Assembly (NCBI RefSeq): GCF_001880325.1
Contig: NZ_CP016312.1
Location: 1,116,001-1,180,000, forward strand
DNA: 64,000 nucleotides
From: Thermus brockianus
GTDB taxonomy: Bacteria > Deinococcota > Deinococci > Deinococcales > Thermaceae
Reading direction: 5' to 3'
Positions 1 through 64,000 of this stretch are shown here, one piece after another; the stretch's first letter is position 1; every line of letters begins with the position of its first letter. A program made the translations under genes and the position numbers. The notes beneath the pieces were generated by a model. That model was not told where the DNA came from. It did not search any database and saw nothing but the letters and a program-made list of their open reading frames with translations.

Positions 1-1102
1 CTGCCCGGAGGAGGTCCTCCAGGGGCCGCACCAGGGCGATGCGGACAAAACCCCTTCCCCCAGGGCCAAAGCCTTGGCCTGGGGCCAAGGCCACGCCCCG
101 TTCCACCAGGCGCAGGGCGAAGTCCAGGTCGTCCACCCCCTGGGGCAACCTGCCCCAGAGGTACATGGTGGCCCGGGGGGGCAGAAGCGCCAGGGCCCCC
201 TCCAGCGCCCGCGCCATTCCCAGGGCCCTTTCCCGGTAGACCTGGGCATAGCCCCGGGTGACCTCCCTCGGGGTCTGGAGGGCCGCCACCCCCAGGCGCA
301 GGATGCCGGCGTACTGGTTGAAGTCTATGACCCCCTTCACCCGCTCTAGCCGCCCTATGGCCTCCTCGCTTCCCAAGGCGAAGCCCAGGCGGAAGCCCGC
401 CAGGTTGTAGCTCTTGGAGAGGGAGAAGAACTCCACCACCCGCTCCTTGGCCCCGGGGAGGGCCAAGGGGGAAGGGGCCTCTCCCTCGTAGACCTGGTCC
501 ACGTAGGGGTTGTCGTGGATGAGCCAAAGCCCGTACCGCTTCGCCAGGGCCAGGGCCTCCTCCAGGTACCCCCAGTCGGCCACCGCCCCCGTGGGGTTGT
601 TGGGGTAGTTGAGGAGGAGGACCTTAGCCTCCCGCAGGACGGCCTCCGGCACCCTCTTCAGGTCGGCGAGGCCGTCTGGACGCAAGGGGATGGGGTAGGT
701 CCTTAGGGAGGCCACCCGGGCGGCACCGAAGTAGCTCGGGTAGGCCACCTCGGGGAGGAGGAGGAGGTCTTCCGGTTCCGTGAGGGCGAGGAGGAGGTGG
801 GCGAGGCCCTCTTGGCTGCCGATGAGGGCCAGGGCCTCCCGCTTGGGGTCTAGGGGTACGCCGTAGCGCCCTTGGTACCAGGTGGTGGCCGCTTCCAGGA
901 AGGGTAGGGTGCAGCTTTTTAGGCAGTAGCCGTAGGTCCTGGGGTCGGAGAGGGCCTCCCGTAGGGCCATGAGGGGGGCTTCTGGGGGCGGGAGGTCCGT
1001 GGAGCCGATGGAGAGGTCTATGAGCTCTACCCCCCTTTCCCGGGCCCTTCGCTTGGCCTCGTCCACCACCAGGAAGACGGAGGGCTCCGGCACCCTACTC
1101 AT
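1..1102 (-). CDS. Class I/II PLP-dependent aminotransferase, C-terminus cut by the window edge
   Basis: A fold-type I aminotransferase read leftwards; the last part lies outside the window. The start is ATG at 1102-1100. Visible family features are the NNPTGAV stretch near residue 160, the IHDNPYV stretch that binds the pyridoxal ring, and the SLSKSYNLAGFR segment with the Schiff-base lysine and the phosphate-contacting Arg. This is the pattern of aspartate or LL-diaminopimelate type aminotransferases; the substrate cannot be decided from sequence. Its start overlaps the end of the MogA-like gene by 8 nt, so the two are probably co-transcribed and translationally coupled. Confidence 0.88.
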   Translation of the reverse strand, partial: MSRVPEPSVFLVVDEAKRRARERGVELIDLSIGSTDLPPPEAPLMALREALSDPRTYGYCLKSCTLPFLEAATTWYQGRYGVPLDPKREALALIGSQEGLAHLLLALTEPEDLLLLPEVAYPSYFGAARVASLRTYPIPLRPDGLADLKRVPEAVLREAKVLLLNYPNNPTGAVADWGYLEEALALAKRYGLWLIHDNPYVDQVYEGEAPSPLALPGAKERVVEFFSLSKSYNLAGFRLGFALGSEEAIGRLERVKGVIDFNQYAGILRLGVAALQTPREVTRGYAQVYRERALGMARALEGALALLPPRATMYLWGRLPQGVDDLDFALRLVERGVALAPGQGFGPGGRGFVRIALVRPLEDLLRA

Positions 1103-1589
1103 GGTGCCCCTCCCGCCAGACCTTGCCCGTGACCAGGCTCAGGGCGTGGGGCAACACGGGCAGCACCGCCTCCAGGGACTCCCGCGCCCCCTTGGGGCTT
1201 CCCGGCAGGTTCAGGATGAGGGTCCTGCCCCGCACCCCCGCCACCCCCCGGGAGAGGGCGGCCATGGGGGTTTTCTCCAGGCCCTTCAGGCGCATGAGTT
1301 CGGGAAGGCCCGGCACCTCCCGCTCCAAGACCTCCCGGGTGGCCTCGGGGGTCCGGTCCCGGGGGCTCAGGCCCGTGCCCCCGTTGGTGAGGATGAGGTC
1401 TAAACCCTCCCGGTCGGTCCAAAGCCGGAGCACCTTCTTGATCATGGGGGGCTCGTCGGGCACCACCTCGTAGGCCACCACCTCGTAGGGCCCCCCCTTG
1501 AGGGCCTCCCGCAGGGCCAGGTGGGTGATGTCCTCCCGCTCGCCGCGGAAGCCCTTGTCGGAGACCGTGAGGATGCCCACGCGGAACAT
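1095..1589 (-). CDS. MogA/MoaB-type molybdenum cofactor biosynthesis protein
   Basis: A 164-residue protein of the MoCF-binding family, which adenylylates molybdopterin before molybdate insertion. The N-terminus MFRVGILTVSDKG and the segment TNGGTGLSPRDRTPEA (GGTG plus the D-x-T-x-E motif) are diagnostic. The ATG at 1589 is chosen because it is where the family begins; a longer in-frame extension upstream has no similarity. Length fits MogA/MoaB (about 160-190). MogA and MoaB cannot be separated by eye. It is relevant to the molybdopterin oxidoreductase at 11.3-13.3 kb, although the two are not adjacent. Confidence 0.9.
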   Translation of the reverse strand: MFRVGILTVSDKGFRGEREDITHLALREALKGGPYEVVAYEVVPDEPPMIKKVLRLWTDREGLDLILTNGGTGLSPRDRTPEATREVLEREVPGLPELMRLKGLEKTPMAALSRGVAGVRGRTLILNLPGSPKGARESLEAVLPVLPHALSLVTGKVWREGHHE

Positions 1590-1623
1590 TTGCCTCAAAG
1601 TACCACACCGGAGAAGGGCAGGA

Positions 1624-1655
1624 TAACGCAAACCTAACGCCCTTCCCTCTACCCT
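1624..1655 (+). promoter_or_regulatory. Direct-repeat promoter, site A, of the monooxygenase-regulator operon
   Basis: Two heptamers, TAACGCA (1624-1630) and TAACGCC (1635-1641), lie exactly 11 bp apart. Eight nt further on is a -10 box TACCCT (1650-1655), with no recognisable -35. This spacing (11-bp period, 8 bp to the -10) is that of promoters activated by SARP-family regulators, and a SARP-like gene lies at 3019. The start codon at 1689 is about 33 nt downstream behind a G/A-rich ribosome site. Sites B (4926) and C (3734) have the same layout. Confidence 0.6.
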
Positions 1656-1698
1656 AAAGGGGCCTTAAGGGCGGGAAAGGGGTTTGGCATGACTTCAT

Positions 1699-1727
1699 TT
1701 GTGGTCAACCCCCTTTTCGGATATTCA
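1699..1727. repeat. Left target-site duplication and left terminal inverted repeat of the IS
   Basis: Positions 1699-1708 read TTGTGGTCAA, the target copy belonging to the interrupted gene. Positions 1709-1727 are the left inverted repeat. The junction falls within codon 7 of the interrupted gene. Confidence 0.9.
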
Positions 1728-2731
1728 CCTGCGTACTCACCTCACGCCACCGCCCGCAACACCCGGGTGATGGGCAGACCCGCCTGCCCAAGAAGCTGGG
1801 CCACCACGCTCCAGGCCATCACCCAAGCTTCCACTTGCAGGGCCACCGCCTTCAGCCCCCGTACCCTCCCCACCGCCCCCACCAGCCCATCGGCCCCTTC
1901 AGCAGACCAAAGACCGTCTCCAGCTCCCACCGCCGCCCCAAAAGCCTCCGGTACGCACCTCTCCCCGCCGCCGCAGGTTCAAAAGCCGCCCCTCCCTTTG
2001 GCCTTCCCCGTCTCCGGTTATGCCCCGTCACCAGAAGCATCCCTCGCCTCCTCGTCAACCGAAAGTTGGCTTCCCCCTCGTAGGCCGCGTCCGCCACCAC
2101 CACGGGGGGCTTCTCCCCAGGAAACCTCTCCACCCCCAGAGCATCCCCCGCCCCACCGGGGAGTCGTGCCATGAGGCCGGGGTCACCCGTAGGGCCAGCA
2201 CCTCCCCCGTGTCCAGGTCCACGAGGAGGTGGAGCTTGTACCCATAAACCCAGCCCCCATCCGAGCCCACGCCCCAAGCCGCCTCCCCATCCGACCTCTG
2301 GGCGGGGAGAAGGGTGGCGTCCATGGCCAGCACCCGCCTCCCCCGGCCCACCCGCTTCCCTCCCCGCAGGAGGGGCCAGGGTAGCTTCCGGCTCCGCTCG
2401 CTGAGGGTGGCAGAGGAGGGAACGCGCTCTAGACCGAGGCGCTTGCGGAGCCTAGGGTTGCGGGCCAGTTCCCGGCGCATGCGTTCGCTGGAGAAGCCCA
2501 GGAGGGCGCGGACCAGGTGGAAGAGAAAGAGGCTGAGGTCGGAGAAGGTCCTGGGCCTGCCGGGTTTCTCTCCCTTCTGGCAAGCGGGCTTGGAGCCATG
2601 CCTGGAGCAGGGGACCAGTTCCTCCAGGGCAGGGTAGGATGGAAGGGGCGTCTGGTGTGCTTCCACAGCTCACCAAGCGCCCCTTTTCCTTTGGCTTGTC
2701 AAGGGGTATGCATTGAATATCCGAAAGGGGG
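1709..2731. mobile_element. IS4-family insertion sequence, 1,023 bp
   Basis: The element is bounded by imperfect terminal inverted repeats: left CCCCCTTTTCGGATATTCA (1709-1727) and right, read inwards, CCCCCTTTCGGATATTCA (2731-2714), differing by one T. It is flanked by an exact 10-bp direct duplication TTGTGGTCAA. It carries one DDE transposase gene on the minus strand. The C-terminal transposase signature resembles the IS4 YREK motif (R-3-E-6-K kept, Tyr replaced by Leu), and target duplications of about 10 bp fit that family. The perfect duplication suggests a recent insertion. Confidence 0.9.
1742..2666 (-). pseudogene. IS4-type DDE transposase, broken in this sequence by two single-base frame breaks
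   Basis: The reading starts at GTG 2666 and runs through three frames to a stop at 1742. Frame one carries VLAMDATLLPAQ (first Asp) and YGYKLHLLVDL. Frame two carries VVVADAAYEGEANF (second Asp) and RRWELETVFGLLK (Glu of the triad). Frame three carries the C-terminal helix. Adding one base to the C run 2145-2149 and one to 1894-1897 restores a single 308-residue protein with the triad in order. The breaks could be real decay, but their form matches three other breaks in this window and suggests base-calling error, in which case the transposase is intact. Confidence 0.85.
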
Positions 2732-2741
2732 TTGTGGTCAA
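2714..2741. repeat. Right terminal inverted repeat of the IS and right target-site duplication
   Basis: Positions 2714-2731 are the complement of the left end, one base shorter. Positions 2732-2741 repeat TTGTGGTCAA exactly. The base before the duplication differs on the two sides (t at 1698, g at 2731), so the duplication is exactly 10 bp. Confidence 0.9.
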
Positions 2742-3018
2742 ATTGCAGGTGAACGATTTTGACGCCTGGAAACAGGTTTACGACCAATTTGCGGATATGC
2801 GGCGGGAAAAGGGCGTGGACTCCTCTGTGGTTCTCCGGGACGCCACGGACGCCCATGCGGTATGGGTGATCCACCATTTCCCCACCGCCGAGGGCGCACG
2901 TGCGTTCGCCCGTTCTTCGGAACTCCGGGAGGCGATGCGCCAGTCGGGGGTCGTCGGCCATGAGCTCTGGTTCTTGCAGGAGGTGGAGCGCTTCGTATAC
3001 TAAGGGCTTTCGGTTCCG

Positions 3019-3729
3019 GTGCTAAGCTCAGGGGAGAGGCTAGGTGTGGGCACCGGGTGGCGGGTGTGGGCGGGTTCGGCGGCGTGGCTATCAGCGCCGT
3101 GGCCGGCCCATTTCCCCCTTTGGTTCCAGGTTCTTGGACCCTTATCCCTAGGAGGGCTTCCCCTGCGGGGCCGGCGGCGACGGGCGCTTTTGGTAGGCCT
3201 CCTGGAGGCCAGGGCCGCTGGGCGAATTGGGCTTCCCCCTCTTGACCTAGAGGACCTCCTCTATCCTGGCCAAGAGGAGGCCAGGGCTTTTGGAGCGCTG
3301 CGGGAACTGATTTTTGCGTTGCGCCAGCAGTTTGGGCTGGACGTCATTGAGCGAAGGGGTACTTTGTACGCCTTGGGGAAAAGGGTGGTCTCCGACCTGG
3401 AAACCTTCTTGGCGAGTCCCCAACCGGGGTTTTGGCGGGGTCCGTATTTGGATGGCCTGGGCACGGACCGGCTCCTTTGGGCCCGGGTGTACCGTAGGGC
3501 CCTGGAGGCGGCAGGGCGGGTAGAACCGCTAGAGGCTTGCCGCCTTCTTTTCTGGATTTTGCAGGAGGAGCCTTACGACCAGGAAACCTTGAGGCTTCTC
3601 TTGCGTAATCTGGAGGCTTTGGGCTCCATGAGCGCTTTGGACGAGGTATACCTTCAGGCGAAACGCCGTTTCCAGGAAGTGGGCCTGGACCTACCTCCGA
3701 CCCCAGGAGAGTTCCTGCGGCGCGGTTAA
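3019..3729 (+). CDS. SARP/BTAD-family transcriptional regulator
   Basis: Up to 236 residues. From about residue 36 there is an OmpR-like winged-helix pattern typical of SARPs (FQVLGPLSLGGLPL, GRRRRALLVGLLEA, DLEDLLYPG, ALRELIFALRQQFG, then IERRGTLYAL). From about residue 145 follows an alpha-helical bacterial transcriptional activator domain (RGPYLDGL, LLRNLEALGS, DEVYLQAKRRFQEVGLDLPPTPGEFL). There is no ATPase or TPR extension, so it is a small SARP. The start is uncertain: GTG 3019 is the longest option, and later GTGs up to residue 23 are possible. It lies 15 nt behind the interrupted monooxygenase-like gene and is probably in its operon. Known SARPs bind heptamer direct repeats 11 bp apart upstream of the -10; three such sites lie nearby. 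Confidence 0.75.
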   Translation: MLSSGERLGVGTGWRVWAGSAAWLSAPWPAHFPLWFQVLGPLSLGGLPLRGRRRRALLVGLLEARAAGRIGLPPLDLEDLLYPGQEEARAFGALRELIFALRQQFGLDVIERRGTLYALGKRVVSDLETFLASPQPGFWRGPYLDGLGTDRLLWARVYRRALEAAGRVEPLEACRLLFWILQEEPYDQETLRLLLRNLEALGSMSALDEVYLQAKRRFQEVGLDLPPTPGEFLRRG

Positions 3730-3733
3730 AAGG

Positions 3734-3765
3734 TGACGCAGTCCTAACGTCAACCCTTTTAACCT
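3734..3765 (+). promoter_or_regulatory. Direct-repeat promoter, site C, of the beta-propeller gene
   Basis: TGACGCA (3734-3740) and TAACGTC (3745-3751) are 11 bp apart. Eight nt later is the -10-like TAACCT (3760-3765). The propeller gene starts at 3807 after a GGAAGGAG ribosome site. The geometry is identical to site A. It lies directly after the stop codon of the SARP-like gene. Confidence 0.55.
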
Positions 3766-3806
3766 CAAAGGTGCGGCCCAGGTGGGTTGCCTGAGGAAGG
3801 AGCATT

Positions 3807-4862
3807 ATGGGAAAGCTATGGGCAGGAGCATTTCTGGTCCTGGGCTTGGCGGTGGCCGCCCAGGGAGTGCCGGTCATTACCGGTTTGAACGGGCCCATGG
3901 GGCTGCTCTTTGCCCCCGATGGGCGGCTTTATGTGGTGGAATACGGTCTGGGCGGGGATACCGAGGTGGAGGCGATAAATCCGGAAACAGGGGAGAAGGT
4001 GTTGGCCCGCATGGGCGCCACCTCCCGGGTCTTGCGCTTGGAACCCGATGGGGCCCTTGAGGAAGTGGCCCGCTTCCCCTCCGTGGCTTTTGGTCAGGAG
4101 TCCAGCGGGGCCTCGAGGCTGGCCTGGTTGGGCGGGCTTTTGGTCACCAGCGGGGGCTGGAACCAGGCGAGCATGGACCCCATGCCCCTCATGGCGGTGG
4201 TGGCCCGGGTAGGGCCTCAGGGGCCCGAGAAGGTAGCGGACCTTTGGGCCTTTGAGAAAGCCCAAAACCCGGATGGTTACCACTTGGACTCCCACCCTTA
4301 CGGCCTGACCGTGGGGGGCGATGGCTACGTCTACGTGACCGACGCCGGGGCCAACGCCCTTCTGCGGGTCAACCCCTCCACTGGGGCGGTACGTCTGGTG
4401 GCGACCTTCGCCGGCTTGCCGGGCCCCTTCGCTAACCCTGCCCGGGGTGGAGCCCAGGAGATGGACCCCGTGCCCACAGCGGTGGTGGTGAAAAACGGGG
4501 TCTTCTACGTGAGCCTGCTTTCGGGTGGCCCCTTTCTTAAGGGAGCCGCCAAGGTGGTGAAGGTGGAGGGGGGCAAGGTGAGCGATTACGCCGCCGGGGC
4601 CACCATGCTCACCGACCTTCAGGAGGGGCCAGACGGCCAGCTTTATGCCGTGCGCTTTGCGGAAACCGGGGAGCGGGGGCCTATCCCAGGTACCGGGGCG
4701 GTGCTCCGGGTGCGGCCTGGGGGCTTTGAGGTGGTGGTGGACGGGCTTGCCTTCCCCACGGCCTTGGCCATCACCCCAAGCGGCGACCTTTACGTGACGG
4801 TGAACGGCGTGGGGGCCCCGGGCAGCGGGGCGGTCTGGAAGTTCGCCGGGGCGGTTCGGTAG
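3807..4862 (+). CDS. Exported ScyD/ScyE-like beta-propeller protein
   Basis: 351 residues with an N-terminal signal peptide (MGKLWAGAFLVLGLAVAAQG; likely cut after AAQ or nearby). The body has repeated propeller-blade motifs such as PMGLLFAPDGRLYVVEYG, PYGLTVGGDGYVYVTDAGANALLRV, TDLQEGPDGQLYAVRF and PTALAITPSGDLYVTVNG. These match the NHL/SMP-30-like family annotated as ScyD/ScyE, an extracytoplasmic sugar- or ester-binding-like fold with no agreed reaction. ATG at 3807 has a good ribosome site. It has its own direct-repeat promoter and a terminator at 4883, so it forms a single-gene unit of the proposed SARP regulon. Confidence 0.8.
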   Translation: MGKLWAGAFLVLGLAVAAQGVPVITGLNGPMGLLFAPDGRLYVVEYGLGGDTEVEAINPETGEKVLARMGATSRVLRLEPDGALEEVARFPSVAFGQESSGASRLAWLGGLLVTSGGWNQASMDPMPLMAVVARVGPQGPEKVADLWAFEKAQNPDGYHLDSHPYGLTVGGDGYVYVTDAGANALLRVNPSTGAVRLVATFAGLPGPFANPARGGAQEMDPVPTAVVVKNGVFYVSLLSGGPFLKGAAKVVKVEGGKVSDYAAGATMLTDLQEGPDGQLYAVRFAETGERGPIPGTGAVLRVRPGGFEVVVDGLAFPTALAITPSGDLYVTVNGVGAPGSGAVWKFAGAVR

Positions 4863-4882
4863 GCGGGGTTGCCCTTCGCTAG

Positions 4883-4912
4883 AGCTTCCCAGCCCAGCTG
4901 GGAAGCTTTTTC
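4883..4912 (+). terminator. Rho-independent terminator of the propeller gene
   Basis: A perfect 10-bp stem AGCTTCCCAG / CTGGGAAGCT with a 5-nt loop (4883-4907), followed by a T run (4907-4911). Confidence 0.93.
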
Positions 4913-4925
4913 TTGGGGTAGAAGC

Positions 4926-4956
4926 TAACGCAAACCTGGCCCTTCCCGCCTATCCT
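4926..4956 (+). promoter_or_regulatory. Direct-repeat promoter, site B, of the 5.1-kb unknown gene
   Basis: TAACGCAAACC at 4926-4936 is identical over 11 bases to the first repeat unit of site A (1624-1634). The second unit is degenerate (TGGCCCT, 4937-4943), and a -10 box TATCCT (4951-4956) follows after 7 nt. A strong AAGGAGG at 4986 and the ATG at 4998 lie downstream. Confidence 0.5.
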
Positions 4957-4997
4957 GGGTAGAGCAACCCATTGGTTGCGGGAACAAGGAGGGGGGT

Positions 4998-5105
4998 ATG
5001 GGATTCCAGGTTGCGGTGGGCCGGCCATTGCCGGCCAGGTTTAGGGGGAATTGCCTTGGGCAAATCCGGGGAGGGTTTCTCCGGAGGGTGTATGTGGTTT
5101 CCTGA
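4998..5105 (+). CDS. Possible 35-residue leader peptide overlapping the next gene's start
   Basis: ATG 4998 follows an excellent Shine-Dalgarno (AAGGAGG at 4986-4992) and opens a 35-codon frame, MGFQVAVGRPLPARF... rich in Arg and Gly, ending at TGA 5103-5105. That is 14 nt inside the following gene. No family is recognised. It may be a leader peptide coupling translation of the downstream gene; alternatively the strong ribosome site marks a lost start, and the frame is chance. It is the first start codon behind promoter site B. Confidence 0.3.
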   Translation: MGFQVAVGRPLPARFRGNCLGQIRGGFLRRVYVVS

Positions 5106-5508
5106 TCCTTTTCCCCTGGCGGCGGCGGTTCACGAGCGGCAGGCGGCCCTGAGGTCGGAAGCAGAAAGGGAAAGGCTCCTCCGGGAAGCCTTGGGGGTTA
5201 GGGGGGTGGGCTTTAGGAGGTTTTGGCACGCTTTTCTGTGCCGCAAGGAGGTGCCGGGCCTGTGCCGGGCCCGCCGCGCCTTCTTGGACGCGCACCCCGA
5301 ATGGCACGGGCTTTTCCCAGACGAAGACTTTTGCGTCCGCTTAATCCCTCAGCTTCGCCACGGCGGGATGGGGGCGGAGGCCTTGGCCGCCCTCTGGGTG
5401 AAGTACCTGGGCCTAGGAGCCCAGACCGCTACGGACTGGTGGGGCTCCATGGTGCAGGGTGCGGAGGCGTTTTTGGCCCTTCTCGGCCAGGAGCCGGGGT
5501 TTGCCTAG
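5092..5508 (+). CDS. Hypothetical protein
   Basis: 138 residues from ATG 5092, preceded by GGAGGG. The N-terminus MWFPDPFPLAAAVHERQ followed by an Arg/Glu-rich helix is where recognisable protein character starts, so the longer upstream in-frame extension (to TTG 4972) is rejected. The protein is helical, without a signal peptide or membrane segment; it contains CRKEVPGLCRARRAF and several Trp residues. I recognise no domain. It lies behind promoter site B, which links it to the SARP-like regulator. Its end overlaps the convergent peptidase gene by 4 nt. Confidence 0.75.
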   Translation: MWFPDPFPLAAAVHERQAALRSEAERERLLREALGVRGVGFRRFWHAFLCRKEVPGLCRARRAFLDAHPEWHGLFPDEDFCVRLIPQLRHGGMGAEALAALWVKYLGLGAQTATDWWGSMVQGAEAFLALLGQEPGFA

Positions 5509-6578
5509 GCCAGGACCCCGTCCCAAGAGCTTCCCCACACCCGGGCCAGGAGGGCCTGGCCGTAGGTTAGCGTCTCCGCCAAGGCGTTGAGGTCCAGCCG
5601 GGCGAAGGTGTCCGTGGGCCAGTGCCAGTCGGGGGGCACGCCCCCATCCAGGCGGATGAGGGTGAGGGTGGGAAAGCCCCTTTGCGCCAGGGGCAGGGCG
5701 TCAAAGTAGGCCAGGCGGTAGCGGAGGGGCCTGGCCCCGGGGGTCCTGCGGGCGGCCTCCAAGAGGGGCCCGCGGTAAGGGGTGTAGCGGAGCATCCCCT
5801 CCCCCTCGGCGTAAAAGAGCTCCCCCCGGCCCACGTTGTCCAGGTTGAGGACGAGGGTTCCCGGAGGCAGGTGGCGGGCGAGGGCCTTGGCCCCCAGCGC
5901 CCCCACCTCCTCGCACCCCGTGAGGGCGAGGCCAAGCCGCCATCCCTTGGGCGGTTCGGTTTCCAGGAAAAGGGCCGTGGCCACCGCCACCCCGCTGGCG
6001 TTGTCGTTCCCCCCTTCCACGTAGGGCGCCCTTACCTCCCGGTAAAGGAGAAGGCCCGCCTGGAGGAGGAAGTAAAGGCCAAGGGGCCACTTGAGGGGCG
6101 TGAGGGCGAGGAGGGGGCTCAGGAAGGCCAGGGTGGCGTTGAGGAGGAAGTTTTGCCGGAAGCCCCTCACCCGCTTGGGGTGGTAGAGGAAGAAGGTCTT
6201 GGCGGTGTCCACGTGGGCCAGGAGGACCAGGGCCCTTTTTCCCTCGCCCTTCCAGGCCAGGAGGTTTTGCGAGGGGTGGCGGTCCAAGAGGAAGCCCCAA
6301 GGCCGATACCCCTGAAAGTAGAGGGAGAAGGCCAGGGCCCCAAGGAGGGGGAAGATGGGGGAAAGGGGGCTTAGGGCGAGGAGGAGGCTGATGCCAAAGA
6401 GTTCGGGGCCGTAGCTTCTCACCCCCCGGAAGGGTAGGGTCTCCACCGCTTCTCCCCTCGCCTCCAAGAACGCCCTTAGGCGGCGGAAGGCCTCGGCCTC
6501 CTCGGGCGTGGCGCTTCCCCGGTGGGGGAGGTGGAGGAGGGCGAGGACCGCTTTTAGCGTCTCCACCTTCCCCAGCAT
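5505..6578 (-). CDS. M28-family metallopeptidase with internal membrane segments
   Basis: 357 residues. Zinc-peptidase motifs of the M28 aminopeptidase family are in order: AHVDTAK (His about 122), EGGNDNASG (Asp about 192), GCEEVG (Glu 223/224), LNLDNVG (Asp about 247) and HWPTDTF (final His). Unusually, two hydrophobic hairpins interrupt the fold at about residues 58-90 and 143-178; the second sits between the first two metal ligands. A membrane-anchored peptidase is likely, of unknown substrate. The ATG at 6578 is divergent from the acetyltransferase start with only 9 nt between them. Confidence 0.85.
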   Translation of the reverse strand: MLGKVETLKAVLALLHLPHRGSATPEEAEAFRRLRAFLEARGEAVETLPFRGVRSYGPELFGISLLLALSPLSPIFPLLGALAFSLYFQGYRPWGFLLDRHPSQNLLAWKGEGKRALVLLAHVDTAKTFFLYHPKRVRGFRQNFLLNATLAFLSPLLALTPLKWPLGLYFLLQAGLLLYREVRAPYVEGGNDNASGVAVATALFLETEPPKGWRLGLALTGCEEVGALGAKALARHLPPGTLVLNLDNVGRGELFYAEGEGMLRYTPYRGPLLEAARRTPGARPLRYRLAYFDALPLAQRGFPTLTLIRLDGGVPPDWHWPTDTFARLDLNALAETLTYGQALLARVWGSSWDGVLA

Positions 6579-6587
6579 AATGGGTCC

Positions 6588-7163
6588 ATGTGGACCTTCC
6601 CCGAGCGCCTGGCTGGGCGGTACGTGCGCCTAGAACCCCTAAGCCTCAGCCATCTCCCCGGCTTCCTCGCCCAGTATGACCCCGAGGTCTACCGCTTCCT
6701 AAGCCGCATTCCCCTGGCCCCCACGGAGGAAGCCCTAAGGGCCCACCTGGAGGCCCTCCTCTCCGAGCCCGGCCGGGTGAACTGGGCGGTCTATTTAGGG
6801 GAAGCCCTGGCGGGGCGCATCTCCGTCATCGCCCCGGAGCCCGAACACCTGAAGCTGGAGATCGGCACCATGATCTTCAAGCCCTTCTGGGGAAGCCCCG
6901 CCAACAAGGAGGCCAAGTACCTCCTCCTCCGCCACGCCTTTGAGGTGCTGGGGGCGGAGCGGGTCCAGTTCAAGGTGAACCTGCAAAACGAGCGGAGCCA
7001 AAGGGCCCTGGAGTCCTTGGGGGCGGTGCGGGAAGGGGTGTTGCGGAGAAACCGCAGGCTTCCCGACGGGAGCTTTCGCGACGACGTGGTCTATAGCCTC
7101 CTGCGGGAGGAATGGCCCCAGGTGAAGGCCCGCCTCGAGGCCCGGCTCTATGGAGGCCCTTAG
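6588..7163 (+). CDS. GNAT-family N-acetyltransferase (RimJ/RimL-like)
   Basis: 191 residues. The pattern RYVRLEPLSLSHLPGF at the start, LEIGTMIFKPFWGSPANKEAKYLLLRHAFEVLGAERV in the acetyl-CoA region, and LQNERSQRALESLGAVREGVLRRNRRLPDGSFRD at the end is that of RimJ/RimL-type acetyltransferases and relatives acting on protein N-termini or small molecules. The substrate is unknown. It overlaps the following transporter gene by 14 nt, so the two probably form an operon. Confidence 0.88.
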   Translation: MWTFPERLAGRYVRLEPLSLSHLPGFLAQYDPEVYRFLSRIPLAPTEEALRAHLEALLSEPGRVNWAVYLGEALAGRISVIAPEPEHLKLEIGTMIFKPFWGSPANKEAKYLLLRHAFEVLGAERVQFKVNLQNERSQRALESLGAVREGVLRRNRRLPDGSFRDDVVYSLLREEWPQVKARLEARLYGGP

Positions 7164-8327
7164 CGCCCTCGTCCTCCTCCTGGCCTACCTGGGCCTTGCC
7201 CTGGGGGGGCTACCCGGCTTCCGCATGAACCGGGCGGGGGTGGCCCTGGTGGGGGCGAGCTTTCTGGTCCTCCTTGGGGTTTTGGACCTGGAGGAGGCCT
7301 GGCACGCCCTGGACGCCGAGACCCTGGTCTTCCTCTTCGGGGTCATGGTCCTCAACGCCCAGCTTTCCTACGCCGGCTTCTTCGGCCTCGTGGCGGAAGC
7401 CCTCTTGCGCCTGGCCCGGACCCCCTTCGCCCTCCTCGTCCTCCTCACCCTGGGGGCCGGGGGGCTTTCCGCCCTCTTCCTCAACGACACCATGGCCCTC
7501 CTCCTCACCCCCCTGGTGGCGCGCGTGGCCCAGGGGCTAGGCCTGAACCCGGTGCCCTACCTCCTCGCCCTCATGGGGGCGGTGAACACGGGAAGCCTCA
7601 TGACCCCCACGGGCAACCCCCAGAACATCGTGGTGGCGAGCCTTTCCGGTTTGGCCTACCTGGACTTTGTCCGGGCCCTTTGGCTTCCCGCCCTTCTGGG
7701 GCTTTGCCTCCAGGTCCTCCTCCTCGCCTTCCTCTACCCGGAAGTGCGCTCCCTAAGGCCCCTTCCGCCCCTTCCCCCCCTCCGCTACCGCCTGCACCCG
7801 GCCCTCTTAAGGAAGGGCCTTTCTGTGGCCTTGGGCCTCCTCTTGGCCTTCCTCCTCGGCTACCCCATGGCCCAGGGGGCCCTGGTGGCGGCGGGGCTTC
7901 TCCTCTTCACCCGGAGGCTTCGCTCCGAGCGCTTCTTCCACCGGGTGGACTGGGAGCTCCTCGTCCTCTTTGGCGGGCTTTTCGTCCTCACGGAGGGGGT
8001 GAGGCGCCTGGGCCTGGCCGAGGCCCTCCTTCCCTTGGCCGCCACCCCCTGGGGCCTCCTCCTGGCCGCCGTGGTCCTTTCCCTCCTCATCTCCAACGTG
8101 CCCGCTGTCCTCCTCCTCGCCCCCCTGGTGCAGGACCCCAAGGACTGGCTCCTCCTCGCCGGGGGGAGCACCCTGGCGGGCAACCTCACCCTCCTCGCCA
8201 GCGTGGCCAACCTCATCGTGGCCGAGGGGCGGGGAAGGAGGGGGTGCGGGTGGGCTTTGCCGAGCACCTCCGCCTCGGCCTGCCCCTCACCCTCCTAAGC
8301 CTCGCCCTCCTCTACGCCCTACTTTAG
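7150..8327 (+). CDS. ArsB/NhaD-type anion or sodium/proton transporter, one apparent frame break near the end
   Basis: An integral membrane protein with 10 or more hydrophobic segments. It has two family signatures: FLNDTMALLLTPLV followed by GAVNTGSLMTPTGNPQNIVVASLSG, and a second half with LISNVPAVLLLAPLV and GGSTLAGNLTLLASVANLIVAE. This is the ion-transporter superfamily (ArsB, NhaD, SLC13-like); the ion is undetermined. The frame as given ends at 8298 with a non-family tail. Adding one G to the run 8226-8229 continues it as [34 protein letters not shown] to the stop at 8327 (392 residues). The end overlaps the convergent amidase gene by 9 nt. Confidence 0.85.
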
Positions 8328-9623
8328 GCGCTCTTCCAGCCAGCCCCCGATGGCGAGGACCTTGCCGTCCTCGGCGTAGGGCCCCACCACCTGGAGCCCC
8401 ACGGGCATCCCCTCCACCCGGGCGAAGGGGAGGGCGAGGGTGGGCACCCCGAGGAGGCTAAAGGGCAGGGTGAGGGTGATGAAGGCTTCCCGGTGGCCCT
8501 TGCGGCCCGATTCCAGCTCCACCTCCTCCGTGCCCAAGGGGGGGGCGGGGAGGGGTTGGGCGGGGAGGAGGAGGGCGTCCACGCCCCTCAGGGCCTTCAT
8601 GAGGGAAAGGCGCAGGACCTCCCGCTCGGCCACGGCATCGCGGTAGTCCTTCTCCGTGAGGGCAAGCCCCTGGAGGAGGGCCTCCCGCACCTGGGGGGAG
8701 AAGCCCTCGGGGTTTTCCCTTAGGGCCTTCTCGTGGATGCGGGCGGCCTCGTAGCGCACCAGGCGGGTGTAGACCTCGTAGACCCCCTGAAGGGGGAGGG
8801 AGACCTCCTTGACCTCCGCCCGCAGGGTGGGGAGGTCCTCCAGAAGGCGGAGGAAGGCCCTCCTTACCCCCTGGCCCAGCCTTCCCTCCAGGAAGTCCAG
8901 GGGGACGCCGAAGGTGGGGTTTTGCGGGGCCTCGAGGGGGATGCTCTCCCCGGCCAGGATCTCCGCCAGGAAGTGGGCATCCCGCACCGTGCGGGTGAGG
9001 GGCCCGGCGTGGTCCGTGGAGCGGGAAAGGGGCAGGGCCCCTTCCAAGGAGATGCGGCCGTAGGAGGGCTTAAAGCCCACCACCCCGTTGAAGGCGGCGG
9101 GGATGCGGATGGAGCCCCCGGTGTCCGTGCCCAAGGAGGCGAGGCCGATGCCCAGGGCCACGGCCACGGCGCTCCCGCCGCTGGAGCCCCCGGCCTGGCG
9201 GGTGGGGTCTATGGCGTTGCGCACGGGGCCCGTCCAGGGGTTTTCCCCCGTGATCCCCAGGGCGATCTCGTGCATGTTGGTCTTGGCGAAAAGGAGGGCC
9301 CCCGCCTCTCTTAGCCGCCGCACCGCCTGGGCCTCCTCGGGAAGGGGGGGGAGGGGGGCCCGGGTTCCCGCCCGGGTGGGCATGCCCTTCACGGGGAAGA
9401 GGTCTTTGACCGTGAGGGGGAGGCCGTGGAGGGGGCCTCGAGGCCGCCCCTGCCTAAGCTCTTCCGTGAGGGCCTCCGCCTCCTTGCGGGCGGCTTCCTC
9501 GTCCAGGTAGGCCAAGGCGTTCCGGTCGGCGAAGGCCTTGGCCCTTTCCAGGGCCTCTTCCAAAAGGGCCAAGGGGGTGGTCTTGCCCCGTTCCAGGAGG
9601 GCTTTAGCCTCGAGGAGGTCCAT
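8319..9623 (-). CDS. Amidase-signature family hydrolase
   Basis: 434 residues. The Ser-cisSer-Lys triad is visible: Lys73 in TVKDLF, cis-Ser about 147 in the Gly/Ser-rich [10 protein letters not shown], and nucleophile Ser171 in DTGGSIRIP. The family includes GatA and many amide hydrolases. There is no adjacent gatB or gatC, and GatA-specific features are weak, so a general amidase is the safer call. The start overlaps the end of thiI by 20 nt, placing it last in a four-gene minus-strand operon (oxidoreductase, Nudix, thiI, amidase). Confidence 0.9.
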
Positions 9624-10836
9624 GCTCCATTATAAAAGCCTTCTCCCCCGCCTCTTTAAGGGGCTTTCGCCCCGGCCAGGCGTAGGTGACCACCTCCCTT
9701 TCCCTTAGGGCGAGGGCGATGAGTTCCTCCGTGGGAAGGCGCTTTTCGGCCTCCAAAACCACCGCCAGCCGCGCCCGGGTCACGGGGTGCTTGGGGGCGA
9801 AGAGGGTGCAGCACTCCTCGTCGGGGAGGATGGAGATGGGGTAGGTGCCGATGCGCTTGGCCTCGGCCATGATTTCCTGTTTATCGGAGCCGATGAGAGG
9901 GCGGAAGACGGGGAGGGTGGCCGCCTGGTTCACCGCATAGAGGTTCTCCAGGGTCTGCGAGGCCACCTGGCCCAGGCTGTCCCCCGTGCAGAGGGCCAAG
10001 GCCCCTTCCTCCTTGGCGATGGCCTCGGCGATGCGGAGCATGTAGCGGCGGTAGAGGACCACCCGGTAAGGGGTGGGGGCCTCCACGATGATGTGCCGCT
10101 GCACCTCGCTGAAGGGGACGAGGTGGAGGCGGATGCGGTGCTGGAAGCGGGCGAGGCGCTCGGCCAGGGCCATGGCCTTCTCCCGGCTCGCCCCGGAGAG
10201 GAGGGGGAAGGGGTGGAAGTGGACGAGGACCACCTCCGCCCCCCGGCGCATGAGGCGGTAGGCGGCCACGGGGGAGTCTATGCCCCCCGAGAGGAGGGCC
10301 ACCACCTTCCCGGAAACCCCGGGGGGAAGCCCCCCGGGCCCCGGGTAACGGGCCACCTCCAAAAGGGCCGCCCCCGGGAGGATGCGCACCACGAACTCCC
10401 TTTCCGCCCCCCTAAGCCGCACCTGGGCCCCGGTCCTTTCCTTCACGAAGGCCCCAAGGCGCCTTTCGATCTCGGGGGAGGTGAGGGGGAAGGCCTTGTC
10501 CGAGCGCTTGGCGGTGATGCGGAAGCTTGCGAAGCGCTCTCCCGCCAAGACCCCCGCCAAAGCGGCCTCGAGGGCCTGGAGGTCCGGGGGCGTGCGCAGG
10601 ACCCGGGCGAAGCTTTCCACCCCCAGGGTGTCCTGAAGCCGGGACTGGGCCTCGGGCCAGGCCCCCTCCTCCAGGCGGAAGAGGAGGGCCATGGCCCAGT
10701 CCGCCTCCAAGGTGGCCCCAAGCCCCTTCAGGGCCTCCCGCACGTGGGCCTTGGCTCTCTTCAGAAAAAGGGGTCGGTTCTGCCCCTTGAGGGCGAGCTC
10801 GTGGAAGAGGTTGACCAGGACCAGGGTTTCCTTCAT
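9604..10836 (-). CDS. thiI: tRNA 4-thiouridine synthase ThiI
   Basis: 410 residues from ATG 10836, which overlaps the previous stop in an ATGA arrangement; a 13-codon upstream extension is rejected. The order is an N-terminal ferredoxin-like/THUMP region (about 1-165), then a PP-loop ATPase with [23 protein letters not shown], then [18 protein letters not shown] and [14 protein letters not shown], whose Cys pair includes the conserved catalytic position. There is no rhodanese domain, so the sulfur carrier must be another protein. It makes s4U8 in tRNA and may supply sulfur for thiamine; 4-thiouridine and related thiolations are important in thermophiles. Confidence 0.95.
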
Positions 10837-11261
10837 GGGCAAAGCCCTTTCACCGCCAGGTAGAGCCGGCTGCACAAGGAGCCCCGCTTGGCCGCTTCCC
10901 GCAGGTCCTCGGGGTGGCCATAGCGGAAGGCGGCGTAGTAGGTCTTGCCGGGCTTGGGCGCGGGAAGCTTTGGGGGGGCGAGGAGCCTCCCCTCAAAGAC
11001 CCATAGCTCCAGGGTGTAGCGGGGCCTTTCCTCCACGCCAAAGGCGAGGGGCCTGGCCTCGGCGAGGGCGGTGCCGAGCTTTTCCCGGGCCACGCGGTGG
11101 CAGGCCTCCTCCAGGGTCTCTTCCCCTTCCAGGCTTACGGCGGGAAGCCCCCAGGCTCCCCCGAACTCGGGGTCCTCGGGGGGCCGCAGGACCAAGAGAA
11201 GCCCCTCCTCCCCCCAGGCGGCCAGGGCCACGGAGCGCTTCTTGGGCACCCCCTCGCGCAC
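10833..11261 (-). CDS. Nudix-domain-like protein with a degenerate Nudix box
   Basis: 142 residues from GTG 11261. The fold pattern fits a Nudix hydrolase ([52 protein letters not shown]). Aligned to GX5EX7REUXEEXGU, however, the helix reads R-V-A-R-E-K-L-G: the second residue is Val instead of Glu and one of the metal-binding Glu pair is Lys. Activity may be reduced or absent, or the role may be binding. It starts 9 nt after the oxidoreductase stop and overlaps thiI by 4 nt. Confidence 0.75.
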
Positions 11262-11270
11262 CCTCCCAAT

Positions 11271-13309
11271 CTAGCAGGATTGTAGCCCAGGCGCAAATCC
11301 GGCGAGGCGCAGGGGCTCCACCTCCACGGGGGTGCTGTGGAAGGTGCTCCCACCCCCAGGTCCGTGAGCCTTTCCGAGGTGAGGTGGTTCACCCCCTTGC
11401 CGTCGGGGGCCCACTTCTCCCACCAGGTGCCCTCGAGGACCACCACCCCCGGCCTGGGGGCCTCGCTCACCCGGGCCTTCCGGGTGATGCGGCCCCAAGG
11501 GGAGCGGATGTGGACCAGCATCCCGTCCCGTATCCCCCGGGCCTCGGCGTCCAGGGGGTGGATGAGGAGCCTAGGCTCCCCCCCTTCCGCCGCCACCAGG
11601 GCCTCCACGTTCCCGTAGGTGGTGTTGAGGAAGCGGTGGGCGGGCGGGGTGAGGAGGATCAAGGGGTATTCGGGGAGAGGCTCCGTGGGGAGGACCTGGG
11701 GAGGGGGGCTAAAGCGCACGGGGCCCTGGGCGAAGGGGAGGAAGGGCTTGGGGAGGTTCAGCTTCACGAAGCCCTCCTCCTTAAGCCGTTCTAGGGTGAT
11801 GTCCTTCAGGTAGGGGTGGTCCGCGGCGAGGAGGCTTCGGGCCACCTCCTCGGCTCCCCAGTGGAGGGTGGGCTCCTTCAGGCCGAGCCGCTTGGCCAGT
11901 TCCCGGAAGACCCAGGTGTTGGGCCTCGCCTCCCCCTCGGGCTCGGCCAGGGGCTCGTTCCAGGAGAGGTAGTAGTGGCCGTAGCTCGTATAGAGGTCCG
12001 GGTGCTCGTAGAAGAAGGTGGCGGGGAGGAGGAGGTCGGCGTAGCGGGCGGTTTCCGTCATCACCTGTTCCAGGACCACGGTGAAGAGGTCCTCCCGCGC
12101 CAAGCCCTCCTTGACCCTCCCCGTACTGGGGGCCACCACCAGGGGGTTGCTGTTGAAGACGAAGAGGATGCGGATGGGCGGGTGGAGCTCGGTGAGGGCG
12201 GTGCCGAGCTGGTTCATGTTGATGGCCCGGGCCTTGGGGTTGGGGCGGAAGTAGCCCTCGTGGGGGTGGGGGCCCTCCAAGAGGTGCCGCCCCCCGAGGT
12301 AGCGCCGGTTGAGGAAAAAGGCCCCGCTGGTGGAGAGCATGGCTCCGCACCCCGGGTACCGCCAGGCCCCGAGGAGGGCGGGGAGGAGGATCACCGCCCT
12401 TAAGGCGTTCCCGCCCCCCGGGTGGCGGGTCATCCCGTAGCCCACCCGCAGGAAGACCCGCTTGGCCTCGCCCAGTTCCCGGGCGAGGCCAAGGATGGCC
12501 TCCTCGGGGATGCCGGTGAGGGCGCTTGCCCGGCTCGGGGGCCAGTTTTCCGCTTCCTTCTGGAATTCCTCCACGCCGGTGGCCGCCTCCTCCAGGTAGG
12601 CCCAGTCCACCAGGCCCTCCTTGAAGAGCACGTGGGCCAGGGCGTAGGCCAGGGCGGCGTCCGTGCCCGGGCGGATCTTTAAGTGTTCGTGGGCGAAGCG
12701 GGAGGTGGGGTTGGCGTAGGGGTCAATGTGCACCACCTTGGCCCCCCGGGCCTTGGCCCCCTTGAGGAAGGGGGTGAGGTGGCTGTGGGTGGCGAGGCTA
12801 TTGATGCCCCAAAGGAGGATGTAGCGGGCGTTTTCCGGGATGTCCTCGGGGTCGGGGGCGAGGCGGGGCCCGTAGGTCATCTCCCAGGCGGCGCTTCCCG
12901 CCGTGGCGCAGATGGTTTCCAAAAGCTCCGAGGCTCCGATGGCCCGGAAGAAGGCCAGGGGGTGCTGGTTCTCTATAAGGCCCATGGTGCCGGCGTAGTG
13001 GTAGGGCAGGACGGCCTCGCCCCCGTGGGCGTCCAGGACGGCCTTTAGCCTTTCCGCCATCTCGTCCAGGGCCTCTTCCCAGGTGATGCGGACAAACCGG
13101 CCCTCCCCTTTCCGGCCCACCCGGCGCATGGGGTAAAGGAGCCTTTCCTTTACCCTTTCCGGGTAGCGGTAGGTTTTGGCGCAGGCGAAGCCTTGGGTGA
13201 TGGGGTGGCGGGGGTCCCCCTCCACCCGCACCAGGCGGCCCTCCTCCAGGGTGAGGAGGAGGCTACAGGCGTCCGGGCAGTCCAGGGGACAGGTGGCGCG
13301 GGCCTTCAT
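11271..13309 (-). CDS. Molybdopterin-dependent oxidoreductase (DMSO reductase family), one apparent frame break near the end
   Basis: The start ATG 13309 (MKARATCPLDCPDAC) places the 4Fe-4S Cys cluster motif C-x3-C-x3-C at the N-terminus, followed by ACAKTYRYPERVKERLLYPMRR, the GINSLATHSHLTPFLKGAKARGAKVVHIDP cofactor region, and a C-terminal molydopterin dinucleotide-binding domain (AHRFLNTTYGN, EGTWWEKWAPDGKGVNHLTSERLTDLG). No Tat signal is seen, so it is cytoplasmic; the substrate is unknown, resembling thiosulfate/polysulfide or formate dehydrogenase-like members. Adding one base to the C run 11353-11357 restores the expected tail GGGSTFHSTPVEVEPL and a stop at 11273-11271 (679 residues); without it the frame runs on into the Nudix gene. 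Confidence 0.88.
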
Positions 13310-13313
13310 GCCC

Positions 13314-14855
13314 CTATAGTAGGCCAAGGGCCTCGAGGGGGCCGCACCGTTCCCCGTAGAAGTCCGGGAGGAGTCCCACTGGGGTATCTAGCCTGAGGAG
13401 GTATCCCTCCCGGTACAGGGGCCAGCGGGGCCAGCCCAGAGGTTCCCCTTCCCTGGCAAAGCTCGTCCAGTAGCGGCGCATCCGCTTACCGAGGGCTTCC
13501 GCCTTCTCCCAGGCTTCGGCGCCGAGGAAGAGGGGAAGGAAGGGGGGTGTGTGCAGGTGGCCGAAAAGGGGTGCCAGGTCTAGGCCGTGGAAGCTACCTA
13601 GGCCCTCGAGGCCCGGTACCCGGAAGGTGAAGAGGTAGGCGTAGGTGGGGGCGTGGGGGCTTTGCAGGCGGGCCACTTGCAGGGAGGGGCAGAGGAGGGT
13701 GAGGTCGGTTTGGAGCCCTCCCCAGGCGGCTTGGGGGTTGGGGTAGCGCTTTTGGTAGAGGGCGAGGAGGGCTTCCGCTTGCGCTTGGGAAAGCCCCGAC
13801 GCCAAGAGCCTTTCCTTGGCCTCCTCCCAGCCCCGCGGGGCCAAGAGCCCCTGGAGGGCGGGGAAGCTCACCTCCTCTAAGTTGGCCCCGGCGATGAGAG
13901 GGATGCCCCGGGCCTTCCCCTGGCGGAGGGCTTCCCGGGGGTCTTGGGGGAGGAGGGGGGAGAGGTGGGGTTTGAAGGGGTTTGTGCGGAAGACGGAGGG
14001 CCGGGAGAGGAAGCGGCCCATGGCCTCCAGGGTGGGTTCCTCAGGGAAGAGCCTTTCCAGAGGGAGGGCTCGTAGGCAGGCCAGGTCCTTCGGGTCGCAT
14101 CCCCGGGCCTTGGCCCAGGCCTCGCCTAAAGGGAAGTCTTCGGCCAGGGGCCGTACGTAGTTGCACCCGCCCGATTGGACGATGGCTCGGTGGAAGAGCC
14201 CCTGGGCCTCGGGGGTGGCGAGGAGGGTGCAGACCATCATCCCTCCGGCGGATTCCCCGAAGAGGGTGACGTTTTGGGGGTTGCCCCCGAAGTGGCGGGC
14301 GTAGCGCTGGACGAAGCGCAGGGCCTCGAGGACGTCCAAAACCCCGTAGTTGCCCACGGCTTTGGGGTCTTCCTGGGCCAGGGCAGGGAGGGCGAGGAAG
14401 CCCAAGGGCCCAAGCCGGTAGTTGGGGGCTACCACCATAACCCCTTCCTGGGCTAGGCGGTGCCCTAGGTAGATGGGCTCGGCTCCTGCTCCCGAGGTGA
14501 AGGCACCCCCGTGTAGGAAGACCATAACCGGAAAGCCCTCGGGTGGAGGTGTCTCTAGGGGAAGGTAAATGTTGAGCGCGAGACAGTCCTCCCGCTTGGG
14601 GGGAATGGGTCCTCCAAACCATTCCGTGATTCCCGGGGTTTGCGGGCAGGCTACCGTCGCTTGGCCCACGCCTTTAGGCCAGGCTAGGACGGGCCTTGGA
14701 GCCCTAAACCGCTCGGCCTCGGCGTAGGGAAGCCCATAGAAAGCGATGGCCCCGTTCTCTATCTGTCCTTGGGCCCTTCCTAGGGGAGTGTTGACGCTAA
14801 AACCCTGCGCCAGGGATACTCCGAGGAGTACCAGCAAACCCAGTTTCTTTGGCAT
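13314..14855 (-). CDS. Secreted type-B carboxylesterase
   Basis: 513 residues with a signal peptide (MPKKLGLLVLLGVSLAQG). Alpha/beta-hydrolase features of the carboxylesterase/cholinesterase family are in order: EDCLALNIYLP, the oxyanion hole FLHGGAF, NVTLFGESAGGMMV with the nucleophilic Ser, NLEEVSF at the acidic-residue position, and SFHGLDLAPLFGH with the catalytic His. It hydrolyses carboxylic esters in the periplasm or outside. It ends just upstream of the oxidoreductase start and could read into that operon, but it has its own promoter at 14864-14892. Confidence 0.93.
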   Translation of the reverse strand: MPKKLGLLVLLGVSLAQGFSVNTPLGRAQGQIENGAIAFYGLPYAEAERFRAPRPVLAWPKGVGQATVACPQTPGITEWFGGPIPPKREDCLALNIYLPLETPPPEGFPVMVFLHGGAFTSGAGAEPIYLGHRLAQEGVMVVAPNYRLGPLGFLALPALAQEDPKAVGNYGVLDVLEALRFVQRYARHFGGNPQNVTLFGESAGGMMVCTLLATPEAQGLFHRAIVQSGGCNYVRPLAEDFPLGEAWAKARGCDPKDLACLRALPLERLFPEEPTLEAMGRFLSRPSVFRTNPFKPHLSPLLPQDPREALRQGKARGIPLIAGANLEEVSFPALQGLLAPRGWEEAKERLLASGLSQAQAEALLALYQKRYPNPQAAWGGLQTDLTLLCPSLQVARLQSPHAPTYAYLFTFRVPGLEGLGSFHGLDLAPLFGHLHTPPFLPLFLGAEAWEKAEALGKRMRRYWTSFAREGEPLGWPRWPLYREGYLLRLDTPVGLLPDFYGERCGPLEALGLL

Positions 14856-14863
14856 GTTTCAAT

Positions 14864-14892
14864 GTTATACCTAGTATATGGTTTGCGGGCAA
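14864..14892 (-). promoter_or_regulatory. Sigma-A-type promoter of the carboxylesterase gene
   Basis: On the minus strand, TTGCCC (14892-14887), 17 nt, TATAAC (14869-14864), then 8 nt to the ATG. Transcription would begin at or next to the start codon, giving a leaderless or nearly leaderless mRNA. Confidence 0.7.
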
Positions 14893-14952
14893 GGCCCAAA
14901 ACCCCCTTTTTCCTCCTTGGCGCGTTAAGGTAGCCTCCATGGGGAGGGTGCT

Positions 14953-15579
14953 TTGGAGGGTATAGAGGCCGTTTTCTGGCAAAGGGGCCTCCGGGTGGCG
15001 GGCCTGGACGAGGCAGGCCGGGGGGCCTGGGCGGGGCCCATCGTGGTGGGGGCGGTGATCCTGCCCCCGGGGCGCTACCCTTTCCGCGACTCCAAGCTCC
15101 TCACCCCCAAGGCGCGGTCCCGCCTGGCGGCGGAGGTGAAACGGGTGGCTTGGGCCTGGGCCCTGGGGGTGGCGGAGGTGGAAGAGGTGGACCGGCTTGG
15201 GGTCCTGAAGGCCACCCTTTTGGCGGCGGAGCGGGCGCTTGGGGCGCTCTCCCTGTCCCCTGAGGCCCTGGTCACGGACTACCTTCCCCTTCCCACCTCC
15301 CTTCCCCTTCTCGCCCCCCCTAAGGCGGACCAAAATAGCCCCTCCGTGGCGGCGGCCAGCATCCTGGCTAAAGTGCACCGGGATGCCCTGATGGAGGGCC
15401 TGGACCGGCTTTACCCCGGCTACGGCTTCGCCCAGCACAAGGGGTACGGCACGGAGGAGCACCAAAGGGCGCTTCTCGCCCTGGGGCCTTCCCCCATTCA
15501 TCGGCGGCGCTTCGCCCCCGTGGCCCAGGCTCCCTTAAGGTTTTCTGAAGGCGAGGGCGAGGGGGAGGGCGTAGGCTGA
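14953..15579 (+). CDS. rnhB: Ribonuclease HII
   Basis: 208 residues. Signature motifs are VAGLDEAGRGAWAGPIVVGAV (first acidic residues), FRDSKLLTPKAR, and VAAASILAKVHRDALM, all diagnostic for RNase HII, which removes ribonucleotides from DNA. The start is TTG 14953 behind GGGAGGGTG; no ATG or GTG is available in frame near the conserved N-terminus. The C-terminus ends in a Glu/Gly repeat (EGEGEGEGVG). The lipoprotein gene follows 15 nt later. Confidence 0.95.
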   Translation: MEGIEAVFWQRGLRVAGLDEAGRGAWAGPIVVGAVILPPGRYPFRDSKLLTPKARSRLAAEVKRVAWAWALGVAEVEEVDRLGVLKATLLAAERALGALSLSPEALVTDYLPLPTSLPLLAPPKADQNSPSVAAASILAKVHRDALMEGLDRLYPGYGFAQHKGYGTEEHQRALLALGPSPIHRRRFAPVAQAPLRFSEGEGEGEGVG

Positions 15580-15594
15580 AGGGAGGAGGTGGGC

Positions 15595-16065
15595 ATGCGC
15601 CTTTTGGCCCTGGTGTTGGCGGGGCTCCTTTCGGGGTGTGCGGTGACCCTGGAGGGCCTCACCCTTTCCTACCGCTTGGACTTCACCCCAGCCATCCTGC
15701 GCTTTGAGCCGGACCGCGGGCCGGGGGCCGCGTACTTCGTGGGGGAGGAGGTGCGGTTTTTCCTCACCTTGGCCTCCCCGGGCTGGGTGAGCCTGGTGGT
15801 GGTGGACCCGGATGGCCGCACCTATACCCTGGATAGCTTCTACCTTCCTCGAGGCACCCACGTCCTGCCCCCGGGGGCTTACCGCTACGCCCTCACGCTC
15901 CCTCGCGGTTTCCACCGGGTGCGGGCGGTCTACACCGATACCGAACCCGGCGCCGTGCGCCTGGAGGGGGTTTATACCGACTGGGAGGCCCGGCTTAGGC
16001 TTTACCTGGAGGCCTCGAGGGCCATGCGCCACCAGGTGGCAGAAACGTATTTTTATGTTTACTGA
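15595..16065 (+). CDS. Lipoprotein with a DUF4384-like domain
   Basis: 156 residues. MRLLALVLAGLLSGC is a lipoprotein signal with the lipobox L-S-G-C, so the mature protein is membrane-anchored outside the cytoplasm. The remainder is a beta-rich domain (GEEVRFFLTLASPGWVSLVVVDPDGRTYTL ... LPPGAYRYALTLPRGFHRVRAVYTDTEPG), resembling DUF4384-type modules; function unknown. ATG 15595 is chosen because GGGAGGAGGT lies just upstream and the lipobox is correctly placed. Probably transcribed with rnhB. Confidence 0.8.
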   Translation: MRLLALVLAGLLSGCAVTLEGLTLSYRLDFTPAILRFEPDRGPGAAYFVGEEVRFFLTLASPGWVSLVVVDPDGRTYTLDSFYLPRGTHVLPPGAYRYALTLPRGFHRVRAVYTDTEPGAVRLEGVYTDWEARLRLYLEASRAMRHQVAETYFYVY

Positions 16066-16139
16066 GCCCTGGGGCGCGGGGCCTCGCCTGGCTAAAACGC
16101 CTACGATGGGGCAAGGGCTTGCGTAAAGTTGCGGGGGGC

Positions 16140-16170
16140 TTGCACTTTGGGCCCGGGGGTGGGGTATAAT
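16140..16170 (+). promoter_or_regulatory. Promoter of dctP
   Basis: TTGCAC (16140-16145) and a consensus TATAAT (16165-16170), separated by 19 nt. The GAAGGAGG ribosome site and ATG 16197 follow. Confidence 0.65.
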
Positions 16171-16196
16171 CCCCCCGGACCGCGAAGGAGGTCAAA

Positions 16197-17276
16197 ATGA
16201 AGCGGCGTGATTTCTTGAAGAAGGCGGGTATCGGCGTAGCGGCCAGCGCGGCGTTTGGTCCGGTCTTTGCCCAGGCCCAGCCCAGCGTCCGCTGGCGCTT
16301 GGCTTCCAGCTTCCCCAAGAGCCTGGACACCATCTACGGGGCGGCGGAGGTCTTGGCAGAGCGCGTTTCCGCGCTTACGGGGGGGCGTTTCCAGATCCGG
16401 GCCTACCAGGCGGGGGAGATCGTGCCGGGGCTTCAGGTGATGGACGCCGTGCAACAGGGCACGGTGGAGGTGGGGCACACCGCCAGCTACTACTTCGTGG
16501 GGAAGGCTGCGGTTCTGGCCTTTGACACCGCGGTGCCCTTCGGCCTCACCGCCAGGCAGCAGAACGCCTGGATGTACCATGGGGGCGGCATTGAGCTCTT
16601 CCGCCCCATCTTTGCCGACTTCGGCATCATCCAGTTCCCGGGCGGCAACACCGGGGTGCAGATGGGGGGCTGGTTCCGCAAGGAGATTAAGACCCTGGCC
16701 GACCTTAAGGGCCTCAAGATGCGCATCCCCGGCCCCGGGGGCCAGGTGATGAGCCGCCTGGGCGTGGTGCCCCAGGTCTTGGCGGGTGGGGACATCTACC
16801 CGGCCCTGGAGCGGGGCGTGGTGGACGCCGCCGAGTGGGTGGGCCCCTACGACGACGAGAAGCTTGGCTTCTACAAGGTGGCCCGCTACTACTACTACCC
16901 CGGCTGGCACGAGCCCGGGCCCATGCTTTCCTTCTACGTGAACCTCCGGGAGTGGCAGCGCCTTCCCAAGGAGTACCAACAGGCCTTTGAGGTGGCGGCG
17001 GCGGAGGCCAACCAGTGGATGATGACCAAGTACGACCGGGTGAACGCCCCCGCCCTGCAGCGCCTCGTCAAGGCCGGGGTGCGGCTCAGAAAGTGGCCTG
17101 CCGAGGTCATGAAAGCGGCGCAGAAGGCGGCCTTTGACTGGTACGAGGAGGAGGCGGCCAAGGACGCCACCTACCGCAAGGTCTACACGGCCTGGAAGGC
17201 CTTCCGGGAAGAGCAGTACCGCTGGTTCGGGGTGGCGGAGCTCGGCTACGAGCAGTTCGCCTTCCCCGCTTCCTAA
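16197..17276 (+). CDS. TRAP transporter solute-binding protein (DctP family), Tat-exported
   Basis: 359 residues. MKRRDFLKKAGIGVAASAAFGPVFAQAQ is a twin-arginine signal (RRDFLK). The mature part is a TRAP periplasmic binding protein (WRLASSFPKSLDTIYGAAEVLAERV, MQMGGWFRKEI-like segment, LKGLKMRIPGPGGQVMSRLGVVPQVLAGGDIYPALERGVVDAAEWVGPYDD). It is very like the T. thermophilus subfamily known from a structure with bound calcium lactate, so lactate or a related 2-hydroxy acid is the likely ligand (family knowledge plus inference). The membrane subunits are on the opposite strand just downstream, an unusual convergent arrangement. Confidence 0.9.
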   Translation: MKRRDFLKKAGIGVAASAAFGPVFAQAQPSVRWRLASSFPKSLDTIYGAAEVLAERVSALTGGRFQIRAYQAGEIVPGLQVMDAVQQGTVEVGHTASYYFVGKAAVLAFDTAVPFGLTARQQNAWMYHGGGIELFRPIFADFGIIQFPGGNTGVQMGGWFRKEIKTLADLKGLKMRIPGPGGQVMSRLGVVPQVLAGGDIYPALERGVVDAAEWVGPYDDEKLGFYKVARYYYYPGWHEPGPMLSFYVNLREWQRLPKEYQQAFEVAAAEANQWMMTKYDRVNAPALQRLVKAGVRLRKWPAEVMKAAQKAAFDWYEEEAAKDATYRKVYTAWKAFREEQYRWFGVAELGYEQFAFPAS

Positions 17277-17293
17277 GGGAGGCAAAACCTATT

Positions 17294-17320
17294 CCCCCCG
17301 GGAAGCCCCGGGGGGATTTC
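17294..17320 (+). terminator. Terminator hairpin between convergent TRAP genes
   Basis: A 9-bp stem CCCCCCGGG / CCCGGGGGG with a 4-nt loop (17294-17315), followed by ATTTCC. It separates dctP from the convergent dctM. Confidence 0.75.
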
Positions 17321-17332
17321 CTTTAGTAGCCT

Positions 17333-18825
17333 CTAGTAGCCTCGTACGAAGGCCAAGATGGGGTCGCGCAGGAGGTAGGTGAGGAGAAGGACCAGAAGCT
17401 GCAGCCCGATGAAGGGGATGCCCCCCAGGTAGATGTCCGCCGTCTTGACCTCCTTGGGGGCCACGTTCCTTAGGTAGAAGAGGGCGAAGCCGAAGGGCGG
17501 GGTGAGGAAGGAGGTCTGGAGGTTCACCCCCACCAGTAGGCCAAACCAGAGCTTGTCTATGCCCAAGGCGTCGGCGCCGATGGCCAAGAGGGGCAGGGCG
17601 ATAAAGGCGATCTCAAAGAAGTCAATGAAGAAGCCCAGGAGGAAGACGAGGACCATGACGAAGAGGATGAAGCCCACCTCACCCCCCGGAAGCCCTGTAA
17701 GGAAGCCCTCCACCCAAAGGTCCCCGTCCACGCCCCGGAAGACCAGGCTGAAGAGGGTGGAGCCAATCAGGATGAAGATGACGAAGGCGGTGAGGCGGGC
17801 CGTGCCCTCCATGGCCCCGTAGAGCACGGGGAAGGAGAGCCTGCGGTTTAGGGCGGCGAGGATCAAGGCCCCCACCACCCCCATGGCCCCGGCCTCCGTG
17901 GGGGTGGCCAGGCCGATGAGCACCGTGCCCAGGACCAGGAAGATGAGGACCAAGGGGGGTACCATGGAAAGGAGGGCCCTGCGGAGGAGGGGGTTTTTCC
18001 GGATCCAGGGGAGGAGGAAAAGGGTCCAAAGCCCTAGGCCCAGGAGAATCTCCAAGCCCTCCAGCCACCCGGGAAGGTGCAAAAACTCCCCTACCCGCCA
18101 GGCCCCCACCCCCACCAAGAGGTAGGAGAGGAGGGCGAAGGCCGCCTGTCCTTCCTTGCCGGCATCGGGACGGGCTTCGGGGGGCAGGGCGGGGGCCCAC
18201 CGGGGCCGGAAGAGGGCCACGTAGACGACGTAGAGGAAGTAAAGCCCCACGGTGAGCCCGGCGGGGATGAGGGCCGCCCGGTACATATCCCCCACGCTCA
18301 CCCCCAGCTGGTCCGCCAGGACGATGAGGACCACGCTCGGGGGATGATCTGGGCCAGGGTGGCGGAGCCCAGGATGACCCCGCTGGCCAGGCGGGGGTTA
18401 TAGCCGTACTTGAGCATCACGGGTAGGGAGATGAGGCCCATGGCCATGACGCTGGCCGCCACCACCCCCGTGGTGGCGGCCAGGATGGCACCCACGAAGA
18501 CCACGCTCAGGGCAAGCCCACCCCTTAGGGGCCCAAAGAGCTTGCCCATGGTGTCCAAAAGGTCCTCCGCCAGCCCGCTTCTTTCCAGGATAATCCCCAT
18601 GAAGGTGAAGAAGGGGATGGCCAGGAGGAGCTGGTTGGACATGATGCCGAAGATGCGGTCGGGCATGGCCCGCAGCAAGGGCGCTGGGAAGAGGTCCAGG
18701 GCGATGCCCAAAAAGCCGAAAACGATGCCCACCGCCCCCAAGGAGAAGGCCACGGGGTAGCCGGAGAGGAGGAAAACCACGAGGGCAAGGAACATCAGAG
18801 GGGGCATAAGGGTTTCTAGGCTCAT
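17333..18825 (-). CDS. TRAP transporter large membrane subunit (DctM), one apparent frame break
   Basis: Start ATG 18825 ([30 protein letters not shown]), overlapping dctQ in an ATGA arrangement. It has many membrane segments and DctM motifs such as [68 protein letters not shown] and a C-terminal [16 protein letters not shown]. The frame breaks in the G run 18339-18343; one extra base joins ...LAQIIPP to [22 protein letters not shown] and gives one 497-residue protein. If the break were real, the transporter would be dead; the homopolymer form makes an artefact more likely. Confidence 0.87.
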
Positions 18826-19367
18826 TCCAGCACCTCCTTCTCCACCTCGTCCCAAGGGGTGGGGCGGTGGCCGGTAAGAAAGGCGATGCGCTTGATGAGC
18901 TCCGAAACGCCCTGGAGGAGCAGAAGGGCGAAACCGAGCACCACCGCCAGCTTGATGGGCCAGCGGGGCAACCCCCCCACGTCGGGGGACATTTCCCGGA
19001 TGGCCAGGGAGTTCATGGCCCAGGGCCAGGCCAGGTAGAGCACCCCAAGGGCCATGGGCAGGAGGAAGAGCACCGTCCCCACCACGTCAATCCAGGCCTG
19101 GGTGCGCCGGCTAAAGCGGCCAAAGAGGAGGTCTATCCGCACGTGGGCGTTGTGCTTGAGGGCGTAGGCTCCCCCCAGGAGGAAGATGAGGCTGAACATG
19201 TACCACTGGGCCTCGAGGTAGGCGTTGGAGCTGTAGTTGAAGCCGTAGCGCAGGATGGCGTTGCCGGCGGAGAGGAGGGCCACCAGGAGGACGAGCCAGA
19301 CCACGAGCCGCCCCACCCCTGCCGTAAGGGCGTCTATGGCGCGGGATAAACCCAAGAGAAAGCGCAT
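18822..19367 (-). CDS. TRAP transporter small membrane subunit (DctQ)
   Basis: 181 residues from ATG 19367; a long upstream in-frame extension has no similarity. There are four hydrophobic segments, with the DctQ pattern [46 protein letters not shown]. It pairs with DctM to form the sodium-driven membrane part of a TRAP transporter. It has its own strong promoter at 19396-19424 and overlaps dctM. Confidence 0.92.
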
Positions 19368-19395
19368 ATTCTTACCCCCCAAGAAAACCGGCCCC

Positions 19396-19424
19396 ATCCT
19401 ACCCGGGAAGGGAAGGGGTGTCAA
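19396..19424 (-). promoter_or_regulatory. Strong promoter of dctQM
   Basis: On the minus strand a perfect TTGACA (19424-19419), exactly 17 nt, and TAGGAT (19401-19396); the dctQ start is 28 nt further on. Confidence 0.8.
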
Positions 19425-19447
19425 TGCGTCCTGAAGGCAACTCCCTC

Positions 19448-20656
19448 CTACCGGGCCCGGCGGATGGGGGCCACCAAGAAGGCCCCGAGGAGGAAGAAGC
19501 CCCCGGCCAGCAGGAAAAGGACCAGGTAGCCAAGGCCCTCTTCCCGGGTGTTCAGGAGGTCCAAGGGCCGGCCAAAGGCCCCAGCCAGGACCTGGGGCAC
19601 CACGATGGAGGTCTGCCAGAGGCCCATGTCCGTGGCGTGGGCCTTGGGGTCTTGGAGGACATCCGTCACCAAGGCCCAGTCCACCGCCAGGTAGATCCCG
19701 TAGAAAAGCCCAAAGAGGAGGGAAAGGGCGAGGAGTAGGTCGTAGCGGGGAAAGAGAAGGATAAAGGGCATCAGAAGCCCAAGCCCCGCCCCGGAAAGGT
19801 AGATGAGGCGCTTCCGGCCAAGCCGGTCCGAGGCCCGGCCGGCGGGCACGCTGGCAAGCCCCGCCCCCACGGAGATGAGGAGGCCCAGAAGGGCCACCGC
19901 CTGGAAGGGTTCTTCCGTGAGGGTGCGGCCCAGGGCCTGGAAGGTCCGCACCGCGTCGGCCAAGTAGTACTGGAGGTAGGTCTGGGCCAGGTAGAAGCCC
20001 AGCATCACCAGGAAGCGGGTGAGGTAGACGAGGAGGAAGTCCCGGTCCCGCCACGGGGCGGCCATGGCCTCGAGGAAGGGGCGCCGGGAGCGGTGGGGCA
20101 GGGCCTCGGGGACCAAGGGAAGGCTCAAGCCTGCGCCCAAGAGGTTGAGGAGGGCGGCCGCATAGGCCTGGGGCGCCAGGGGCAAGAGGAAGCCCACGGC
20201 ACCCCCCAGGACCTGGCCCAAGACCTGGAGCGCCCCCATGTAGCCCGAGGCCTGGCCCCGCTCCCCTTTGGCCACCAGGTCGGGGATGAGGGCGGAGTAG
20301 GGCCCCGTGGCCAGATCGTCCGCCACCTGGAGCAGGAGGTAGGAGAGGAGGAGCACCCCGTAGCTAGGGGCGTGGGCGAGGAGCACCAGGGCGAAGGCGG
20401 TGAGGAGGCTTCCCCAAAGGAGAAAGGGCCGCCTTTTCCCCAGGCGGTCCGAGAGGTAGCCCATGAGGGGTGGGCCCAGGATGGCCATCACCGCCCCCAA
20501 GGCGAAGAGGAAGCCCAGGCGGCTCGCCTTCTCCTCGGGAGGGGAAAGCTCCGCCACCTTGGCGGGTAGGAGGACCAGGAGAACCAGGAACCACTTGAAG
20601 CTGGTGGCGAACCAGTAAGCGGAGAGGCGGAGGAACCACCCTGGCCCGTGGCGCAT
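19448..20656 (-). CDS. Major facilitator superfamily transporter
   Basis: 402 residues from ATG 20656; upstream extension rejected. Twelve or so hydrophobic segments, the MFS loop motif GYLSDRLGKRRPFLLWGS between helices 2 and 3, and a second copy AGRASDRLGRKRLIYLSGAG in the second half. The sequence resembles the sugar-cation symporter-like group (EALPHRSRRPFLEA, DVLQDPKAHATDMGLWQTSIVVPQ), but the substrate is unknown. It starts 10 nt after the UspA gene and is probably in the same operon. Confidence 0.88.
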   Translation of the reverse strand: MRHGPGWFLRLSAYWFATSFKWFLVLLVLLPAKVAELSPPEEKASRLGFLFALGAVMAILGPPLMGYLSDRLGKRRPFLLWGSLLTAFALVLLAHAPSYGVLLLSYLLLQVADDLATGPYSALIPDLVAKGERGQASGYMGALQVLGQVLGGAVGFLLPLAPQAYAAALLNLLGAGLSLPLVPEALPHRSRRPFLEAMAAPWRDRDFLLVYLTRFLVMLGFYLAQTYLQYYLADAVRTFQALGRTLTEEPFQAVALLGLLISVGAGLASVPAGRASDRLGRKRLIYLSGAGLGLLMPFILLFPRYDLLLALSLLFGLFYGIYLAVDWALVTDVLQDPKAHATDMGLWQTSIVVPQVLAGAFGRPLDLLNTREEGLGYLVLFLLAGGFFLLGAFLVAPIRRAR

Positions 20657-20666
20657 GGGCTTTACC

Positions 20667-21500
20667 TTACCAGACCGTGGCCTCGGGTACCACCAGAAGG
20701 GGCAAGGGGCTTTGGCTAGCGAGCGCCTCCACCATGCGCCCAAGGCGGTGCCGCCAGGTGCTTTTGGCCTTGGAGCCCAGAACCAGGAGGTCGGCTTGCC
20801 GGGCCTGGGCCAGGCGTACCAGGTCCAGTTCGTCCTCCCCGGGGGAGACCTCCACCACCCCCGAGGCCTTGAGGAGGTCTTCCAAAAAGGCCTTGGCCCG
20901 CTCTAGCACCTCCCCTAGGGAAAGCCTTTCCGGGTCCAGGTAGGTGGGGAAGCAACACCCCCCCTTGCCGCTCACCAGGTGGAGGGCGAAGACCTCGGCC
21001 CCCAAGGCCTTGCCCCAGGCCTCGGCGACCCGGAAGGCGGCGAGGGCTGCTGGGCTTTCGTCCAGGCCCACGGCGATGCGCCGGATTTCGCTCAAGGCCT
21101 TGGGCAAAAGGAGGACGGGCACCTCCCCCCGGTGGAGGAGGTAGCGGGCCAGGCCGCCCCGGGCCAGGGCCTCGAGGCTCCCCGTACCCCGTTGCCCCAG
21201 GAGGACCAAGCGGCTTTTCTGCGCCTCCGCCGCCACCACCTGGGCGGGAAAGCCCCGGAGGACCTTGGCCCTTATCCCCGTGGCCGAGAGGGCCTCCCGC
21301 ACCCTGGCCTCCACCTGGGCCAGCGTAGCCGCGAAAGCCTCCCTTAGCTCGGGAAAGCGCTGGCCCAGGGCGTCAAAGTAAGGGGTGGGCACCACGTGCA
21401 AAAGCTCGGCTTCCACCCCAAGCCCCTTTTCCAGGTGGCGGGCCGTGGCCACCAGGGCCTCGAGGGCCTCTCCCAGGTCCACCGCTGCCAGGAGCCGCAT
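20667..21500 (-). CDS. Tandem universal stress protein (UspA family)
   Basis: 277 residues with two Usp domains. The first (1-135) starts MRLLAAVDLGEALEALVATARHLE and ends with the nucleotide-loop region LLGQRGTGSLEALARGGLARYLLHRGEVPVLLLP. The second (138-277) starts IRRIAVGLDESPAALAAFRVAE and ends VLGSKAKSTWRHRLGRMVEALASQSPLPLLVVP; its glycine loop is degraded, so only the first domain may bind ATP. A Cys pair (GGCCFP) lies in the second domain. Divergent from folP over a shared AT-rich promoter. Confidence 0.9.
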   Translation of the reverse strand: MRLLAAVDLGEALEALVATARHLEKGLGVEAELLHVVPTPYFDALGQRFPELREAFAATLAQVEARVREALSATGIRAKVLRGFPAQVVAAEAQKSRLVLLGQRGTGSLEALARGGLARYLLHRGEVPVLLLPKALSEIRRIAVGLDESPAALAAFRVAEAWGKALGAEVFALHLVSGKGGCCFPTYLDPERLSLGEVLERAKAFLEDLLKASGVVEVSPGEDELDLVRLAQARQADLLVLGSKAKSTWRHRLGRMVEALASQSPLPLLVVPEATVW

Positions 21501-21503
21501 GTG

Positions 21504-21525
21504 TTCACCTCCCGTTCACTATAAT
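21504..21525. promoter_or_regulatory. Overlapping divergent -10 boxes for folP and the UspA gene
   Basis: On the plus strand TATAAT (21520-21525) lies 6 nt before the folP GTG at 21532, implying a leaderless folP mRNA. On the minus strand TATAGT (21523-21518) overlaps it and precedes GGGAGGTG and the UspA ATG. The two promoters cannot be occupied together. No good -35 is seen on either side. Confidence 0.6.
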
Positions 21526-21531
21526 CCAAGC

Positions 21532-22350
21532 GTGCTTTGGCTTCGGGACCGCGCCCTTTCCCTGGACCGCCCCCTCCTCATGGGCATCCTCAACCTGACC
21601 CCTGACTCCTTTTCCGATGGGGGGCGCTACCTGGACCCGGAAAAGGCCCTAAAACGGGCCGAGGCGATGGTGGCCGAGGGGGCGGACATTTTGGACCTGG
21701 GGGCCGAGTCCACCCGGCCGGGGGCGGACCCCGTGCCCGTGGAGGAGGAGAAAAGGAGGCTTCTGCCGGTGCTGGAAGCGGTCTTGCCCTTGGGGGTGCC
21801 GGTGAGCGTGGACACCCGCAAGCCCGAGGTGGCGGAGGAGGCCCTAAGGCTTGGCGCCCACCTCCTGAACGATGTGACGGGCCTTCGGGACGAGCGCATG
21901 GTGGCCCTGGCCGCCCGGTTTGGGGTGCCCGCCGTCATCATGCACATGCCCGTGCCCGATCCCAAGGCCATGATGGCCTATGCCCGCTACGGGGACGTGG
22001 TGAAGGAGGTGCGGGACTTCCTCAAGGCCCAGGCGGAAAAAGCCCTTGGGGCCGGGGTACCCCAGGTGGTCCTGGACCCGGGGTTTGGCTTCGGGAAGCT
22101 CCTAGAGCACAACCTCGTCCTCCTAAAGCGCCTGGAGGAGATCGTGGCCCTAGGGCACCCGGTGCTGGTGGGGCTATCCCGCAAGCGCACCATCGGGGAA
22201 CTCACGGGGGTGGAGGTGCCGGAAAGGCGCGTGGCCGGCTCCGTGGCCGCCCACCTCTTCGCTGCCCTCAAGGGGGCGAGGATCCTCCGGGTGCACGACG
22301 TGGCCGCCCACCGGGAGGCCCTTGCCGTATGGCATGCCCTTTGGGGGTGA
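21532..22350 (+). CDS. folP: Dihydropteroate synthase
   Basis: 272 residues. Motifs: LLMGILNLTPDSFSDGGRYL, ADILDLGAESTRPGADPV, VSVDTRKPEVAEEAL, HLLNDVTGLRD, VVLDPGFGFGKLLEHN, VGLSRKRTIGELTG and RVHDVAAHREAL, all diagnostic. It joins p-aminobenzoate to the pterin in folate synthesis. The GTG at 21532 is chosen because TATAAT sits 6 nt upstream and the family starts here; the longer frame would run through the UspA start. folB follows 3 nt after the stop. Confidence 0.97.
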   Translation: MLWLRDRALSLDRPLLMGILNLTPDSFSDGGRYLDPEKALKRAEAMVAEGADILDLGAESTRPGADPVPVEEEKRRLLPVLEAVLPLGVPVSVDTRKPEVAEEALRLGAHLLNDVTGLRDERMVALAARFGVPAVIMHMPVPDPKAMMAYARYGDVVKEVRDFLKAQAEKALGAGVPQVVLDPGFGFGKLLEHNLVLLKRLEEIVALGHPVLVGLSRKRTIGELTGVEVPERRVAGSVAAHLFAALKGARILRVHDVAAHREALAVWHALWG

Positions 22351-22353
22351 GGC

Positions 22354-22710
22354 GTGGGGACCATTGCGCTTTTGGGGCTAGAGTTTTATGGCCGCCACGG
22401 CGTCATGCCCGAGGAGGGGCGGCTTGGGGCCCGGTTTGTGGTGGACCTCTGGCTTTCCGTGGCCTTTGAGGACAAGGGGGACCGGCTGGAGGAGACCGTG
22501 GACTACGCCGCCGTCTATGCCCTGGTGGAGGAGGTGGTGCGCCACCGCCGCTTCTACCTCATTGAGGCCCTGGCGGACCACCTGGCGGAAGCCCTTTTGG
22601 CGGCCTTTCCCCGCCTCGAGGGGGTAAGGGTGCGGGTGCACAAGCCCCACGCCCCCATCCCGGGCGTCTTCCGCGACGTGTACGCCGAGGTGGAGAAAAC
22701 GCGCTCCTAG
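22354..22710 (+). CDS. folB: Dihydroneopterin aldolase
   Basis: 118 residues, the normal FolB length. Motifs: LLGLEFYGRHGVMPEEGRLGARFVVDLWL (catalytic Glu region), ETVDYAAVYALVEEVV, LIEALADHLAEALL, and VHKPHAPIPGVFRDVYAEVE with the conserved catalytic Lys. The start is GTG 22354 behind GGGGGTGAGG. It acts directly before pterin pyrophosphorylation in the folate pathway; operon with folP. Confidence 0.95.
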   Translation: MGTIALLGLEFYGRHGVMPEEGRLGARFVVDLWLSVAFEDKGDRLEETVDYAAVYALVEEVVRHRRFYLIEALADHLAEALLAAFPRLEGVRVRVHKPHAPIPGVFRDVYAEVEKTRS

Positions 22711-22731
22711 AGAGCATTTTTGCCCCTCATC

Positions 22732-22840
22732 TTGCGCTCATGGGAGGTCTGTGATAGGATGGCCCCGCCCGAAAGGGCTAAGCCGAAGCTGGTATGCCTC
22801 CCCCACCGCTCATGGAGCGGTGGGCTATAAATTTTCTCAC
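22732..22840 (+). other. Structured intergenic segment: possible small RNA or remnant IS200/IS605-type end
   Basis: The 175-nt gap between folB and the NYN gene holds TTGCGC-N17-TAGGAT (about 22733-22760), then a small GNRA hairpin GCCC-GAAA-GGGC, then a perfect 10-bp stem CCCACCGCTC / GAGCGGTGGG (22802-22824) with a 3-nt loop, followed by CTATAAATTTTCTCAC. One reading is a short RNA ending in a hairpin. Another is the right end of a decayed IS200/IS605-type element: one frame through the stem reads AKPKLVCLPHRSWSGGL then stop, like a TnpB tail overlapping the end hairpin. I cannot choose between them. Confidence 0.35.
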
Positions 22841-22885
22841 GCCCCCAGGCTAAACTGAAGGTGCCCGGAAAGGGGCGGGCCGGAT

Positions 22886-23434
22886 ATGGAACGGGTGGCC
22901 ATATTTATTGACGGCTCCAACCTCTACAAGGGGTTGGTGCAGCACCTGGGTTCGGACTATCGGCTGAACTTTGTGGAGTTCATCACCCTCCTCACCGCCG
23001 GGAGACGGCTTCTTCGCGCCTACTACTACAACGCCCCCCTTCCCCCAGAGGACCCGGCGGCCAAGGCCCACCAGAGCTTCCTCAACTACCTGAAGCGGGT
23101 GCCCTACGTGGCCGTGCGCCTGGGGCGGCTGGAACGCCGGGCGGATGGCTTCGTGGAGAAGGGGGTGGACATCCAGATCGCCATTGACATCCTGCGCCTG
23201 GCCTACGCCGACGCTTACGATGTGGCGGTTTTGGTTTCCGGGGACGGGGACTTCGCCGAGGTGGTGCGGGTGGTGCAGGACATGGGCAAGCAGGTGGAGA
23301 ACACCACCTTCCACGCCCTTTCCTCCCACCGCTTGGCCCAGCAGGCGGACCGCTTCTACCCCTTGGACGATTTTCCCTGGGAGAGGCTTAGGGCGCCAGG
23401 CCTCCCCCAGGTGCCGGAGGGTGGGGAGGGCTAG
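22886..23434 (+). CDS. NYN-domain (LabA/DUF88-like) putative ribonuclease
   Basis: 182 residues. PIN-like NYN domain with acidic residues in place: [14 protein letters not shown] near the start, [48 protein letters not shown] in the core. Such proteins are predicted metal-dependent RNases; the target is unknown. ATG 22886. The stop overlaps the convergent ndk by 4 nt. Confidence 0.88.
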
Positions 23435-23844
23435 AGGAGCTCCTCGGGGCGGAAGAAGAGGGCGATCTCCCGCTCGGCGTCCTCCGGGGTGGCCGAGCCG
23501 TGGATCACGTTCTCGTCAATGGTGGTGGCGTAGTCCCCCCGGATGGTGCCGGGGAGGGCGTCTTTGGGGTGGGTGGCCCCCATCATCTTGCGCACCTCGG
23601 CGATGGCGTTGGGCCCCTCCAGGACCATGGCCACCACCGGTCCTGAGGTGATGAAGCTCACCAAGTTGGGAAAGAAGGGTTTTTCCCGGTGCTCGGCGTA
23701 GTGCCTTTCGGCGAGCTCCTTTGAGATGCGCAGGGCCTTAAGCCCCACGATGCGGAAGCCCTTGCGCTCAAACCGGGCGAGGATCTCCCCCACCAGGCCG
23801 CGCCGGAAGCCGTCGGGTTTGACCATGACAAAGGTGCGCTCCAT
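23431..23844 (-). CDS. ndk: Nucleoside diphosphate kinase
   Basis: 137 residues, the typical length. Starts [29 protein letters not shown]; active-site segment [20 protein letters not shown] with phosphorylated His115. Transfers the gamma-phosphate between nucleoside triphosphates. It lies 21 nt after the phosphatase gene on the same strand. Confidence 0.97.
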
Positions 23845-23865
23845 ACCCCTAGGAGTCTAGCAGGT

Positions 23866-24795
23866 TTAGGGCCCTTTGAAGTAGCCCAGGAGGATGTAGC
23901 CCACCACCAGGATCCAAAGGGCGATGAGGAGGACGTCCCGCCAGCCGATGCGGGGGCGCCTTTCCGGTTCCAGGACCTGGGTGGGGAGCTCGTCGGGTTC
24001 CTCCCCTAGCTTCAGGCGCACCGGGGCCCCCCGGGCGGCCTCGAGGGGAAGGGCGTAGGGCCGGTTGCCTGGCGGAAGCCCCTCCGGCACCCGCACCACG
24101 ATGGCGCTCACGTTGTCGGGCCCGCCCCACTCGTTGGCCAGGGCCACCAGGCGCTTGGCCGCCTCCTCGGGGGGGAAGGTTTTAAGGACCTCTTGCAGGG
24201 TGCGCTCGTCCAACACCCCAGAAAGCCCATCGGTGCAAAGGAGAAAGACATCCCCGGGTTCCAGCTTGAGCCCCAGGAGGTCCACCCGGGCCTGGGGGAA
24301 GGAGCCCAGGGCGTTGGTAATCACGTTGCGCCAGCGGTGCGTGCGGGCCTCCTCGGGGGTGAGGAGGCCCTGGCGCACCCTTTCCGCCACCCAGGAGTGG
24401 TCCTCCGTGAGGAGGGTAAGCTCGCCTTGGCGCAGGAGGTAGGCCCGGGAGTCCCCCACGTGGGCGATGAGGGCGTAGGGGAGGTCCAGGACCAAGGAGG
24501 TGGCGGTGGTGCCCATGCCCCGGTTCTCGGGGCGTTGGGCTTCCCGGAAGATGCGCTCGTTCGCCCGTTCAAAGGCCTCGAGGAGGGCCTTGGGGGAAGG
24601 CTCCTTGTCCTTTAGGTACTCCAGGATGCTCTCCACCGCCAGCCTCGCCGCCACCTCCCCCGTGCGGTGCCCGCCCATGCCGTCCGCCACCACGAACACA
24701 CCCCCCCAGGGGGTGAGGGCGTGGCCTATGGCGTCCTCGTTCTTGGGCCGCTTGCGGCCGGGGTGGGTTTCCAGGGCGAAGGCAAGCGGGGGCAC
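23866..24795 (-). CDS. PP2C-type (PPM) Ser/Thr protein phosphatase with a C-terminal membrane anchor
   Basis: 309 residues from GTG 24795. Metal-binding motifs of the PPM family: NEDAIG, VFVVADGMGGHRTGEVAA, GTTATSLVL, AHVGDSRAYLLRQGEL, LLCTDGLSGVL and GGPDNVSAIVV. A single membrane helix (DVLLIALWILVVGYILLGYF) ends the protein, so the catalytic domain faces the cytoplasm from the membrane. It could reverse the Ser/Thr kinase encoded at 44.1-44.9 kb (inference; not adjacent). Confidence 0.92.
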   Translation of the reverse strand: MPPLAFALETHPGRKRPKNEDAIGHALTPWGGVFVVADGMGGHRTGEVAARLAVESILEYLKDKEPSPKALLEAFERANERIFREAQRPENRGMGTTATSLVLDLPYALIAHVGDSRAYLLRQGELTLLTEDHSWVAERVRQGLLTPEEARTHRWRNVITNALGSFPQARVDLLGLKLEPGDVFLLCTDGLSGVLDERTLQEVLKTFPPEEAAKRLVALANEWGGPDNVSAIVVRVPEGLPPGNRPYALPLEAARGAPVRLKLGEEPDELPTQVLEPERRPRIGWRDVLLIALWILVVGYILLGYFKGP

Positions 24796-24886
24796 GGGGG
24801 GATTTTACCGCAGAGCACGGGGCCACAAGGGTGGCGTGGGTGCGGCCTTGCCTTTGGGATTTTTCTCTAGGCCGCCCACCGGGTTT

Positions 24887-26185
24887 TTATTCTTCCCCAC
24901 GCCGGCCGCGGAAGATGAGGCGGAAAGGGATTTCCTTAAGCCCCAGGTCCTCGCCGATCCGGTTCTTTAGGTAATTCTCAAAGGCGCGGGTGACGAACTC
25001 GGGGTGGTTGACGAAGAAGACGAAGGTGGGTGGGGCCACTTCCGGCTGGGTGGCGTAGAGGATCTTGAGGGGTTTGCCTTTGAAGTTGGGCATCTGCACC
25101 TTGGTGGTCCAGACGCCCACGAAACGGTTGAGCTCCGCCGTGGGGATGCGGGTGTGGTTGAGCTCGTGAAGGCGCACCGCCTCGCGGAAGATCTTGTCCA
25201 GGTTTTGCCGGGTGAAGGCCGAGGTGAACACCCGGGGCAGGTGCTCCAGGTGGGCGAGCTTCTCCCTGAGTTCCCGGCGCACCTTGGGGGCCTCCTCCTT
25301 GGTCACCAGGTCCCACTTGGTGATGACCAGGAGGGTGGGCTTACCCTTTTCCATGGCGTGGTTGGCGAGCTTCAGCTCCCGGTCCCCCACCTGGAAGGGG
25401 TCAATCACCAGGAGGACCACGTCCGCCTCCTCAATGGCCCTTAGGCTCCGCTTGATGGCCAGTTCTTCCACCAGGCTTTCCGGGCGCTTACGGATGCCGG
25501 CGGTGTCCACCAGGATAAAGCGGTTGCCGCCAAAGAAGAACTCCACGTCTATGGCGTCCCGGGTGGTGCCGGGCTCCTCGGAGACGATGACCCGCTCCTC
25601 GCCCAGGATGGCGTTGAGGAGGCTGCTCTTGCCGGCGTTGGGGCGGCCCACGATGGCCAAGCGGATGGCCGCCACCTCGGGCTCGGTGTCAATCTGCTTA
25701 ACCGGGAGTTTCTGCCAAATGGCCTCCAGGAGGTCGTCCAGGCCCCGGGCGTGCTCGCTGGAGGTGGGGATGGGGTCGCCGAAGCCGAGGGCGTAAAGGG
25801 GGCCCAGGTAGGCCTCGTGCTTGGGGTCGTCCACCTTGGTGGCCACCAGGATCACGGGCCTGCCCTTTTTGCGCAGGTACTCCGCCACCTCGTAGTCCGC
25901 CGGGGTGAGCTCGGCGCGGCCGTCCACGGCGAAGAGGACCACCTCGGCGTCTTCTAGGGCCCGATCCACCTTTTCCTGAATCTTCTTCTCCCAGCGGTCG
26001 CCCGACCATAGCCCCCCGGTGTCCACCAGGAGAAAGCGCCCCTTTTCCGTTTCCACCACGCCTTCTTTGAGGTCGCGGGTGACCCCGGGCACATCGGCCA
26101 CCACCGCACTCCGCCTGCCCAGGAGGCGGTTGAAAAGGCTGGATTTGCCCACGTTGGGCCGGCCTACGATGACGACTTTGTGCAT
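24887..26185 (-). CDS. der: Ribosome-assembly GTPase Der (EngA)
   Basis: 432 residues with two tandem G domains and a KH-like C-terminus: VVIVGRPNVGKSSLFNRLLG and DTGGLW in the first; LAIVGRPNAGKSSLLNAILG, DTAGIRKR and ITKWDLV in the second; C-terminal VGVWTTKVQMPNFKGKPLKILYATQ. The double-GTPase order is unique to Der, which acts in 50S subunit assembly. ATG 26185. Confidence 0.97.
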   Translation of the reverse strand: MHKVVIVGRPNVGKSSLFNRLLGRRSAVVADVPGVTRDLKEGVVETEKGRFLLVDTGGLWSGDRWEKKIQEKVDRALEDAEVVLFAVDGRAELTPADYEVAEYLRKKGRPVILVATKVDDPKHEAYLGPLYALGFGDPIPTSSEHARGLDDLLEAIWQKLPVKQIDTEPEVAAIRLAIVGRPNAGKSSLLNAILGEERVIVSEEPGTTRDAIDVEFFFGGNRFILVDTAGIRKRPESLVEELAIKRSLRAIEEADVVLLVIDPFQVGDRELKLANHAMEKGKPTLLVITKWDLVTKEEAPKVRRELREKLAHLEHLPRVFTSAFTRQNLDKIFREAVRLHELNHTRIPTAELNRFVGVWTTKVQMPNFKGKPLKILYATQPEVAPPTFVFFVNHPEFVTRAFENYLKNRIGEDLGLKEIPFRLIFRGRRGEE

Positions 26186-26262
26186 CTTTACCCCACGAAA
26201 GAGGGGTGGGAAGCCCCCACCCCGCCTTCTTCCAGTTTACCACAGGGGGTATACTCTTTGAG

Positions 26263-26823
26263 ATGCGAAGGTTAGCGGGTTGGGTACTTGGGCTTCTTGG
26301 GTGGCGTTACCACATGCCCCCGCCCCCAGGGGGGAGCTACGTGCTCATCGGGGCACCCCACACCTCCAACTGGGATTTCTTCATCGGAATCCTGGCCCTT
26401 TGGGCCTTGGGGATTCGGGCCCGGTGGCTCGGCAAGAAGGAGCTTTTCCGGCCCCCCTTGGGGTGGCTCTTGCGTTCCCTGGGGGGGATACCCGTGGACC
26501 GCTCTAGGCGGAGCAACCTGGTGGACCAGGTGGCGGAGGTCCTAAAGCGGGAAAACCTGGCTATCCTCATCACCCCTGAGGGCACCCGGGGGAAGGCCCC
26601 CTACTGGCGCACCGGCTTCTACTACATGGCCCTAAAGGCGGGGGTGCCCATTGCCCTGGGGTATGCCGATTTCCGCCGGAAGGAGGTGGGGATTGGGGGC
26701 TACCTTTACCCCACGGGGGACCTCAAGCGGGACTTCGCCGAGATCCGCGCCTTTTACCAGGACAAGGTGGGCCTGAGGCCGGAGAAACAGGGGCCCATCC
26801 GTATCCGGGAAGAGGTGGAATAA
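26263..26823 (+). CDS. 1-acyl-glycerol-3-phosphate acyltransferase-like protein
   Basis: 186 residues. The HX4D motif (GAPHTSNWD) and the phosphate-binding ITPEGTRGK segment identify the PlsC-like acyltransferase fold; the pattern GKKELFRPPLGWLLRSLGGIPVDRSRRSNLV is like a branch often labelled glycerol acyltransferase. Substrate undetermined. ATG 26263 is chosen because TATACT (26251-26256) precedes it by about 6 nt, the usual leaderless arrangement here; an upstream in-frame extension is rejected. Confidence 0.85.
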   Translation: MRRLAGWVLGLLGWRYHMPPPPGGSYVLIGAPHTSNWDFFIGILALWALGIRARWLGKKELFRPPLGWLLRSLGGIPVDRSRRSNLVDQVAEVLKRENLAILITPEGTRGKAPYWRTGFYYMALKAGVPIALGYADFRRKEVGIGGYLYPTGDLKRDFAEIRAFYQDKVGLRPEKQGPIRIREEVE

Positions 26824-26830
26824 CCGGGAC

Positions 26831-26858
26831 TTGCCTTCTACCACATCGCCCTTAGAAT
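26831..26858 (+). promoter_or_regulatory. Leaderless promoter of the DUF4870 gene
   Basis: TTGCCT (26831-26836), 16 nt, TAGAAT (26853-26858), then 6 nt to ATG 26865. Confidence 0.65.
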
Positions 26859-26864
26859 GGGCGT

Positions 26865-27230
26865 ATGGAACAACCCAACCCTATTGCGGATACGGAGCGG
26901 ACTTGGGCGGCGGTGGCGCACTTGGCGCCTTTGGTGGGCTATTTCGTTCTCATTGGCCAGATCCTGGTGCCCTTGGCCATCCTCCTTTGGGGGCCTAATA
27001 CCCCCTTTGTGCGGGCTCATGCCAAGGAGGCTTTAAACGGCCAGATTAGCTATACCCTGTATGGTCTTGCCTTGTTTCTGCTAGCCATTACGGTGGTTGG
27101 CTTGATCCTGGCAGTGCCGCTGGGCCTGGGGCTCGTGGTAGTGGCTTTATGGAATATGGTCCAGGGAGCCTTGGCGGCTGGGCGAGGAGAGATGTACCGC
27201 TACGTCCTCATTCTGCGCTTGGTGCCTTGA
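26865..27230 (+). CDS. DUF4870 (Tic20-like) membrane protein
   Basis: 121 residues with three to four hydrophobic segments: [86 protein letters not shown]. The F-V-R-x-H-A-K-E-A-L-N motif is characteristic of DUF4870. Function unknown. The end overlaps the convergent acpS by 23 nt. Confidence 0.88.
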
Positions 27231-27585
27231 CCTCTAGGACCACCACCGCCAAGGCCATGCCCCGCTCGTGGCTTAGGGTGAGGTGGGCGCGGAGGCCTTC
27301 CCTTTGGAGTTCGGCCTCGAGGCCCGGGGCAAACCGGAGCACGGGCCGCTTCCCCTCTAGCCCCACCCAAACCTCCCGCCAGGAAAGGGGCCTGGGCCAA
27401 CACTTCTGAAAGGCCTCCTTGGCGGCCAGGCGGGCGGCGAGGCTTGGGGCGGGGTCTTGGTGGGTGAGGGCGTAGGCGACCTCCTCCTCGGCGAAAAGCC
27501 GCTTTAAGGCCCTTTCCCCGTGGCGGTCAAGGAGCCTCCGCACCCGGGCAATCTCTACGAGATCGGCGCCCACGGCCCGGATCAC
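27208..27585 (-). CDS. acpS: Holo-[acyl-carrier-protein] synthase
   Basis: 125 residues. [15 protein letters not shown] with metal-binding Asp8 and [12 protein letters not shown] with Glu57 are the two AcpS signatures; [15 protein letters not shown] near the end matches the family. Transfers phosphopantetheine from CoA to acyl carrier protein. The start is GTG 27585. Confidence 0.95.
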
Positions 27586-27602
27586 GGGACCAGTCTACGG
27601 CC

Positions 27603-30018
<2,416 letters not shown>

Positions 30019-30041
<23 letters not shown>

Positions 30042-30573
30042 ACGCCCAAAGTTTCTCCACGATTTCCTCCACCACCTCCTCCACCTTGCGGTGGTCGGTG
30101 GACACGTGCACGTGGGCCTCTTGGTAAAGGGGGGCGCGGGCCTGCAGGAGGGTGCGGATGCGCTCCAGGGGGTTTTCCACCTGGAGGAGGGGCCTTTCCC
30201 CCGGCTTCCTGGTGGCCCGCTCCAGGATGGTTTCCGGGCTTGCCCAAAGGGCCACCACTGGGCCCCGGGCGAGGAGGAGGCTTCGGTTTTCCGGGTCCAC
30301 GAAGGTGCCCCCGCCCAGGGAAAGGATCAGGAAGTCCTTCGCCACCAGCTCCCGCACCGCCTCCTTCTCCATCCGGCGAAAGGCTTCCTCCCCTAGGTGG
30401 CGGAAGATGTCGGGGATGGAAAGCCCCGTGTGCCTTTCAATGTAGCGGTCCAGGTCTATGAAGTGGAGCATCAGGGCCCGGGCCAGCTCCCGCCCGATGC
30501 GGCTTTTCCCCACCCCCATGAAGCCGGTGAGGCTGATAAAGGTGGCGGGGCGGGGGACCTCGAGGCGGGCCAT
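30019..30573 (-). CDS. aroK: Shikimate kinase
   Basis: 184 residues. Walker A in ISLTGFMGVGKSRIGRELA, shikimate-binding FIDLDRYIERHTGLSIPDIFRHLGEEAFRRMEKEAV, and ILSLGGGTFVDPENRSLL; lid region RPLLQVENPLERIRTLLQAR. Phosphorylates shikimate. Located 16 nt after aroC and overlapping aroB. Confidence 0.96.
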
Positions 30574-30589
30574 GGGCCTATCCTACCCG

Positions 30590-31741
30590 CTAGTAGCGGA
30601 GGACCCGTTCCCGGTAGCGGGCCACTCGTTCCTGGATTTCCTCCAGTGTATCCCCGCCAAACTTCTCCAGGTAGGCCTGGGCCAAGACGATGGCGGAGAG
30701 GGCGCAGAGGATGACGCTGGCGGCGGGGACAGCCGTGGTGTCCGAGCGCTCGCGGGCGGCGTCTTTGGGCTCGTGGGTCACCACGTCCACCGTGGGAAGG
30801 GGGCGCATGAGGGTGGCGATGGGCTTAAGGGCCGCCCGGATGACCAGCTCTTCCCCCGTGGTCATGCCCCCCTCCAGGCCCCCGGCCCGGTTGGTGGTGC
30901 GATAGAAGCCCCGTTCTGGGCTCCAGTAGATGGCGTCGTGCACCTCCGAGCCCCGCTTCATGGCGTTCTCAAAGGCGGGGCCGATCTCCACCCCCTTGAC
31001 CGCCGGGATGGAGAGGGCCATCTGGGCCAGGCGGCCATCCAGCTTCCGGTCCCAGTGCACGTGGCTTCCGAGCCCGGGCACCAGGCCGCGGAAGCGGGCC
31101 TCAATGACCCCGCCCAGGGTGTCCCCTTCCGCCTTGGCCTGGTCAATGCGGCGGATCACCTCGGCCTCCGCCTCGGGGTCGGTCATGCGCACGGGGCTTT
31201 CCTCTATGCGGGGGACGAGTTCCCAGACGAAGGGAACCTGGCTCCACACCCCGGCCATCCCGGGCACGTAGCCCACCCCTTCCACCCCCAAAAGGGAAAG
31301 GAGCTTTAAGGCCACCGCCCCCACCGCCACCCGCATGGCGGTCTCCCGGGCGCTCGCCCTTTCCAGGACGTCCCGCAGGTCTTTGTGGCCGTACTTGATG
31401 CCCCCCGCCAGGTCGGCGTGGCCGGGGCGGGCGGCGGTAAGGGCCTTTTTGCGGGGCTCGTTTCCGGGGGCTGGGTCCATGATCTCCAGCCAGTTGCGGT
31501 GGTCGGCGTTCCGGATGGCCAGGGCCACCGGGGCCCCGGTGGTGCGCCCGGCCCGTACCCCGGCCCGGAACTCCACGCGGTCCGTTTCAATGACCATCCG
31601 CCGCCCCCGGCCGTAGCCCTGTTGCCGCTTGGCAAGCCAAGGGTTGATGTCCTCTTCCGTGAGGGGAAGCCCGGCGGGAAGCCCCTCAATGATGGCCAGA
31701 AGCTCGGGGCCGTGGGACTCGCCTGCTGTGAGAAACCTCAT
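30590..31741 (-). CDS. aroC: Chorismate synthase
   Basis: 383 residues. Signatures: MRFLTAGESHGPELLAIIEGLPAGLPL, RQQGYGRGRRMVIETDRVEFRAGVRAGRTTGAPVAL, RPGHADLAGGIKY, ASARETAMRVAVGAVA, SEVHDAIYW, GGLEGGMTTGEELVIRAALKPI. Final step to chorismate; needs reduced FMN. TACAAT (31753-31748) lies 6 nt before the ATG, so the mRNA is probably leaderless. Confidence 0.97.
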   Translation of the reverse strand: MRFLTAGESHGPELLAIIEGLPAGLPLTEEDINPWLAKRQQGYGRGRRMVIETDRVEFRAGVRAGRTTGAPVALAIRNADHRNWLEIMDPAPGNEPRKKALTAARPGHADLAGGIKYGHKDLRDVLERASARETAMRVAVGAVALKLLSLLGVEGVGYVPGMAGVWSQVPFVWELVPRIEESPVRMTDPEAEAEVIRRIDQAKAEGDTLGGVIEARFRGLVPGLGSHVHWDRKLDGRLAQMALSIPAVKGVEIGPAFENAMKRGSEVHDAIYWSPERGFYRTTNRAGGLEGGMTTGEELVIRAALKPIATLMRPLPTVDVVTHEPKDAARERSDTTAVPAASVILCALSAIVLAQAYLEKFGGDTLEEIQERVARYRERVLRY

Positions 31742-31756
31742 GGGGTCATTGTAAAG

Positions 31757-31780
31757 GGGTGGGGCCTTAGGGCCCCACCC
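31757..31780 (-). terminator. Hairpin terminator after pilQ
   Basis: A perfect 10-bp stem GGGTGGGGCC / GGCCCCACCC with a 4-nt loop lies 14 nt after the pilQ stop. The downstream T tract is short (CTTTAC) and also contributes to the aroC -10 box, so the hairpin both ends the pil operon and abuts the aro promoter. Confidence 0.65.
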
Positions 31781-31794
31781 GGGCCTTGGCGGTT

Positions 31795-34071
31795 TTAGGG
31801 ACGGTTGGCGGTCTCCCTTACGATATTGGCGGTTATGACCACCAGGAGTTCCTTCTCCGTGGTGTCCTGGCTACGCTGTTTGAAGAGTTCGCCGATAAGG
31901 GGAATATCCATGAGGAAGGGCACACCCTGTTGCGTCTGGTTGGTTTCCTGGGAGGTAAGCCCCCCTAGGACCACGGTCTGCCCGTCCCGCACCCGCAGGG
32001 TGGTGGTCACCACCTGCTTGGTAAACCGGTCCACATCCCCGTTCACGGGGTTGCGCTGGACGTTGCCGGAAACCTCGGCCTTGATGTTCAGGAGAATCTG
32101 CCCGTCGGCGGTGATCTGGGGAGTGGCCTCCACGATGATGCCGATGTCAAAGGGAACCCGTTCCTCCCGATCGTTCACCACACGGCGGATGAAGAAGGTT
32201 TCGCCCGATTGCAACCGTGCCGTTTGGTTGTTCAACACGAGCTGGTTTACATCCCTGAGGGCACGGGACAGGCCTTGTTTTTGTAGAGCATCTAGGGTCG
32301 CTATGATGTTCAGGCTGGCGAGGCTGCGGGTGCTGTCAAAGATCAACGACAGGCCAGAGCTCAGGATGCTCGCTACCACGTTGCCGCCGGAGATGGTGTT
32401 CCATCGGATTCCCAGGCTACGGCTCAGGTTGGACTGCACCTCTTGGATGCGCACCCTCAGGTTCACCTGGGGCACCGACTGGTCCAGCCGGGGGATGAGC
32501 CCCTCCACTAGGGCCAGATCCTCCTGGGTCCCGGTGACGATGAGGGTGTTGGTGCGCTCGTCCGCCACCACCGTGGCCGGGCGCCGGGTGGGGGTTTGCC
32601 CCTGCCCCTGGCCCTGGGCCTGGCTTTGGGCCTGGAGGGCCTCTTGGAGGACCTTGGCGAGCTCGCTGGCCTTGGCGTTGGAGAGCTGGTAAGCCCGTTG
32701 GAAGAGGGGAGGGCCCTGCTCGGGGGCCCGGTCAATCTGGGCGAGGAGGGTTTCCACCTCGGCCAGTTGCCTCTCCGTGCCCCGCACGGAGAGGACGGGT
32801 TGCCCCGGCACGGTCTGCACCACGATGCCTGGCACCTCCCGGGCCAGGAAGGGGGCCACCTTCTCGGCGTCGGCGAAGCGCAAGGGGTAAAGGCGCCTTT
32901 GCGTGGCCTCCTGGGTGGGGGCGGGGGCCTGCGGGGGCACGTCCACCGCCTTTAGGAGCTCGGCGAAGAGGGCCTGGTCGGCCTCACTGGCCTCCAGGAG
33001 TAGGGCTTTGGGGTTGCTGGGGATGCTTTCCAGGCGGGCCGTGGGAAGTTCCTTTTCCAGAAGGGGCTTTAGGCGCTCCTGGGCCTCGAGGAAGGTGAGG
33101 TTTTGTAGGGCGTAGACCCGGCGCACCTTGGCCGGGGGTTTGGGGACATCGGCGGCCTTGAGGAGCTCGGCCAGGCGGGCGTGGTCCTCCTCCGTGGCCA
33201 GGACAAGGGCCTTTTTGGGGTCCGTGGGCACCACGCTGATCTGGGCCCCGGGCACCTGGGCCTGGAGGAAGGCGAGGAGCTCGGGGAAGGTAGTGTGGGT
33301 TAGGGCGTAGGCCCGCTCCAGGCGGGGCTTGGGCTGGGCCAGGGCGGGAAGGGGCCGGAAGTCAATCCCCGCCCGTTGGAGGATATCGGAGAAGCGGGCG
33401 TGTTGCTCGGGGGTGGCCAGGACGGAGAGGATGGCCTTGAGACGCCCGGCCTCCTCCACCACGATCCAGTTCACGTTGAGCCCGGCGGCCTCCCGGGAGA
33501 GGAAGGGAAGGAGGTCGTTTTGGACCCAGGCTTTGGCGGATTCCACATTGGACACCACCTGGACTTGTCCCCCCTGGCTTTGGATGGCTTGGCGATAGGC
33601 AGCCTCGGGAATCCCCACCACATAAGGCCTGCGCTCCGCCGCCCCGGCGCGGCTTGGGGCGTCCACCAAGGCGGTGATCACCTGGGTGGGGGCCACCACC
33701 ACCACGTCCGGGGGCAGGAAGAGGTAGTCCAGGTTGAACTGGGCCCCGTAGGTGGCGAAGAGGAGGTCCCACACCTCCCGGAAGGGTTTGCCCTGGAAGT
33801 CCAGTTTCACGTTGGGCAAGGGGGGCTGGGCCTTGGCCGGGTCCCCGGAGGCGTCGTAGGCCCGGTAGATGAGGGGCTGAAGGCCCACGCTTTTGGCCAG
33901 GGCTTCCAGGACCACGTCCAGGGGCAAGGTGGCCCCGGCCCGCACCTGGCTCTCCGAAACCTTTAGGTCCACCCTGGCGGCGAAGCGGGGCTCGTCCGGA
34001 AGGCTCCCCGCCAGGGCAAAAAGGCTCAAGCTTCCCAAGGCCCAAATCAAGACCCAAACCAAGGGCTTCAT
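31795..34071 (-). CDS. pilQ: Secretin PilQ, outer-membrane channel of type IV pili and DNA uptake
   Basis: 758 residues from ATG 34071 (a GTG five codons earlier overlaps the pilW stop and is possible). Signal peptide at the N-terminus (KPLVWVLIWALGSLSLFALAG). Several repeated N domains of about 70 residues follow (AYALTHTTFPELLAFLQAQVPGAQISVVPTDPKKALVLATEEDHARLAELLKAADVP and similar). A Gln/Gly-rich linker (SQAQGQGQGQT) precedes the secretin domain (VPQVNLRVRIQEVQSNLSRSLGIRW ... VVLGGLTSQETNQTQQGVPFLMDIPLIGELFK). Thermus PilQ forms the ring needed for pili and natural transformation. Confidence 0.96.
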   Translation of the reverse strand: MKPLVWVLIWALGSLSLFALAGSLPDEPRFAARVDLKVSESQVRAGATLPLDVVLEALAKSVGLQPLIYRAYDASGDPAKAQPPLPNVKLDFQGKPFREVWDLLFATYGAQFNLDYLFLPPDVVVVAPTQVITALVDAPSRAGAAERRPYVVGIPEAAYRQAIQSQGGQVQVVSNVESAKAWVQNDLLPFLSREAAGLNVNWIVVEEAGRLKAILSVLATPEQHARFSDILQRAGIDFRPLPALAQPKPRLERAYALTHTTFPELLAFLQAQVPGAQISVVPTDPKKALVLATEEDHARLAELLKAADVPKPPAKVRRVYALQNLTFLEAQERLKPLLEKELPTARLESIPSNPKALLLEASEADQALFAELLKAVDVPPQAPAPTQEATQRRLYPLRFADAEKVAPFLAREVPGIVVQTVPGQPVLSVRGTERQLAEVETLLAQIDRAPEQGPPLFQRAYQLSNAKASELAKVLQEALQAQSQAQGQGQGQTPTRRPATVVADERTNTLIVTGTQEDLALVEGLIPRLDQSVPQVNLRVRIQEVQSNLSRSLGIRWNTISGGNVVASILSSGLSLIFDSTRSLASLNIIATLDALQKQGLSRALRDVNQLVLNNQTARLQSGETFFIRRVVNDREERVPFDIGIIVEATPQITADGQILLNIKAEVSGNVQRNPVNGDVDRFTKQVVTTTLRVRDGQTVVLGGLTSQETNQTQQGVPFLMDIPLIGELFKQRSQDTTEKELLVVITANIVRETANRP

Positions 34072-34082
34072 AAGGGTTCTTC

Positions 34083-35027
34083 TCACTGACCACCTCCCGC
34101 TTGCGCTTGCGAAACTGCCAGTTCTAACGTTTCCTCTTTCAGGGCTAAGGTGATGCGCTCGCCTTCTATACGGCGCACCACCGCCTCGGTCCCGGGGATG
34201 GGGCTACCCACAGGCAGGACCAGGTAGCCCTCCTTGCTCTCCAGGATGGCCACGCTTACCGGGCCCAAAAGGGTACCGGATAGCTTAAGCCCCTTTTCCT
34301 CCACCAGGGCCTCGAGGGGGGTCTTGGCGGGGCCCTCCGGGGCTTGGCCCGGCGTGGGCGGAGCCTCCTGGGAAGCTTGGGATAAAGGCGCTTCCACGAG
34401 GGCGGTGGGTGGGGCCGGGGCCACGCTGGCCTCCACCGGGGCTTGGGCTACCTGGGCCTTGGGGGTGGGGGTGAGCACCTTGGGGGCGGGAAGGGCCCCG
34501 GAGGTCCCGGGCAGGGGCCTTGGGGCGGTGGCCACCTGGGGCGTGGGCAAAGGGGTGCCCTGGCTCACGCGCACCGGGGCGCCCGTGGGCACCGGCTGGG
34601 GCCGGATGGCTGGGGTGGGGGTGGGCGAGGAGAGGGGCGGGGCCGCCGTGGCCGGAACCTCCACCACCAGGGGTACGAAGGGGTTAGGGGGTGGGGCTTC
34701 CTGTTTGGCTTGGGGCAGGGGGAGAGGGGTGGTCTCGGCTTTGATGGAGGCTTGGGGGGCGGTGGGCGCTGGGGAAGGGGTGGGCGGGGAGGGTTGGCTG
34801 GGGGCGGATTCGGCCAAAGGAGGGATGGGAGGGGCCTCGAGGGCCTTCGGCGTTTCCTCAGCGGGGGCTTGGGGCGTTTCCGCCGCCACCGGCGCCTGGG
34901 CGGGCAGGTAGAAGCCCACGTACCACAAGCTGATGGCCAGCACCAGGAGCAAACCCGCCAAGAGAAGTTTGGTGGACTGGGGCAGGTTTTGCCACGCCTG
35001 GGCGAGGCGCGCGAGGGTTTCCTTCAC
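34083..35027 (-). CDS. pilW: Pilus assembly/competence protein PilW (PilP-like position)
   Basis: 314 residues. A short cytoplasmic N-terminus, one membrane helix (LLLAGLLLVLAISLWYVGFYLP), then about 180 residues very rich in Pro and Ala (a periplasmic spacer), then a C-terminal beta domain (GLKLSGTLLGPVSVAILESKEGYLVLPVGSPIPGTEAVVRRIEGERITLALKEETLEL). In Thermus the gene between pilO and pilQ is called pilW and is required for secretin assembly. It overlaps pilO by 4 nt. Confidence 0.88.
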   Translation of the reverse strand: MKETLARLAQAWQNLPQSTKLLLAGLLLVLAISLWYVGFYLPAQAPVAAETPQAPAEETPKALEAPPIPPLAESAPSQPSPPTPSPAPTAPQASIKAETTPLPLPQAKQEAPPPNPFVPLVVEVPATAAPPLSSPTPTPAIRPQPVPTGAPVRVSQGTPLPTPQVATAPRPLPGTSGALPAPKVLTPTPKAQVAQAPVEASVAPAPPTALVEAPLSQASQEAPPTPGQAPEGPAKTPLEALVEEKGLKLSGTLLGPVSVAILESKEGYLVLPVGSPIPGTEAVVRRIEGERITLALKEETLELAVSQAQAGGGQ

Positions 35028-35632
35028 CGCTCACCTCCTTGGGTTGGCTGGCCCGAGGGCGCGCCCGTCTCTAGGTCCCTGGCCAGCATGTACAGGGTCA
35101 GGGTGAGGCTCGTGCTCAGGATGGGGTTTAGGTCCTGGCCCTGGACGCTCAGATTAATCCCGGAGAGGGAGCTAAAGCGGGAAAGGCCTTCTAGGCGCTT
35201 TAGATAGGCGTAGGTTTCGGGGAAGGGCGCCTCGAGGGACAGGGCTAGGTTCACCGCCCGCACCTCGGGCACGGGGGCCGAGGTGGGGGAGCGGGTGAAG
35301 GAGCGCACCGTTACCCCGCTCCGGAGGGCTTCGCCTAGGATCTCGTTCAGCACCTGGGCGAGCCGTTCCTCCCGGGGAAGCGCCCTTAGGAAGGCCTGGC
35401 GTTCGGCCTGGAGCGCCGCGATGGCCGCCCGGAGTTCCGGGAGGGCCCTTTGGGCCTGGCGCCCCCGGTCCCGCTCGGGGATTAGGGTCTGGATCTCCTG
35501 GCGCACCGTTTCCGTTTCCTGCCGTAGGGGGACGATGAGGAGGAAGTACCAAAGGAGGGCCACCACCACCGTAAGGGCGATGGCGATGAGGGCCCATTCC
35601 CGTTGTCCCAGCCTAGCGAGCACCTTGCTCAC
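35024..35632 (-). CDS. pilO: Type IV pilus inner-membrane protein PilO
   Basis: 202 residues. One N-terminal membrane helix (WALIAIALTVVVALLWYFLLIVPL), a coiled-coil (QETETVRQEIQTLIPERDRGRQAQRALPELRAAIAALQAERQAF), then a ferredoxin-like periplasmic domain (RSGVTVRSFTRSPTSAP, EAPFPETYAYLKRLEGLSRFSSLSGINLSVQG). Pairs with PilN in the alignment complex. Overlaps both neighbours. Confidence 0.93.
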   Translation of the reverse strand: MSKVLARLGQREWALIAIALTVVVALLWYFLLIVPLRQETETVRQEIQTLIPERDRGRQAQRALPELRAAIAALQAERQAFLRALPREERLAQVLNEILGEALRSGVTVRSFTRSPTSAPVPEVRAVNLALSLEAPFPETYAYLKRLEGLSRFSSLSGINLSVQGQDLNPILSTSLTLTLYMLARDLETGAPSGQPTQGGER

Positions 35633-36236
35633 CCCCCACTACGCCCACCCGGGCGCTGAAGGTGTAAAGCCCCCGGTTCTGGTCCAAGGATGCCCCCTGG
35701 AACTCTATGCCGAAGCGGGGCGAGGCTTCAAAGGCCTGGATGAAGCGCACCAAAGCCCCCTGGTTCAGGGCCTCCCCCTGAAGGGTGAACTCCACCCGCA
35801 CCTTCTTGCCGTCAAAGGCCCCGTTTTGCGCCTGCTGGGCCGCTTCCTCTTCCGTGAGGGCCCGGGTACCCACGGAGCGGAGCGCCACGGGGAAGCGCCC
35901 CCCTTCCCGGGGGATCTGGTTGATGAAGGTGGCCAGGTACTCGGACCAGGGGACGAAGTTCTTGCGCAGGCCCTCGCGGATGGCGAGCAGGGCCTCGAGG
36001 GCCTTCCTTTCTTGTTGCAGGCGGTTTTGCTCCTGGATGAAGGGCCTTAACGCCTCCACCTCGGCCCTAAGGGCGTCCCGCTCCTCCTTGGCCAAGGAAA
36101 GCTCGGTGTAGGCGGTGTAGTGGAGGAAGCCCAAGACCAGGAAGACCACCAGGGCGAAGAGGGCCGCCACCAGCCGCCACCAGCCGGGTTCCACCCGACG
36201 GCGCAGGTTCTTGGGCAGGAGGTTTAGCCTAATCAA
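35613..36236 (-). CDS. pilN: Type IV pilus inner-membrane protein PilN
   Basis: 207 residues. The cytoplasmic tail MIRLNLLPKNLRRR carries the conserved INLLP-type motif that binds PilM; then a membrane helix (LVAALFALVVFLVLGFLHYTAY), a coiled-coil, and a periplasmic domain. Overlaps pilM by 8 nt and pilO by 20 nt. Confidence 0.95.
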   Translation of the reverse strand: MIRLNLLPKNLRRRVEPGWWRLVAALFALVVFLVLGFLHYTAYTELSLAKEERDALRAEVEALRPFIQEQNRLQQERKALEALLAIREGLRKNFVPWSEYLATFINQIPREGGRFPVALRSVGTRALTEEEAAQQAQNGAFDGKKVRVEFTLQGEALNQGALVRFIQAFEASPRFGIEFQGASLDQNRGLYTFSARVGVVGGEQGAR

Positions 36237-37362
36237 GGGGACTCACCCCCCTCAAGGCCAGGCCCACGGGCACCATGAGCTCAGCCCCTGCTTCCCGCAG
36301 CTTCTCCAGGTCAAAGCGCTTGGGGTCTATCTGGACCCCGTTCCAAGGGTCGGGTACCAGGAAGTTGACCCCTAGGGTGTCGGTGAGCAAGGTGCTAAGC
36401 CCCCGTAGCCGGCTTCCCCCGCCATAGAGGTAACCCACCTCGGGCTGGATATCCCCGAGTTGCACCCGGAAGAACTCCAAACTACGGCGGATTTCCTGGG
36501 TCAGCTCCACCAGAACGGGCCGGATGGCGTCGTAGATGCGGGCGGGGCTATACCGCTCCCTTTCGGCATCAAAGTCCAGGAGGAGTTCCTCGTCCTCGGT
36601 GGGGATGGTGGCGAGGCCATAGGTGCGCTTGACGTCCTCGGCGGTGAGGAAGTCCAGGCCGAAGCTCTTGGCGATGGCCTCGGTGAAGTCCTTGCCCGAA
36701 AGGGTGAGGAGGCGCACCGCCAAGGGGCGGTCCCCCCGGGTGAGGACGAGGCTCGTGCTTTCCGCCCCGATTTCCACCGCCACCACGGTGCGGTCGGGCT
36801 CCCGGTTCAGCTCTTCCTCCAAAGGGTAAAGCCCGGCGAAGGGTTTGACATCCAGGACCACGGGGGTGAGCCCCGCTTCCCGCAGGGCCTCTATGAGGCT
36901 GGCCACGGCTTCCTGGCGTGCCGCCGCCACCATGACCTCCATCTGTTCCCCCTCGGCCACCTCCGCCAAAGGGTCCAGGGGAGCGAAGTCCAGGACGACC
37001 TCGTCAATGGGGAAGGGGATGTAGCGCTCCGCCTCCCATCGCACAGCTTCCTCCATCTCCTTGGGAGGCATCTTGGGCACCTGGAGGGTGCGCAGGATGA
37101 GGGCGGGATTGGGCACGGCGCTCACCACGTACCGCTTCTTAGTCCGGGCTTCGGCCAGGAGCTCGCGGATTTCCTGGGCCAAAGTACCGGGTTCCCGGAC
37201 CACGCCGTCCACCACGGTGCCAGGAGGAATGGAGCGGGTGGCGTAGGCCCTGAGCGTTGGGGGGTGGCCGGAAAGCTCCACCAGCTTGAGGCTGGAGGCC
37301 CCCACCTCGAGGCCCAACGCTTCCACCCGAGGTCTAAATAACTTGCTCAAACCCGAGAACAC
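36229..37362 (-). CDS. pilM: Actin-like pilus assembly ATPase PilM
   Basis: 377 residues. FtsA/actin fold: ALGLEVGASSLKLVELSG, VVDGVVREPGTLAQEIRELLAEA, VVAVEIGAESTSLVLTRGDRPLAVRLLTLSGKDFTEAIAKSFGLDFLTAEDVKRTYG, YLYGGGSRLRGLSTLLTDTLGVNF. First gene of pilM-N-O-W-Q, started by GTG 37362 behind AAGGAGGTG. Upstream, TTTCTC-N16-TATATA on the minus strand is a plausible promoter in an AT-rich gap. Confidence 0.95.
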   Translation of the reverse strand: MFSGLSKLFRPRVEALGLEVGASSLKLVELSGHPPTLRAYATRSIPPGTVVDGVVREPGTLAQEIRELLAEARTKKRYVVSAVPNPALILRTLQVPKMPPKEMEEAVRWEAERYIPFPIDEVVLDFAPLDPLAEVAEGEQMEVMVAAARQEAVASLIEALREAGLTPVVLDVKPFAGLYPLEEELNREPDRTVVAVEIGAESTSLVLTRGDRPLAVRLLTLSGKDFTEAIAKSFGLDFLTAEDVKRTYGLATIPTEDEELLLDFDAERERYSPARIYDAIRPVLVELTQEIRRSLEFFRVQLGDIQPEVGYLYGGGSRLRGLSTLLTDTLGVNFLVPDPWNGVQIDPKRFDLEKLREAGAELMVPVGLALRGVSPLD

Positions 37363-37515
37363 GGCACCTCCTTATCAAGTTTTGGGAAGGACCAAACTCG
37401 AGGTCATAAGCGAACCTGCCTTTAGTATATACTGCCCAGAGCAATTTGAGAAAGAAGCCCTCTGGGTACCTAGCCTTAGTTTAGATGTTCTCAACTATAA
37501 ATGTAAAACGCTTGA

Positions 37516-37538
37516 CCCTCCCCCTAAAGGGGGGAGGG
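37516..37538 (-). terminator. Hairpin after the homoisocitrate dehydrogenase gene
   Basis: A 9-bp stem CCCTCCCCC / GGGGG(G)AGGG around TAAA, 17 nt after the stop. The T-rich stretch behind it is weak (TCAAGCGTTTTACATTT), so it is a probable rather than certain terminator. Confidence 0.6.
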
Positions 37539-37554
37539 CTTTAGGCGCCGAAGA

Positions 37555-38559
37555 TCAAAGCGCCTTGAGGGTTTCCACCACGGCGCGGGTGAAGGCCTCC
37601 GTGGTAGCATTCCCCCCTAGGTCAGGGGTGCGCGGGCCTTTTTCCAGGACCAGATCCACCGCCCTTTCCACCTTTTTGGCTGCCTCCTTTTCCCCGAGGT
37701 AATCCAGCATCATGGCGGCGGAAAGAATGGTGGCCGTGGGGTTGGCGATGCCCTTGCCGGCGATGTCCGGGGCGGAGCCGTGGACGGGCTCAAACACCGC
37801 CGTGGTATCCCCGATGTTGGCGGAAGGGGCTAACCCCAGGCCCCCCACGAGCCCGGCGGTGAGGTCCGAAAGGATGTCCCCCAGGAGGTTGGTGGTGACG
37901 ATTACGTCAAAGCGTTCGGGACGCATGACGAGCTGCATGGCGCAGTTGTCCACGATGATGTCCTGTACGTTGACCAGAGGGTAGTCCTTGGCCACCTCCC
38001 GCACCGTGTCCAGGAAAAGGCCCTGGGTTACAGGAAGGACGTTAGCTTTGTGGGCGATGTGGAGCATCTTGCGGGGACGGCTTTCCGCAAGCTTCAAGGC
38101 CACGCGCCCGATGCGCTCGCTGGCCTTCTTGGAAATCACGGCGTCGGCGATGGCCACGTCTAGGTAGCGCCGCTCCTGTTCCACGTAAAGGCCTTCCGTG
38201 TTCTCCCGCACGATGATGAGGTCCACCCCAGGGCGGCTTCCCGGGATGGGACGGCTCTTGGCGGGACGGACGTTGGCGTAAAGGTCCAGCCGCCGCCTCA
38301 GGTAGCGGATGGCCCCGAAGAAGCCCGGTACCTTGCGGGTGGGGCTGGTGGCGGCCCCGAAGAGGGTGGCGTGGCAAGAGAGGATCTTCTCTACGGTTTC
38401 CTCAGGGACGGAGGTCCCTCTTCGCTCAAAGGTTTCCCAGCCGGCTTCGGCCTCCACGAACTCCAACGGGAGCCCGGTGGCCTCTAGGACTTTCCTGGCG
38501 GCGGGCACCACCTCGTGCCCGATGCCGTCTCCTTCAATCAAGCAGATGCGGTACGCCAT
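37555..38559 (-). CDS. hicdh: Homoisocitrate dehydrogenase (lysine via alpha-aminoadipate)
   Basis: 334 residues. Beta-decarboxylating dehydrogenase fold: [128 protein letters not shown]. The substrate-loop sequence (SPTRKVPGF...[14 protein letters not shown]) is the form of the T. thermophilus homoisocitrate/isocitrate enzyme and not of isopropylmalate dehydrogenase. It acts in the bacterial AAA lysine pathway. Confidence 0.94.
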
Positions 38560-38628
38560 CTTGCCTCCCGGTTAGGGGTATCCCCCCTCCATATACACTA
38601 CACTGCTTTCGGCAGAGGAGGGTGGGGC

Positions 38629-39258
38629 TTAGGCCCGCAGGGCCAAGAGAAGCCAAACAAGGGCCAGATACAGGAGAACCCGCAATGCTTGCTCCCGGCG
38701 GGTGAGGCGCGGGCGGCTAGACTTTAGGGCCCCTTCCACCACCACCCCCCCGATGCCCAACAGGATGAAGAGGTCCCCCGGGCTCACCACCTTGCGCAAA
38801 GGGGGTAGAGGAATCACGTCCCCCAGGAAGGGGAGGCGGGTGGTCTCGTCTAACAGGGCGTGCACGGCATCGCCCTTGGCCTGGACAACGGGCACGAAGT
38901 CCCCGAGGCCTACCCGTTCCAGGGCCTCGGCGCTCACGGGCATGTGCCCCCCGTTGGCGAAAATGACGGCGGTATTAAGAAGGAGCCCCACCAGGACCAG
39001 GTAAAGGCTTTTGAGATGGCGGTTTTGGTAGAGGCCGTAGCCCACCAAGAGGAGGACCACCAACTTGGCCAAAGGCCCCGCCCACTCCGGTTGGAAAAGA
39101 CCCCGGTAGGTGCCGTAGGCGAGCCCTCCCTCCACCAAGGCGGCGAGGAGGAAGGCCCAAGGGGCCTTTAGGTCTATCCCTCCGAGGTCCTTGGGCCGGA
39201 CTCCGAGGGCGAGGGCGAGTCCGAGGCCAAAGAGAGCTGCGGCGAGGTAGAGCGTAAT
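38629..39258 (-). CDS. DUF5317-type membrane protein with a probable ATT start codon
   Basis: 209 residues. Five or so hydrophobic segments with MPVSAEALERVG in the middle, the pattern of DUF5317; function unknown. The only ATG/GTG/TTG-type starts (near 39138) would delete the first membrane segment, ITLYLAAALFGLGLALALG. An AAGGAGG (39272-39266) stands exactly 7 nt before ATT at 39258-39256, in frame, so ATT is the likely start. The gene overlaps the end of the HD-GYP gene by 85 nt in another frame, consistent with translational coupling. Confidence 0.75.
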   Translation of the reverse strand: MTLYLAAALFGLGLALALGVRPKDLGGIDLKAPWAFLLAALVEGGLAYGTYRGLFQPEWAGPLAKLVVLLLVGYGLYQNRHLKSLYLVLVGLLLNTAVIFANGGHMPVSAEALERVGLGDFVPVVQAKGDAVHALLDETTRLPFLGDVIPLPPLRKVVSPGDLFILLGIGGVVVEGALKSSRPRLTRREQALRVLLYLALVWLLLALRA

Positions 39259-40604
39259 AAGGATCCCTCCTTTGCTGCGAGGTAGGTTTCCCGGTCACGC
39301 CAGATGGGGTTTTGCTCCCAAAGTTGGGTGAAGAGGCGGACCAGGTCGGGGTCAAACTGGCGGCCGGAGTTCTCTTGAACCTCCTTTAGGGCTTCCTCGG
39401 GCGTGAGTGCCTTCCGGTAAGGGCGCCCGGCGGTCATGGCCTCGTAGGCGTCCGCCAGGCCCACGATGCGGGCCTCGTCTGGGATGTTGTGCCCGGCGAG
39501 GCCCTTGGGATAGCCCCGCCCATCCCAGCGCTCGTGATGGTGGAGGATAACCCGGTAGACCAGGTCGTCAAAAGCTACTTTCCGGGCTGGGGAGAGGAGT
39601 TCCACCCCCTTTTGCGGATGGCTTTGGATAAGGGCGTACTCCGCGTCCGTGAGGTTTCCGGGCTTCAAGAGCACTGCTTCCGGGATGGCGATTTTGCCAA
39701 TGTCGTGAAGCCTCGCCGCCCGGTAGATGTCCTGGGCCTTGGCCTGGTCCTTGTAGAAGGCCAGGGCCAGGTCCCGGGAGATATCCGCCACGCGCTCGGA
39801 GTGGAAGCGGGTTTCCTGCTCTTTGGCCTCCAGGGCGTTCATCAGGACTTCCAGGGTGGTATCAAAGGCCTGTTCTAGCCTGACCTTCTCATCCCAGTAG
39901 AAGCGGCTGTAGTAGAGGGGGATGAGGAACATAAGGACAGTCCACCCCCCCCAGTTGCCGATAAGGGGCGTCTCGTAGGCCCGGGCCAGGAGGAGGGCGA
40001 GGGGGGAGAGGAGGATGTAGCTGAGGGCAAGCCAGTTAAAGTTTTTTCGCCAGACTTCTGTAAAAGGGGTACCACTATCTAGGTGGATTATGTACGTTAC
40101 CGATCCGATATTCGCGACAAAAAAAGCCAGGGAAGCCAGAACAATGCCAAAAGCTGCGCTCAGATTCCAGCTCCCTAGCCAGAGGGGGTTTTCCTGAAAA
40201 AAGGTCCACACCAGGGCAGCGAAAGCCGTGGCAAGCCCATCTTGCGAGCGGTTGAAAAGTTCTTTGTACCAGACGCTTCCCCCCCATTGCGCCAAAAAAG
40301 CGACCAAAGGAGCCACCCAGGGTGGGGTAAGGATAAGTAGCGCGAGCGCGAAGAGAAAGAGTTGGCTCATGCCCGCACTCAGAGGTAAACGAACTTCTAC
40401 CCTGACACTCCAAAAAACCAATCCGGCCCAGAAAATTAGGTCCCAAATGTTTAACTGGAGGGGCTTGTCTTTGTATTGCCAAAAGAGGTAAGCTTCTAAG
40501 GCCGCAAAGGCTGCGAAGCAACCGAGAACAAAGAGAAGGATGCGCAAGGGTGGTACATCTACGCCTTTGCTTTGCAATAACCTCTTTAAGCTTGGGAGTG
40601 CCAC
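39174..40604 (-). CDS. Membrane-bound HD-GYP domain protein (c-di-GMP phosphodiesterase type)
   Basis: 476 residues from GTG 40604. The N-terminal half has about eight membrane segments (a MASE-like sensor region). The C-terminal half is an HD-GYP domain: HSERVADISRDLALAFY, AARLHDIGKIAIPEAVLLKPGNLTDAEY, IQSHPQKGVELL, HHHERWDGRGYPKGLAGHNIPDEARIVGLADAYEAMTAGRPYRKAL. All metal ligands and the GYP motif are present. It probably hydrolyses c-di-GMP, which in Thermus could influence pili or biofilm; the pil operon is about 2 kb away (inference). Confidence 0.92.
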   Translation of the reverse strand: MALPSLKRLLQSKGVDVPPLRILLFVLGCFAAFAALEAYLFWQYKDKPLQLNIWDLIFWAGLVFWSVRVEVRLPLSAGMSQLFLFALALLILTPPWVAPLVAFLAQWGGSVWYKELFNRSQDGLATAFAALVWTFFQENPLWLGSWNLSAAFGIVLASLAFFVANIGSVTYIIHLDSGTPFTEVWRKNFNWLALSYILLSPLALLLARAYETPLIGNWGGWTVLMFLIPLYYSRFYWDEKVRLEQAFDTTLEVLMNALEAKEQETRFHSERVADISRDLALAFYKDQAKAQDIYRAARLHDIGKIAIPEAVLLKPGNLTDAEYALIQSHPQKGVELLSPARKVAFDDLVYRVILHHHERWDGRGYPKGLAGHNIPDEARIVGLADAYEAMTAGRPYRKALTPEEALKEVQENSGRQFDPDLVRLFTQLWEQNPIWRDRETYLAAKEGSLLRSTSPQLSLASDSPSPSESGPRTSEG

Positions 40605-40610
40605 GCTATG

Positions 40611-40616
40611 AGGATA
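40611..40616 (-). promoter_or_regulatory. -10 box of the HD-GYP gene (leaderless)
   Basis: TATCCT on the minus strand lies 6 nt before the GTG at 40604. It decides this start against a 31-codon upstream extension, which would run back through the terminator of the small-peptide gene. Confidence 0.6.
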
Positions 40617-40627
40617 GCATGCTCTGA

Positions 40628-40661
40628 GGAAAAAGGAAAACTGGCCAGAAACCTGGCCAGT
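40628..40661 (-). terminator. Terminator of the 29-residue peptide gene
   Basis: Perfect 9-bp stem ACTGGCCAG / CTGGCCAGT with a 4-nt loop (40640-40661), 4 nt after the stop codon, followed on the minus strand by TTTTCCTTTTTC. Confidence 0.88.
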
Positions 40662-40665
40662 TCTT

Positions 40666-40755
40666 TTACCTCCAGTGAGCGCTAGCCCCAGCTGCAAGCC
40701 CGAGAGCGATCAGAGAGCCGATGAGCGTCAGAGCCTTAGCGATGAGCTTCTTCAT
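40666..40755 (-). CDS. 29-residue signal-peptide-like or single-helix membrane peptide
   Basis: Not an annotated family. ATG 40755, AAGGAGG with an ideal 7-nt spacer (40769-40763), stop at 40668-40666. The product starts MKKLIAKALTLIGSLIALG and ends LAAGASAHWR: two lysines, a long hydrophobic helix, and an A-S-A-type signal peptidase I site leaving only three residues. It is therefore either a tiny membrane peptide or a secretory signal with almost no cargo. A consensus promoter (40812-40841) and an intrinsic terminator directly behind it make a complete transcription unit, which strongly supports a real, highly expressed gene. Confidence 0.72.
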   Translation of the reverse strand: MKKLIAKALTLIGSLIALGLAAGASAHWR

Positions 40756-40811
40756 CTTCATCCCTCCTTTTCCTCAGCTTCCGGGGGGTCGGCCCCGTTT
40801 GCTTGTCTTTC

Positions 40812-40841
40812 ACTTTAGGGGGGGTCTGTCAATACTGTCAA
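40812..40841 (-). promoter_or_regulatory. Strong promoter of the small-peptide gene
   Basis: Perfect TTGACA (40841-40836), 18 nt, TAAAGT (40817-40812). A second TTGACA lies at 40832-40827. The predicted leader of about 50 nt contains a GGGG-CCGA-CCCC mini-hairpin before the ribosome site. Confidence 0.8.
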
Positions 40842-41207
40842 GAGGGGAAGAATAGATATCTACACGATAAAAACTGCCATTACCGCCACATAAACTTGGA
40901 ACGACGAAGATTTACACTACCCAGCCTAGCACAAGGCCTGCCAGCTGGGTAGAGGTCCTGGTTTGGGGGGGAACCTTCCGGGTTGGGGGAATACGAGGAA
41001 CAACAAAGAGGCCCGTGGGGCTAACTACCCCACGTGGCCCCAATGGCCCGCTTTAAATGCAACCCCAGAATACACCGGCAATACCCAAAAAATGCGAATC
41101 CGCCGAAAATTTACTGCCCCAAATGCACACCCGGAATTAGGGAATTTTGCCGCAGGTTCCCACCCCCTTCAGGTTTAGTTTAGCAAGAAGGGGGACCGGG
41201 GCAAGGG
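40842..41207. other. A+T-richer intergenic stretch with two hairpins, no gene recognised
   Basis: About 365 nt without a credible coding frame on either strand; base and codon use of the short open frames is unlike the neighbours. It holds a long hairpin CTACCCAGC (40917-40925) / GCTGGGTAG (40944-40952), and an interrupted GGCC-GTGGGG / CCCCAC-GGCC hairpin at about 41010-41039. Visibly lower G+C than the rest of the window. It may be an untranslated leader, a decayed insertion or a non-coding RNA; nothing in it decides. Confidence 0.4.
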
Positions 41208-41208
41208 C

Positions 41209-41236
41209 AAAAAAGAACCGCCCCATTGGGGGCGGT
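41209..41236 (-). terminator. Terminator of the tRNA-Asp/tRNA-Phe unit
   Basis: On the minus strand an 8-bp stem ACCGCCCC / GGGGCGGT (41236-41217) is followed by TTCTTTTTTG, 3 nt after the tRNA-Phe CCA end. Confidence 0.93.
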
Positions 41237-41239
41237 GGT

Positions 41240-41315
41240 TGGTGCCGAGGGGCGGAATCGAACCGCCGACACTGCGATTTTCAGTCGCATGCTCTACCAA
41301 CTGAGCTACCTCGGC
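41240..41315 (-). tRNA. tRNA-Phe (GAA)
   Basis: 76 nt with encoded CCA. Acceptor GCCGAGG/CCTCGGC, D arm GCTC...GAGC, anticodon stem-loop TGCGA-CTGAAAA-TCGCA with anticodon GAA, T arm GGCGG-TTCGATT-CCGCC. Only 1 nt separates it from tRNA-Asp upstream. Confidence 0.98.
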
Positions 41316-41316
41316 C

Positions 41317-41393
41317 TGGCGGCCCCGACGGGACTCGAACCCGCGATCTCCCACGTGACAGGCGGGTGTGTTAACCAACTACACCACGGGGCC
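41317..41393 (-). tRNA. tRNA-Asp (GTC)
   Basis: 77 nt with encoded CCA. Acceptor GGCCCCG/CGGGGCC, anticodon loop CTGTCAC with anticodon GTC, T loop TTCGAGT. First gene of the two-tRNA unit. Confidence 0.98.
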
Positions 41394-41436
41394 TAGAGGT
41401 TTTGCCGGGTCGGGGGCGTCCGACCGGGCACTTAGG

Positions 41437-41465
41437 ATGATAGCCGGGGGAAAGGGAAGTGTCAA
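41437..41465 (-). promoter_or_regulatory. Promoter of the tRNA-Asp/tRNA-Phe unit
   Basis: Perfect TTGACA (41465-41460), 17 nt, TATCAT (41442-41437), about 43 nt before tRNA-Asp. The -35 overlaps the start codon of the plus-strand SRA-like gene at 41459. Confidence 0.85.
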
Positions 41466-41824
41466 GGTTAACCTGGACCGAGGTCTTCGCCTTTCACCGC
41501 ACCCGGAGGGGGATTGGCCGGCAGAGCTTGTTGGTGGACCGGGGGGAGTCGGGGTACCGGAACGTCTTCCTTCCGGATGGCCGCATCCTCTACATGGGGG
41601 AAGGGAAACGGGGAAACCAGGAGCCCTTGGGGGGCAACTTGAGGCTTCTCCTGGCCCACCAGGAGGGGACCCCTTTTCGGGTTTTCCTCCGGGAAGGGCC
41701 CGGGGTTTGGCGGGTGCTCGGGTGCTACCGGGTGGAGGGGTGGCGCTACGCTCTTCTGGAAGAGGAGGGGCGGTACGTGTACTGGTTTACCCTTGCGCCT
41801 TGTAGATGCGAAGGAGGCCCTTGA
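41459..41824 (+). CDS. Small SRA/PUA-like domain protein (tentative)
   Basis: 121 residues from GTG 41459. The core GYRNVFLPDGRILYMGEGKRGNQEPLGGNLRLLLAHQEGTPFRVFLREG...WRVLGCYRVEGWRY follows the pattern of SRA/YDG-like and DUF3427-type PUA folds (a Y-x-G-E-G-x2-G-x-Q/M segment, then G-N-x2-L, then V-x-V-F, then Y-x-G-x-Y/F-x-V). These read modified bases in DNA or RNA. The domain stands alone, with no nuclease attached. The assignment is by pattern and is not certain. Its end overlaps the convergent coaX by 38 nt. Confidence 0.55.
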   Translation: MSRLTWTEVFAFHRTRRGIGRQSLLVDRGESGYRNVFLPDGRILYMGEGKRGNQEPLGGNLRLLLAHQEGTPFRVFLREGPGVWRVLGCYRVEGWRYALLEEEGRYVYWFTLAPCRCEGGP

Positions 41825-42545
41825 GGGTTAGGTCCTCGTCCACCACGTCAAAGGAGGGGCAGAGGTCCTTGAGGGTGCCGGCGAAGCCTCCGGTGGCGAT
41901 GACCAAGGCCTCCCCTGCCTCCTCCTTGAAGCGGCGCACCATGCCCTCCACCAAGGCGGCGTAGCCCAGGACGAGCCCCGAGCGCAAGGCGTCCAAGGTG
42001 TTCTTGCCCACCACGCCCTTAGGGGGCACCAGGTCTATGCGGGGCAGTTTGGCGGTGCGGGCGGCGAGGGCGTCGGCGGCGGTCTGGGGGCCGATGGTGA
42101 TGGCCCCGCCCAGGTAGCGGTTGGGGGCTTCTACCAAGTCAAAGGTGGTGGCGGTGCCGAAGTCCACCACGATGTAGCGGCCCGTGGGGCTTGGGTAGCC
42201 CAGGGCCCCCACGGCGTTCACCAGGCGGTCCGCCCCCGCCTCCTTTGGGTTGTCTATGAGGACCTGAAGGCCCGTGCTTTCGGCGTCCACCACCTGGGCC
42301 CGGATGCCGAAGAGCTTTTCTATAGCCTCCTTCATCTCCCGCTCCACCGGAGGGACCACGCTGGAGAGGAGGGCCGCTTTGGGGGAAGGGAGGCCGTCCA
42401 GGGAAAAGAGGTTTTTGAGGAGGACGCGGTACTCGCTTTCCATCCGCATCCGGTCGGTGTGGATGCGGAAGTGGGCGATGAGCTCGTCCCCGGCGAAAAC
42501 CCCGAGGGCGGTGGAGGTGTTGCCGATGTCCACGGCGAGGAGCAT
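41787..42545 (-). CDS. coaX: Type III pantothenate kinase
   Basis: 252 residues. ASKHA-fold CoaX signatures: MLLAVDIGNTSTALGVF, SSVVPPV, NPKEAGADRLVNAVGAL, IVVDFGTATTFDLV, YLGGAITIGPQTAADALAARTAKLPRID, GLVLGYAALVEGMV. First step of CoA synthesis. Adjacent to the OsmC-like gene with no gap. Confidence 0.96.
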   Translation of the reverse strand: MLLAVDIGNTSTALGVFAGDELIAHFRIHTDRMRMESEYRVLLKNLFSLDGLPSPKAALLSSVVPPVEREMKEAIEKLFGIRAQVVDAESTGLQVLIDNPKEAGADRLVNAVGALGYPSPTGRYIVVDFGTATTFDLVEAPNRYLGGAITIGPQTAADALAARTAKLPRIDLVPPKGVVGKNTLDALRSGLVLGYAALVEGMVRRFKEEAGEALVIATGGFAGTLKDLCPSFDVVDEDLTLKGLLRIYKAQG

Positions 42546-42968
42546 TTAGCCTTCCTCTCCCTCTTCCCAGGGTTCCAGGACCACGCGGGTGGTGATCTCG
42601 GCGTTGAGGCTTGCGGAGACGGAGCAGTACTTGGTGTGGGAGAGGTGGACCGCGCGTTCCAGGGCCTCGAGGGTCACCCCCGGCCCCGAGGCGATGTGGG
42701 TCACGGTGATGTGGGTATAGCGCCGGGGATGGGTTTCCGCCCGCACCCCCTCCACCTCCACCCGGTAGCGGGCGAGGGGTTGCTTCTTCTTGCGCATGAT
42801 GTCCACCACGTCGTAGGCGGTGCAGGCCCCTAAGGCCATGAGGAGGAGTTCCATGGGGCGGGGTCCGGTGGCGGGCTGGTCCCCGTCAATCATCACCTTG
42901 TCCCCTTGCTCGTTCACCCCAAGGAACCGATGCCCCACGATGTTATGGACCACCACCTTCTTCGTCAT
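42546..42968 (-). CDS. OsmC/Ohr-family protein
   Basis: 140 residues. GPRPMELLLMALGACTAYDVVDIMRKK contains the first conserved Cys; HLSHTKYCSVSASLN contains the second. These two cysteines are the peroxidatic pair of the OsmC family; the sequence is nearest the YhfA-like branch. Reduces organic hydroperoxides or has a related thiol role. Ends next to coaX, probably the same operon. Confidence 0.92.
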   Translation of the reverse strand: MTKKVVVHNIVGHRFLGVNEQGDKVMIDGDQPATGPRPMELLLMALGACTAYDVVDIMRKKKQPLARYRVEVEGVRAETHPRRYTHITVTHIASGPGVTLEALERAVHLSHTKYCSVSASLNAEITTRVVLEPWEEGEEG

Positions 42969-43016
42969 GAGCTGGATTTTACCAAGCCCTCGGCTTTGCC
43001 GCTAGAATGGGCGTGA

Positions 43017-44111
43017 ATGCGGGTTCTCCTTCTGGTTTTCGCCCTGGTATGGAGCCTGGCCCAAGCCTTTCCCCGCATTGGGGTGCACGAGGGCTTTACC
43101 CGGCTGGTGTTTGACCTGCCGGGGAAGGAGGTGGCCTATACCCTGTCCCAGGAAGGGGGCCTTTTGGTCCTTCTCTTTAAGGGGGTGGACGCCGAGGCCA
43201 AGGACCAGGTGGTGAACTCCAAGGAGGTGGCCTCGGTGCAAACCGTCCCCGAAAAGGGGCAGGTGCGGGTCCTGGTGCGGCTGAAGGCCCCCGTGGAGGC
43301 GGCGACCCATCGCTACAGCGACCCCGAGCGCCTGGTGGTGGACCTGAGCCTTAAATCGTCCCCTCCTCCCCCCACTAAGCCCACAGACCCGCCCACCGCC
43401 AAAGCGCCCAAGCCTCCCCGGCCCGTGGTCCTCCTGGACCCTGGCCACGGGGGGGTGGACCCGGGGATGGTGGGGTACGTGGTGGAGAAGGAGGCGGTGC
43501 TGGACGTGGCCCTCAGGCTCAAGCGCTTTTTGGAGCGGGAAGGGATAGAGGTGCGCCTTACCCGGGACCGGGACATGCACCTCTCCCCGGACAAGCGGGA
43601 GGACCTTTCCCGGCGGGCGGCCATGGCGGATAGCTCCCAGGTCAATCTCTTCATATCCATCCACGTGAACGCCACCCCTACCCGCACCGCCCAGGGGGTG
43701 GAGGTCTTCTACTTCGGCCGGGCCCAGGACCCCCGGGTCTTGAGCCAGGTGATCCGGGAAAACGGCGGGGGGGACATCGGCCAAAGGCTTACCCGGGAGG
43801 CCCAAAGCGTCGCCGAGCGGATTCTCACGGACATCGTGGCCCAGGCTAACCAGCGCTACAGCCAGCGCTTGGCGGAAACCCTGGGGCGCAAGCTTTCCCA
43901 GGCCACGGGAAGCCCTTACCGGGGGAGTTTTCCTGGCGACCTTTTTGTCCTCCGCTACGCCAAGGTGCCGGCGGTCTTGGTGGAGATCGGTTTCGGCGAC
44001 CATCCGGTGGAGGGGCGGAGGCTTGCCGACCCCGCGTACCGGGACAAGGTGGCCCAGGGGCTTTTGACAGGCATCCTCACCTTTTTGGCCAACGGGGCCT
44101 TTGCCCGCTAG
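43017..44111 (+). CDS. Exported N-acetylmuramoyl-L-alanine amidase (Amidase_3)
   Basis: 364 residues. Signal peptide MRVLLLVFALVWSLAQA; N-terminal AMIN-like domain (about 20-115); Pro/Lys linker (SSPPPPTKPTDPPTAKAPKPPRP); then a zinc amidase domain VVLLDPGHGGVDPG (His), EKEAVLDVALRLKRFLE (Glu), FISIHVNATP (His), VLVEIGFGDHP (Glu). Cuts the amide bond between MurNAc and the stem peptide. TAGAAT 43003-43008 lies 8 nt before the ATG. It overlaps the convergent kinase by 4 nt. Confidence 0.94.
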   Translation: MRVLLLVFALVWSLAQAFPRIGVHEGFTRLVFDLPGKEVAYTLSQEGGLLVLLFKGVDAEAKDQVVNSKEVASVQTVPEKGQVRVLVRLKAPVEAATHRYSDPERLVVDLSLKSSPPPPTKPTDPPTAKAPKPPRPVVLLDPGHGGVDPGMVGYVVEKEAVLDVALRLKRFLEREGIEVRLTRDRDMHLSPDKREDLSRRAAMADSSQVNLFISIHVNATPTRTAQGVEVFYFGRAQDPRVLSQVIRENGGGDIGQRLTREAQSVAERILTDIVAQANQRYSQRLAETLGRKLSQATGSPYRGSFPGDLFVLRYAKVPAVLVEIGFGDHPVEGRRLADPAYRDKVAQGLLTGILTFLANGAFAR

Positions 44112-44872
44112 AAGGGGAAGACCTCTAGGGCTTCTTTGGCTGTGGGGAAGCGCTTGGCGGGCTGCTTGGCCAGGAGGCGCCCTAAGAACGCCTCCTGCTC
44201 GGGTTCCAGGCCGGGGATGGGGGGGATCGCCCCCTTTAGGTGTCCCCAGAGCACCTCCTCCGGGGCCCCCACGAAGGGGTGTTCCCCGGCCAAAATCCAG
44301 TACAGGATGACCCCGGCAGCGTAGACGTCCGCCTCGGGGCCAGGGCTTTGCCCCAGGACCTGCTCGGGGGCCAGGTAGGGAAGGGTGCCCACCCGCAAGG
44401 GCTTTTTGAAGGCCTCCAGGGCGGGCCCCGAGAGGTCAAAGTCCACCAGCCTGGCCTCGTCCGTGCCCGCCACGATGATGTTTTCCGGCTTTACGTCCCG
44501 GTGGACCAGGCCTCTTTCGTGCATATGGGCGAGGGCGGAAAGGAGCTGGCGGAAGACCAAGAGGGCCCTCTTGCGTTCGGGGCGTCGGAGCATCCAGCGG
44601 CCCATTTCCTCCCCGGGGGCGTAGGCCAGGAGGAGGGCGGGGCCCTCCTCCAGGTCCAGGGCCTCGAGGACCGGGTTGATGTTGGGATGGGAAAGCCTCT
44701 GCCCCACCCATAGCTCCCGGTCCCTGCGGGCCTCTGCCCCCTTGGGAAAGACCTTGAGGGCGTAGGGGGTGCCGAAGCGGTCAAAGGCCAGGAAAACGCT
44801 TGCCAAGGCTCCCTGGCCCAGGAGCCGTATAACCCGGTACTTTTCCAGGAGCACCTTCCCGGTAAGGCTCAC
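44108..44872 (-). CDS. Hanks-type Ser/Thr protein kinase with DFD in place of DFG
   Basis: 254 residues from GTG 44872; a GTG three codons earlier lies inside the TATAGT -10 box and is rejected. Kinase motifs: LLGQGALASVFLAFD (glycine loop), YALKVFPKG (ATP Lys), HERGLVHRDVKPENIIV (catalytic loop), RLVDFDLSG (DFD where DFG is usual; the metal-binding Asp is kept), GTLPYLAPEQVLG (APE), DVYAAGVILYWILAGEHPF. No membrane segment or PASTA domain, so a soluble kinase. The PP2C phosphatase at 24 kb is a possible partner. Confidence 0.92.
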   Translation of the reverse strand: MSLTGKVLLEKYRVIRLLGQGALASVFLAFDRFGTPYALKVFPKGAEARRDRELWVGQRLSHPNINPVLEALDLEEGPALLLAYAPGEEMGRWMLRRPERKRALLVFRQLLSALAHMHERGLVHRDVKPENIIVAGTDEARLVDFDLSGPALEAFKKPLRVGTLPYLAPEQVLGQSPGPEADVYAAGVILYWILAGEHPFVGAPEEVLWGHLKGAIPPIPGLEPEQEAFLGRLLAKQPAKRFPTAKEALEVFPF

Positions 44873-44929
44873 CCCCCTCACTATACCTGCCCCTCACCCC
44901 TTTCACCTGGGAGCCGGTAGGATTTTCCC

Positions 44930-45685
44930 GTGCGCGGGCTTGCCCTTTCGGGCGGCGGGGCCAGGGGCCTCGCCCATATCGGGGCCTTGGAGGTCTTTTT
45001 GGAGGCGGGGCTAGACTTCCAGGTGGTGGCGGGGACCAGCATGGGGGCCATCGTGGGGGCCTTGTTCGCTGCGGGGCTTTCCCCGGGGGAGATCCTGGCC
45101 ATTGCCCAAAAAACCCCTTGGCTTGGTCTCCTGGGCCTTTCCCCCAGGGAAGGGATCTTCTCCCGGAAGAAGCTCAAGGACTTCTTGGCGGAGCACCTTC
45201 CCCCCACCTTCGCCGAGCTGAAGCGCCCCTTGGCGGTGACGGCGGTGGACGTGCGCTCGGGGAGGCTTTTATTCCTCACCCAAGGGGACCTGCCGAGCGC
45301 CGTCCTGGCCTCTGCTGCCTACCCGGGGCTTCTCGCCCCGGTGGAGCGGGAAGGGCGGCTCCTCTTTGACGGGGGAGTCTTGGACAACCTGCCCGTGGAC
45401 GCCGCCCGCCTCCTGGGGGCCACGGAGGTGTACGCCGTGGACGTGACCCCGGAGCGCTCCCTAGAGGAAAGCCCCAGGGGGCTTTTGGCCCTGGCCCGGC
45501 GGGCGGTGGACCTGATGCAGCTCCACCTCACCTCCGTGCGCCTTAGCCTTTACGCCCCCGAGGTCTACGTGCGGCCCGCCCTTCCCGGGGTGGGTATAGA
45601 GGACTTCCGCCGCCTCGAGGAGATCGTAAAGGCGGGGCGCGAGGCGGCAAGGCGCGCCCTTGCGGGTAGAGTAGGAGGGGTATGA
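44930..45685 (+). CDS. Patatin-like phospholipase
   Basis: 251 residues. Oxyanion motif LALSGGGARGLAHIGALEVF, nucleophile elbow GTSMGA (Ser37), and DGG (Asp147 in LLFDGGVLDNLPVDAA) form the patatin Ser-Asp dyad. Resembles bacterial NTE/RssA-like members. GTG start; TAGGAT (44918-44923) lies 6 nt upstream, so leaderless. Its stop overlaps the lepB start (ATGA). Confidence 0.94.
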   Translation: MRGLALSGGGARGLAHIGALEVFLEAGLDFQVVAGTSMGAIVGALFAAGLSPGEILAIAQKTPWLGLLGLSPREGIFSRKKLKDFLAEHLPPTFAELKRPLAVTAVDVRSGRLLFLTQGDLPSAVLASAAYPGLLAPVEREGRLLFDGGVLDNLPVDAARLLGATEVYAVDVTPERSLEESPRGLLALARRAVDLMQLHLTSVRLSLYAPEVYVRPALPGVGIEDFRRLEEIVKAGREAARRALAGRVGGV

Positions 45686-46488
45686 AGGCCTTCTGGGAAT
45701 ACCTTTTCAAGGAGTGGTTCCGCCAGGTGGGGGAGGCCCTTCTGGTGGCCTTCCTGGTCACCACCTTCGTCTTCACCACCGTGGGGGTGGTGGGCCAGAG
45801 CATGTTCCCCACCTTGAAAAACGGCGAAAGGGTCCTGGTGCCCAAGTGGGAAACCTGGCTGGTGCGCTTCGGCCTGAGGGAGTGGCGCCGGGGGGAGATC
45901 GCCATCCTCAAGCCCCCGGAGGGCACCCCCTACGCCACCGCCCGCTTCCCCGTGCTGGGCTTTTCCTTCCGGGCCTTCTTCATCAAGCGCATCGTGGCCG
46001 TGCCGGGGGACGAGGTCTACGTGGAGCGGGGCGTGGTCTACGTGAACGGCACCCCCCTGGACGAGCGCCACATCACGGACCACCTCTCCCCCTGGCCCGA
46101 CTCCTTCCCCGGGGTCTGCTACAAGGACGGGCGCATGACCCGGATCATCACGCAGCAGGGGGACTTTTCCGTGGACCTCCTCCCCGCCTACCTGAGGCCC
46201 CTGAAGGAGATGCTCCTTCCCCCTTCCGAGGAAGTCCTGGCCCGTAGCCGCCTCGCCGAGGCCTGCGAGGTGGGCCGGATCAAGCTCAAGAAGGGGTACT
46301 ACTTCGTCATGGGGGATAACCGCACCTTAGGGGGAAGCGAGGACTCCCGCACCTTTGGCCCCGTGCCCGTGGAGGCCATCGCCGGGCGGGCGAGCTTCGT
46401 GTGGTGGCCCCTCTTCGTCCGGGACGAAGGGGGTTTACGCCTGAACCTCAGGCCCCTTTCCCCTCCGGCGGCCTACGGGCTTAGGTGA
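45682..46488 (+). CDS. lepB: Signal peptidase I
   Basis: 268 residues. N-terminal membrane helix (EALLVAFLVTTFVFTTV); VGQSMFPTL with nucleophile Ser40; FFIKRIVAVPGDEVYV with general-base Lys102; YYFVMGDNRTLGGSEDSRTFGPVPVEAIAGRASFVWWPL as box D/E. Between them is an insertion of about 80 residues, longer than in most Gram-positive enzymes. Translationally coupled to the patatin gene. The end overlaps the convergent lutC by 8 nt. Confidence 0.96.
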   Translation: MKAFWEYLFKEWFRQVGEALLVAFLVTTFVFTTVGVVGQSMFPTLKNGERVLVPKWETWLVRFGLREWRRGEIAILKPPEGTPYATARFPVLGFSFRAFFIKRIVAVPGDEVYVERGVVYVNGTPLDERHITDHLSPWPDSFPGVCYKDGRMTRIITQQGDFSVDLLPAYLRPLKEMLLPPSEEVLARSRLAEACEVGRIKLKKGYYFVMGDNRTLGGSEDSRTFGPVPVEAIAGRASFVWWPLFVRDEGGLRLNLRPLSPPAAYGLR

Positions 46489-47044
46489 GGACGGCCACGA
46501 TAAGCCTCCCGGGCCCGTGGACCCCCTTCACCATCACCTGGCCGATGTCCGCACTCTTGGAGGGGCCCGAGTGGAGGCCGAGGGCGGGGGGAAGGGCTTT
46601 GAGTTCCTGGAAGGCGGCGAGGAGGGTGGGGTAGACCTTTTCCGCTTCCACCAGGACCAGGTGGGTGGGGGGAAGGAGCTGGGCCTTCCGGCCGTCGGCG
46701 CTGGTGAGGGCCACGGTGCCCGTCTCCGCCACGGCGAAGAGGGCCTGGGAAACCCCTAGGGGGGCCTCCTCCGGGGGGAGTTCGGAAAGGCCTTCCCGGA
46801 AGGAGGGCGGCACCCCCCGGCCAAAGGCCACCCCGGGAAGCCCCTGGGCGAGCTCGTCCAAGAGGGCCTTGGCCTCCTTGGGGGAGAGGAGGTGGCCCTC
46901 GGCCCCGTTCTCGGCGAGGCGCCTTAGGAAGAGGGGGATGGGGTCCTCGGGGAAGGGCAGGTGGGGGTGCTCGGGGAGGAGGGCCTTGGGGCGGCTCTCC
47001 AGGGCCCTATGCACCCGGTTTAGGATGCGGGTCCTAGCGTCCAT
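46481..47044 (-). CDS. lutC: Lactate utilisation protein LutC (LUD domain)
   Basis: 187 residues. LUD-domain pattern: RILNRVHRAL at the start, VSQALFAVAETGTVALTSADGRKAQLLPPTHLVLVEAEKVYPTLLAAF, and LHSGPSKSADIGQVMVKGVHGPGRLIVAVL at the end. Third component of the LutABC lactate oxidation complex. Overlaps lutB by 11 nt. Confidence 0.93.
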   Translation of the reverse strand: MDARTRILNRVHRALESRPKALLPEHPHLPFPEDPIPLFLRRLAENGAEGHLLSPKEAKALLDELAQGLPGVAFGRGVPPSFREGLSELPPEEAPLGVSQALFAVAETGTVALTSADGRKAQLLPPTHLVLVEAEKVYPTLLAAFQELKALPPALGLHSGPSKSADIGQVMVKGVHGPGRLIVAVLT

Positions 47045-48428
47045 CTTCCTCCTTAAGTTCCTTCCAGAGCGCGTGGAAGGGTTTGGGGCTGGGCTTGAGG
47101 GGGCCCCTGCCCTCCGTCCAGGCCCGGAGGAGGGGGAGGAGGTCCTGGGGGGGAGGTAGGCCCCTTAGGGCCTTGGAGAAGAGGCGGTAGAGGGCGGGGC
47201 TTTCCATGACCTTGCGGAAGGCGGCGAGGGCGGCCTTTTCCCAGGCGGGGCTTAGGCCCTCCGCCACCGCCCGGTGCCGCCAGGTGAGGAGGAGCTTGGG
47301 GATGGGGATTTTGACGGGGCAGGCCTCGAGGCAGGCCCCGCAGAGGGTGGAGGCATAGGGAAGGGGATAGGCCTCCTCCAGGGAGAGGAGCCCGGGGTCC
47401 AACACCGCCCCGATGGGCCCGGAGTAGACGTAGCCGTAGGGGTGCCCCCCGGTTTGCCGGTACACGGGGCAGGCGTTCAGGCAGGCCCCGCACCGCAGGC
47501 ACCGGAGGGTTTCCCAGGCCTCGGGGTCGGCGAGGAGGGCGGTGCGGCCGTGGTCCACGAAGACCACGTGCACCTCCTTGGGGCCCTCCTCCCCTGCCTG
47601 GGCGGGGCCTTGGATGAGGGAAACGAAGGTGGAAAGGCGCTGCCCCGTGGCCGCCCGGGCGGTGAGGGGGAGGAAGAGGGCGAGGTCCTGGAAGCGGGGG
47701 AGGAGCTTCTCTATCCCCACGAAGGCCACGTGGACCTTGGGGAGGGAGGTGGAGAGGCGGATATTCCCCTCGTTCTCCATGAGGGCCAGGGTGCCCGTTT
47801 CCGCCACCAGGAAGTTGGCCCCGCTGATCCCAAGCTCGGCGGTGAGGAAGGCCTCCCGCAGGACCTTGCGGGCCACCTGGGCCAGGGCCTCGGGCGCGGC
47901 GTCTAAGGGGGTGCCGAAGCGCTCGTGGAAAAGCTTCTGGATTCCTTCCAGGGAGAGGTGGATGGCGGGGCCCACGATGTGGCTTGGGGGCTCCCCCAGG
48001 AGCTGGATCAGGTACTCCCCCAGGTCCGTTTCGTAGACCTCCACCCCCAAGGAGGCCAGGAGGGGGTTGACCCCGAGCTCCTCGGTGAGCATGCTCTTGG
48101 CCTTCACCGCCCGCTTGACCCCGTGCCGCCGGACGATTTCCCGGAGGAGGCGGTGGGCGTCCTCCGGTTCCTCGGCGTAGTGGACCTGGACCCCGTTTTC
48201 CCTTAGGCGCTTTTCCGCCAGCTCCAGGTACTGGTCCAGGTGGCTTAGGACGTGCTCTTTCACCGCCTTGGCGCGGTTGCGCCACTCCTCTATGGGCACC
48301 TCGGCGTAGGCCTTGAGGCGGTTCCGGTCAAAGTGCAGGGTGGCCCCGGTGACCGCCTGGCGCACCCCGGGCTTTTCCCGGAGGAGCCGGGCCGCCTCCT
48401 GGGGGTAGAGCCTGGCCTTAGCCCGCAT
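47034..48428 (-). CDS. lutB: Lactate utilisation iron-sulfur protein LutB
   Basis: 464 residues. N-terminal LUD-like domain (KAKSMLTEELGVNPLLASLGVEVYETDLGEYLIQL, ISGANFLVAETGTLALMENEGN), then two ferredoxin-type clusters: LRCLRCGACLNACPVYRQTGG and STLCGACLEACPVKIPI, then the DUF3390-like tail. Electron-transferring subunit of LutABC. Overlaps lutA by 11 nt and lutC by 11 nt. Confidence 0.95.
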   Translation of the reverse strand: MRAKARLYPQEAARLLREKPGVRQAVTGATLHFDRNRLKAYAEVPIEEWRNRAKAVKEHVLSHLDQYLELAEKRLRENGVQVHYAEEPEDAHRLLREIVRRHGVKRAVKAKSMLTEELGVNPLLASLGVEVYETDLGEYLIQLLGEPPSHIVGPAIHLSLEGIQKLFHERFGTPLDAAPEALAQVARKVLREAFLTAELGISGANFLVAETGTLALMENEGNIRLSTSLPKVHVAFVGIEKLLPRFQDLALFLPLTARAATGQRLSTFVSLIQGPAQAGEEGPKEVHVVFVDHGRTALLADPEAWETLRCLRCGACLNACPVYRQTGGHPYGYVYSGPIGAVLDPGLLSLEEAYPLPYASTLCGACLEACPVKIPIPKLLLTWRHRAVAEGLSPAWEKAALAAFRKVMESPALYRLFSKALRGLPPPQDLLPLLRAWTEGRGPLKPSPKPFHALWKELKEEDGR

Positions 48429-49128
48429 AGGCCTCCCAAAGCAGGGTGGCCAGGGGGGCCACCCGGAGGTTTATCCCCTTCTTCTGAAGCCGCCCGGCCA
48501 GGTGGAGGAGGCAACCGGCGTCCGTGGAGGTGAGGACCTCCGCCTGGGGCAGGGTGGCGGCTTTCCGGTCCGCCATGGCCAGGGAGACCTCGGGGAGCTT
48601 CACGGAAAAAAGCCCTCCGAAGCCGCAGCACTCCTCCGCCGCCTCCCAGGGGAGGAGTTCCGCCCCGGCGTTGCGCAGGAGGAGAAGGGGCTCTTCCCGT
48701 ACCCCAAGCTCCCTCAGGGCGTGGCAGCCATGGTGGTAGGCCACCTTCCGCCCCCTTAGCCCCTCCCCTAGCCGCTCCACCCCCAGGACGTGGACCAGGA
48801 AGGCGGAGAGCTCGTAGGTCCGCTCGGCCAGGTCCAGGGCCTCTTTGTTCCCGGGAAGGAGCTCGGGGTAGTGGTTTTTCACCATGCTGGCGCAGCTTCC
48901 CGAGGGTAGGACCACGTACTCCGCCTCCTGGAAGACCTTTAGGGTCCGCAGGGCCAAGGGCCTCGCCTCCTCCCAGTGGCCGGCGTTGAAGGCGGGCTGG
49001 CCGCAGCAGGTCTGGCCCTCGGGGAAGTCCACCTCCACCCCGAGGGCCCTGAGAAGCCGCACCGCCGCCACCCCGGCCTCGGCGAAGAACTGGTCCGCCA
49101 GGCAGGTGATGAAAAGGGCTACCCGCAT
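48418..49128 (-). CDS. lutA: Lactate utilisation protein LutA (CCG domains)
   Basis: 236 residues. Two cysteine-rich CCG motifs: PEGQTCCGQPAFNAG and EAAEECCGFGGLFSVK, each with partner cysteines (FITCLADQF, HHGCHALRELG). First gene of lutABC. On the minus strand TATACT (49142-49137) lies 8 nt before the ATG, giving a promoter and near-leaderless start between sufS and lutA. Confidence 0.95.
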   Translation of the reverse strand: MRVALFITCLADQFFAEAGVAAVRLLRALGVEVDFPEGQTCCGQPAFNAGHWEEARPLALRTLKVFQEAEYVVLPSGSCASMVKNHYPELLPGNKEALDLAERTYELSAFLVHVLGVERLGEGLRGRKVAYHHGCHALRELGVREEPLLLLRNAGAELLPWEAAEECCGFGGLFSVKLPEVSLAMADRKAATLPQAEVLTSTDAGCLLHLAGRLQKKGINLRVAPLATLLWEAYAG

Positions 49129-49143
49129 TTGCGCCCAGTATAC

Positions 49144-50358
49144 CTAGACCCAGGCGGCCATCTTCTGGCGGATTCTAAGGAGCGCTTCCACGAAGCGGTC
49201 CACGTCCTCCTTGGTGTTGTAGAGGTAGAAGCTTGCCCGGGCGGTGGCCGGCACGCCCAGCTTGCGGTGGAGGGGCTGGGCGCAGTGGTGCCCGGCCCGC
49301 ACGGCGACGCCCTCTTGGTCCAGGAAGGTGGCGAGGTCGTGGGCGTGGAGCCGCCCCAGGGTGAAGGGGATGACCCCGCCCCGGTCCGCGCCCTTGGGCC
49401 CGTAGACCTTGAGGTCCGGCACCTCCTCGAGGCGCCCCAAGGCGTATTCCAGAAGGGCCCGGTCGTGGGCGAAGACCCTCTCCATGCCCACCTCCATGAG
49501 GTAGCTCGCCGCCTCCCCCAGGGCGATGGCCTCGGCGATGGGCGGGGTGCCCGCCTCAAAGCGCTGGGGAGGCGGGGCGTAGGTGGAGCGGTCCACGTGG
49601 ACTTCCCGGATCATCTCCCCCCCGCCCAGGAAGGGCATCATCCCTTCCAGGACCTCGTACCTTCCCCAAAGCACCCCCGCCCCGGTGGGGCCCAGCATCT
49701 TGTGGCCGGAAAGGGCGAAGAAGTCCGCCCCCAGGGCCTTCACGTCCACGGGGAGGTGGGGGGCGGACTGGGCCCCGTCCACCACCACCAGGGCCCCCAC
49801 CGCCTTGGCCCTCTTGGCGATCTCCGCCACGGGGTTGATGGTGCCGAGGACGTTAGACATGTGCACCAGGGAGACCACCTTGACCCTCTCCGTGAGGAGC
49901 CCGTCCAGGGCGGAGAGGTCCAGCCGCCCCTCCTCCGTGATGGGGATGGCCTTCACCCGGGCCCCGGTGAGGCCCGCCACCAGGTGCCAGGGCACGAGGC
50001 CCGCATGGTGCTCCATCTCCGTGACCAGGATCTCGTCCCCGACCCTCAGGTTCCTCAGGCCCCAGGCGTAGGCCACCAGGTTCATGGCCTCCGTGGTGTT
50101 GCGCACGAAGACGATTTCCTGGGGCTCGGCGTTCAGAAAGCGGGCCAGGCGGCGCCGGGCCTCCTCGTAAGCCTCCGTGGCCTCCACGGAAAGCCGGTAG
50201 GCTCCCCGGTGGACGTTGGCGTTGAGCGTCTCGTAGTAGTGCCTTAGGGCCTCTATGACCCGCCTGGGCTTCTGGCTGGTAGCGGCGGAGTCCAGGTAGA
50301 CCAGGTCCGGCTTCCCCACGATGAGGGGAAAGTCCTGGCGCAGATGGCTAAGGTCCAT
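49144..50358 (-). CDS. sufS: Cysteine desulfurase SufS
   Basis: 404 residues. VYLDSAATSQKPRRVIEAL, NVHRGAYRLSVEATEAYEEAR, TEMEHHAGLVPW, VDGAQSAPHLPVDV, FFALSGHKMLGPTGAGVLWG with the PLP lysine, and VAVRAGHHCAQPLH with the active-site Cys on the group II short loop. It supplies sulfur for Fe-S cluster assembly; sufCBD lie 8-12 kb to the right and not adjacent. Confidence 0.95.
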   Translation of the reverse strand: MDLSHLRQDFPLIVGKPDLVYLDSAATSQKPRRVIEALRHYYETLNANVHRGAYRLSVEATEAYEEARRRLARFLNAEPQEIVFVRNTTEAMNLVAYAWGLRNLRVGDEILVTEMEHHAGLVPWHLVAGLTGARVKAIPITEEGRLDLSALDGLLTERVKVVSLVHMSNVLGTINPVAEIAKRAKAVGALVVVDGAQSAPHLPVDVKALGADFFALSGHKMLGPTGAGVLWGRYEVLEGMMPFLGGGEMIREVHVDRSTYAPPPQRFEAGTPPIAEAIALGEAASYLMEVGMERVFAHDRALLEYALGRLEEVPDLKVYGPKGADRGGVIPFTLGRLHAHDLATFLDQEGVAVRAGHHCAQPLHRKLGVPATARASFYLYNTKEDVDRFVEALLRIRQKMAAWV

Positions 50359-50393
50359 GCCCTAAGTCTAGCCCCAGGGCATGGACCTTCGGG

Positions 50394-50789
50394 TTAGAGC
50401 CGGGCAAGGGCCCTTTCCAGGCGGGCCTTGGCCTCCTGGGCCACGGGCTTTAGGGCCTCCTGGGTCTTGGGGGGAAGGAGGCGGAACATGCCCTCGGGGT
50501 CTTGCACCAGGACCTCCACGTTCCCCCCTTCCTGCCGCAGGACCACGTTGCAGGGGAGGAGGAGGCCGATGCCCTCCTCTGCCTCGAGGGCCCGGGCGGC
50601 GAGGTTAGGGTTGCAGGCCCCCAGGATGAGGTAGGGGGGCCTTTCCAGGCCCAGGCGGGCCTTGAGCGTGGCGGCCACGTCTATCTCCGTGAGGATGCCG
50701 AAGCCTTCCTCCTTGAGGGCGGCCTCTAGGCGGGGGCGCACCTCAGAGAGGCTACCCGGTAGGGTCTTGCGCAGGGCCAAGCCTTCCAT
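50394..50789 (-). CDS. DUF302 protein
   Basis: 131 residues. The DUF302 pattern: VRPRLEAALKEEGFGILTEIDVAATLKARLG, YLILGACNPNLAARALEAEEGIGLLLPCNVVLRQ, VLVQDPEGMF. Function unknown; often found with envelope-stress and metal genes, as here. GACNP and LPCNV each hold a conserved Cys. Confidence 0.9.
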   Translation of the reverse strand: MEGLALRKTLPGSLSEVRPRLEAALKEEGFGILTEIDVAATLKARLGLERPPYLILGACNPNLAARALEAEEGIGLLLPCNVVLRQEGGNVEVLVQDPEGMFRLLPPKTQEALKPVAQEAKARLERALARL

Positions 50790-50812
50790 ATACCCTCCCC
50801 CCGTAGTTTACC

Positions 50813-51436
50813 TCACTCCCCCAGGAAAAAGCCGTGCCAGGTGTGGATCCAGATCTCGCCGGTGTAGGCGTTTACGGAGAGCATCCCCTCCACGGTTTTG
50901 CGGCCGAAGTCAAAGGTGTAGTACCCGGGGAAGACCTCCTCTTCCATTACCTGGGCTCCTGGGAGGTAGCCCTTTAAGAAGGTTTCGGCGAGGGCTTTCG
51001 CCGCCTCCAGGTCGTAGCGCACCGGGGCCTGGCCCGGGAAGCCCATCATCCCGTAGCGGGTGTTCCACATCATGTTGGGTCCTGGCTCCGGGGAAACTAC
51101 CCCGGTGTAGCGGTCAGCGATGAGTTCCCATAGGCCCTGGCCCCTTTCGTCCACCACTTGGGCATAGTAGTTCTGGCTGAAGGCCATGAAATCCTTAAGG
51201 CGCGCCCCCGGGTAAAGCCGGCGGGCGTAGGCTTCCATCCGCGCCCGGGCGATTTCTTGGGGGATGGGCCTTGCCTCCGGGGGGTACAGGGCCATCATCC
51301 CCATACCCCCCATCATCCCCATCCCGGGGCCCATCGTCCGGGGAGCGTAACCGAAGCCGCCCATCATCCCCTGGGTGAGGGCAAGCCCCAAAAGCCCCAG
51401 GGCCACCAGACCTAGGACCATGCTATTCCGCTTCAT
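50813..51436 (-). CDS. Exported protein with Met/Gly-rich N-terminus and PepSY-like tail
   Basis: 207 residues. Signal peptide (VLGLVALGLLGLALTQG), then a Met-Gly-rich stretch (MMGGFGYAPRTMGPGMGMMGG) that could bind Cu(I), then a helical part and a C-terminal region (AAKALAETFLKGYLPGAQVMEEEVFPGYYTFDFGRKTVEGMLSVNAYTGEIWIHTWHG) like PepSY domains. It overlaps the upstream SHOCT gene by 4 nt and belongs to its operon, controlled by operator (i). Confidence 0.7.
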   Translation of the reverse strand: MKRNSMVLGLVALGLLGLALTQGMMGGFGYAPRTMGPGMGMMGGMGMMALYPPEARPIPQEIARARMEAYARRLYPGARLKDFMAFSQNYYAQVVDERGQGLWELIADRYTGVVSPEPGPNMMWNTRYGMMGFPGQAPVRYDLEAAKALAETFLKGYLPGAQVMEEEVFPGYYTFDFGRKTVEGMLSVNAYTGEIWIHTWHGFFLGE

Positions 51437-51642
51437 GCCCTACCTCCTTTTAGCGCCTCAAGTAGCTCCTTAAAGGCCTTTTCGTCCAGTTCTCCTTTGG
51501 CGCAGCGAAGCCTGAGGGCTTCCATGGCCTCGCCTTTGGGCTCCTCCTTGGACTTGGCCGCTTCCAGGAGCACGTAGAAGAGAACCATGAACGCCAGGAA
51601 GAAAACCCCGCCGAAGCCCATGCCCCAACCCATGCTGCCCAT
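51433..51642 (-). CDS. Small membrane protein with SHOCT domain
   Basis: 69 residues. One membrane helix (GGVFFLAFMVLFYVLLEAA) and a C-terminal SHOCT motif (EALRLRCAKGELDEKAFKELLEALK). SHOCT proteins are short two-helix modules of unclear role at membranes. GGAGGT before ATG 51642. First gene behind operator (i). A second SHOCT protein starts the two-component operon at 54.3 kb. Confidence 0.85.
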   Translation of the reverse strand: MGSMGWGMGFGGVFFLAFMVLFYVLLEAAKSKEEPKGEAMEALRLRCAKGELDEKAFKELLEALKGGRA

Positions 51643-51659
51643 CCGCTACCTCCAGCTCT

Positions 51660-51692
51660 ACCTTAGCCGGGGGGTGTAAAGGGGGTGTAAAG
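51660..51692 (-). promoter_or_regulatory. Response-regulator operator (i) and -10 box for the SHOCT operon
   Basis: On the minus strand CTTTACA (51692-51686), CCCC, CTTTACA (51681-51675), then 9 nt and TAAGGT (51665-51660). Two perfect 11-bp tandem units. Same layout as operators (ii) and (iii). Confidence 0.65.
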
Positions 51693-51707
51693 CCTTGGCC
51701 AACAAAG

Positions 51708-51734
51708 AAAGGGGGAAGAAAGGCTTCCCCCTTT
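51708..51734 (-). terminator. Terminator of cueP
   Basis: Perfect 11-bp stem AAAGGGGGAAG / CTTCCCCCTTT with a 5-nt loop, followed on the minus strand by CTTTGTT; 16 nt after the cueP stop. Confidence 0.85.
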
Positions 51735-51750
51735 ATGGGCCAGACCGGGA

Positions 51751-52269
51751 TTAGGGTGCCTGGAGGCGCGCGGCGGTTAGGCAGGTGGGGCTATCCCGGA
51801 AGGTGGCGATGGGAAGGGTGGCCACCAGGTTGCCCTGGCGGACCTCGAGGGTATAGCGGCGGTTCCGGGGGAGCCAGAGCTCAAAGAACCCATCCCTGCC
51901 CGTGCGCACCTCCGCCTTGAGCACCTCCTTGCCTCCTTCCAGCACCCGCACCGTGAAGGCCTGTTCTTGGAGTTCACCCGTGCAGCTGGAAAAGTAGTGG
52001 ACCTGACAGGGGTGGGTGCGGTAGAGGTAGGGGGCTACCGCCAGGAGGAAACGGTCCCCCAAGGCTACTTGGGCCTTCCGGCCATCGGGAAACTCAAAGA
52101 CGAAAGCCTCGGGGGTCACGTAGCTCACCACCCGCTGCCCCTCCTCCCGCCAACGTTTGGCCAGGCGGAGCGCCTCCGTGGGGTCTACGCCCTTAAGGGC
52201 TTCCGGGGAGGGGGTTTGGGCTACACCTAGGGCCGTCGCTACCAAGAGGAAGACCAGGGTCTTTCTCAT
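51751..52269 (-). CDS. cueP: CueP-family periplasmic copper-binding protein
   Basis: 172 residues. Signal peptide MRKTLVFLLVATALGVAQ. The C-terminal half has the CueP signature THPCQVHYFSSCTGEL (Cys88, Cys96), then GRDGFFELWLPRN and SPTCLTAARL (Cys163): three conserved cysteines. CueP binds copper in the periplasm and was described in Salmonella. Its position among copA, copZ, csoR and a two-component system supports the call. TAGCCT 7 nt before the ATG implies a leaderless mRNA. Confidence 0.85.
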   Translation of the reverse strand: MRKTLVFLLVATALGVAQTPSPEALKGVDPTEALRLAKRWREEGQRVVSYVTPEAFVFEFPDGRKAQVALGDRFLLAVAPYLYRTHPCQVHYFSSCTGELQEQAFTVRVLEGGKEVLKAEVRTGRDGFFELWLPRNRRYTLEVRQGNLVATLPIATFRDSPTCLTAARLQAP

Positions 52270-52276
52270 GGCTTTC

Positions 52277-52309
52277 AGGCTAGCGGCCTTCGGTTAAGCC
52301 CGTGTAAAG
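52277..52309 (-). promoter_or_regulatory. Response-regulator operator (ii) and -10 box for cueP
   Basis: On the minus strand CTTTACA (52309-52303), CGGG, CTTAACC (52298-52292), then 9 nt and TAGCCT (52282-52277), then 7 nt to the ATG. It lies within the last codons of the histidine kinase gene. Confidence 0.62.
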
Positions 52310-53401
52310 GGGAAGGGTAAAGCGGAAGACGCTCCCACGGCCCGGCTGGCTTTCGGCCCAGATCCGCCCGCCCATGGCCTCCACCAGCCCCTTGGCGATG
52401 GTGAGCCCCACCCCTGTGCCCCCATCCCGACGGCTACGCGAGGAGTCTATGCGATAGAAGCGCTCAAAGATGCGGGGGAGGTGTTCTTGGGGGATACCGG
52501 GTCCGGTGTCCTCCACGCTAAAAACCACTACCCGCTCCCCCATCTCCGCCCCTAACCGCACTTCTCCCCCTTCGGGGGTGTGGCGCAGGGCGTTGGAGAG
52601 AAGGTTAGCGAGCACTTGAAGGACCCGCTCGGGGTCCGCCCAGACCTGGGGGAGGGCTTCGGCGGACAGGATCCGGAGGGCCACGCCCTTGGCCTGGAAA
52701 GCAGGGTAAAAGCGTTCCGCCGCTTCCCGCAGCAAGGCCTCGGGGGAGAGGGGCTTGGGGTAGATGGGCACCGCCCTCGCCTCCACCTGGGAGACCCAGG
52801 CCAGGTCCTGGACCAGGCGGGCCATGGCCCTCACCTCGCGGCCGATACCCTCGGCGGCCTTTTCCGGGCGCATCACCCCGTCGGCCAGGGCCTCGGCGTA
52901 GGCCTGAAGGGCGGAAAGGGGGGTGCGGAGTTCGTGGGCCACGGTGCTGATAAGTTCCACCCGGGTCTTCTCCACCTTTTCCAGGGCCTCGGCCAGGCGG
53001 TTGAAGTGGAGGGCCAACTCGCCGAGCTCGTCCTGCTCTAAAAGGGGGAGGCGGACGCCGTACTCCCCTTGGGCCATGCGCCGGCTTCCCTCCGCCAGGA
53101 GGCGGGCGGTGCGGGAGAAGCGGAGGCTGGCGAAGGAAGCGGTGAGGGCGGCCCCCAAGACGGCCAAGGGGAGGGAGGCCAGCAAGGCGGCGGTGAGGGT
53201 GGTGCGCAAGCCCTCCTCCAGGTCGCGGCGAAGGACCTCCCCCATCATGCTTCCCCCCATCATGGCCAGGGCATGGTACATGCGCTCCACATGCCCCCGG
53301 TAGAAGTGGGGGGCAAGGGCTTCGGTGAGGCCGAAGAGGAGAAGGAGGGCGAGAAGGGCCACCAGAAGGTGGCTTAGGAAAAGCTTAAGGAAAAGGCGCA
53401 T
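52280..53401 (-). CDS. Sensor histidine kinase
   Basis: 373 residues from ATG 53401; upstream extension rejected. Two membrane helices (about 5-28 and 70-95) flank a short periplasmic loop containing HFYRGHVERMYHALAMMGGSMMGE, rich in His and Met, a plausible copper sensor. HAMP domain, then STVAHELRTPLSALQAYAEAL with the phosphorylated His, N box NLLSNALRHTP, G boxes VEDTGPGIPQEHLPRIFERFYRID and GTGVGLTIAKGLVEAMGG. It overlaps the response-regulator gene by 17 nt. Confidence 0.93.
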   Translation of the reverse strand: MRLFLKLFLSHLLVALLALLLLFGLTEALAPHFYRGHVERMYHALAMMGGSMMGEVLRRDLEEGLRTTLTAALLASLPLAVLGAALTASFASLRFSRTARLLAEGSRRMAQGEYGVRLPLLEQDELGELALHFNRLAEALEKVEKTRVELISTVAHELRTPLSALQAYAEALADGVMRPEKAAEGIGREVRAMARLVQDLAWVSQVEARAVPIYPKPLSPEALLREAAERFYPAFQAKGVALRILSAEALPQVWADPERVLQVLANLLSNALRHTPEGGEVRLGAEMGERVVVFSVEDTGPGIPQEHLPRIFERFYRIDSSRSRRDGGTGVGLTIAKGLVEAMGGRIWAESQPGRGSVFRFTLPLYTGLTEGR

Positions 53402-54068
53402 CCCCGGCATCCTCCCGGAAGCGGTACCCCACGCCCCGAACGGTTTCAATAAAGCGGGGATGGTCGGGGTCGTCCCCTAGCTTCTTGCGCAGGGCGGCCA
53501 CATGGACGTCCACCACCCGGTCCACCCCAGGGAAGCTGGGCCCCCAGACCTTTTCCAGGAGGCGCTCGCGGCTAAAGACCATCCCCGGATGCTGGGCCAG
53601 GGTAAGGAGGAGGTCAAATTCTAACCGGGAAAGGGCCAGGGGTTTGCCATCCAAATAGGCTTGGCGGGCCTTGGGAAGGAGGAGGAGGGGACCATAGCGA
53701 AGCTCTTCTTTAAGCCCCACCCGGCGGAGCAGCGCCTTGACCCGGGCCACCACCTCCTTGGGGCTAAAGGGCTTCACCACGTAATCGTCCGCCCCCAGTT
53801 CCAGGCCTCGGACCTTGTCCTCCTCCTCACCCCGGGCGGTGAGCATGAGGAGGGGCAGATCGGGCCTTTCCCGGCGGAGAATCTCCGCCACCTGGAAGCC
53901 GTGGAGGCGGGGGAGCATGAGGTCCAGGATGACCAGGTCCGCCATGGGGTAGAGCGCCAAAGCCTTTTCCCCATCCTCGGCCAAGAGGACGTCAAACCCG
54001 GCCTCCCGCAGGTAGGCCCCGAGGACCTCCAGGAGGGCCGGGTCGTCGTCCACCAGGAGTACCTTCAT
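53385..54068 (-). CDS. OmpR/PhoB-family response regulator
   Basis: 227 residues. Receiver domain with acidic pocket DDD (7-9), phospho-acceptor Asp49 (VILDLMLP), Thr77 and Lys99; C-terminal winged helix (LALSRLEFDLLLTLAQHPGMVFSRERLLEKVWG, VDVHVAALRKKLG, RGVGYRF). OmpR-type regulators bind direct repeats with about 11-bp period; three such repeats with the same geometry lie in this region, one of them before this operon, suggesting autoregulation. Confidence 0.95.
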   Translation of the reverse strand: MKVLLVDDDPALLEVLGAYLREAGFDVLLAEDGEKALALYPMADLVILDLMLPRLHGFQVAEILRRERPDLPLLMLTARGEEEDKVRGLELGADDYVVKPFSPKEVVARVKALLRRVGLKEELRYGPLLLLPKARQAYLDGKPLALSRLEFDLLLTLAQHPGMVFSRERLLEKVWGPSFPGVDRVVDVHVAALRKKLGDDPDHPRFIETVRGVGYRFREDAGDAPFP

Positions 54069-54277
54069 GCCAGGTCGCGCTTCATGCGCTCAAAGGTTTC
54101 CTTGTCAATCTCCCCCCGGGCGTAGCGCTCCCTTAGCGCCTCCAGGGCCCGGTCCCGCCTTTCCGGGGCAAGGGTCCGGACCAGCCAGTAGACGAAAAGG
54201 CCCAAGAGCGCAAACCAGAGCAGGCTGAGCACCGGACCCCACCAACCTAGATACCAGCCGTGGCCGCACCACCACAT
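54065..54277 (-). CDS. Second SHOCT-domain membrane protein, first gene of the two-component operon
   Basis: 70 residues. MWWCGHGWYLGWWGPVLSLLW start with many aromatic residues plus Cys and His, one membrane helix, then ALEALRERYARGEIDKETFERMKRDL, the SHOCT motif. ATG 54277 is preferred over ATG 54283 and GTG 54286 because it has the right 8-nt spacing from GGGGAGG. Overlaps the response-regulator start in an ATGA arrangement. Confidence 0.82.
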   Translation of the reverse strand: MWWCGHGWYLGWWGPVLSLLWFALLGLFVYWLVRTLAPERRDRALEALRERYARGEIDKETFERMKRDLA

Positions 54278-54297
54278 ACGCATCACCTCCCCTTATC

Positions 54298-54330
54298 ACG
54301 CTAGCCCTAGCCGGTTAAGTTGCGGTAAAG
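54298..54330 (-). promoter_or_regulatory. Response-regulator operator (iii) and -10 box for the two-component operon
   Basis: On the minus strand CTTTACC (54330-54324), GCAA, CTTAACC (54319-54313), then 9 nt and TAGCGT (54303-54298). It overlaps the last codons of copA. Confidence 0.6.
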
Positions 54331-56690
54331 GCTGGGGGGCGGAAGCCCCTAAGCCGCAGGGAGTTGGTGAGGACGAAGAGGCTGGAGAGGCTCATGGCCC
54401 CGGCCGCCAGCATGGGGTTGAGGAGAAGGCCCAGGAAGGGGTAAAGGGCGCCCGCCGCCACGGGGATTAAGAGGACGTTGTAGGCGTAGGCCCAAAAGAA
54501 GTTGAGGTAGATGATGCGCAAGGCCTTCCGGGCAAGCAGGATGGCTCCCGCCACCAGGAGGAGGTCGGGCTTGAGGAGGACCACGTCCCCGGCCTCGAGG
54601 GCGATGTCCGTCCCCGTGCCCATGGCGATGCCCACGTCCGCCTGGGCCAAGGCGGCGGCGTCGTTGATGCCGTCCCCCACGAGGACCACCCGCCGCCCCT
54701 CCGCCTGGTGGCGCCTCACCGCCTCCACCTTTCCTTCGGGCCGCACCCCGGCGAGAACCTCCTCTATCCCCAAGGCCTCGGCCACCCTCCGGGCGGGGGC
54801 CTCGTGGTCCCCGGTGAGGAGGATCACCCGAAGCCCTAAGCCCTTGAGGGCGGCCACCGCCTGTTTGGCCTCGGGCCTGGGCGGGTCAAAGACGGCGAAG
54901 GCGGCGAGGCAGGTCTTTCCGTCCGTGAGGTAAAGGGGGGTATAGCCCCCTTCCGCAAGGCCCAGGGCCTCTTGGGGAAGCGTCACCCCCAGGCGGGCGA
55001 GGAGGGCGGGGCCGCCCAAGAAAAGCCGCCTTCCCTCCACCACCCCCTCCACCCCTTCCCCCGGGAGGGCCCGCACCGCCTCGGCCTCCGGCAGGGCAAG
55101 CCCCTTGGCCGCCTCCAGCACCGCCTTGGCGATGGGGTGCTCGCTCCCCCTTTCCAAGGCGGCGGCCAGGCGGAGGGCCTCCTCGGGGGAGAGGCCGAAG
55201 GGCCGGACCTCCGTGAGGGTGGGGCGGCCCAGGGTGAGGGTACCCGTCTTGTCCAGGAGGAGGGTGTCCGCCCGGGCCAGGGCCTCGAGGGCTGTCCCCT
55301 TGCGGAAGAGGATGCCCAGTTGCGCCGCCCGCCCCGTGGCCACGGCGATGGCCGCCGGGGTGGCGAGGCCCATGGCGCAGGGGCAGGCGATGAGGAGGAC
55401 GGACAAGGTGGCCACGAAGGCGTGGGAGAGGGAACCGGAGGCGAGCCAAAGGAGGAAGGTAAGAAGGGCTACCCCCAGGACCGCGGGCACGAAGACGGCG
55501 GCGATGCGGTCCGCCACCTCCTGCACCTTGGGCTTGTGGGCCTGGGCCTCCTCCACCATGCGGGCCATCTGGGCGAGGAGCGTGGCCTCCCCTACCCGGG
55601 TGACCCGTACCAGGAGAAGGCCTTCCCCGTTCACGGTGCCCCCCACCACCTCGTCCCCCGGCCCCTTGGCCCTAGGGATGGGCTCCCCGGTGAGCATGGA
55701 CTCGTCCACGTGGCTCTTGCCCTCCACCACCACCCCGTCCGCCGGGATGCGCTCCCCAGGCAGAACCCGCACCAGGTCCCCGGGGATGAGGGCCTCGGCG
55801 GGGATTTCCTTCTCCTCCCCCTCCTGGAGGACCCGGGCGGTCTTGGGCCTTAGGGCGAGGAGCCGCCTTATGGCCTCCGAAGCCTTCCCCTTGGCCCCCT
55901 CCTCCAGGTGTTTGCCCAAAAGGATCAGGGCCAGGATCACCGCCCCCGCCTCAAAGTAGAGGTGGCGGGCCTCCTCCGGGAAAAGCCCGGGGAAGAGGAG
56001 GACCAAAAAGGAGTAGAGGTAGGCGCTCCCTGCGCCCAAGGCCACCAGGGCGCTCATGCCCAGGGCCCGGTGGCGGACCTCGGCGAGGGCTTGGCGGAAG
56101 AAGCGCCTTCCAGCGTAGAGCACGGGAAGGGCGGTAAGGGCCTGGAGGAGGGGAGGGAGGTGGGGGAGGGGGAGGAGCATGGGGCCCATGGCCAGGAGGA
56201 GGGTGAGGAGGGCGAAGGGCAGGGCAAGGAGGAGGTCTTTGCGGTAGGTGGCGCCCTCTTCCTTCCTCTCCTCCTCCACCGCCAAGGGCTCGTACCCCGC
56301 CTCGCGGATGGCCTGGCGGATGCGGGAAAGGCTCACCGTATCCGGAAGATATTCCACGAAGGCCTTTTCCGTGGCCAGGTTAACGCTTACCGAAAGGATT
56401 CCGGGAAGCTTCCCTATGGCCCGCTCCACCCGGGCCACACAGGCGGCGCAGGTCATCCCCTTCACGGGTATCTCGGCGCGGGCCACCACCGGTTCGTAGC
56501 CCGCTTCCTCCACCCGTTTGAGCACCTCTTTGAGGTCCACCCCTTCCTGGAGGCGCAGGAAGGCCTCCTCGGTGGTGAGGTTGACCCGGGCCTCCACCAC
56601 GCCTTCCGCCCGCTTTAAGGCCCGCTCCACCCGGGCCACACAGGCGGCGCAGGTCATTCCCTTGACGCCTACCTTTACTTCAAGAGCCAT
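54315..56690 (-). CDS. copA: Copper-exporting P1B-type ATPase CopA
   Basis: 791 residues. Two N-terminal metal-binding domains with [14 protein letters not shown] (about residues 10-25 and 77-92). Membrane CPC motif in [15 protein letters not shown], actuator TGEPIPR, phosphorylation site [13 protein letters not shown] motif in [13 protein letters not shown], hinge [24 protein letters not shown]. Pumps Cu(I) out of the cytoplasm. Last gene of copZ-csoR-DUF305-copA. Confidence 0.97.
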
Positions 56691-57178
56691 AGCCTAAAGG
56701 CGTGCATCTCCTGGGCTTGGGCCAGGATGATGTCCCGGGCCAGGTCCAGCACGCGGCGGTCCTTGGCCGTGGTGAGGGCCTCGAGGGCCATCTCCACCGC
56801 CCCCTTGTGGTGGAGGAGCATGAGCTCCACGAAGGCCCGGTCGGGGTCCGGGGCCGCCTTCAGTTGGGCCAGCATGGCGGCCATCTCCTTTTGCATGGCC
56901 CCGTGGGCCTCCGGGTCCAAGCCGCCCAGGCTCACCAGCCAGGTGCGCATCTGGGTGATCTCCTGGGCCTGGTCCCTCAGGATGGCCTGGGCCCAGGCCT
57001 TTACCGCTGGGTCCTTGCCCCTTTCTAGGGCGTAACGGGCCATCTCCAAGGCCCCCTCGTGGTGGGCGATCATGGCGGAAAGGAAACTCCTTTCCGGCGA
57101 TGCCTGGGGGCTTGTGTGGGCGTGTTGGGCCAGGCCCAGGCCCAGGATTAGGGTTAGAAGCAGTGGGTAAAACCGCAT
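56675..57178 (-). CDS. Exported DUF305 protein
   Basis: 167 residues from ATG 57178 behind GGAGGTTTG. Signal peptide ([16 protein letters not shown]); two copies of the DUF305 motif: [20 protein letters not shown] and [20 protein letters not shown], with His pairs that may bind metal. Ferritin-like helical fold; commonly encoded beside copper-resistance genes. Overlaps copA by 16 nt. Confidence 0.9.
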
Positions 57179-57198
57179 AGGCAAACCTCCTTTAGGGT

Positions 57199-57480
57199 TT
57201 AGCGGTATTTTAGGGCCTCCATGAGTTCTTCCACGATTTCCTCCACATCCCCCCGCTCGTGGGCCGTGGCCACGTGGTCCCGGAGGTGGGCTCTTAGGAC
57301 CATCTCCCCTACCCGGTCCAAGGCCCCCTCCACCGCCTTGAGTTGCTTCAGGACGTCCACGCAGTAGACATGGGGGTCTTCCAGCATGCGGAGGATGCCC
57401 TCGAGGTGGCCCTTGGCGGAGAGGAGGCGCTTTTTGGCCTCTTCCCGCACCCTGGGGTCCAGGTGGAGGTGGCCTTTCAC
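57199..57480 (-). CDS. csoR: Copper-sensing repressor CsoR
   Basis: 93 residues. DUF156/CsoR fold: KKRLLSAKGHLEGILRMLEDPHVYCVDVLKQLKAVEGALDRVGEMVLRAHLRDHV. The metal ligands are Cys40, His65 and His69, the Cys-His-His set described for the T. thermophilus protein in place of Cys-His-Cys. Represses the cop operon until Cu(I) binds. The probable operator is the palindrome at 57696-57715. Confidence 0.95.
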   Translation of the reverse strand: MKGHLHLDPRVREEAKKRLLSAKGHLEGILRMLEDPHVYCVDVLKQLKAVEGALDRVGEMVLRAHLRDHVATAHERGDVEEIVEELMEALKYR

Positions 57481-57482
57481 GG

Positions 57483-57683
57483 CTACGCCAGGGGGGAGGC
57501 CTTGTAGCCCTCCTCCTCCACCGCCCGGATGAGGGCCTCCACCTCCGCCTTCCCTTCTACCCAGGCCTCGCCCTTTTCCAGGGATACCTCGGCCCTCTCC
57601 ACGCCCGGCACCTTTAAGAGGGCTTTCTTGACGGCCATCACGCAGTGGTTGCAGCTCATGCCTTCCACCTTGAGCTTCAGCAT
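57483..57683 (-). CDS. copZ: Copper chaperone CopZ
   Basis: 66 residues, one heavy-metal-associated domain: LKVEGMSCNHCVMAVKKALLKVPGV with the M-x-C-x2-C site (MSCNHC). Delivers Cu(I) to CopA or CsoR. First gene of the cop operon, 2 nt before csoR. Confidence 0.96.
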   Translation of the reverse strand: MLKLKVEGMSCNHCVMAVKKALLKVPGVERAEVSLEKGEAWVEGKAEVEALIRAVEEEGYKASPLA

Positions 57684-57695
57684 CCTCTACCTCCC

Positions 57696-57752
57696 CCCAC
57701 CCCAGGTGGGGTGGGTATTTCTACCCTAATCCGCCCGTCCCTCTTTCGTCAA
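57696..57752 (-). promoter_or_regulatory. cop operon promoter with probable CsoR operator
   Basis: On the minus strand TTGACG (57752-57747), 18 nt, TAGGGT (57728-57723), then the palindrome CCCACCCCA-CC-TGGGGTGGG (57715-57696), which covers the expected transcription start. G/C tracts around a dyad are the known form of CsoR sites. Confidence 0.8.
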
Positions 57753-57773
57753 GGACGGACGTCCCCTTGGGGC

Positions 57774-58076
57774 CTAAAGGTCTAGGAAGACGGTATCCCC
57801 CTCAATGCGGGCGGGGAAGACCTTGATGGGCTTTGGGGCGGGGAGGGTCTGCCGGCCTGTCCTCAGGTCAAAGCGGGCCCCGTGCCGGGGGCAGACGATG
57901 GCCCCCTCCTCCACCTCCCCCTCGTGCAGGGGGCCGTCGTCGTGGGTGCAGACGTCCTCCAGGGCGAAGACCTCTTCCCCGGTGTAGAGGAGGAGAATGG
58001 GCTTTTTGTGCTCAGGGCGCCGAAGGACCAGGCGTCCGTTTTGAAACTCACCTAGTTTAGCCACGGGCGTCCACAT
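57774..58076 (-). CDS. Rieske-type [2Fe-2S] ferredoxin
   Basis: 100 residues. Cluster ligands CTHDDGPLHEG (Cys43, His45) and CPRHGARFD (Cys62, His65); the usual disulfide cysteines of high-potential Rieske proteins are absent, so it is the low-potential ferredoxin type. It follows sufD on the same strand with a 55-nt gap and is probably part of the suf operon, as the Rieske-like SufE/NirD-type protein of several suf clusters. Confidence 0.92.
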   Translation of the reverse strand: MWTPVAKLGEFQNGRLVLRRPEHKKPILLLYTGEEVFALEDVCTHDDGPLHEGEVEEGAIVCPRHGARFDLRTGRQTLPAPKPIKVFPARIEGDTVFLDL

Positions 58077-58131
58077 AGCCTTAAGGATAAGGGAAGGCCG
58101 GGCACCAAGGGTGCCCGGCCCGAAGGGGCTT

Positions 58132-59427
58132 TTAGAGCCTTACCTTCTCCTCAATCACCGCCTCGAGGTGGGCCCGAAGGGCCTTCAAGGGGATGCGGGT
58201 GAGGACGTCCGCCAGGTGGGCCTTCACCAAAAGCTCCTGGGCCAGGGTGCGGGGCAGGCCCCGGGACTGGAGGTAGAAAAGCTGCATCTCGTCCACGGGG
58301 GCGGTGGTGCTCCCGTGGGTGCACCGCACGTCGTTGGCCCCGATTTCCAGCTGGGGAATGGAGTCCACCCGGGCCGTGGGGGAAAGGATGAGGTTGCGGT
58401 TGGCCTGGTAGGCGTCCGTCTTCTGCGCCCCCCGTTCTAGCTTGATGAGGCCGGAGAAGACCGCCCGGGCCTCGTCCTTCACCGCCCCCTTGTAGAGGAG
58501 GTCGCTTCGGGTGTGGTGCTCCACGTGGTGCTGCAGGGTGTAGTGGTCAAAGTGCTGCCGCCCGTGGCCGAAGTAGAGGCCGAGCATCTCGCTTTCGGCG
58601 CCGGGGCCTAGGAGTTCGGAAGCCACCTCGCTCCGGGCGTAAGCGCCCCCCAGGTTCACCACCAGGTCGTTAAGCCCGGCATCCCGCTCCAGGAGGGCCC
58701 GCTGGCGGTGGAAGTGCCAGAGGCCTTCCCCGAAGGTCTGGATGTGGGCGTGGCGGAGCCGGGCCCCGGGGCGGAGGACCATCTCCGTGGCGGAAAGGTG
58801 CAGGGTGGCGGGGAGGTCGGGGGAGAGGTACTCCTCAATGTAGGCGGCCTTGGCGTTGTCCTCCAGGACGAGGAGGCTCCGCCCGGCGGAGGCCTTGCCC
58901 CCTTCCAAGAGCACCTTGAAGACCCCCAAGGGCTTTTCCACCTCGAGGCCTGCCGGCACGTAGAGGAAGGCCCCGTGGGTGAAGAAGGCGCTGTTTTGGG
59001 CGGCGAACTTGTCCTCGGTGTAGACCCCTTGGAAGAGGGCGCCCTCCACTTTGGCGGGGTGGGTCTTCAGGGCCTCGGCCAAGGAGGTGAAGACGAGCCC
59101 CTTGGCCTTTAGCTCCTCGGGCACCTCGGCGTAGACCAGGTCGGGCCCCACGAAGACCAAAAAGCCGGAGACGTCCGTCTTCTCCAAGCGGCGCTTCACC
59201 AGCTCAGGAAGCGCATCCCGGGAAAGCGTTTGGCCCTTGGGCGCCTCCACTTCCTGCTCCAAGGGGGCCTCGGAAAGGTCGGTGTAGCGCCAGTTCTCGT
59301 CCTTCTTGTTGGGGTAGGGGAGGTGGGCGAAGGCCTCGAGGGCCTTTAGCCGCCTCTCCAAGAGCCAGGCGGGTTCGCCTAGCGCCTGAGAGATGGCCTC
59401 CACCTGCGTCTTGTCCAGTACCTGCAT
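58132..59427 (-). CDS. sufD: Fe-S assembly scaffold protein SufD
   Basis: 431 residues. SUF system FeS core: YLSPDLPATLHLSATEMVLRPGARLRHAHIQ, LYFGHGRQHFDHYTLQHHVEHHTRSDLLYKGAVKDEARAVFSGLIKLERGAQKTDAYQANRNLILS, QLEIGANDVRCTHGSTTAPVDEMQLFYLQSRGL. It is shorter and more divergent than SufB, as expected for SufD. Partner of SufB and SufC. Confidence 0.95.
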   Translation of the reverse strand: MQVLDKTQVEAISQALGEPAWLLERRLKALEAFAHLPYPNKKDENWRYTDLSEAPLEQEVEAPKGQTLSRDALPELVKRRLEKTDVSGFLVFVGPDLVYAEVPEELKAKGLVFTSLAEALKTHPAKVEGALFQGVYTEDKFAAQNSAFFTHGAFLYVPAGLEVEKPLGVFKVLLEGGKASAGRSLLVLEDNAKAAYIEEYLSPDLPATLHLSATEMVLRPGARLRHAHIQTFGEGLWHFHRQRALLERDAGLNDLVVNLGGAYARSEVASELLGPGAESEMLGLYFGHGRQHFDHYTLQHHVEHHTRSDLLYKGAVKDEARAVFSGLIKLERGAQKTDAYQANRNLILSPTARVDSIPQLEIGANDVRCTHGSTTAPVDEMQLFYLQSRGLPRTLAQELLVKAHLADVLTRIPLKALRAHLEAVIEEKVRL

Positions 59428-59483
59428 CTTGCCTCCTCAAAAAGGAAGAGGCCCTTGGCCCCTTCCCAAGACACGGTTGGCCC

Positions 59484-60890
59484 TTAGCCGACGGAGCCCT
59501 CCATCTCCAGCTCAATGAGCCGGTTGAGCTCCACGGCGTACTCCAAGGGAAGCTCCTTAGCGATGGGCTCAATGAAGCCCCGCACGATGAGGGCCGCCGC
59601 CTCGTCCTCCTTGAGGCCGCGGGTCTGCAGGTAGAAGATCTGCTCGTCGTTGATCTTGGACACCGTGGCCTCGTGGCCCACGTGGGCGGAGTCCTCCTCA
59701 ATCTCAATGTAGGGGTAGGTGTCCGTGCGGCTTTCCGGGTCAATGAGGAGGGCGTCGCACTCCACGTTGGCCTTGGCGTGCTTGGCCCCTTCCAGCACCT
59801 TCACGAGGCCCCGGTAGCTCGCCCGGCCCTCGCCCTTGGAGATGCTCTTGGAGACGATGGTGCCCGAGGTGTGGGGGGCGCCCAGGAGGATTTTGGCCCC
59901 GGTGTCCTGGTGCTGCCCCGTCTTGGCGAAGGCGATGGAGAGGATCTCCGTGCGGGCGCCCGGCTCCAGGAGGTAGCTGGAGGGGTACTTCATGGTGACC
60001 TTGGAGCCCAGGTTGCCGTCCAGCCACTCGTGGAAGGCATCCCCGTAGACCAGGGCCCGCTGGGTCACCAGGTTGTACATGTTGGTGGACCAGTTCTGGA
60101 TGGTGGTGTAGCGGCTCCGGGCCCCCCGCTTCACCACGATCTCAATGACCCCGGTGTGGAGGCTTTCCGTGGAGTACATGGGGGCGGTGCAGCCCTCAAT
60201 GTAGTGCACCTCCGCCCCCTCGTCCACGATGATGAGGGTGCGCTCAAACTGGCCGAACTCGGGGGTGTTCACCCGGAAGTAGGCTTGCAAGGGGAGCTCC
60301 ACCTTGACCCCCGGGGGCACGTAGACGAAGGAGCCCCCGGACCAGGCGGCGGAGTTCAGGGCGGCGAACTTGTTGTCCTCGGGGGGGACCACCTTGGCGA
60401 AGTACTCCTTGAAGAGGTCCTCGTACTTCTTCATCCCCTCCTCAATGGCCACGAAGATGACCCCCTGCCGCTCCAGCTCCTCCCGCACCCGGTGGTAGAC
60501 CATCTCCGAGTCGTACTGGGCCCCCACCCCGGCCAGGACCTTCCGCTCCGCCTCGGGAATGCCCAGGCGCTCGTAGGTCCTGCGGATCTCCTCCGGGATT
60601 TCCTCCCAGCTCTTTGCGTCCCGCACCTCAGCGGGCTTCACATAGTAGACGAGGTTGTCCAAGTCCAGGCCGGAAAGGTCCGGGCCCCAGGTGGGCATGG
60701 GCTTCTTCTGGAAGATCTCCAGAGCCCGCAGGCGGAACTTAAGCATCCACTCGGGCTCGCCCTTGTGGTAGCTGATGGCCTCAATGACCCGGCGGCTGAG
60801 CCCCCGCTCGGCCACGTAGACCGGCTTTACCTCGTCAATGAAGTGGTACTTGTACTCTTCGCCCAGGGTTTTAAGGTCAACCTCGCTCAT
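59484..60890 (-). CDS. sufB: Fe-S assembly scaffold protein SufB
   Basis: 468 residues from ATG 60890, which overlaps the sufC stop (ATGA). Conserved SufB segments: [154 protein letters not shown]. Scaffold on which the cluster is built. Confidence 0.97.
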
Positions 60891-61639
60891 GCGCCCTCCT
60901 TTACCCGCTCCCGCAGCCACTCGTAGCCCTTGGCCTCCAGCTCAAGGGCCAGCTCGGGGCCGCCTTCCGCCACCACCCGGCCGTCCATCATCACGTGGAC
61001 CCGGTCGGGGACGATGTAGTTGAGGAGGCGCTGGTAGTGGGTGATGACCAGGGCCCCGAAGTTGGGCCCCCGCATGGCGTTCACGCCCCGGGCCACCACC
61101 TTGAGGGCGTCTATGTCCAGCCCGGAGTCGGTCTCGTCCAAGACGGCGTAGGTGGGTTCCAGGACCAGAAGCTGCAGGATCTCGTTCCGCTTCTTCTCCC
61201 CGCCCGAGAAGCCCTCGTTGAGGTAGCGGGAGAGGTAGCTTTCGTCCCAGTCCAGAAGCTCCAGGGCCTTCTTCACCTTGGTCCAGAACTCCGCCACCCC
61301 CACCTCCCGGCCGAGCCTGGCCTGGAGGGCGAGGCGCAGGAAGTTGGCGATGGTGACCCCAGGCACCTCCACGGGGTACTGGAAGGCCAGGAAAAGCCCC
61401 TTGCGGGCCCTTTCATCGGGGGAAAACTCCAGGATGCTCTCCCCGTCCAGGAGGATATCCCCCTTCTCCACGGTGTACTCGGGGTCCCCGGCCAGGATCT
61501 TGCCCAGGGTGCTCTTGCCCGCCCCGTTGGGGCCCATGAGGGCGTGCACCTCCCCTTTGGGGACCACCAGGTTCACGCCTTTGAGGATGGTCTCGCCGTT
61601 AACGGAAGCCCAGAGGTCGCGGATTTCCAGATGGTTCAT
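60887..61639 (-). CDS. sufC: Fe-S assembly ATPase SufC
   Basis: 250 residues. ABC ATPase: Walker A in [24 protein letters not shown], signature [16 protein letters not shown], Walker B in [17 protein letters not shown], followed by [13 protein letters not shown]. First gene of sufC-B-D-(Rieske). An AGGAGG ribosome site precedes ATG 61639. Confidence 0.97.
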
Positions 61640-61668
61640 GCTTTTGCCTCCTAAGGCCGGGCCGTACC

Positions 61669-61722
61669 CTTACTGCGACCCGTTCGCAGTAAGAGTATAG
61701 CCCCTTCGCCTCCAAAAGTATA
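61669..61722 (-). promoter_or_regulatory. suf operon promoter region with a perfect 10-bp inverted repeat
   Basis: On the minus strand two TATACT boxes (61722-61717 and 61699-61694) suggest tandem promoters. Directly after the second comes CTTACTGCGA (61693-61684), 5 nt, TCGCAGTAAG (61678-61669), a perfect 10+10 palindrome covering the expected start site. A repressor site is the natural reading; an mRNA hairpin is the alternative. Confidence 0.65.
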
Positions 61723-61727
61723 GTGAA

Positions 61728-63971
61728 TTAGTCGGGATTTGCCAGGTGGAAGCCCAGGGCCTCGGGCAGGGCCCAGGGGCCTGGGGACAGGCGGGCCTCC
61801 AACTCCGGGCAGAAGCGGCCCAGGGCGCGGCCTAGCTGGAAGCGGAAGGGCTCGGGTAGCCGCCCCTGGCGGACCTCTTCCAGCTTCTGCCAGGCCGCCT
61901 CCTTTTCCCCCAAGCCCAGGAGGGCCAGGACCTCCACCGCCCGGGCCTGGGCCAAAAGGCCGGGGTCCTCCAAGGGGGGAAGGGCCACGATCTGGGCCAG
62001 GGCCTCCCCATAGCCCCCGCCCCGGGCCAAGGCCTCGGCGTAGCCCAGGCGGGCCTGGGCGCGGAGGTAGGGGTTTTCCAGGGCTAAGAAGGGCTTGAGT
62101 AGGGGAGCGCCTTCCTCAGGAGGAAGGAGAAGGGCCAGGAGGCTTGCCGTGTCCAGGCGCAGGGCGGTGTAGCGGTCCGTGGCCTCCTCGGGGATTTCCT
62201 GAAGGAGGTCCTTTAGGAGCCGCAAGGCGGTGGGGGCGGAAAGCCCCCCTAGGAAAGGTGCCCGGTAGGGTTGGCCCGCTTCCAGGAGGAGGTAGGCTGC
62301 CCCCAGGCGGAAAAGGGTGCGCAGGTGCCGGTAGCGGGCCTCCTTGGGCCTTTCCCGGGTGGTGCGGAAGTAGGCTTCGGCCCGCCTGAGGTAGCCCAGG
62401 GCCTCAAAGGCCCGGCCCCGGGCGGCCTCGAGGATCCCCGCCTCGCTTTCCACCCGGGCCCGGGTGAAGGGGTCCTCCGCCTCCGCCAGGGCTTTTTGGA
62501 TGACGGCCTCGGCCTCGCCGTAGCGGCCGAGGCGCCGCAGGAGGGTAGCGTAACGGGCCCGCACCCGGGCCACCTCGTCCTTGGGGGCTCCCGCCTCCTC
62601 CAAAAGCCGAAGCCCTTCCCCCATGCGGGCCTCCGCCTCGAGGCGGCCCAAGCGCATGAGGAGGTCCCCCATCTGGTACCGGGCCCGGCCCAGGAGAAGG
62701 GGGTCGTGCCCCACCTGGGCCAAGGCGGCCAGGGCCTCCTCGTAGCGGCCCAGGTCCTTGGCCACCAGGCCCCGCCAGAGCTGCACCCGGTCCCGGAGAA
62801 AGGGGGCCACGGGCAAGGCCTCCGCCTCCTCCACGAGCACGGCCGCCCTTTCGTAATCCCCTTTCCAGCGCTCCACCGCCGCCATCACCAAAAGGCCCTC
62901 CGCCTGGGCGGTTTCGTCCAGGTGGAGGAGATCCTCCTTGGGCGGAAGAAGCTCCTCCGCCTCCCGGTAAAGGGCGGCGTCCGCCTTGGCCTCCGCTCCC
63001 TTGATGCGGGCCCAGGTGCGCAGGGTGGGGTTGTCCGCCTGGGAGAGGACCCTGAGGGCCTCTTCCGCCTCGGGGTGGGCGTACTGGCCTAGGACCGCCC
63101 GGTAGCGCACCACCACCGCCGCCAGGGCTTCCAGGTCCTCCTTGGGCCAGGTTTGGGCCTCCTGCCAGAGGCCCGGGAGGAGGGCGAGGCGGGCGGGATC
63201 CTCTTGAAGCAAGTCCAAAAGTATCCGGCGCTCCCCTGCCTTGTGGGCGTGGTAGAGCTTCCGGAAGAGGTTTTCCTTGGGAAAATATCCCAAGGCCAGG
63301 CGGTGGAGTTCCTTGGGCGCCTCCTCGGGGAGGAGGGTGCGCAAGGAGGGGCGCACCAGCCCTTCCCCCACCCAGTCCAAAAGGGCCCGTTCCGCCTGGG
63401 AAAGCCTTTCCAAGGGGCGGCCCAGGGCCCTTTCCAGGAGCTCTAAGGGGAAGGCGGGGTCGGCCTCGGGGCTGAAGGCGGCGAGGGCCTGGAGGAGGGG
63501 CCTTAGGGTGGGGTCGTCGTGGATGGGCGTCTTGGGGTCGTGTTTGGCCGCCTCTAAGAGGACGAGCCGGGAAAGCTCCCCGAAGTTCCGGCCCGCCTGG
63601 TTTACCAGGGCCTCGAGGCGCTCCGGGGGCAGGTGGGGAAGCCTCTCCCGCACGAAGCGCCTGGCTTCCTCCCGGCTCGGGGGGGAAAGGGGCTGGTAGG
63701 GGAGGGTGGGGGGCGGCTCGGAAAGGGCGGCCAGGTAGGGGATCTGCAGGGCTTTGAGGAAAGGTTCCAGCCAAGCCCCCAGGCTCCGCTTGCTCCCGTC
63801 TGGGCCCCTTAGGGGGAGGCCCTCTAGGGTGCCTTCGGCCTCGGCCCGCAACAAAAGCGGGCGGCCCTTCCCGTTTAAGGCCCGCGCCAGGAGGGTCAGG
63901 ACCTCTTGGGCCAAGGCCCCTTGGAGGATGTAGGGCTGGGTGGGGGAAAGCTGGGCCAAAAGCCCCCGCAC
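61728..63971 (-). CDS. Large TPR-rich protein, probably a regulator; start may lie beyond the window
   Basis: 747 residues as read from GTG 63971. The C-terminal two-thirds (about 260-740) consists of helical TPR-like repeats (KGDYERAAVLVEEAEALPV, LGRYEEALAALAQVGHDP, LGRYGEAEAVIQKALAEAEDPFTRARVESEAGILEAARGRAFEALGYLRRAEAYF). The N-terminal part resembles an AAA/STAND-like helical domain but has no visible Walker A. The frame stays open upstream to the window edge, so GTG 63971 (with GGAG 5 nt before it) may not be the true start. Ends 28 nt before the suf promoter elements begin. Confidence 0.7.
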   Translation of the reverse strand: MRGLLAQLSPTQPYILQGALAQEVLTLLARALNGKGRPLLLRAEAEGTLEGLPLRGPDGSKRSLGAWLEPFLKALQIPYLAALSEPPPTLPYQPLSPPSREEARRFVRERLPHLPPERLEALVNQAGRNFGELSRLVLLEAAKHDPKTPIHDDPTLRPLLQALAAFSPEADPAFPLELLERALGRPLERLSQAERALLDWVGEGLVRPSLRTLLPEEAPKELHRLALGYFPKENLFRKLYHAHKAGERRILLDLLQEDPARLALLPGLWQEAQTWPKEDLEALAAVVVRYRAVLGQYAHPEAEEALRVLSQADNPTLRTWARIKGAEAKADAALYREAEELLPPKEDLLHLDETAQAEGLLVMAAVERWKGDYERAAVLVEEAEALPVAPFLRDRVQLWRGLVAKDLGRYEEALAALAQVGHDPLLLGRARYQMGDLLMRLGRLEAEARMGEGLRLLEEAGAPKDEVARVRARYATLLRRLGRYGEAEAVIQKALAEAEDPFTRARVESEAGILEAARGRAFEALGYLRRAEAYFRTTRERPKEARYRHLRTLFRLGAAYLLLEAGQPYRAPFLGGLSAPTALRLLKDLLQEIPEEATDRYTALRLDTASLLALLLPPEEGAPLLKPFLALENPYLRAQARLGYAEALARGGGYGEALAQIVALPPLEDPGLLAQARAVEVLALLGLGEKEAAWQKLEEVRQGRLPEPFRFQLGRALGRFCPELEARLSPGPWALPEALGFHLANPD

Positions 63972-64000
63972 CTCCTCTCCTACCCCTAGGTTTTCCGCCA

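Follow-up and report, generated by a model that had tools for sequence, protein, structure and literature searches.

A conserved 29-residue membrane peptide of Thermus, probably a partner or signal of the adjoining MASE9-HD-GYP phosphodiesterase

The 64-kb stretch of Thermus brockianus DNA that was analyzed as a whole, designated the window, raises the question of whether a reading frame of only 29 codons is a gene and, if so, what its product does. A reading made from the letters alone (the sequence-only reading) had described a promoter, a ribosome site, a short frame and a terminator, each of which was found on the minus strand. It had also proposed a small exported or membrane peptide with its own transcription unit, a view that is supported. 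The constant pairing with a downstream gene was not part of that reading. The results given below indicate that the peptide is probably a dedicated small partner or signal of the adjoining MASE9-HD-GYP sensor.

The peptide gene and its transcription signals

The features of the unit, in the order of transcription, were:
40842-40860, minus strand: element GATATCTATTCTTCCCCTC / GATAYCTATTCTT, directly upstream of the -35 box
40841-40836 (-35) and 40817-40812 (-10), minus strand: promoter TTGACA-N18-TAAAGT
40776-40803, minus strand: stem-loop in the 5' leader, in a similar place but with a different sequence in nearly every genus
40769-40763, minus strand: Shine-Dalgarno sequence AAGGAGG, 7 nt before the ATG at 40755
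40755-40666, minus strand: peptide frame of 29 codons plus stop, MKKLIAKALTLIGSLIALGLAAGASAHWR, conserved and under purifying selection
40628-40664, minus strand: intrinsic terminator, a 12-pair stem (40664-40637) with a T-rich tail
40611-40616, minus strand: -10 box TATCCT of a leaderless promoter, 6 nt ahead of the GTG start of the phosphodiesterase gene

An upstream ATG at 40761 would give a 31-residue version of the peptide. The 29-residue start was nevertheless taken as correct because the ATG at 40761 is only 1 nt from the AAGGAGG and, in a comparison of relatives, was missing in G027 and G046 (GGGATAAAGATG). The window has 805 start codons that open frames of 20-40 residues, 48 of them with a Shine-Dalgarno match. 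Among the 805, the peptide frame was the sole case that combined a Shine-Dalgarno sequence, an N-terminal lysine or arginine and a membrane core, and it alone among those candidates also had a promoter.

The element upstream of the -35 box was kept in most Thermus, in G049 and, in diverged form, in two other genomes, and may serve as an UP element or as the site of a regulator. A regulon defined by the element was rejected, since only a single copy was present in the genome when up to three mismatches were allowed. The 5' stem-loop was read as an mRNA stabilizer. Further upstream, two tRNA genes lie on the same strand as the peptide (window 41243-41393).

All 58 loci had an inverted repeat within 45 nt downstream of the frame, and 53 of them a T-rich tail; the sequences were unrelated. 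A TAnnnT box was located 6-10 nt before the start of the phosphodiesterase gene in nearly every assessable genome (14 nt in one genus), a layout that, judged from the sequence, would be that of a leaderless transcript. With a -10 box of its own for the downstream gene and a terminator between the two genes, the peptide constitutes a separate unit, which is probably more strongly expressed than the phosphodiesterase gene.

These signals also bear on the possibility that the frame is a leader peptide, whose translation would determine whether transcription passes the terminator and enters the phosphodiesterase gene. The frame is short, the terminator is close behind it and the downstream gene is on the same strand every time, as an attenuator would have it. 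However, the separate -10 box of the phosphodiesterase gene disfavors attenuation, the conserved amino acid identity covers the membrane core rather than a regulatory codon run, and the terminator stems vary in sequence and position among genera. An attenuator is therefore improbable.

Distribution and selection

Of 50 Thermaceae genomes, 49 had the peptide in a six-frame search. Phylum-wide searches found it in 11 of 14 genomes of the sister family, where the two weakest matches were confirmed by their neighbor gene, and in no further family of the phylum. Among named genomes, a narrower alignment matched five Thermus species, which identifies the family of the 50 genomes (f1) as Thermaceae. 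Neither Pfam nor NCBIfam gave the peptide a match at cut-off, no PDB family matched it, and a search for a phage or plasmid origin gave no match. There was one copy per genome, with two exceptions. G029 has a divergent paralog, and in G017 the peptide and MASE9 locus occurred on two contigs (G017:C1 and G017:C2; L074 and L075) that were identical near the peptide, through either recent duplication or an artefact of assembly.

The length was 29 residues almost everywhere, 30 in G001 and in one sister-family genus, and the consensus was MKKxxxKxxxLxxSLVALGxAAGAxxxWx. Nearly all members had lysine or arginine at positions 2, 3 and 7, followed by a hydrophobic core of about 17 residues, and no member had a cysteine. 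In the 57 sequences tabulated, L15, A17, L18, G23 and A24 were invariant and A21 and A22 nearly so, while the tail was loose; L18 was replaced by methionine in G062 and G067. For 25 Thermus sequences, dN/dS was 0.29 over the whole peptide; residues 2-24 gave 0.21 and the tail 0.44. The third codon position was the most variable in all three groups, which together with the dN/dS values identifies the frame as a protein-coding gene.

The sequence-only reading had named the finding that would instead point to a small RNA, an unconserved frame between a conserved promoter and terminator; in fact, the frame was conserved. A small RNA with an incidental frame would account for the compact promoter-to-terminator unit and for the conservation of the 5' leader within Thermus. 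It does not account for the selection on the codons or for a frame and length that hold across genera when the leader and terminator sequences do not, and there was no Rfam match over the unit. The small RNA, an extremely improbable explanation, was rejected on the grounds that the reading frame and not the RNA is what is conserved.

The neighboring MASE9-HD-GYP gene

The genes that follow the peptide in the window were:
39174-40604, minus strand: MASE9-HD-GYP membrane c-di-GMP phosphodiesterase, the constant neighbor and likely partner
38629-39294, minus strand: DUF5317 membrane protein, the usual third gene, an open frame whose start is not fixed
37555-38559, minus strand: isocitrate/isopropylmalate-type (homoisocitrate) dehydrogenase (HICDH), next in the ancestral block
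31795-37362, minus strand: pilM-pilN-pilO-pilW-pilQ, type IV pilus, named by position and by comparison with PMC8578077

The gene immediately downstream, on the same strand, encoded MASE9-HD-GYP in 57 of the 57 peptide genomes in which the contig continued, a count that leaves out the contig ends in G021, G015 and G066. ORF clustering likewise placed this neighbor beside the peptide in nearly all loci. The range of MASE9 in the searches was that of the peptide, except for second copies in G029 and G039 and one distant match in f5; apart from that match, the other families of the phylum had neither peptide nor MASE9. No MASE9 was found on plasmids.

The ancestral order was peptide, MASE9-HD-GYP, DUF5317, HICDH, pilMNOWQ, aroC and aroK, with upstream neighbors that vary between genera. 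HICDH and the pil genes were gone from the site in G005, G009, G011, G013 and G017, and in G058 DUF5317 was gone too, but the pair stayed in each case. The DUF5317 frame, present in both paralogous modules, overlaps the last part of the phosphodiesterase gene; its product is perhaps a third component.

A second, divergent MASE9-HD-GYP and DUF5317 module was found in G029 (G029:C1:936508-936990, L155). Directly upstream of its phosphodiesterase gene, which appears frameshifted, was a divergent peptide, VNRQVFRSLVWALGLVAMAVAAGGGWVW, that aligned without gaps and agreed at R3, R7, L15, A17, A21, A22, G23 and W28. It outscored every other profile match in the 8-kb locus, but its own score was weak (E about 0.2).

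The sole Thermaceae genome without the peptide was G039, in which a deletion spans the upstream region and extends into the N-terminus of MASE9. As a single event, this is a joint loss and does not establish dependence. The tRNA region noted above adjoins the deletion. The same genome has a second MASE9-HD-GYP and DUF5317 (G039:C1, L140, 3501-5143). No peptide was visible at this copy, which has a transposase-like gene immediately upstream.

In G048, the MASE9 region is interrupted about 330-1220 nt after the peptide, itself intact, by an insert of about 0.9 kb whose opposite strand bears a transposase-like frame. The phosphodiesterase was frameshifted in G018, G025 and G042, again with an intact peptide. 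These four broken phosphodiesterases could reflect recent damage or errors of assembly, or else a peptide with an independent role. An independent microprotein would have some other function in the envelope, and its adjacency to the phosphodiesterase gene would be due to an old, rarely rearranged block. Besides the four genomes, the separate -10 boxes, the terminator between the genes and the conservation of the block with HICDH and the pil genes in many genomes agree with such a role. On the other side, the pair outlasts loss of the block, its members have the same phylogenetic range and a paralogous pair occurs in G029, so that an independent function is considered unlikely.

The phosphodiesterase carries MASE9 (PF20972) and an HD-GYP domain with a Pfam HD_5 match. 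The catalytic residues (HD and HHExxDGxGYP) and the fold of HD-GYP phosphodiesterases were both present, and H301, D302, H357, H358, D362 and G365-Y366-P367 were invariant in 29 sequences. In an AlphaFold2 model with a mean pLDDT of 84, the best fold match was the HD-GYP domain of PA4781. Among the ECF S-components that the N-terminal membrane half of the model resembled was TmRibU, with an E-value of about 0.04, a probability of 1.00 and a target TM-score of about 0.6; since the E-values of this half are modest, the likeness is only a lead. The literature searched yielded no paper on MASE9, no ligand for it and nothing useful on small proteins or mapped transcripts of Thermus. PilF, the motor of the T. 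thermophilus pilus, binds c-di-GMP, and abolition of c-di-GMP in this species reportedly lowers twitching and surface attachment (PMC12024867, PMC11731258).

Membrane segment, proposed role and known systems

The sequence-only reading had placed a signal peptidase site at A24-S25-A26 with three residues behind it. This site was ruled out because position 26 is not conserved, alanine being present in only 27 of 57 sequences. The -3/-1 rule is instead satisfied in 57 of 57 sequences by A22-G23-A24 (A24, with alanine or valine at 22), so that any cut would fall after A24. The predicted cut would leave five residues, six in one genus, of which the fourth, residue 28, is aromatic (W, F or Y in all). 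The peptide could be released and used as a message, as that reading had also suggested, but with the cut after A24 and not at the site first proposed.

In its present form, the message would be a pentapeptide, xxxWx (SAHWR here), released from a secretory precursor by signal peptidase I. MASE9 would sense the pentapeptide from outside, so that c-di-GMP breakdown would track cell density or type. The uniform agreement with the -1/-3 rule, the aromatic residue 28, the differences in the tail among many species, and the adjoining gene for a receptor-like protein whose membrane half is like a ligand-binding fold are all in accord with an exported signal. However, 1) the dN/dS of the tail, although higher than that of the core, is below 1 and diversifying selection was not seen in Thermus, 2) the strongest conservation falls in the part that would be discarded, and 3) the length is almost fixed. 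An exported signal is rather unlikely, and its more specific form, a species-specific xxxWx autoinducer read by an ECF-S-like MASE9 that directly gates c-di-GMP hydrolysis, is decidedly doubtful. If the autoinducer did exist, it would provide a one-step communication from peptide to c-di-GMP in Thermus and its relatives, tied to pili and competence.

In the same genomes, conservation was higher in the membrane part of the peptide (mean identity 0.60) than in the signal sequence of PilQ (0.38), which suggests that the peptide does more in the membrane than serve export. A conserved face of the helix was suggested but not significant (p about 0.08).

The favored explanation, held with moderate confidence, is that the product is a 29-residue membrane microprotein, a partner of MASE9-HD-GYP that sets the rate of c-di-GMP breakdown. 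The pairing of the peptide with the phosphodiesterase is well supported; the mechanism, with translation of the frame, binding, the direction of the effect and the link to the pilus, is inferred. Made from its own strong, terminated transcript, the peptide would span the membrane once as a helix of about residues 8-24, with the N-terminus held inside by the charges of K2, K3 and K7 and the aromatic residue 28 at the outer interface. The uncut peptide would stay in the membrane, pack against the ECF-S-like MASE9 domain and set the rate at which the HD-GYP domain degrades c-di-GMP. Type IV pili, encoded by pilM to pilQ just downstream, would be the probable target. Linkage of the peptide and phosphodiesterase genes is not proof of function, since the ancestral block also includes unrelated-looking genes.

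An enzyme that degrades c-di-GMP can, as the pair suggests, have a microprotein dedicated to it, and the MASE9 sensor domain gains a concrete candidate. How T. thermophilus sets c-di-GMP is now directly testable. The locus also illustrates that near-universal genes of fewer than 30 codons are discoverable by reading the sequence.

Several known systems resemble the peptide in part. The type I toxins TisB, Ldr and Hok are short hydrophobic membrane peptides. A toxin or stress peptide, among the candidate roles offered by the sequence-only reading, was unsupported, and a toxin was rejected: unlike the type I toxins, the Thermus peptide is normally single-copy, near-universal in the clade rather than patchy, and paired with a signaling enzyme. 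No antisense unit was seen at the locus, the opposite strand of which had no promoter-like site, and the Rfam search over the unit gave no match.

Streptococcal and enterococcal pheromones, short hydrophobic peptides and lipoprotein-derived peptides, share with the Thermus peptide a signal-sequence-like precursor of 20-30 residues, and the streptococcal gene is likewise beside that of its receptor. The pheromone receptors are cytoplasmic regulators, whereas the putative receptor here is a membrane c-di-GMP enzyme. The small companions of ECF-type S-components, such as CbiN, offer another likeness, a small membrane protein beside what the model suggests is an ECF-S-like fold, but here there is a fold match only, and CbiN is longer, has two spans and is part of a transporter.

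The closest parallel to the proposed action is MgrB, which in enterobacteria inhibits the sensor kinase PhoQ (PMC10576120, PMC8404706). MgrB is a membrane protein of 47 residues and acts on PhoQ through transmembrane contacts (PMC10576120). The Thermus peptide would likewise be a very short single-span protein acting on a membrane sensor. No sequence relation to MgrB was seen and the Thermus peptide is without the two-cysteine periplasmic loop; moreover, the partner is a MASE9 HD-GYP phosphodiesterase, and the gene is adjacent, with its own promoter. By analogy, the favored view is that the Thermus peptide, although outside the MgrB family, works on its phosphodiesterase as MgrB does on PhoQ.
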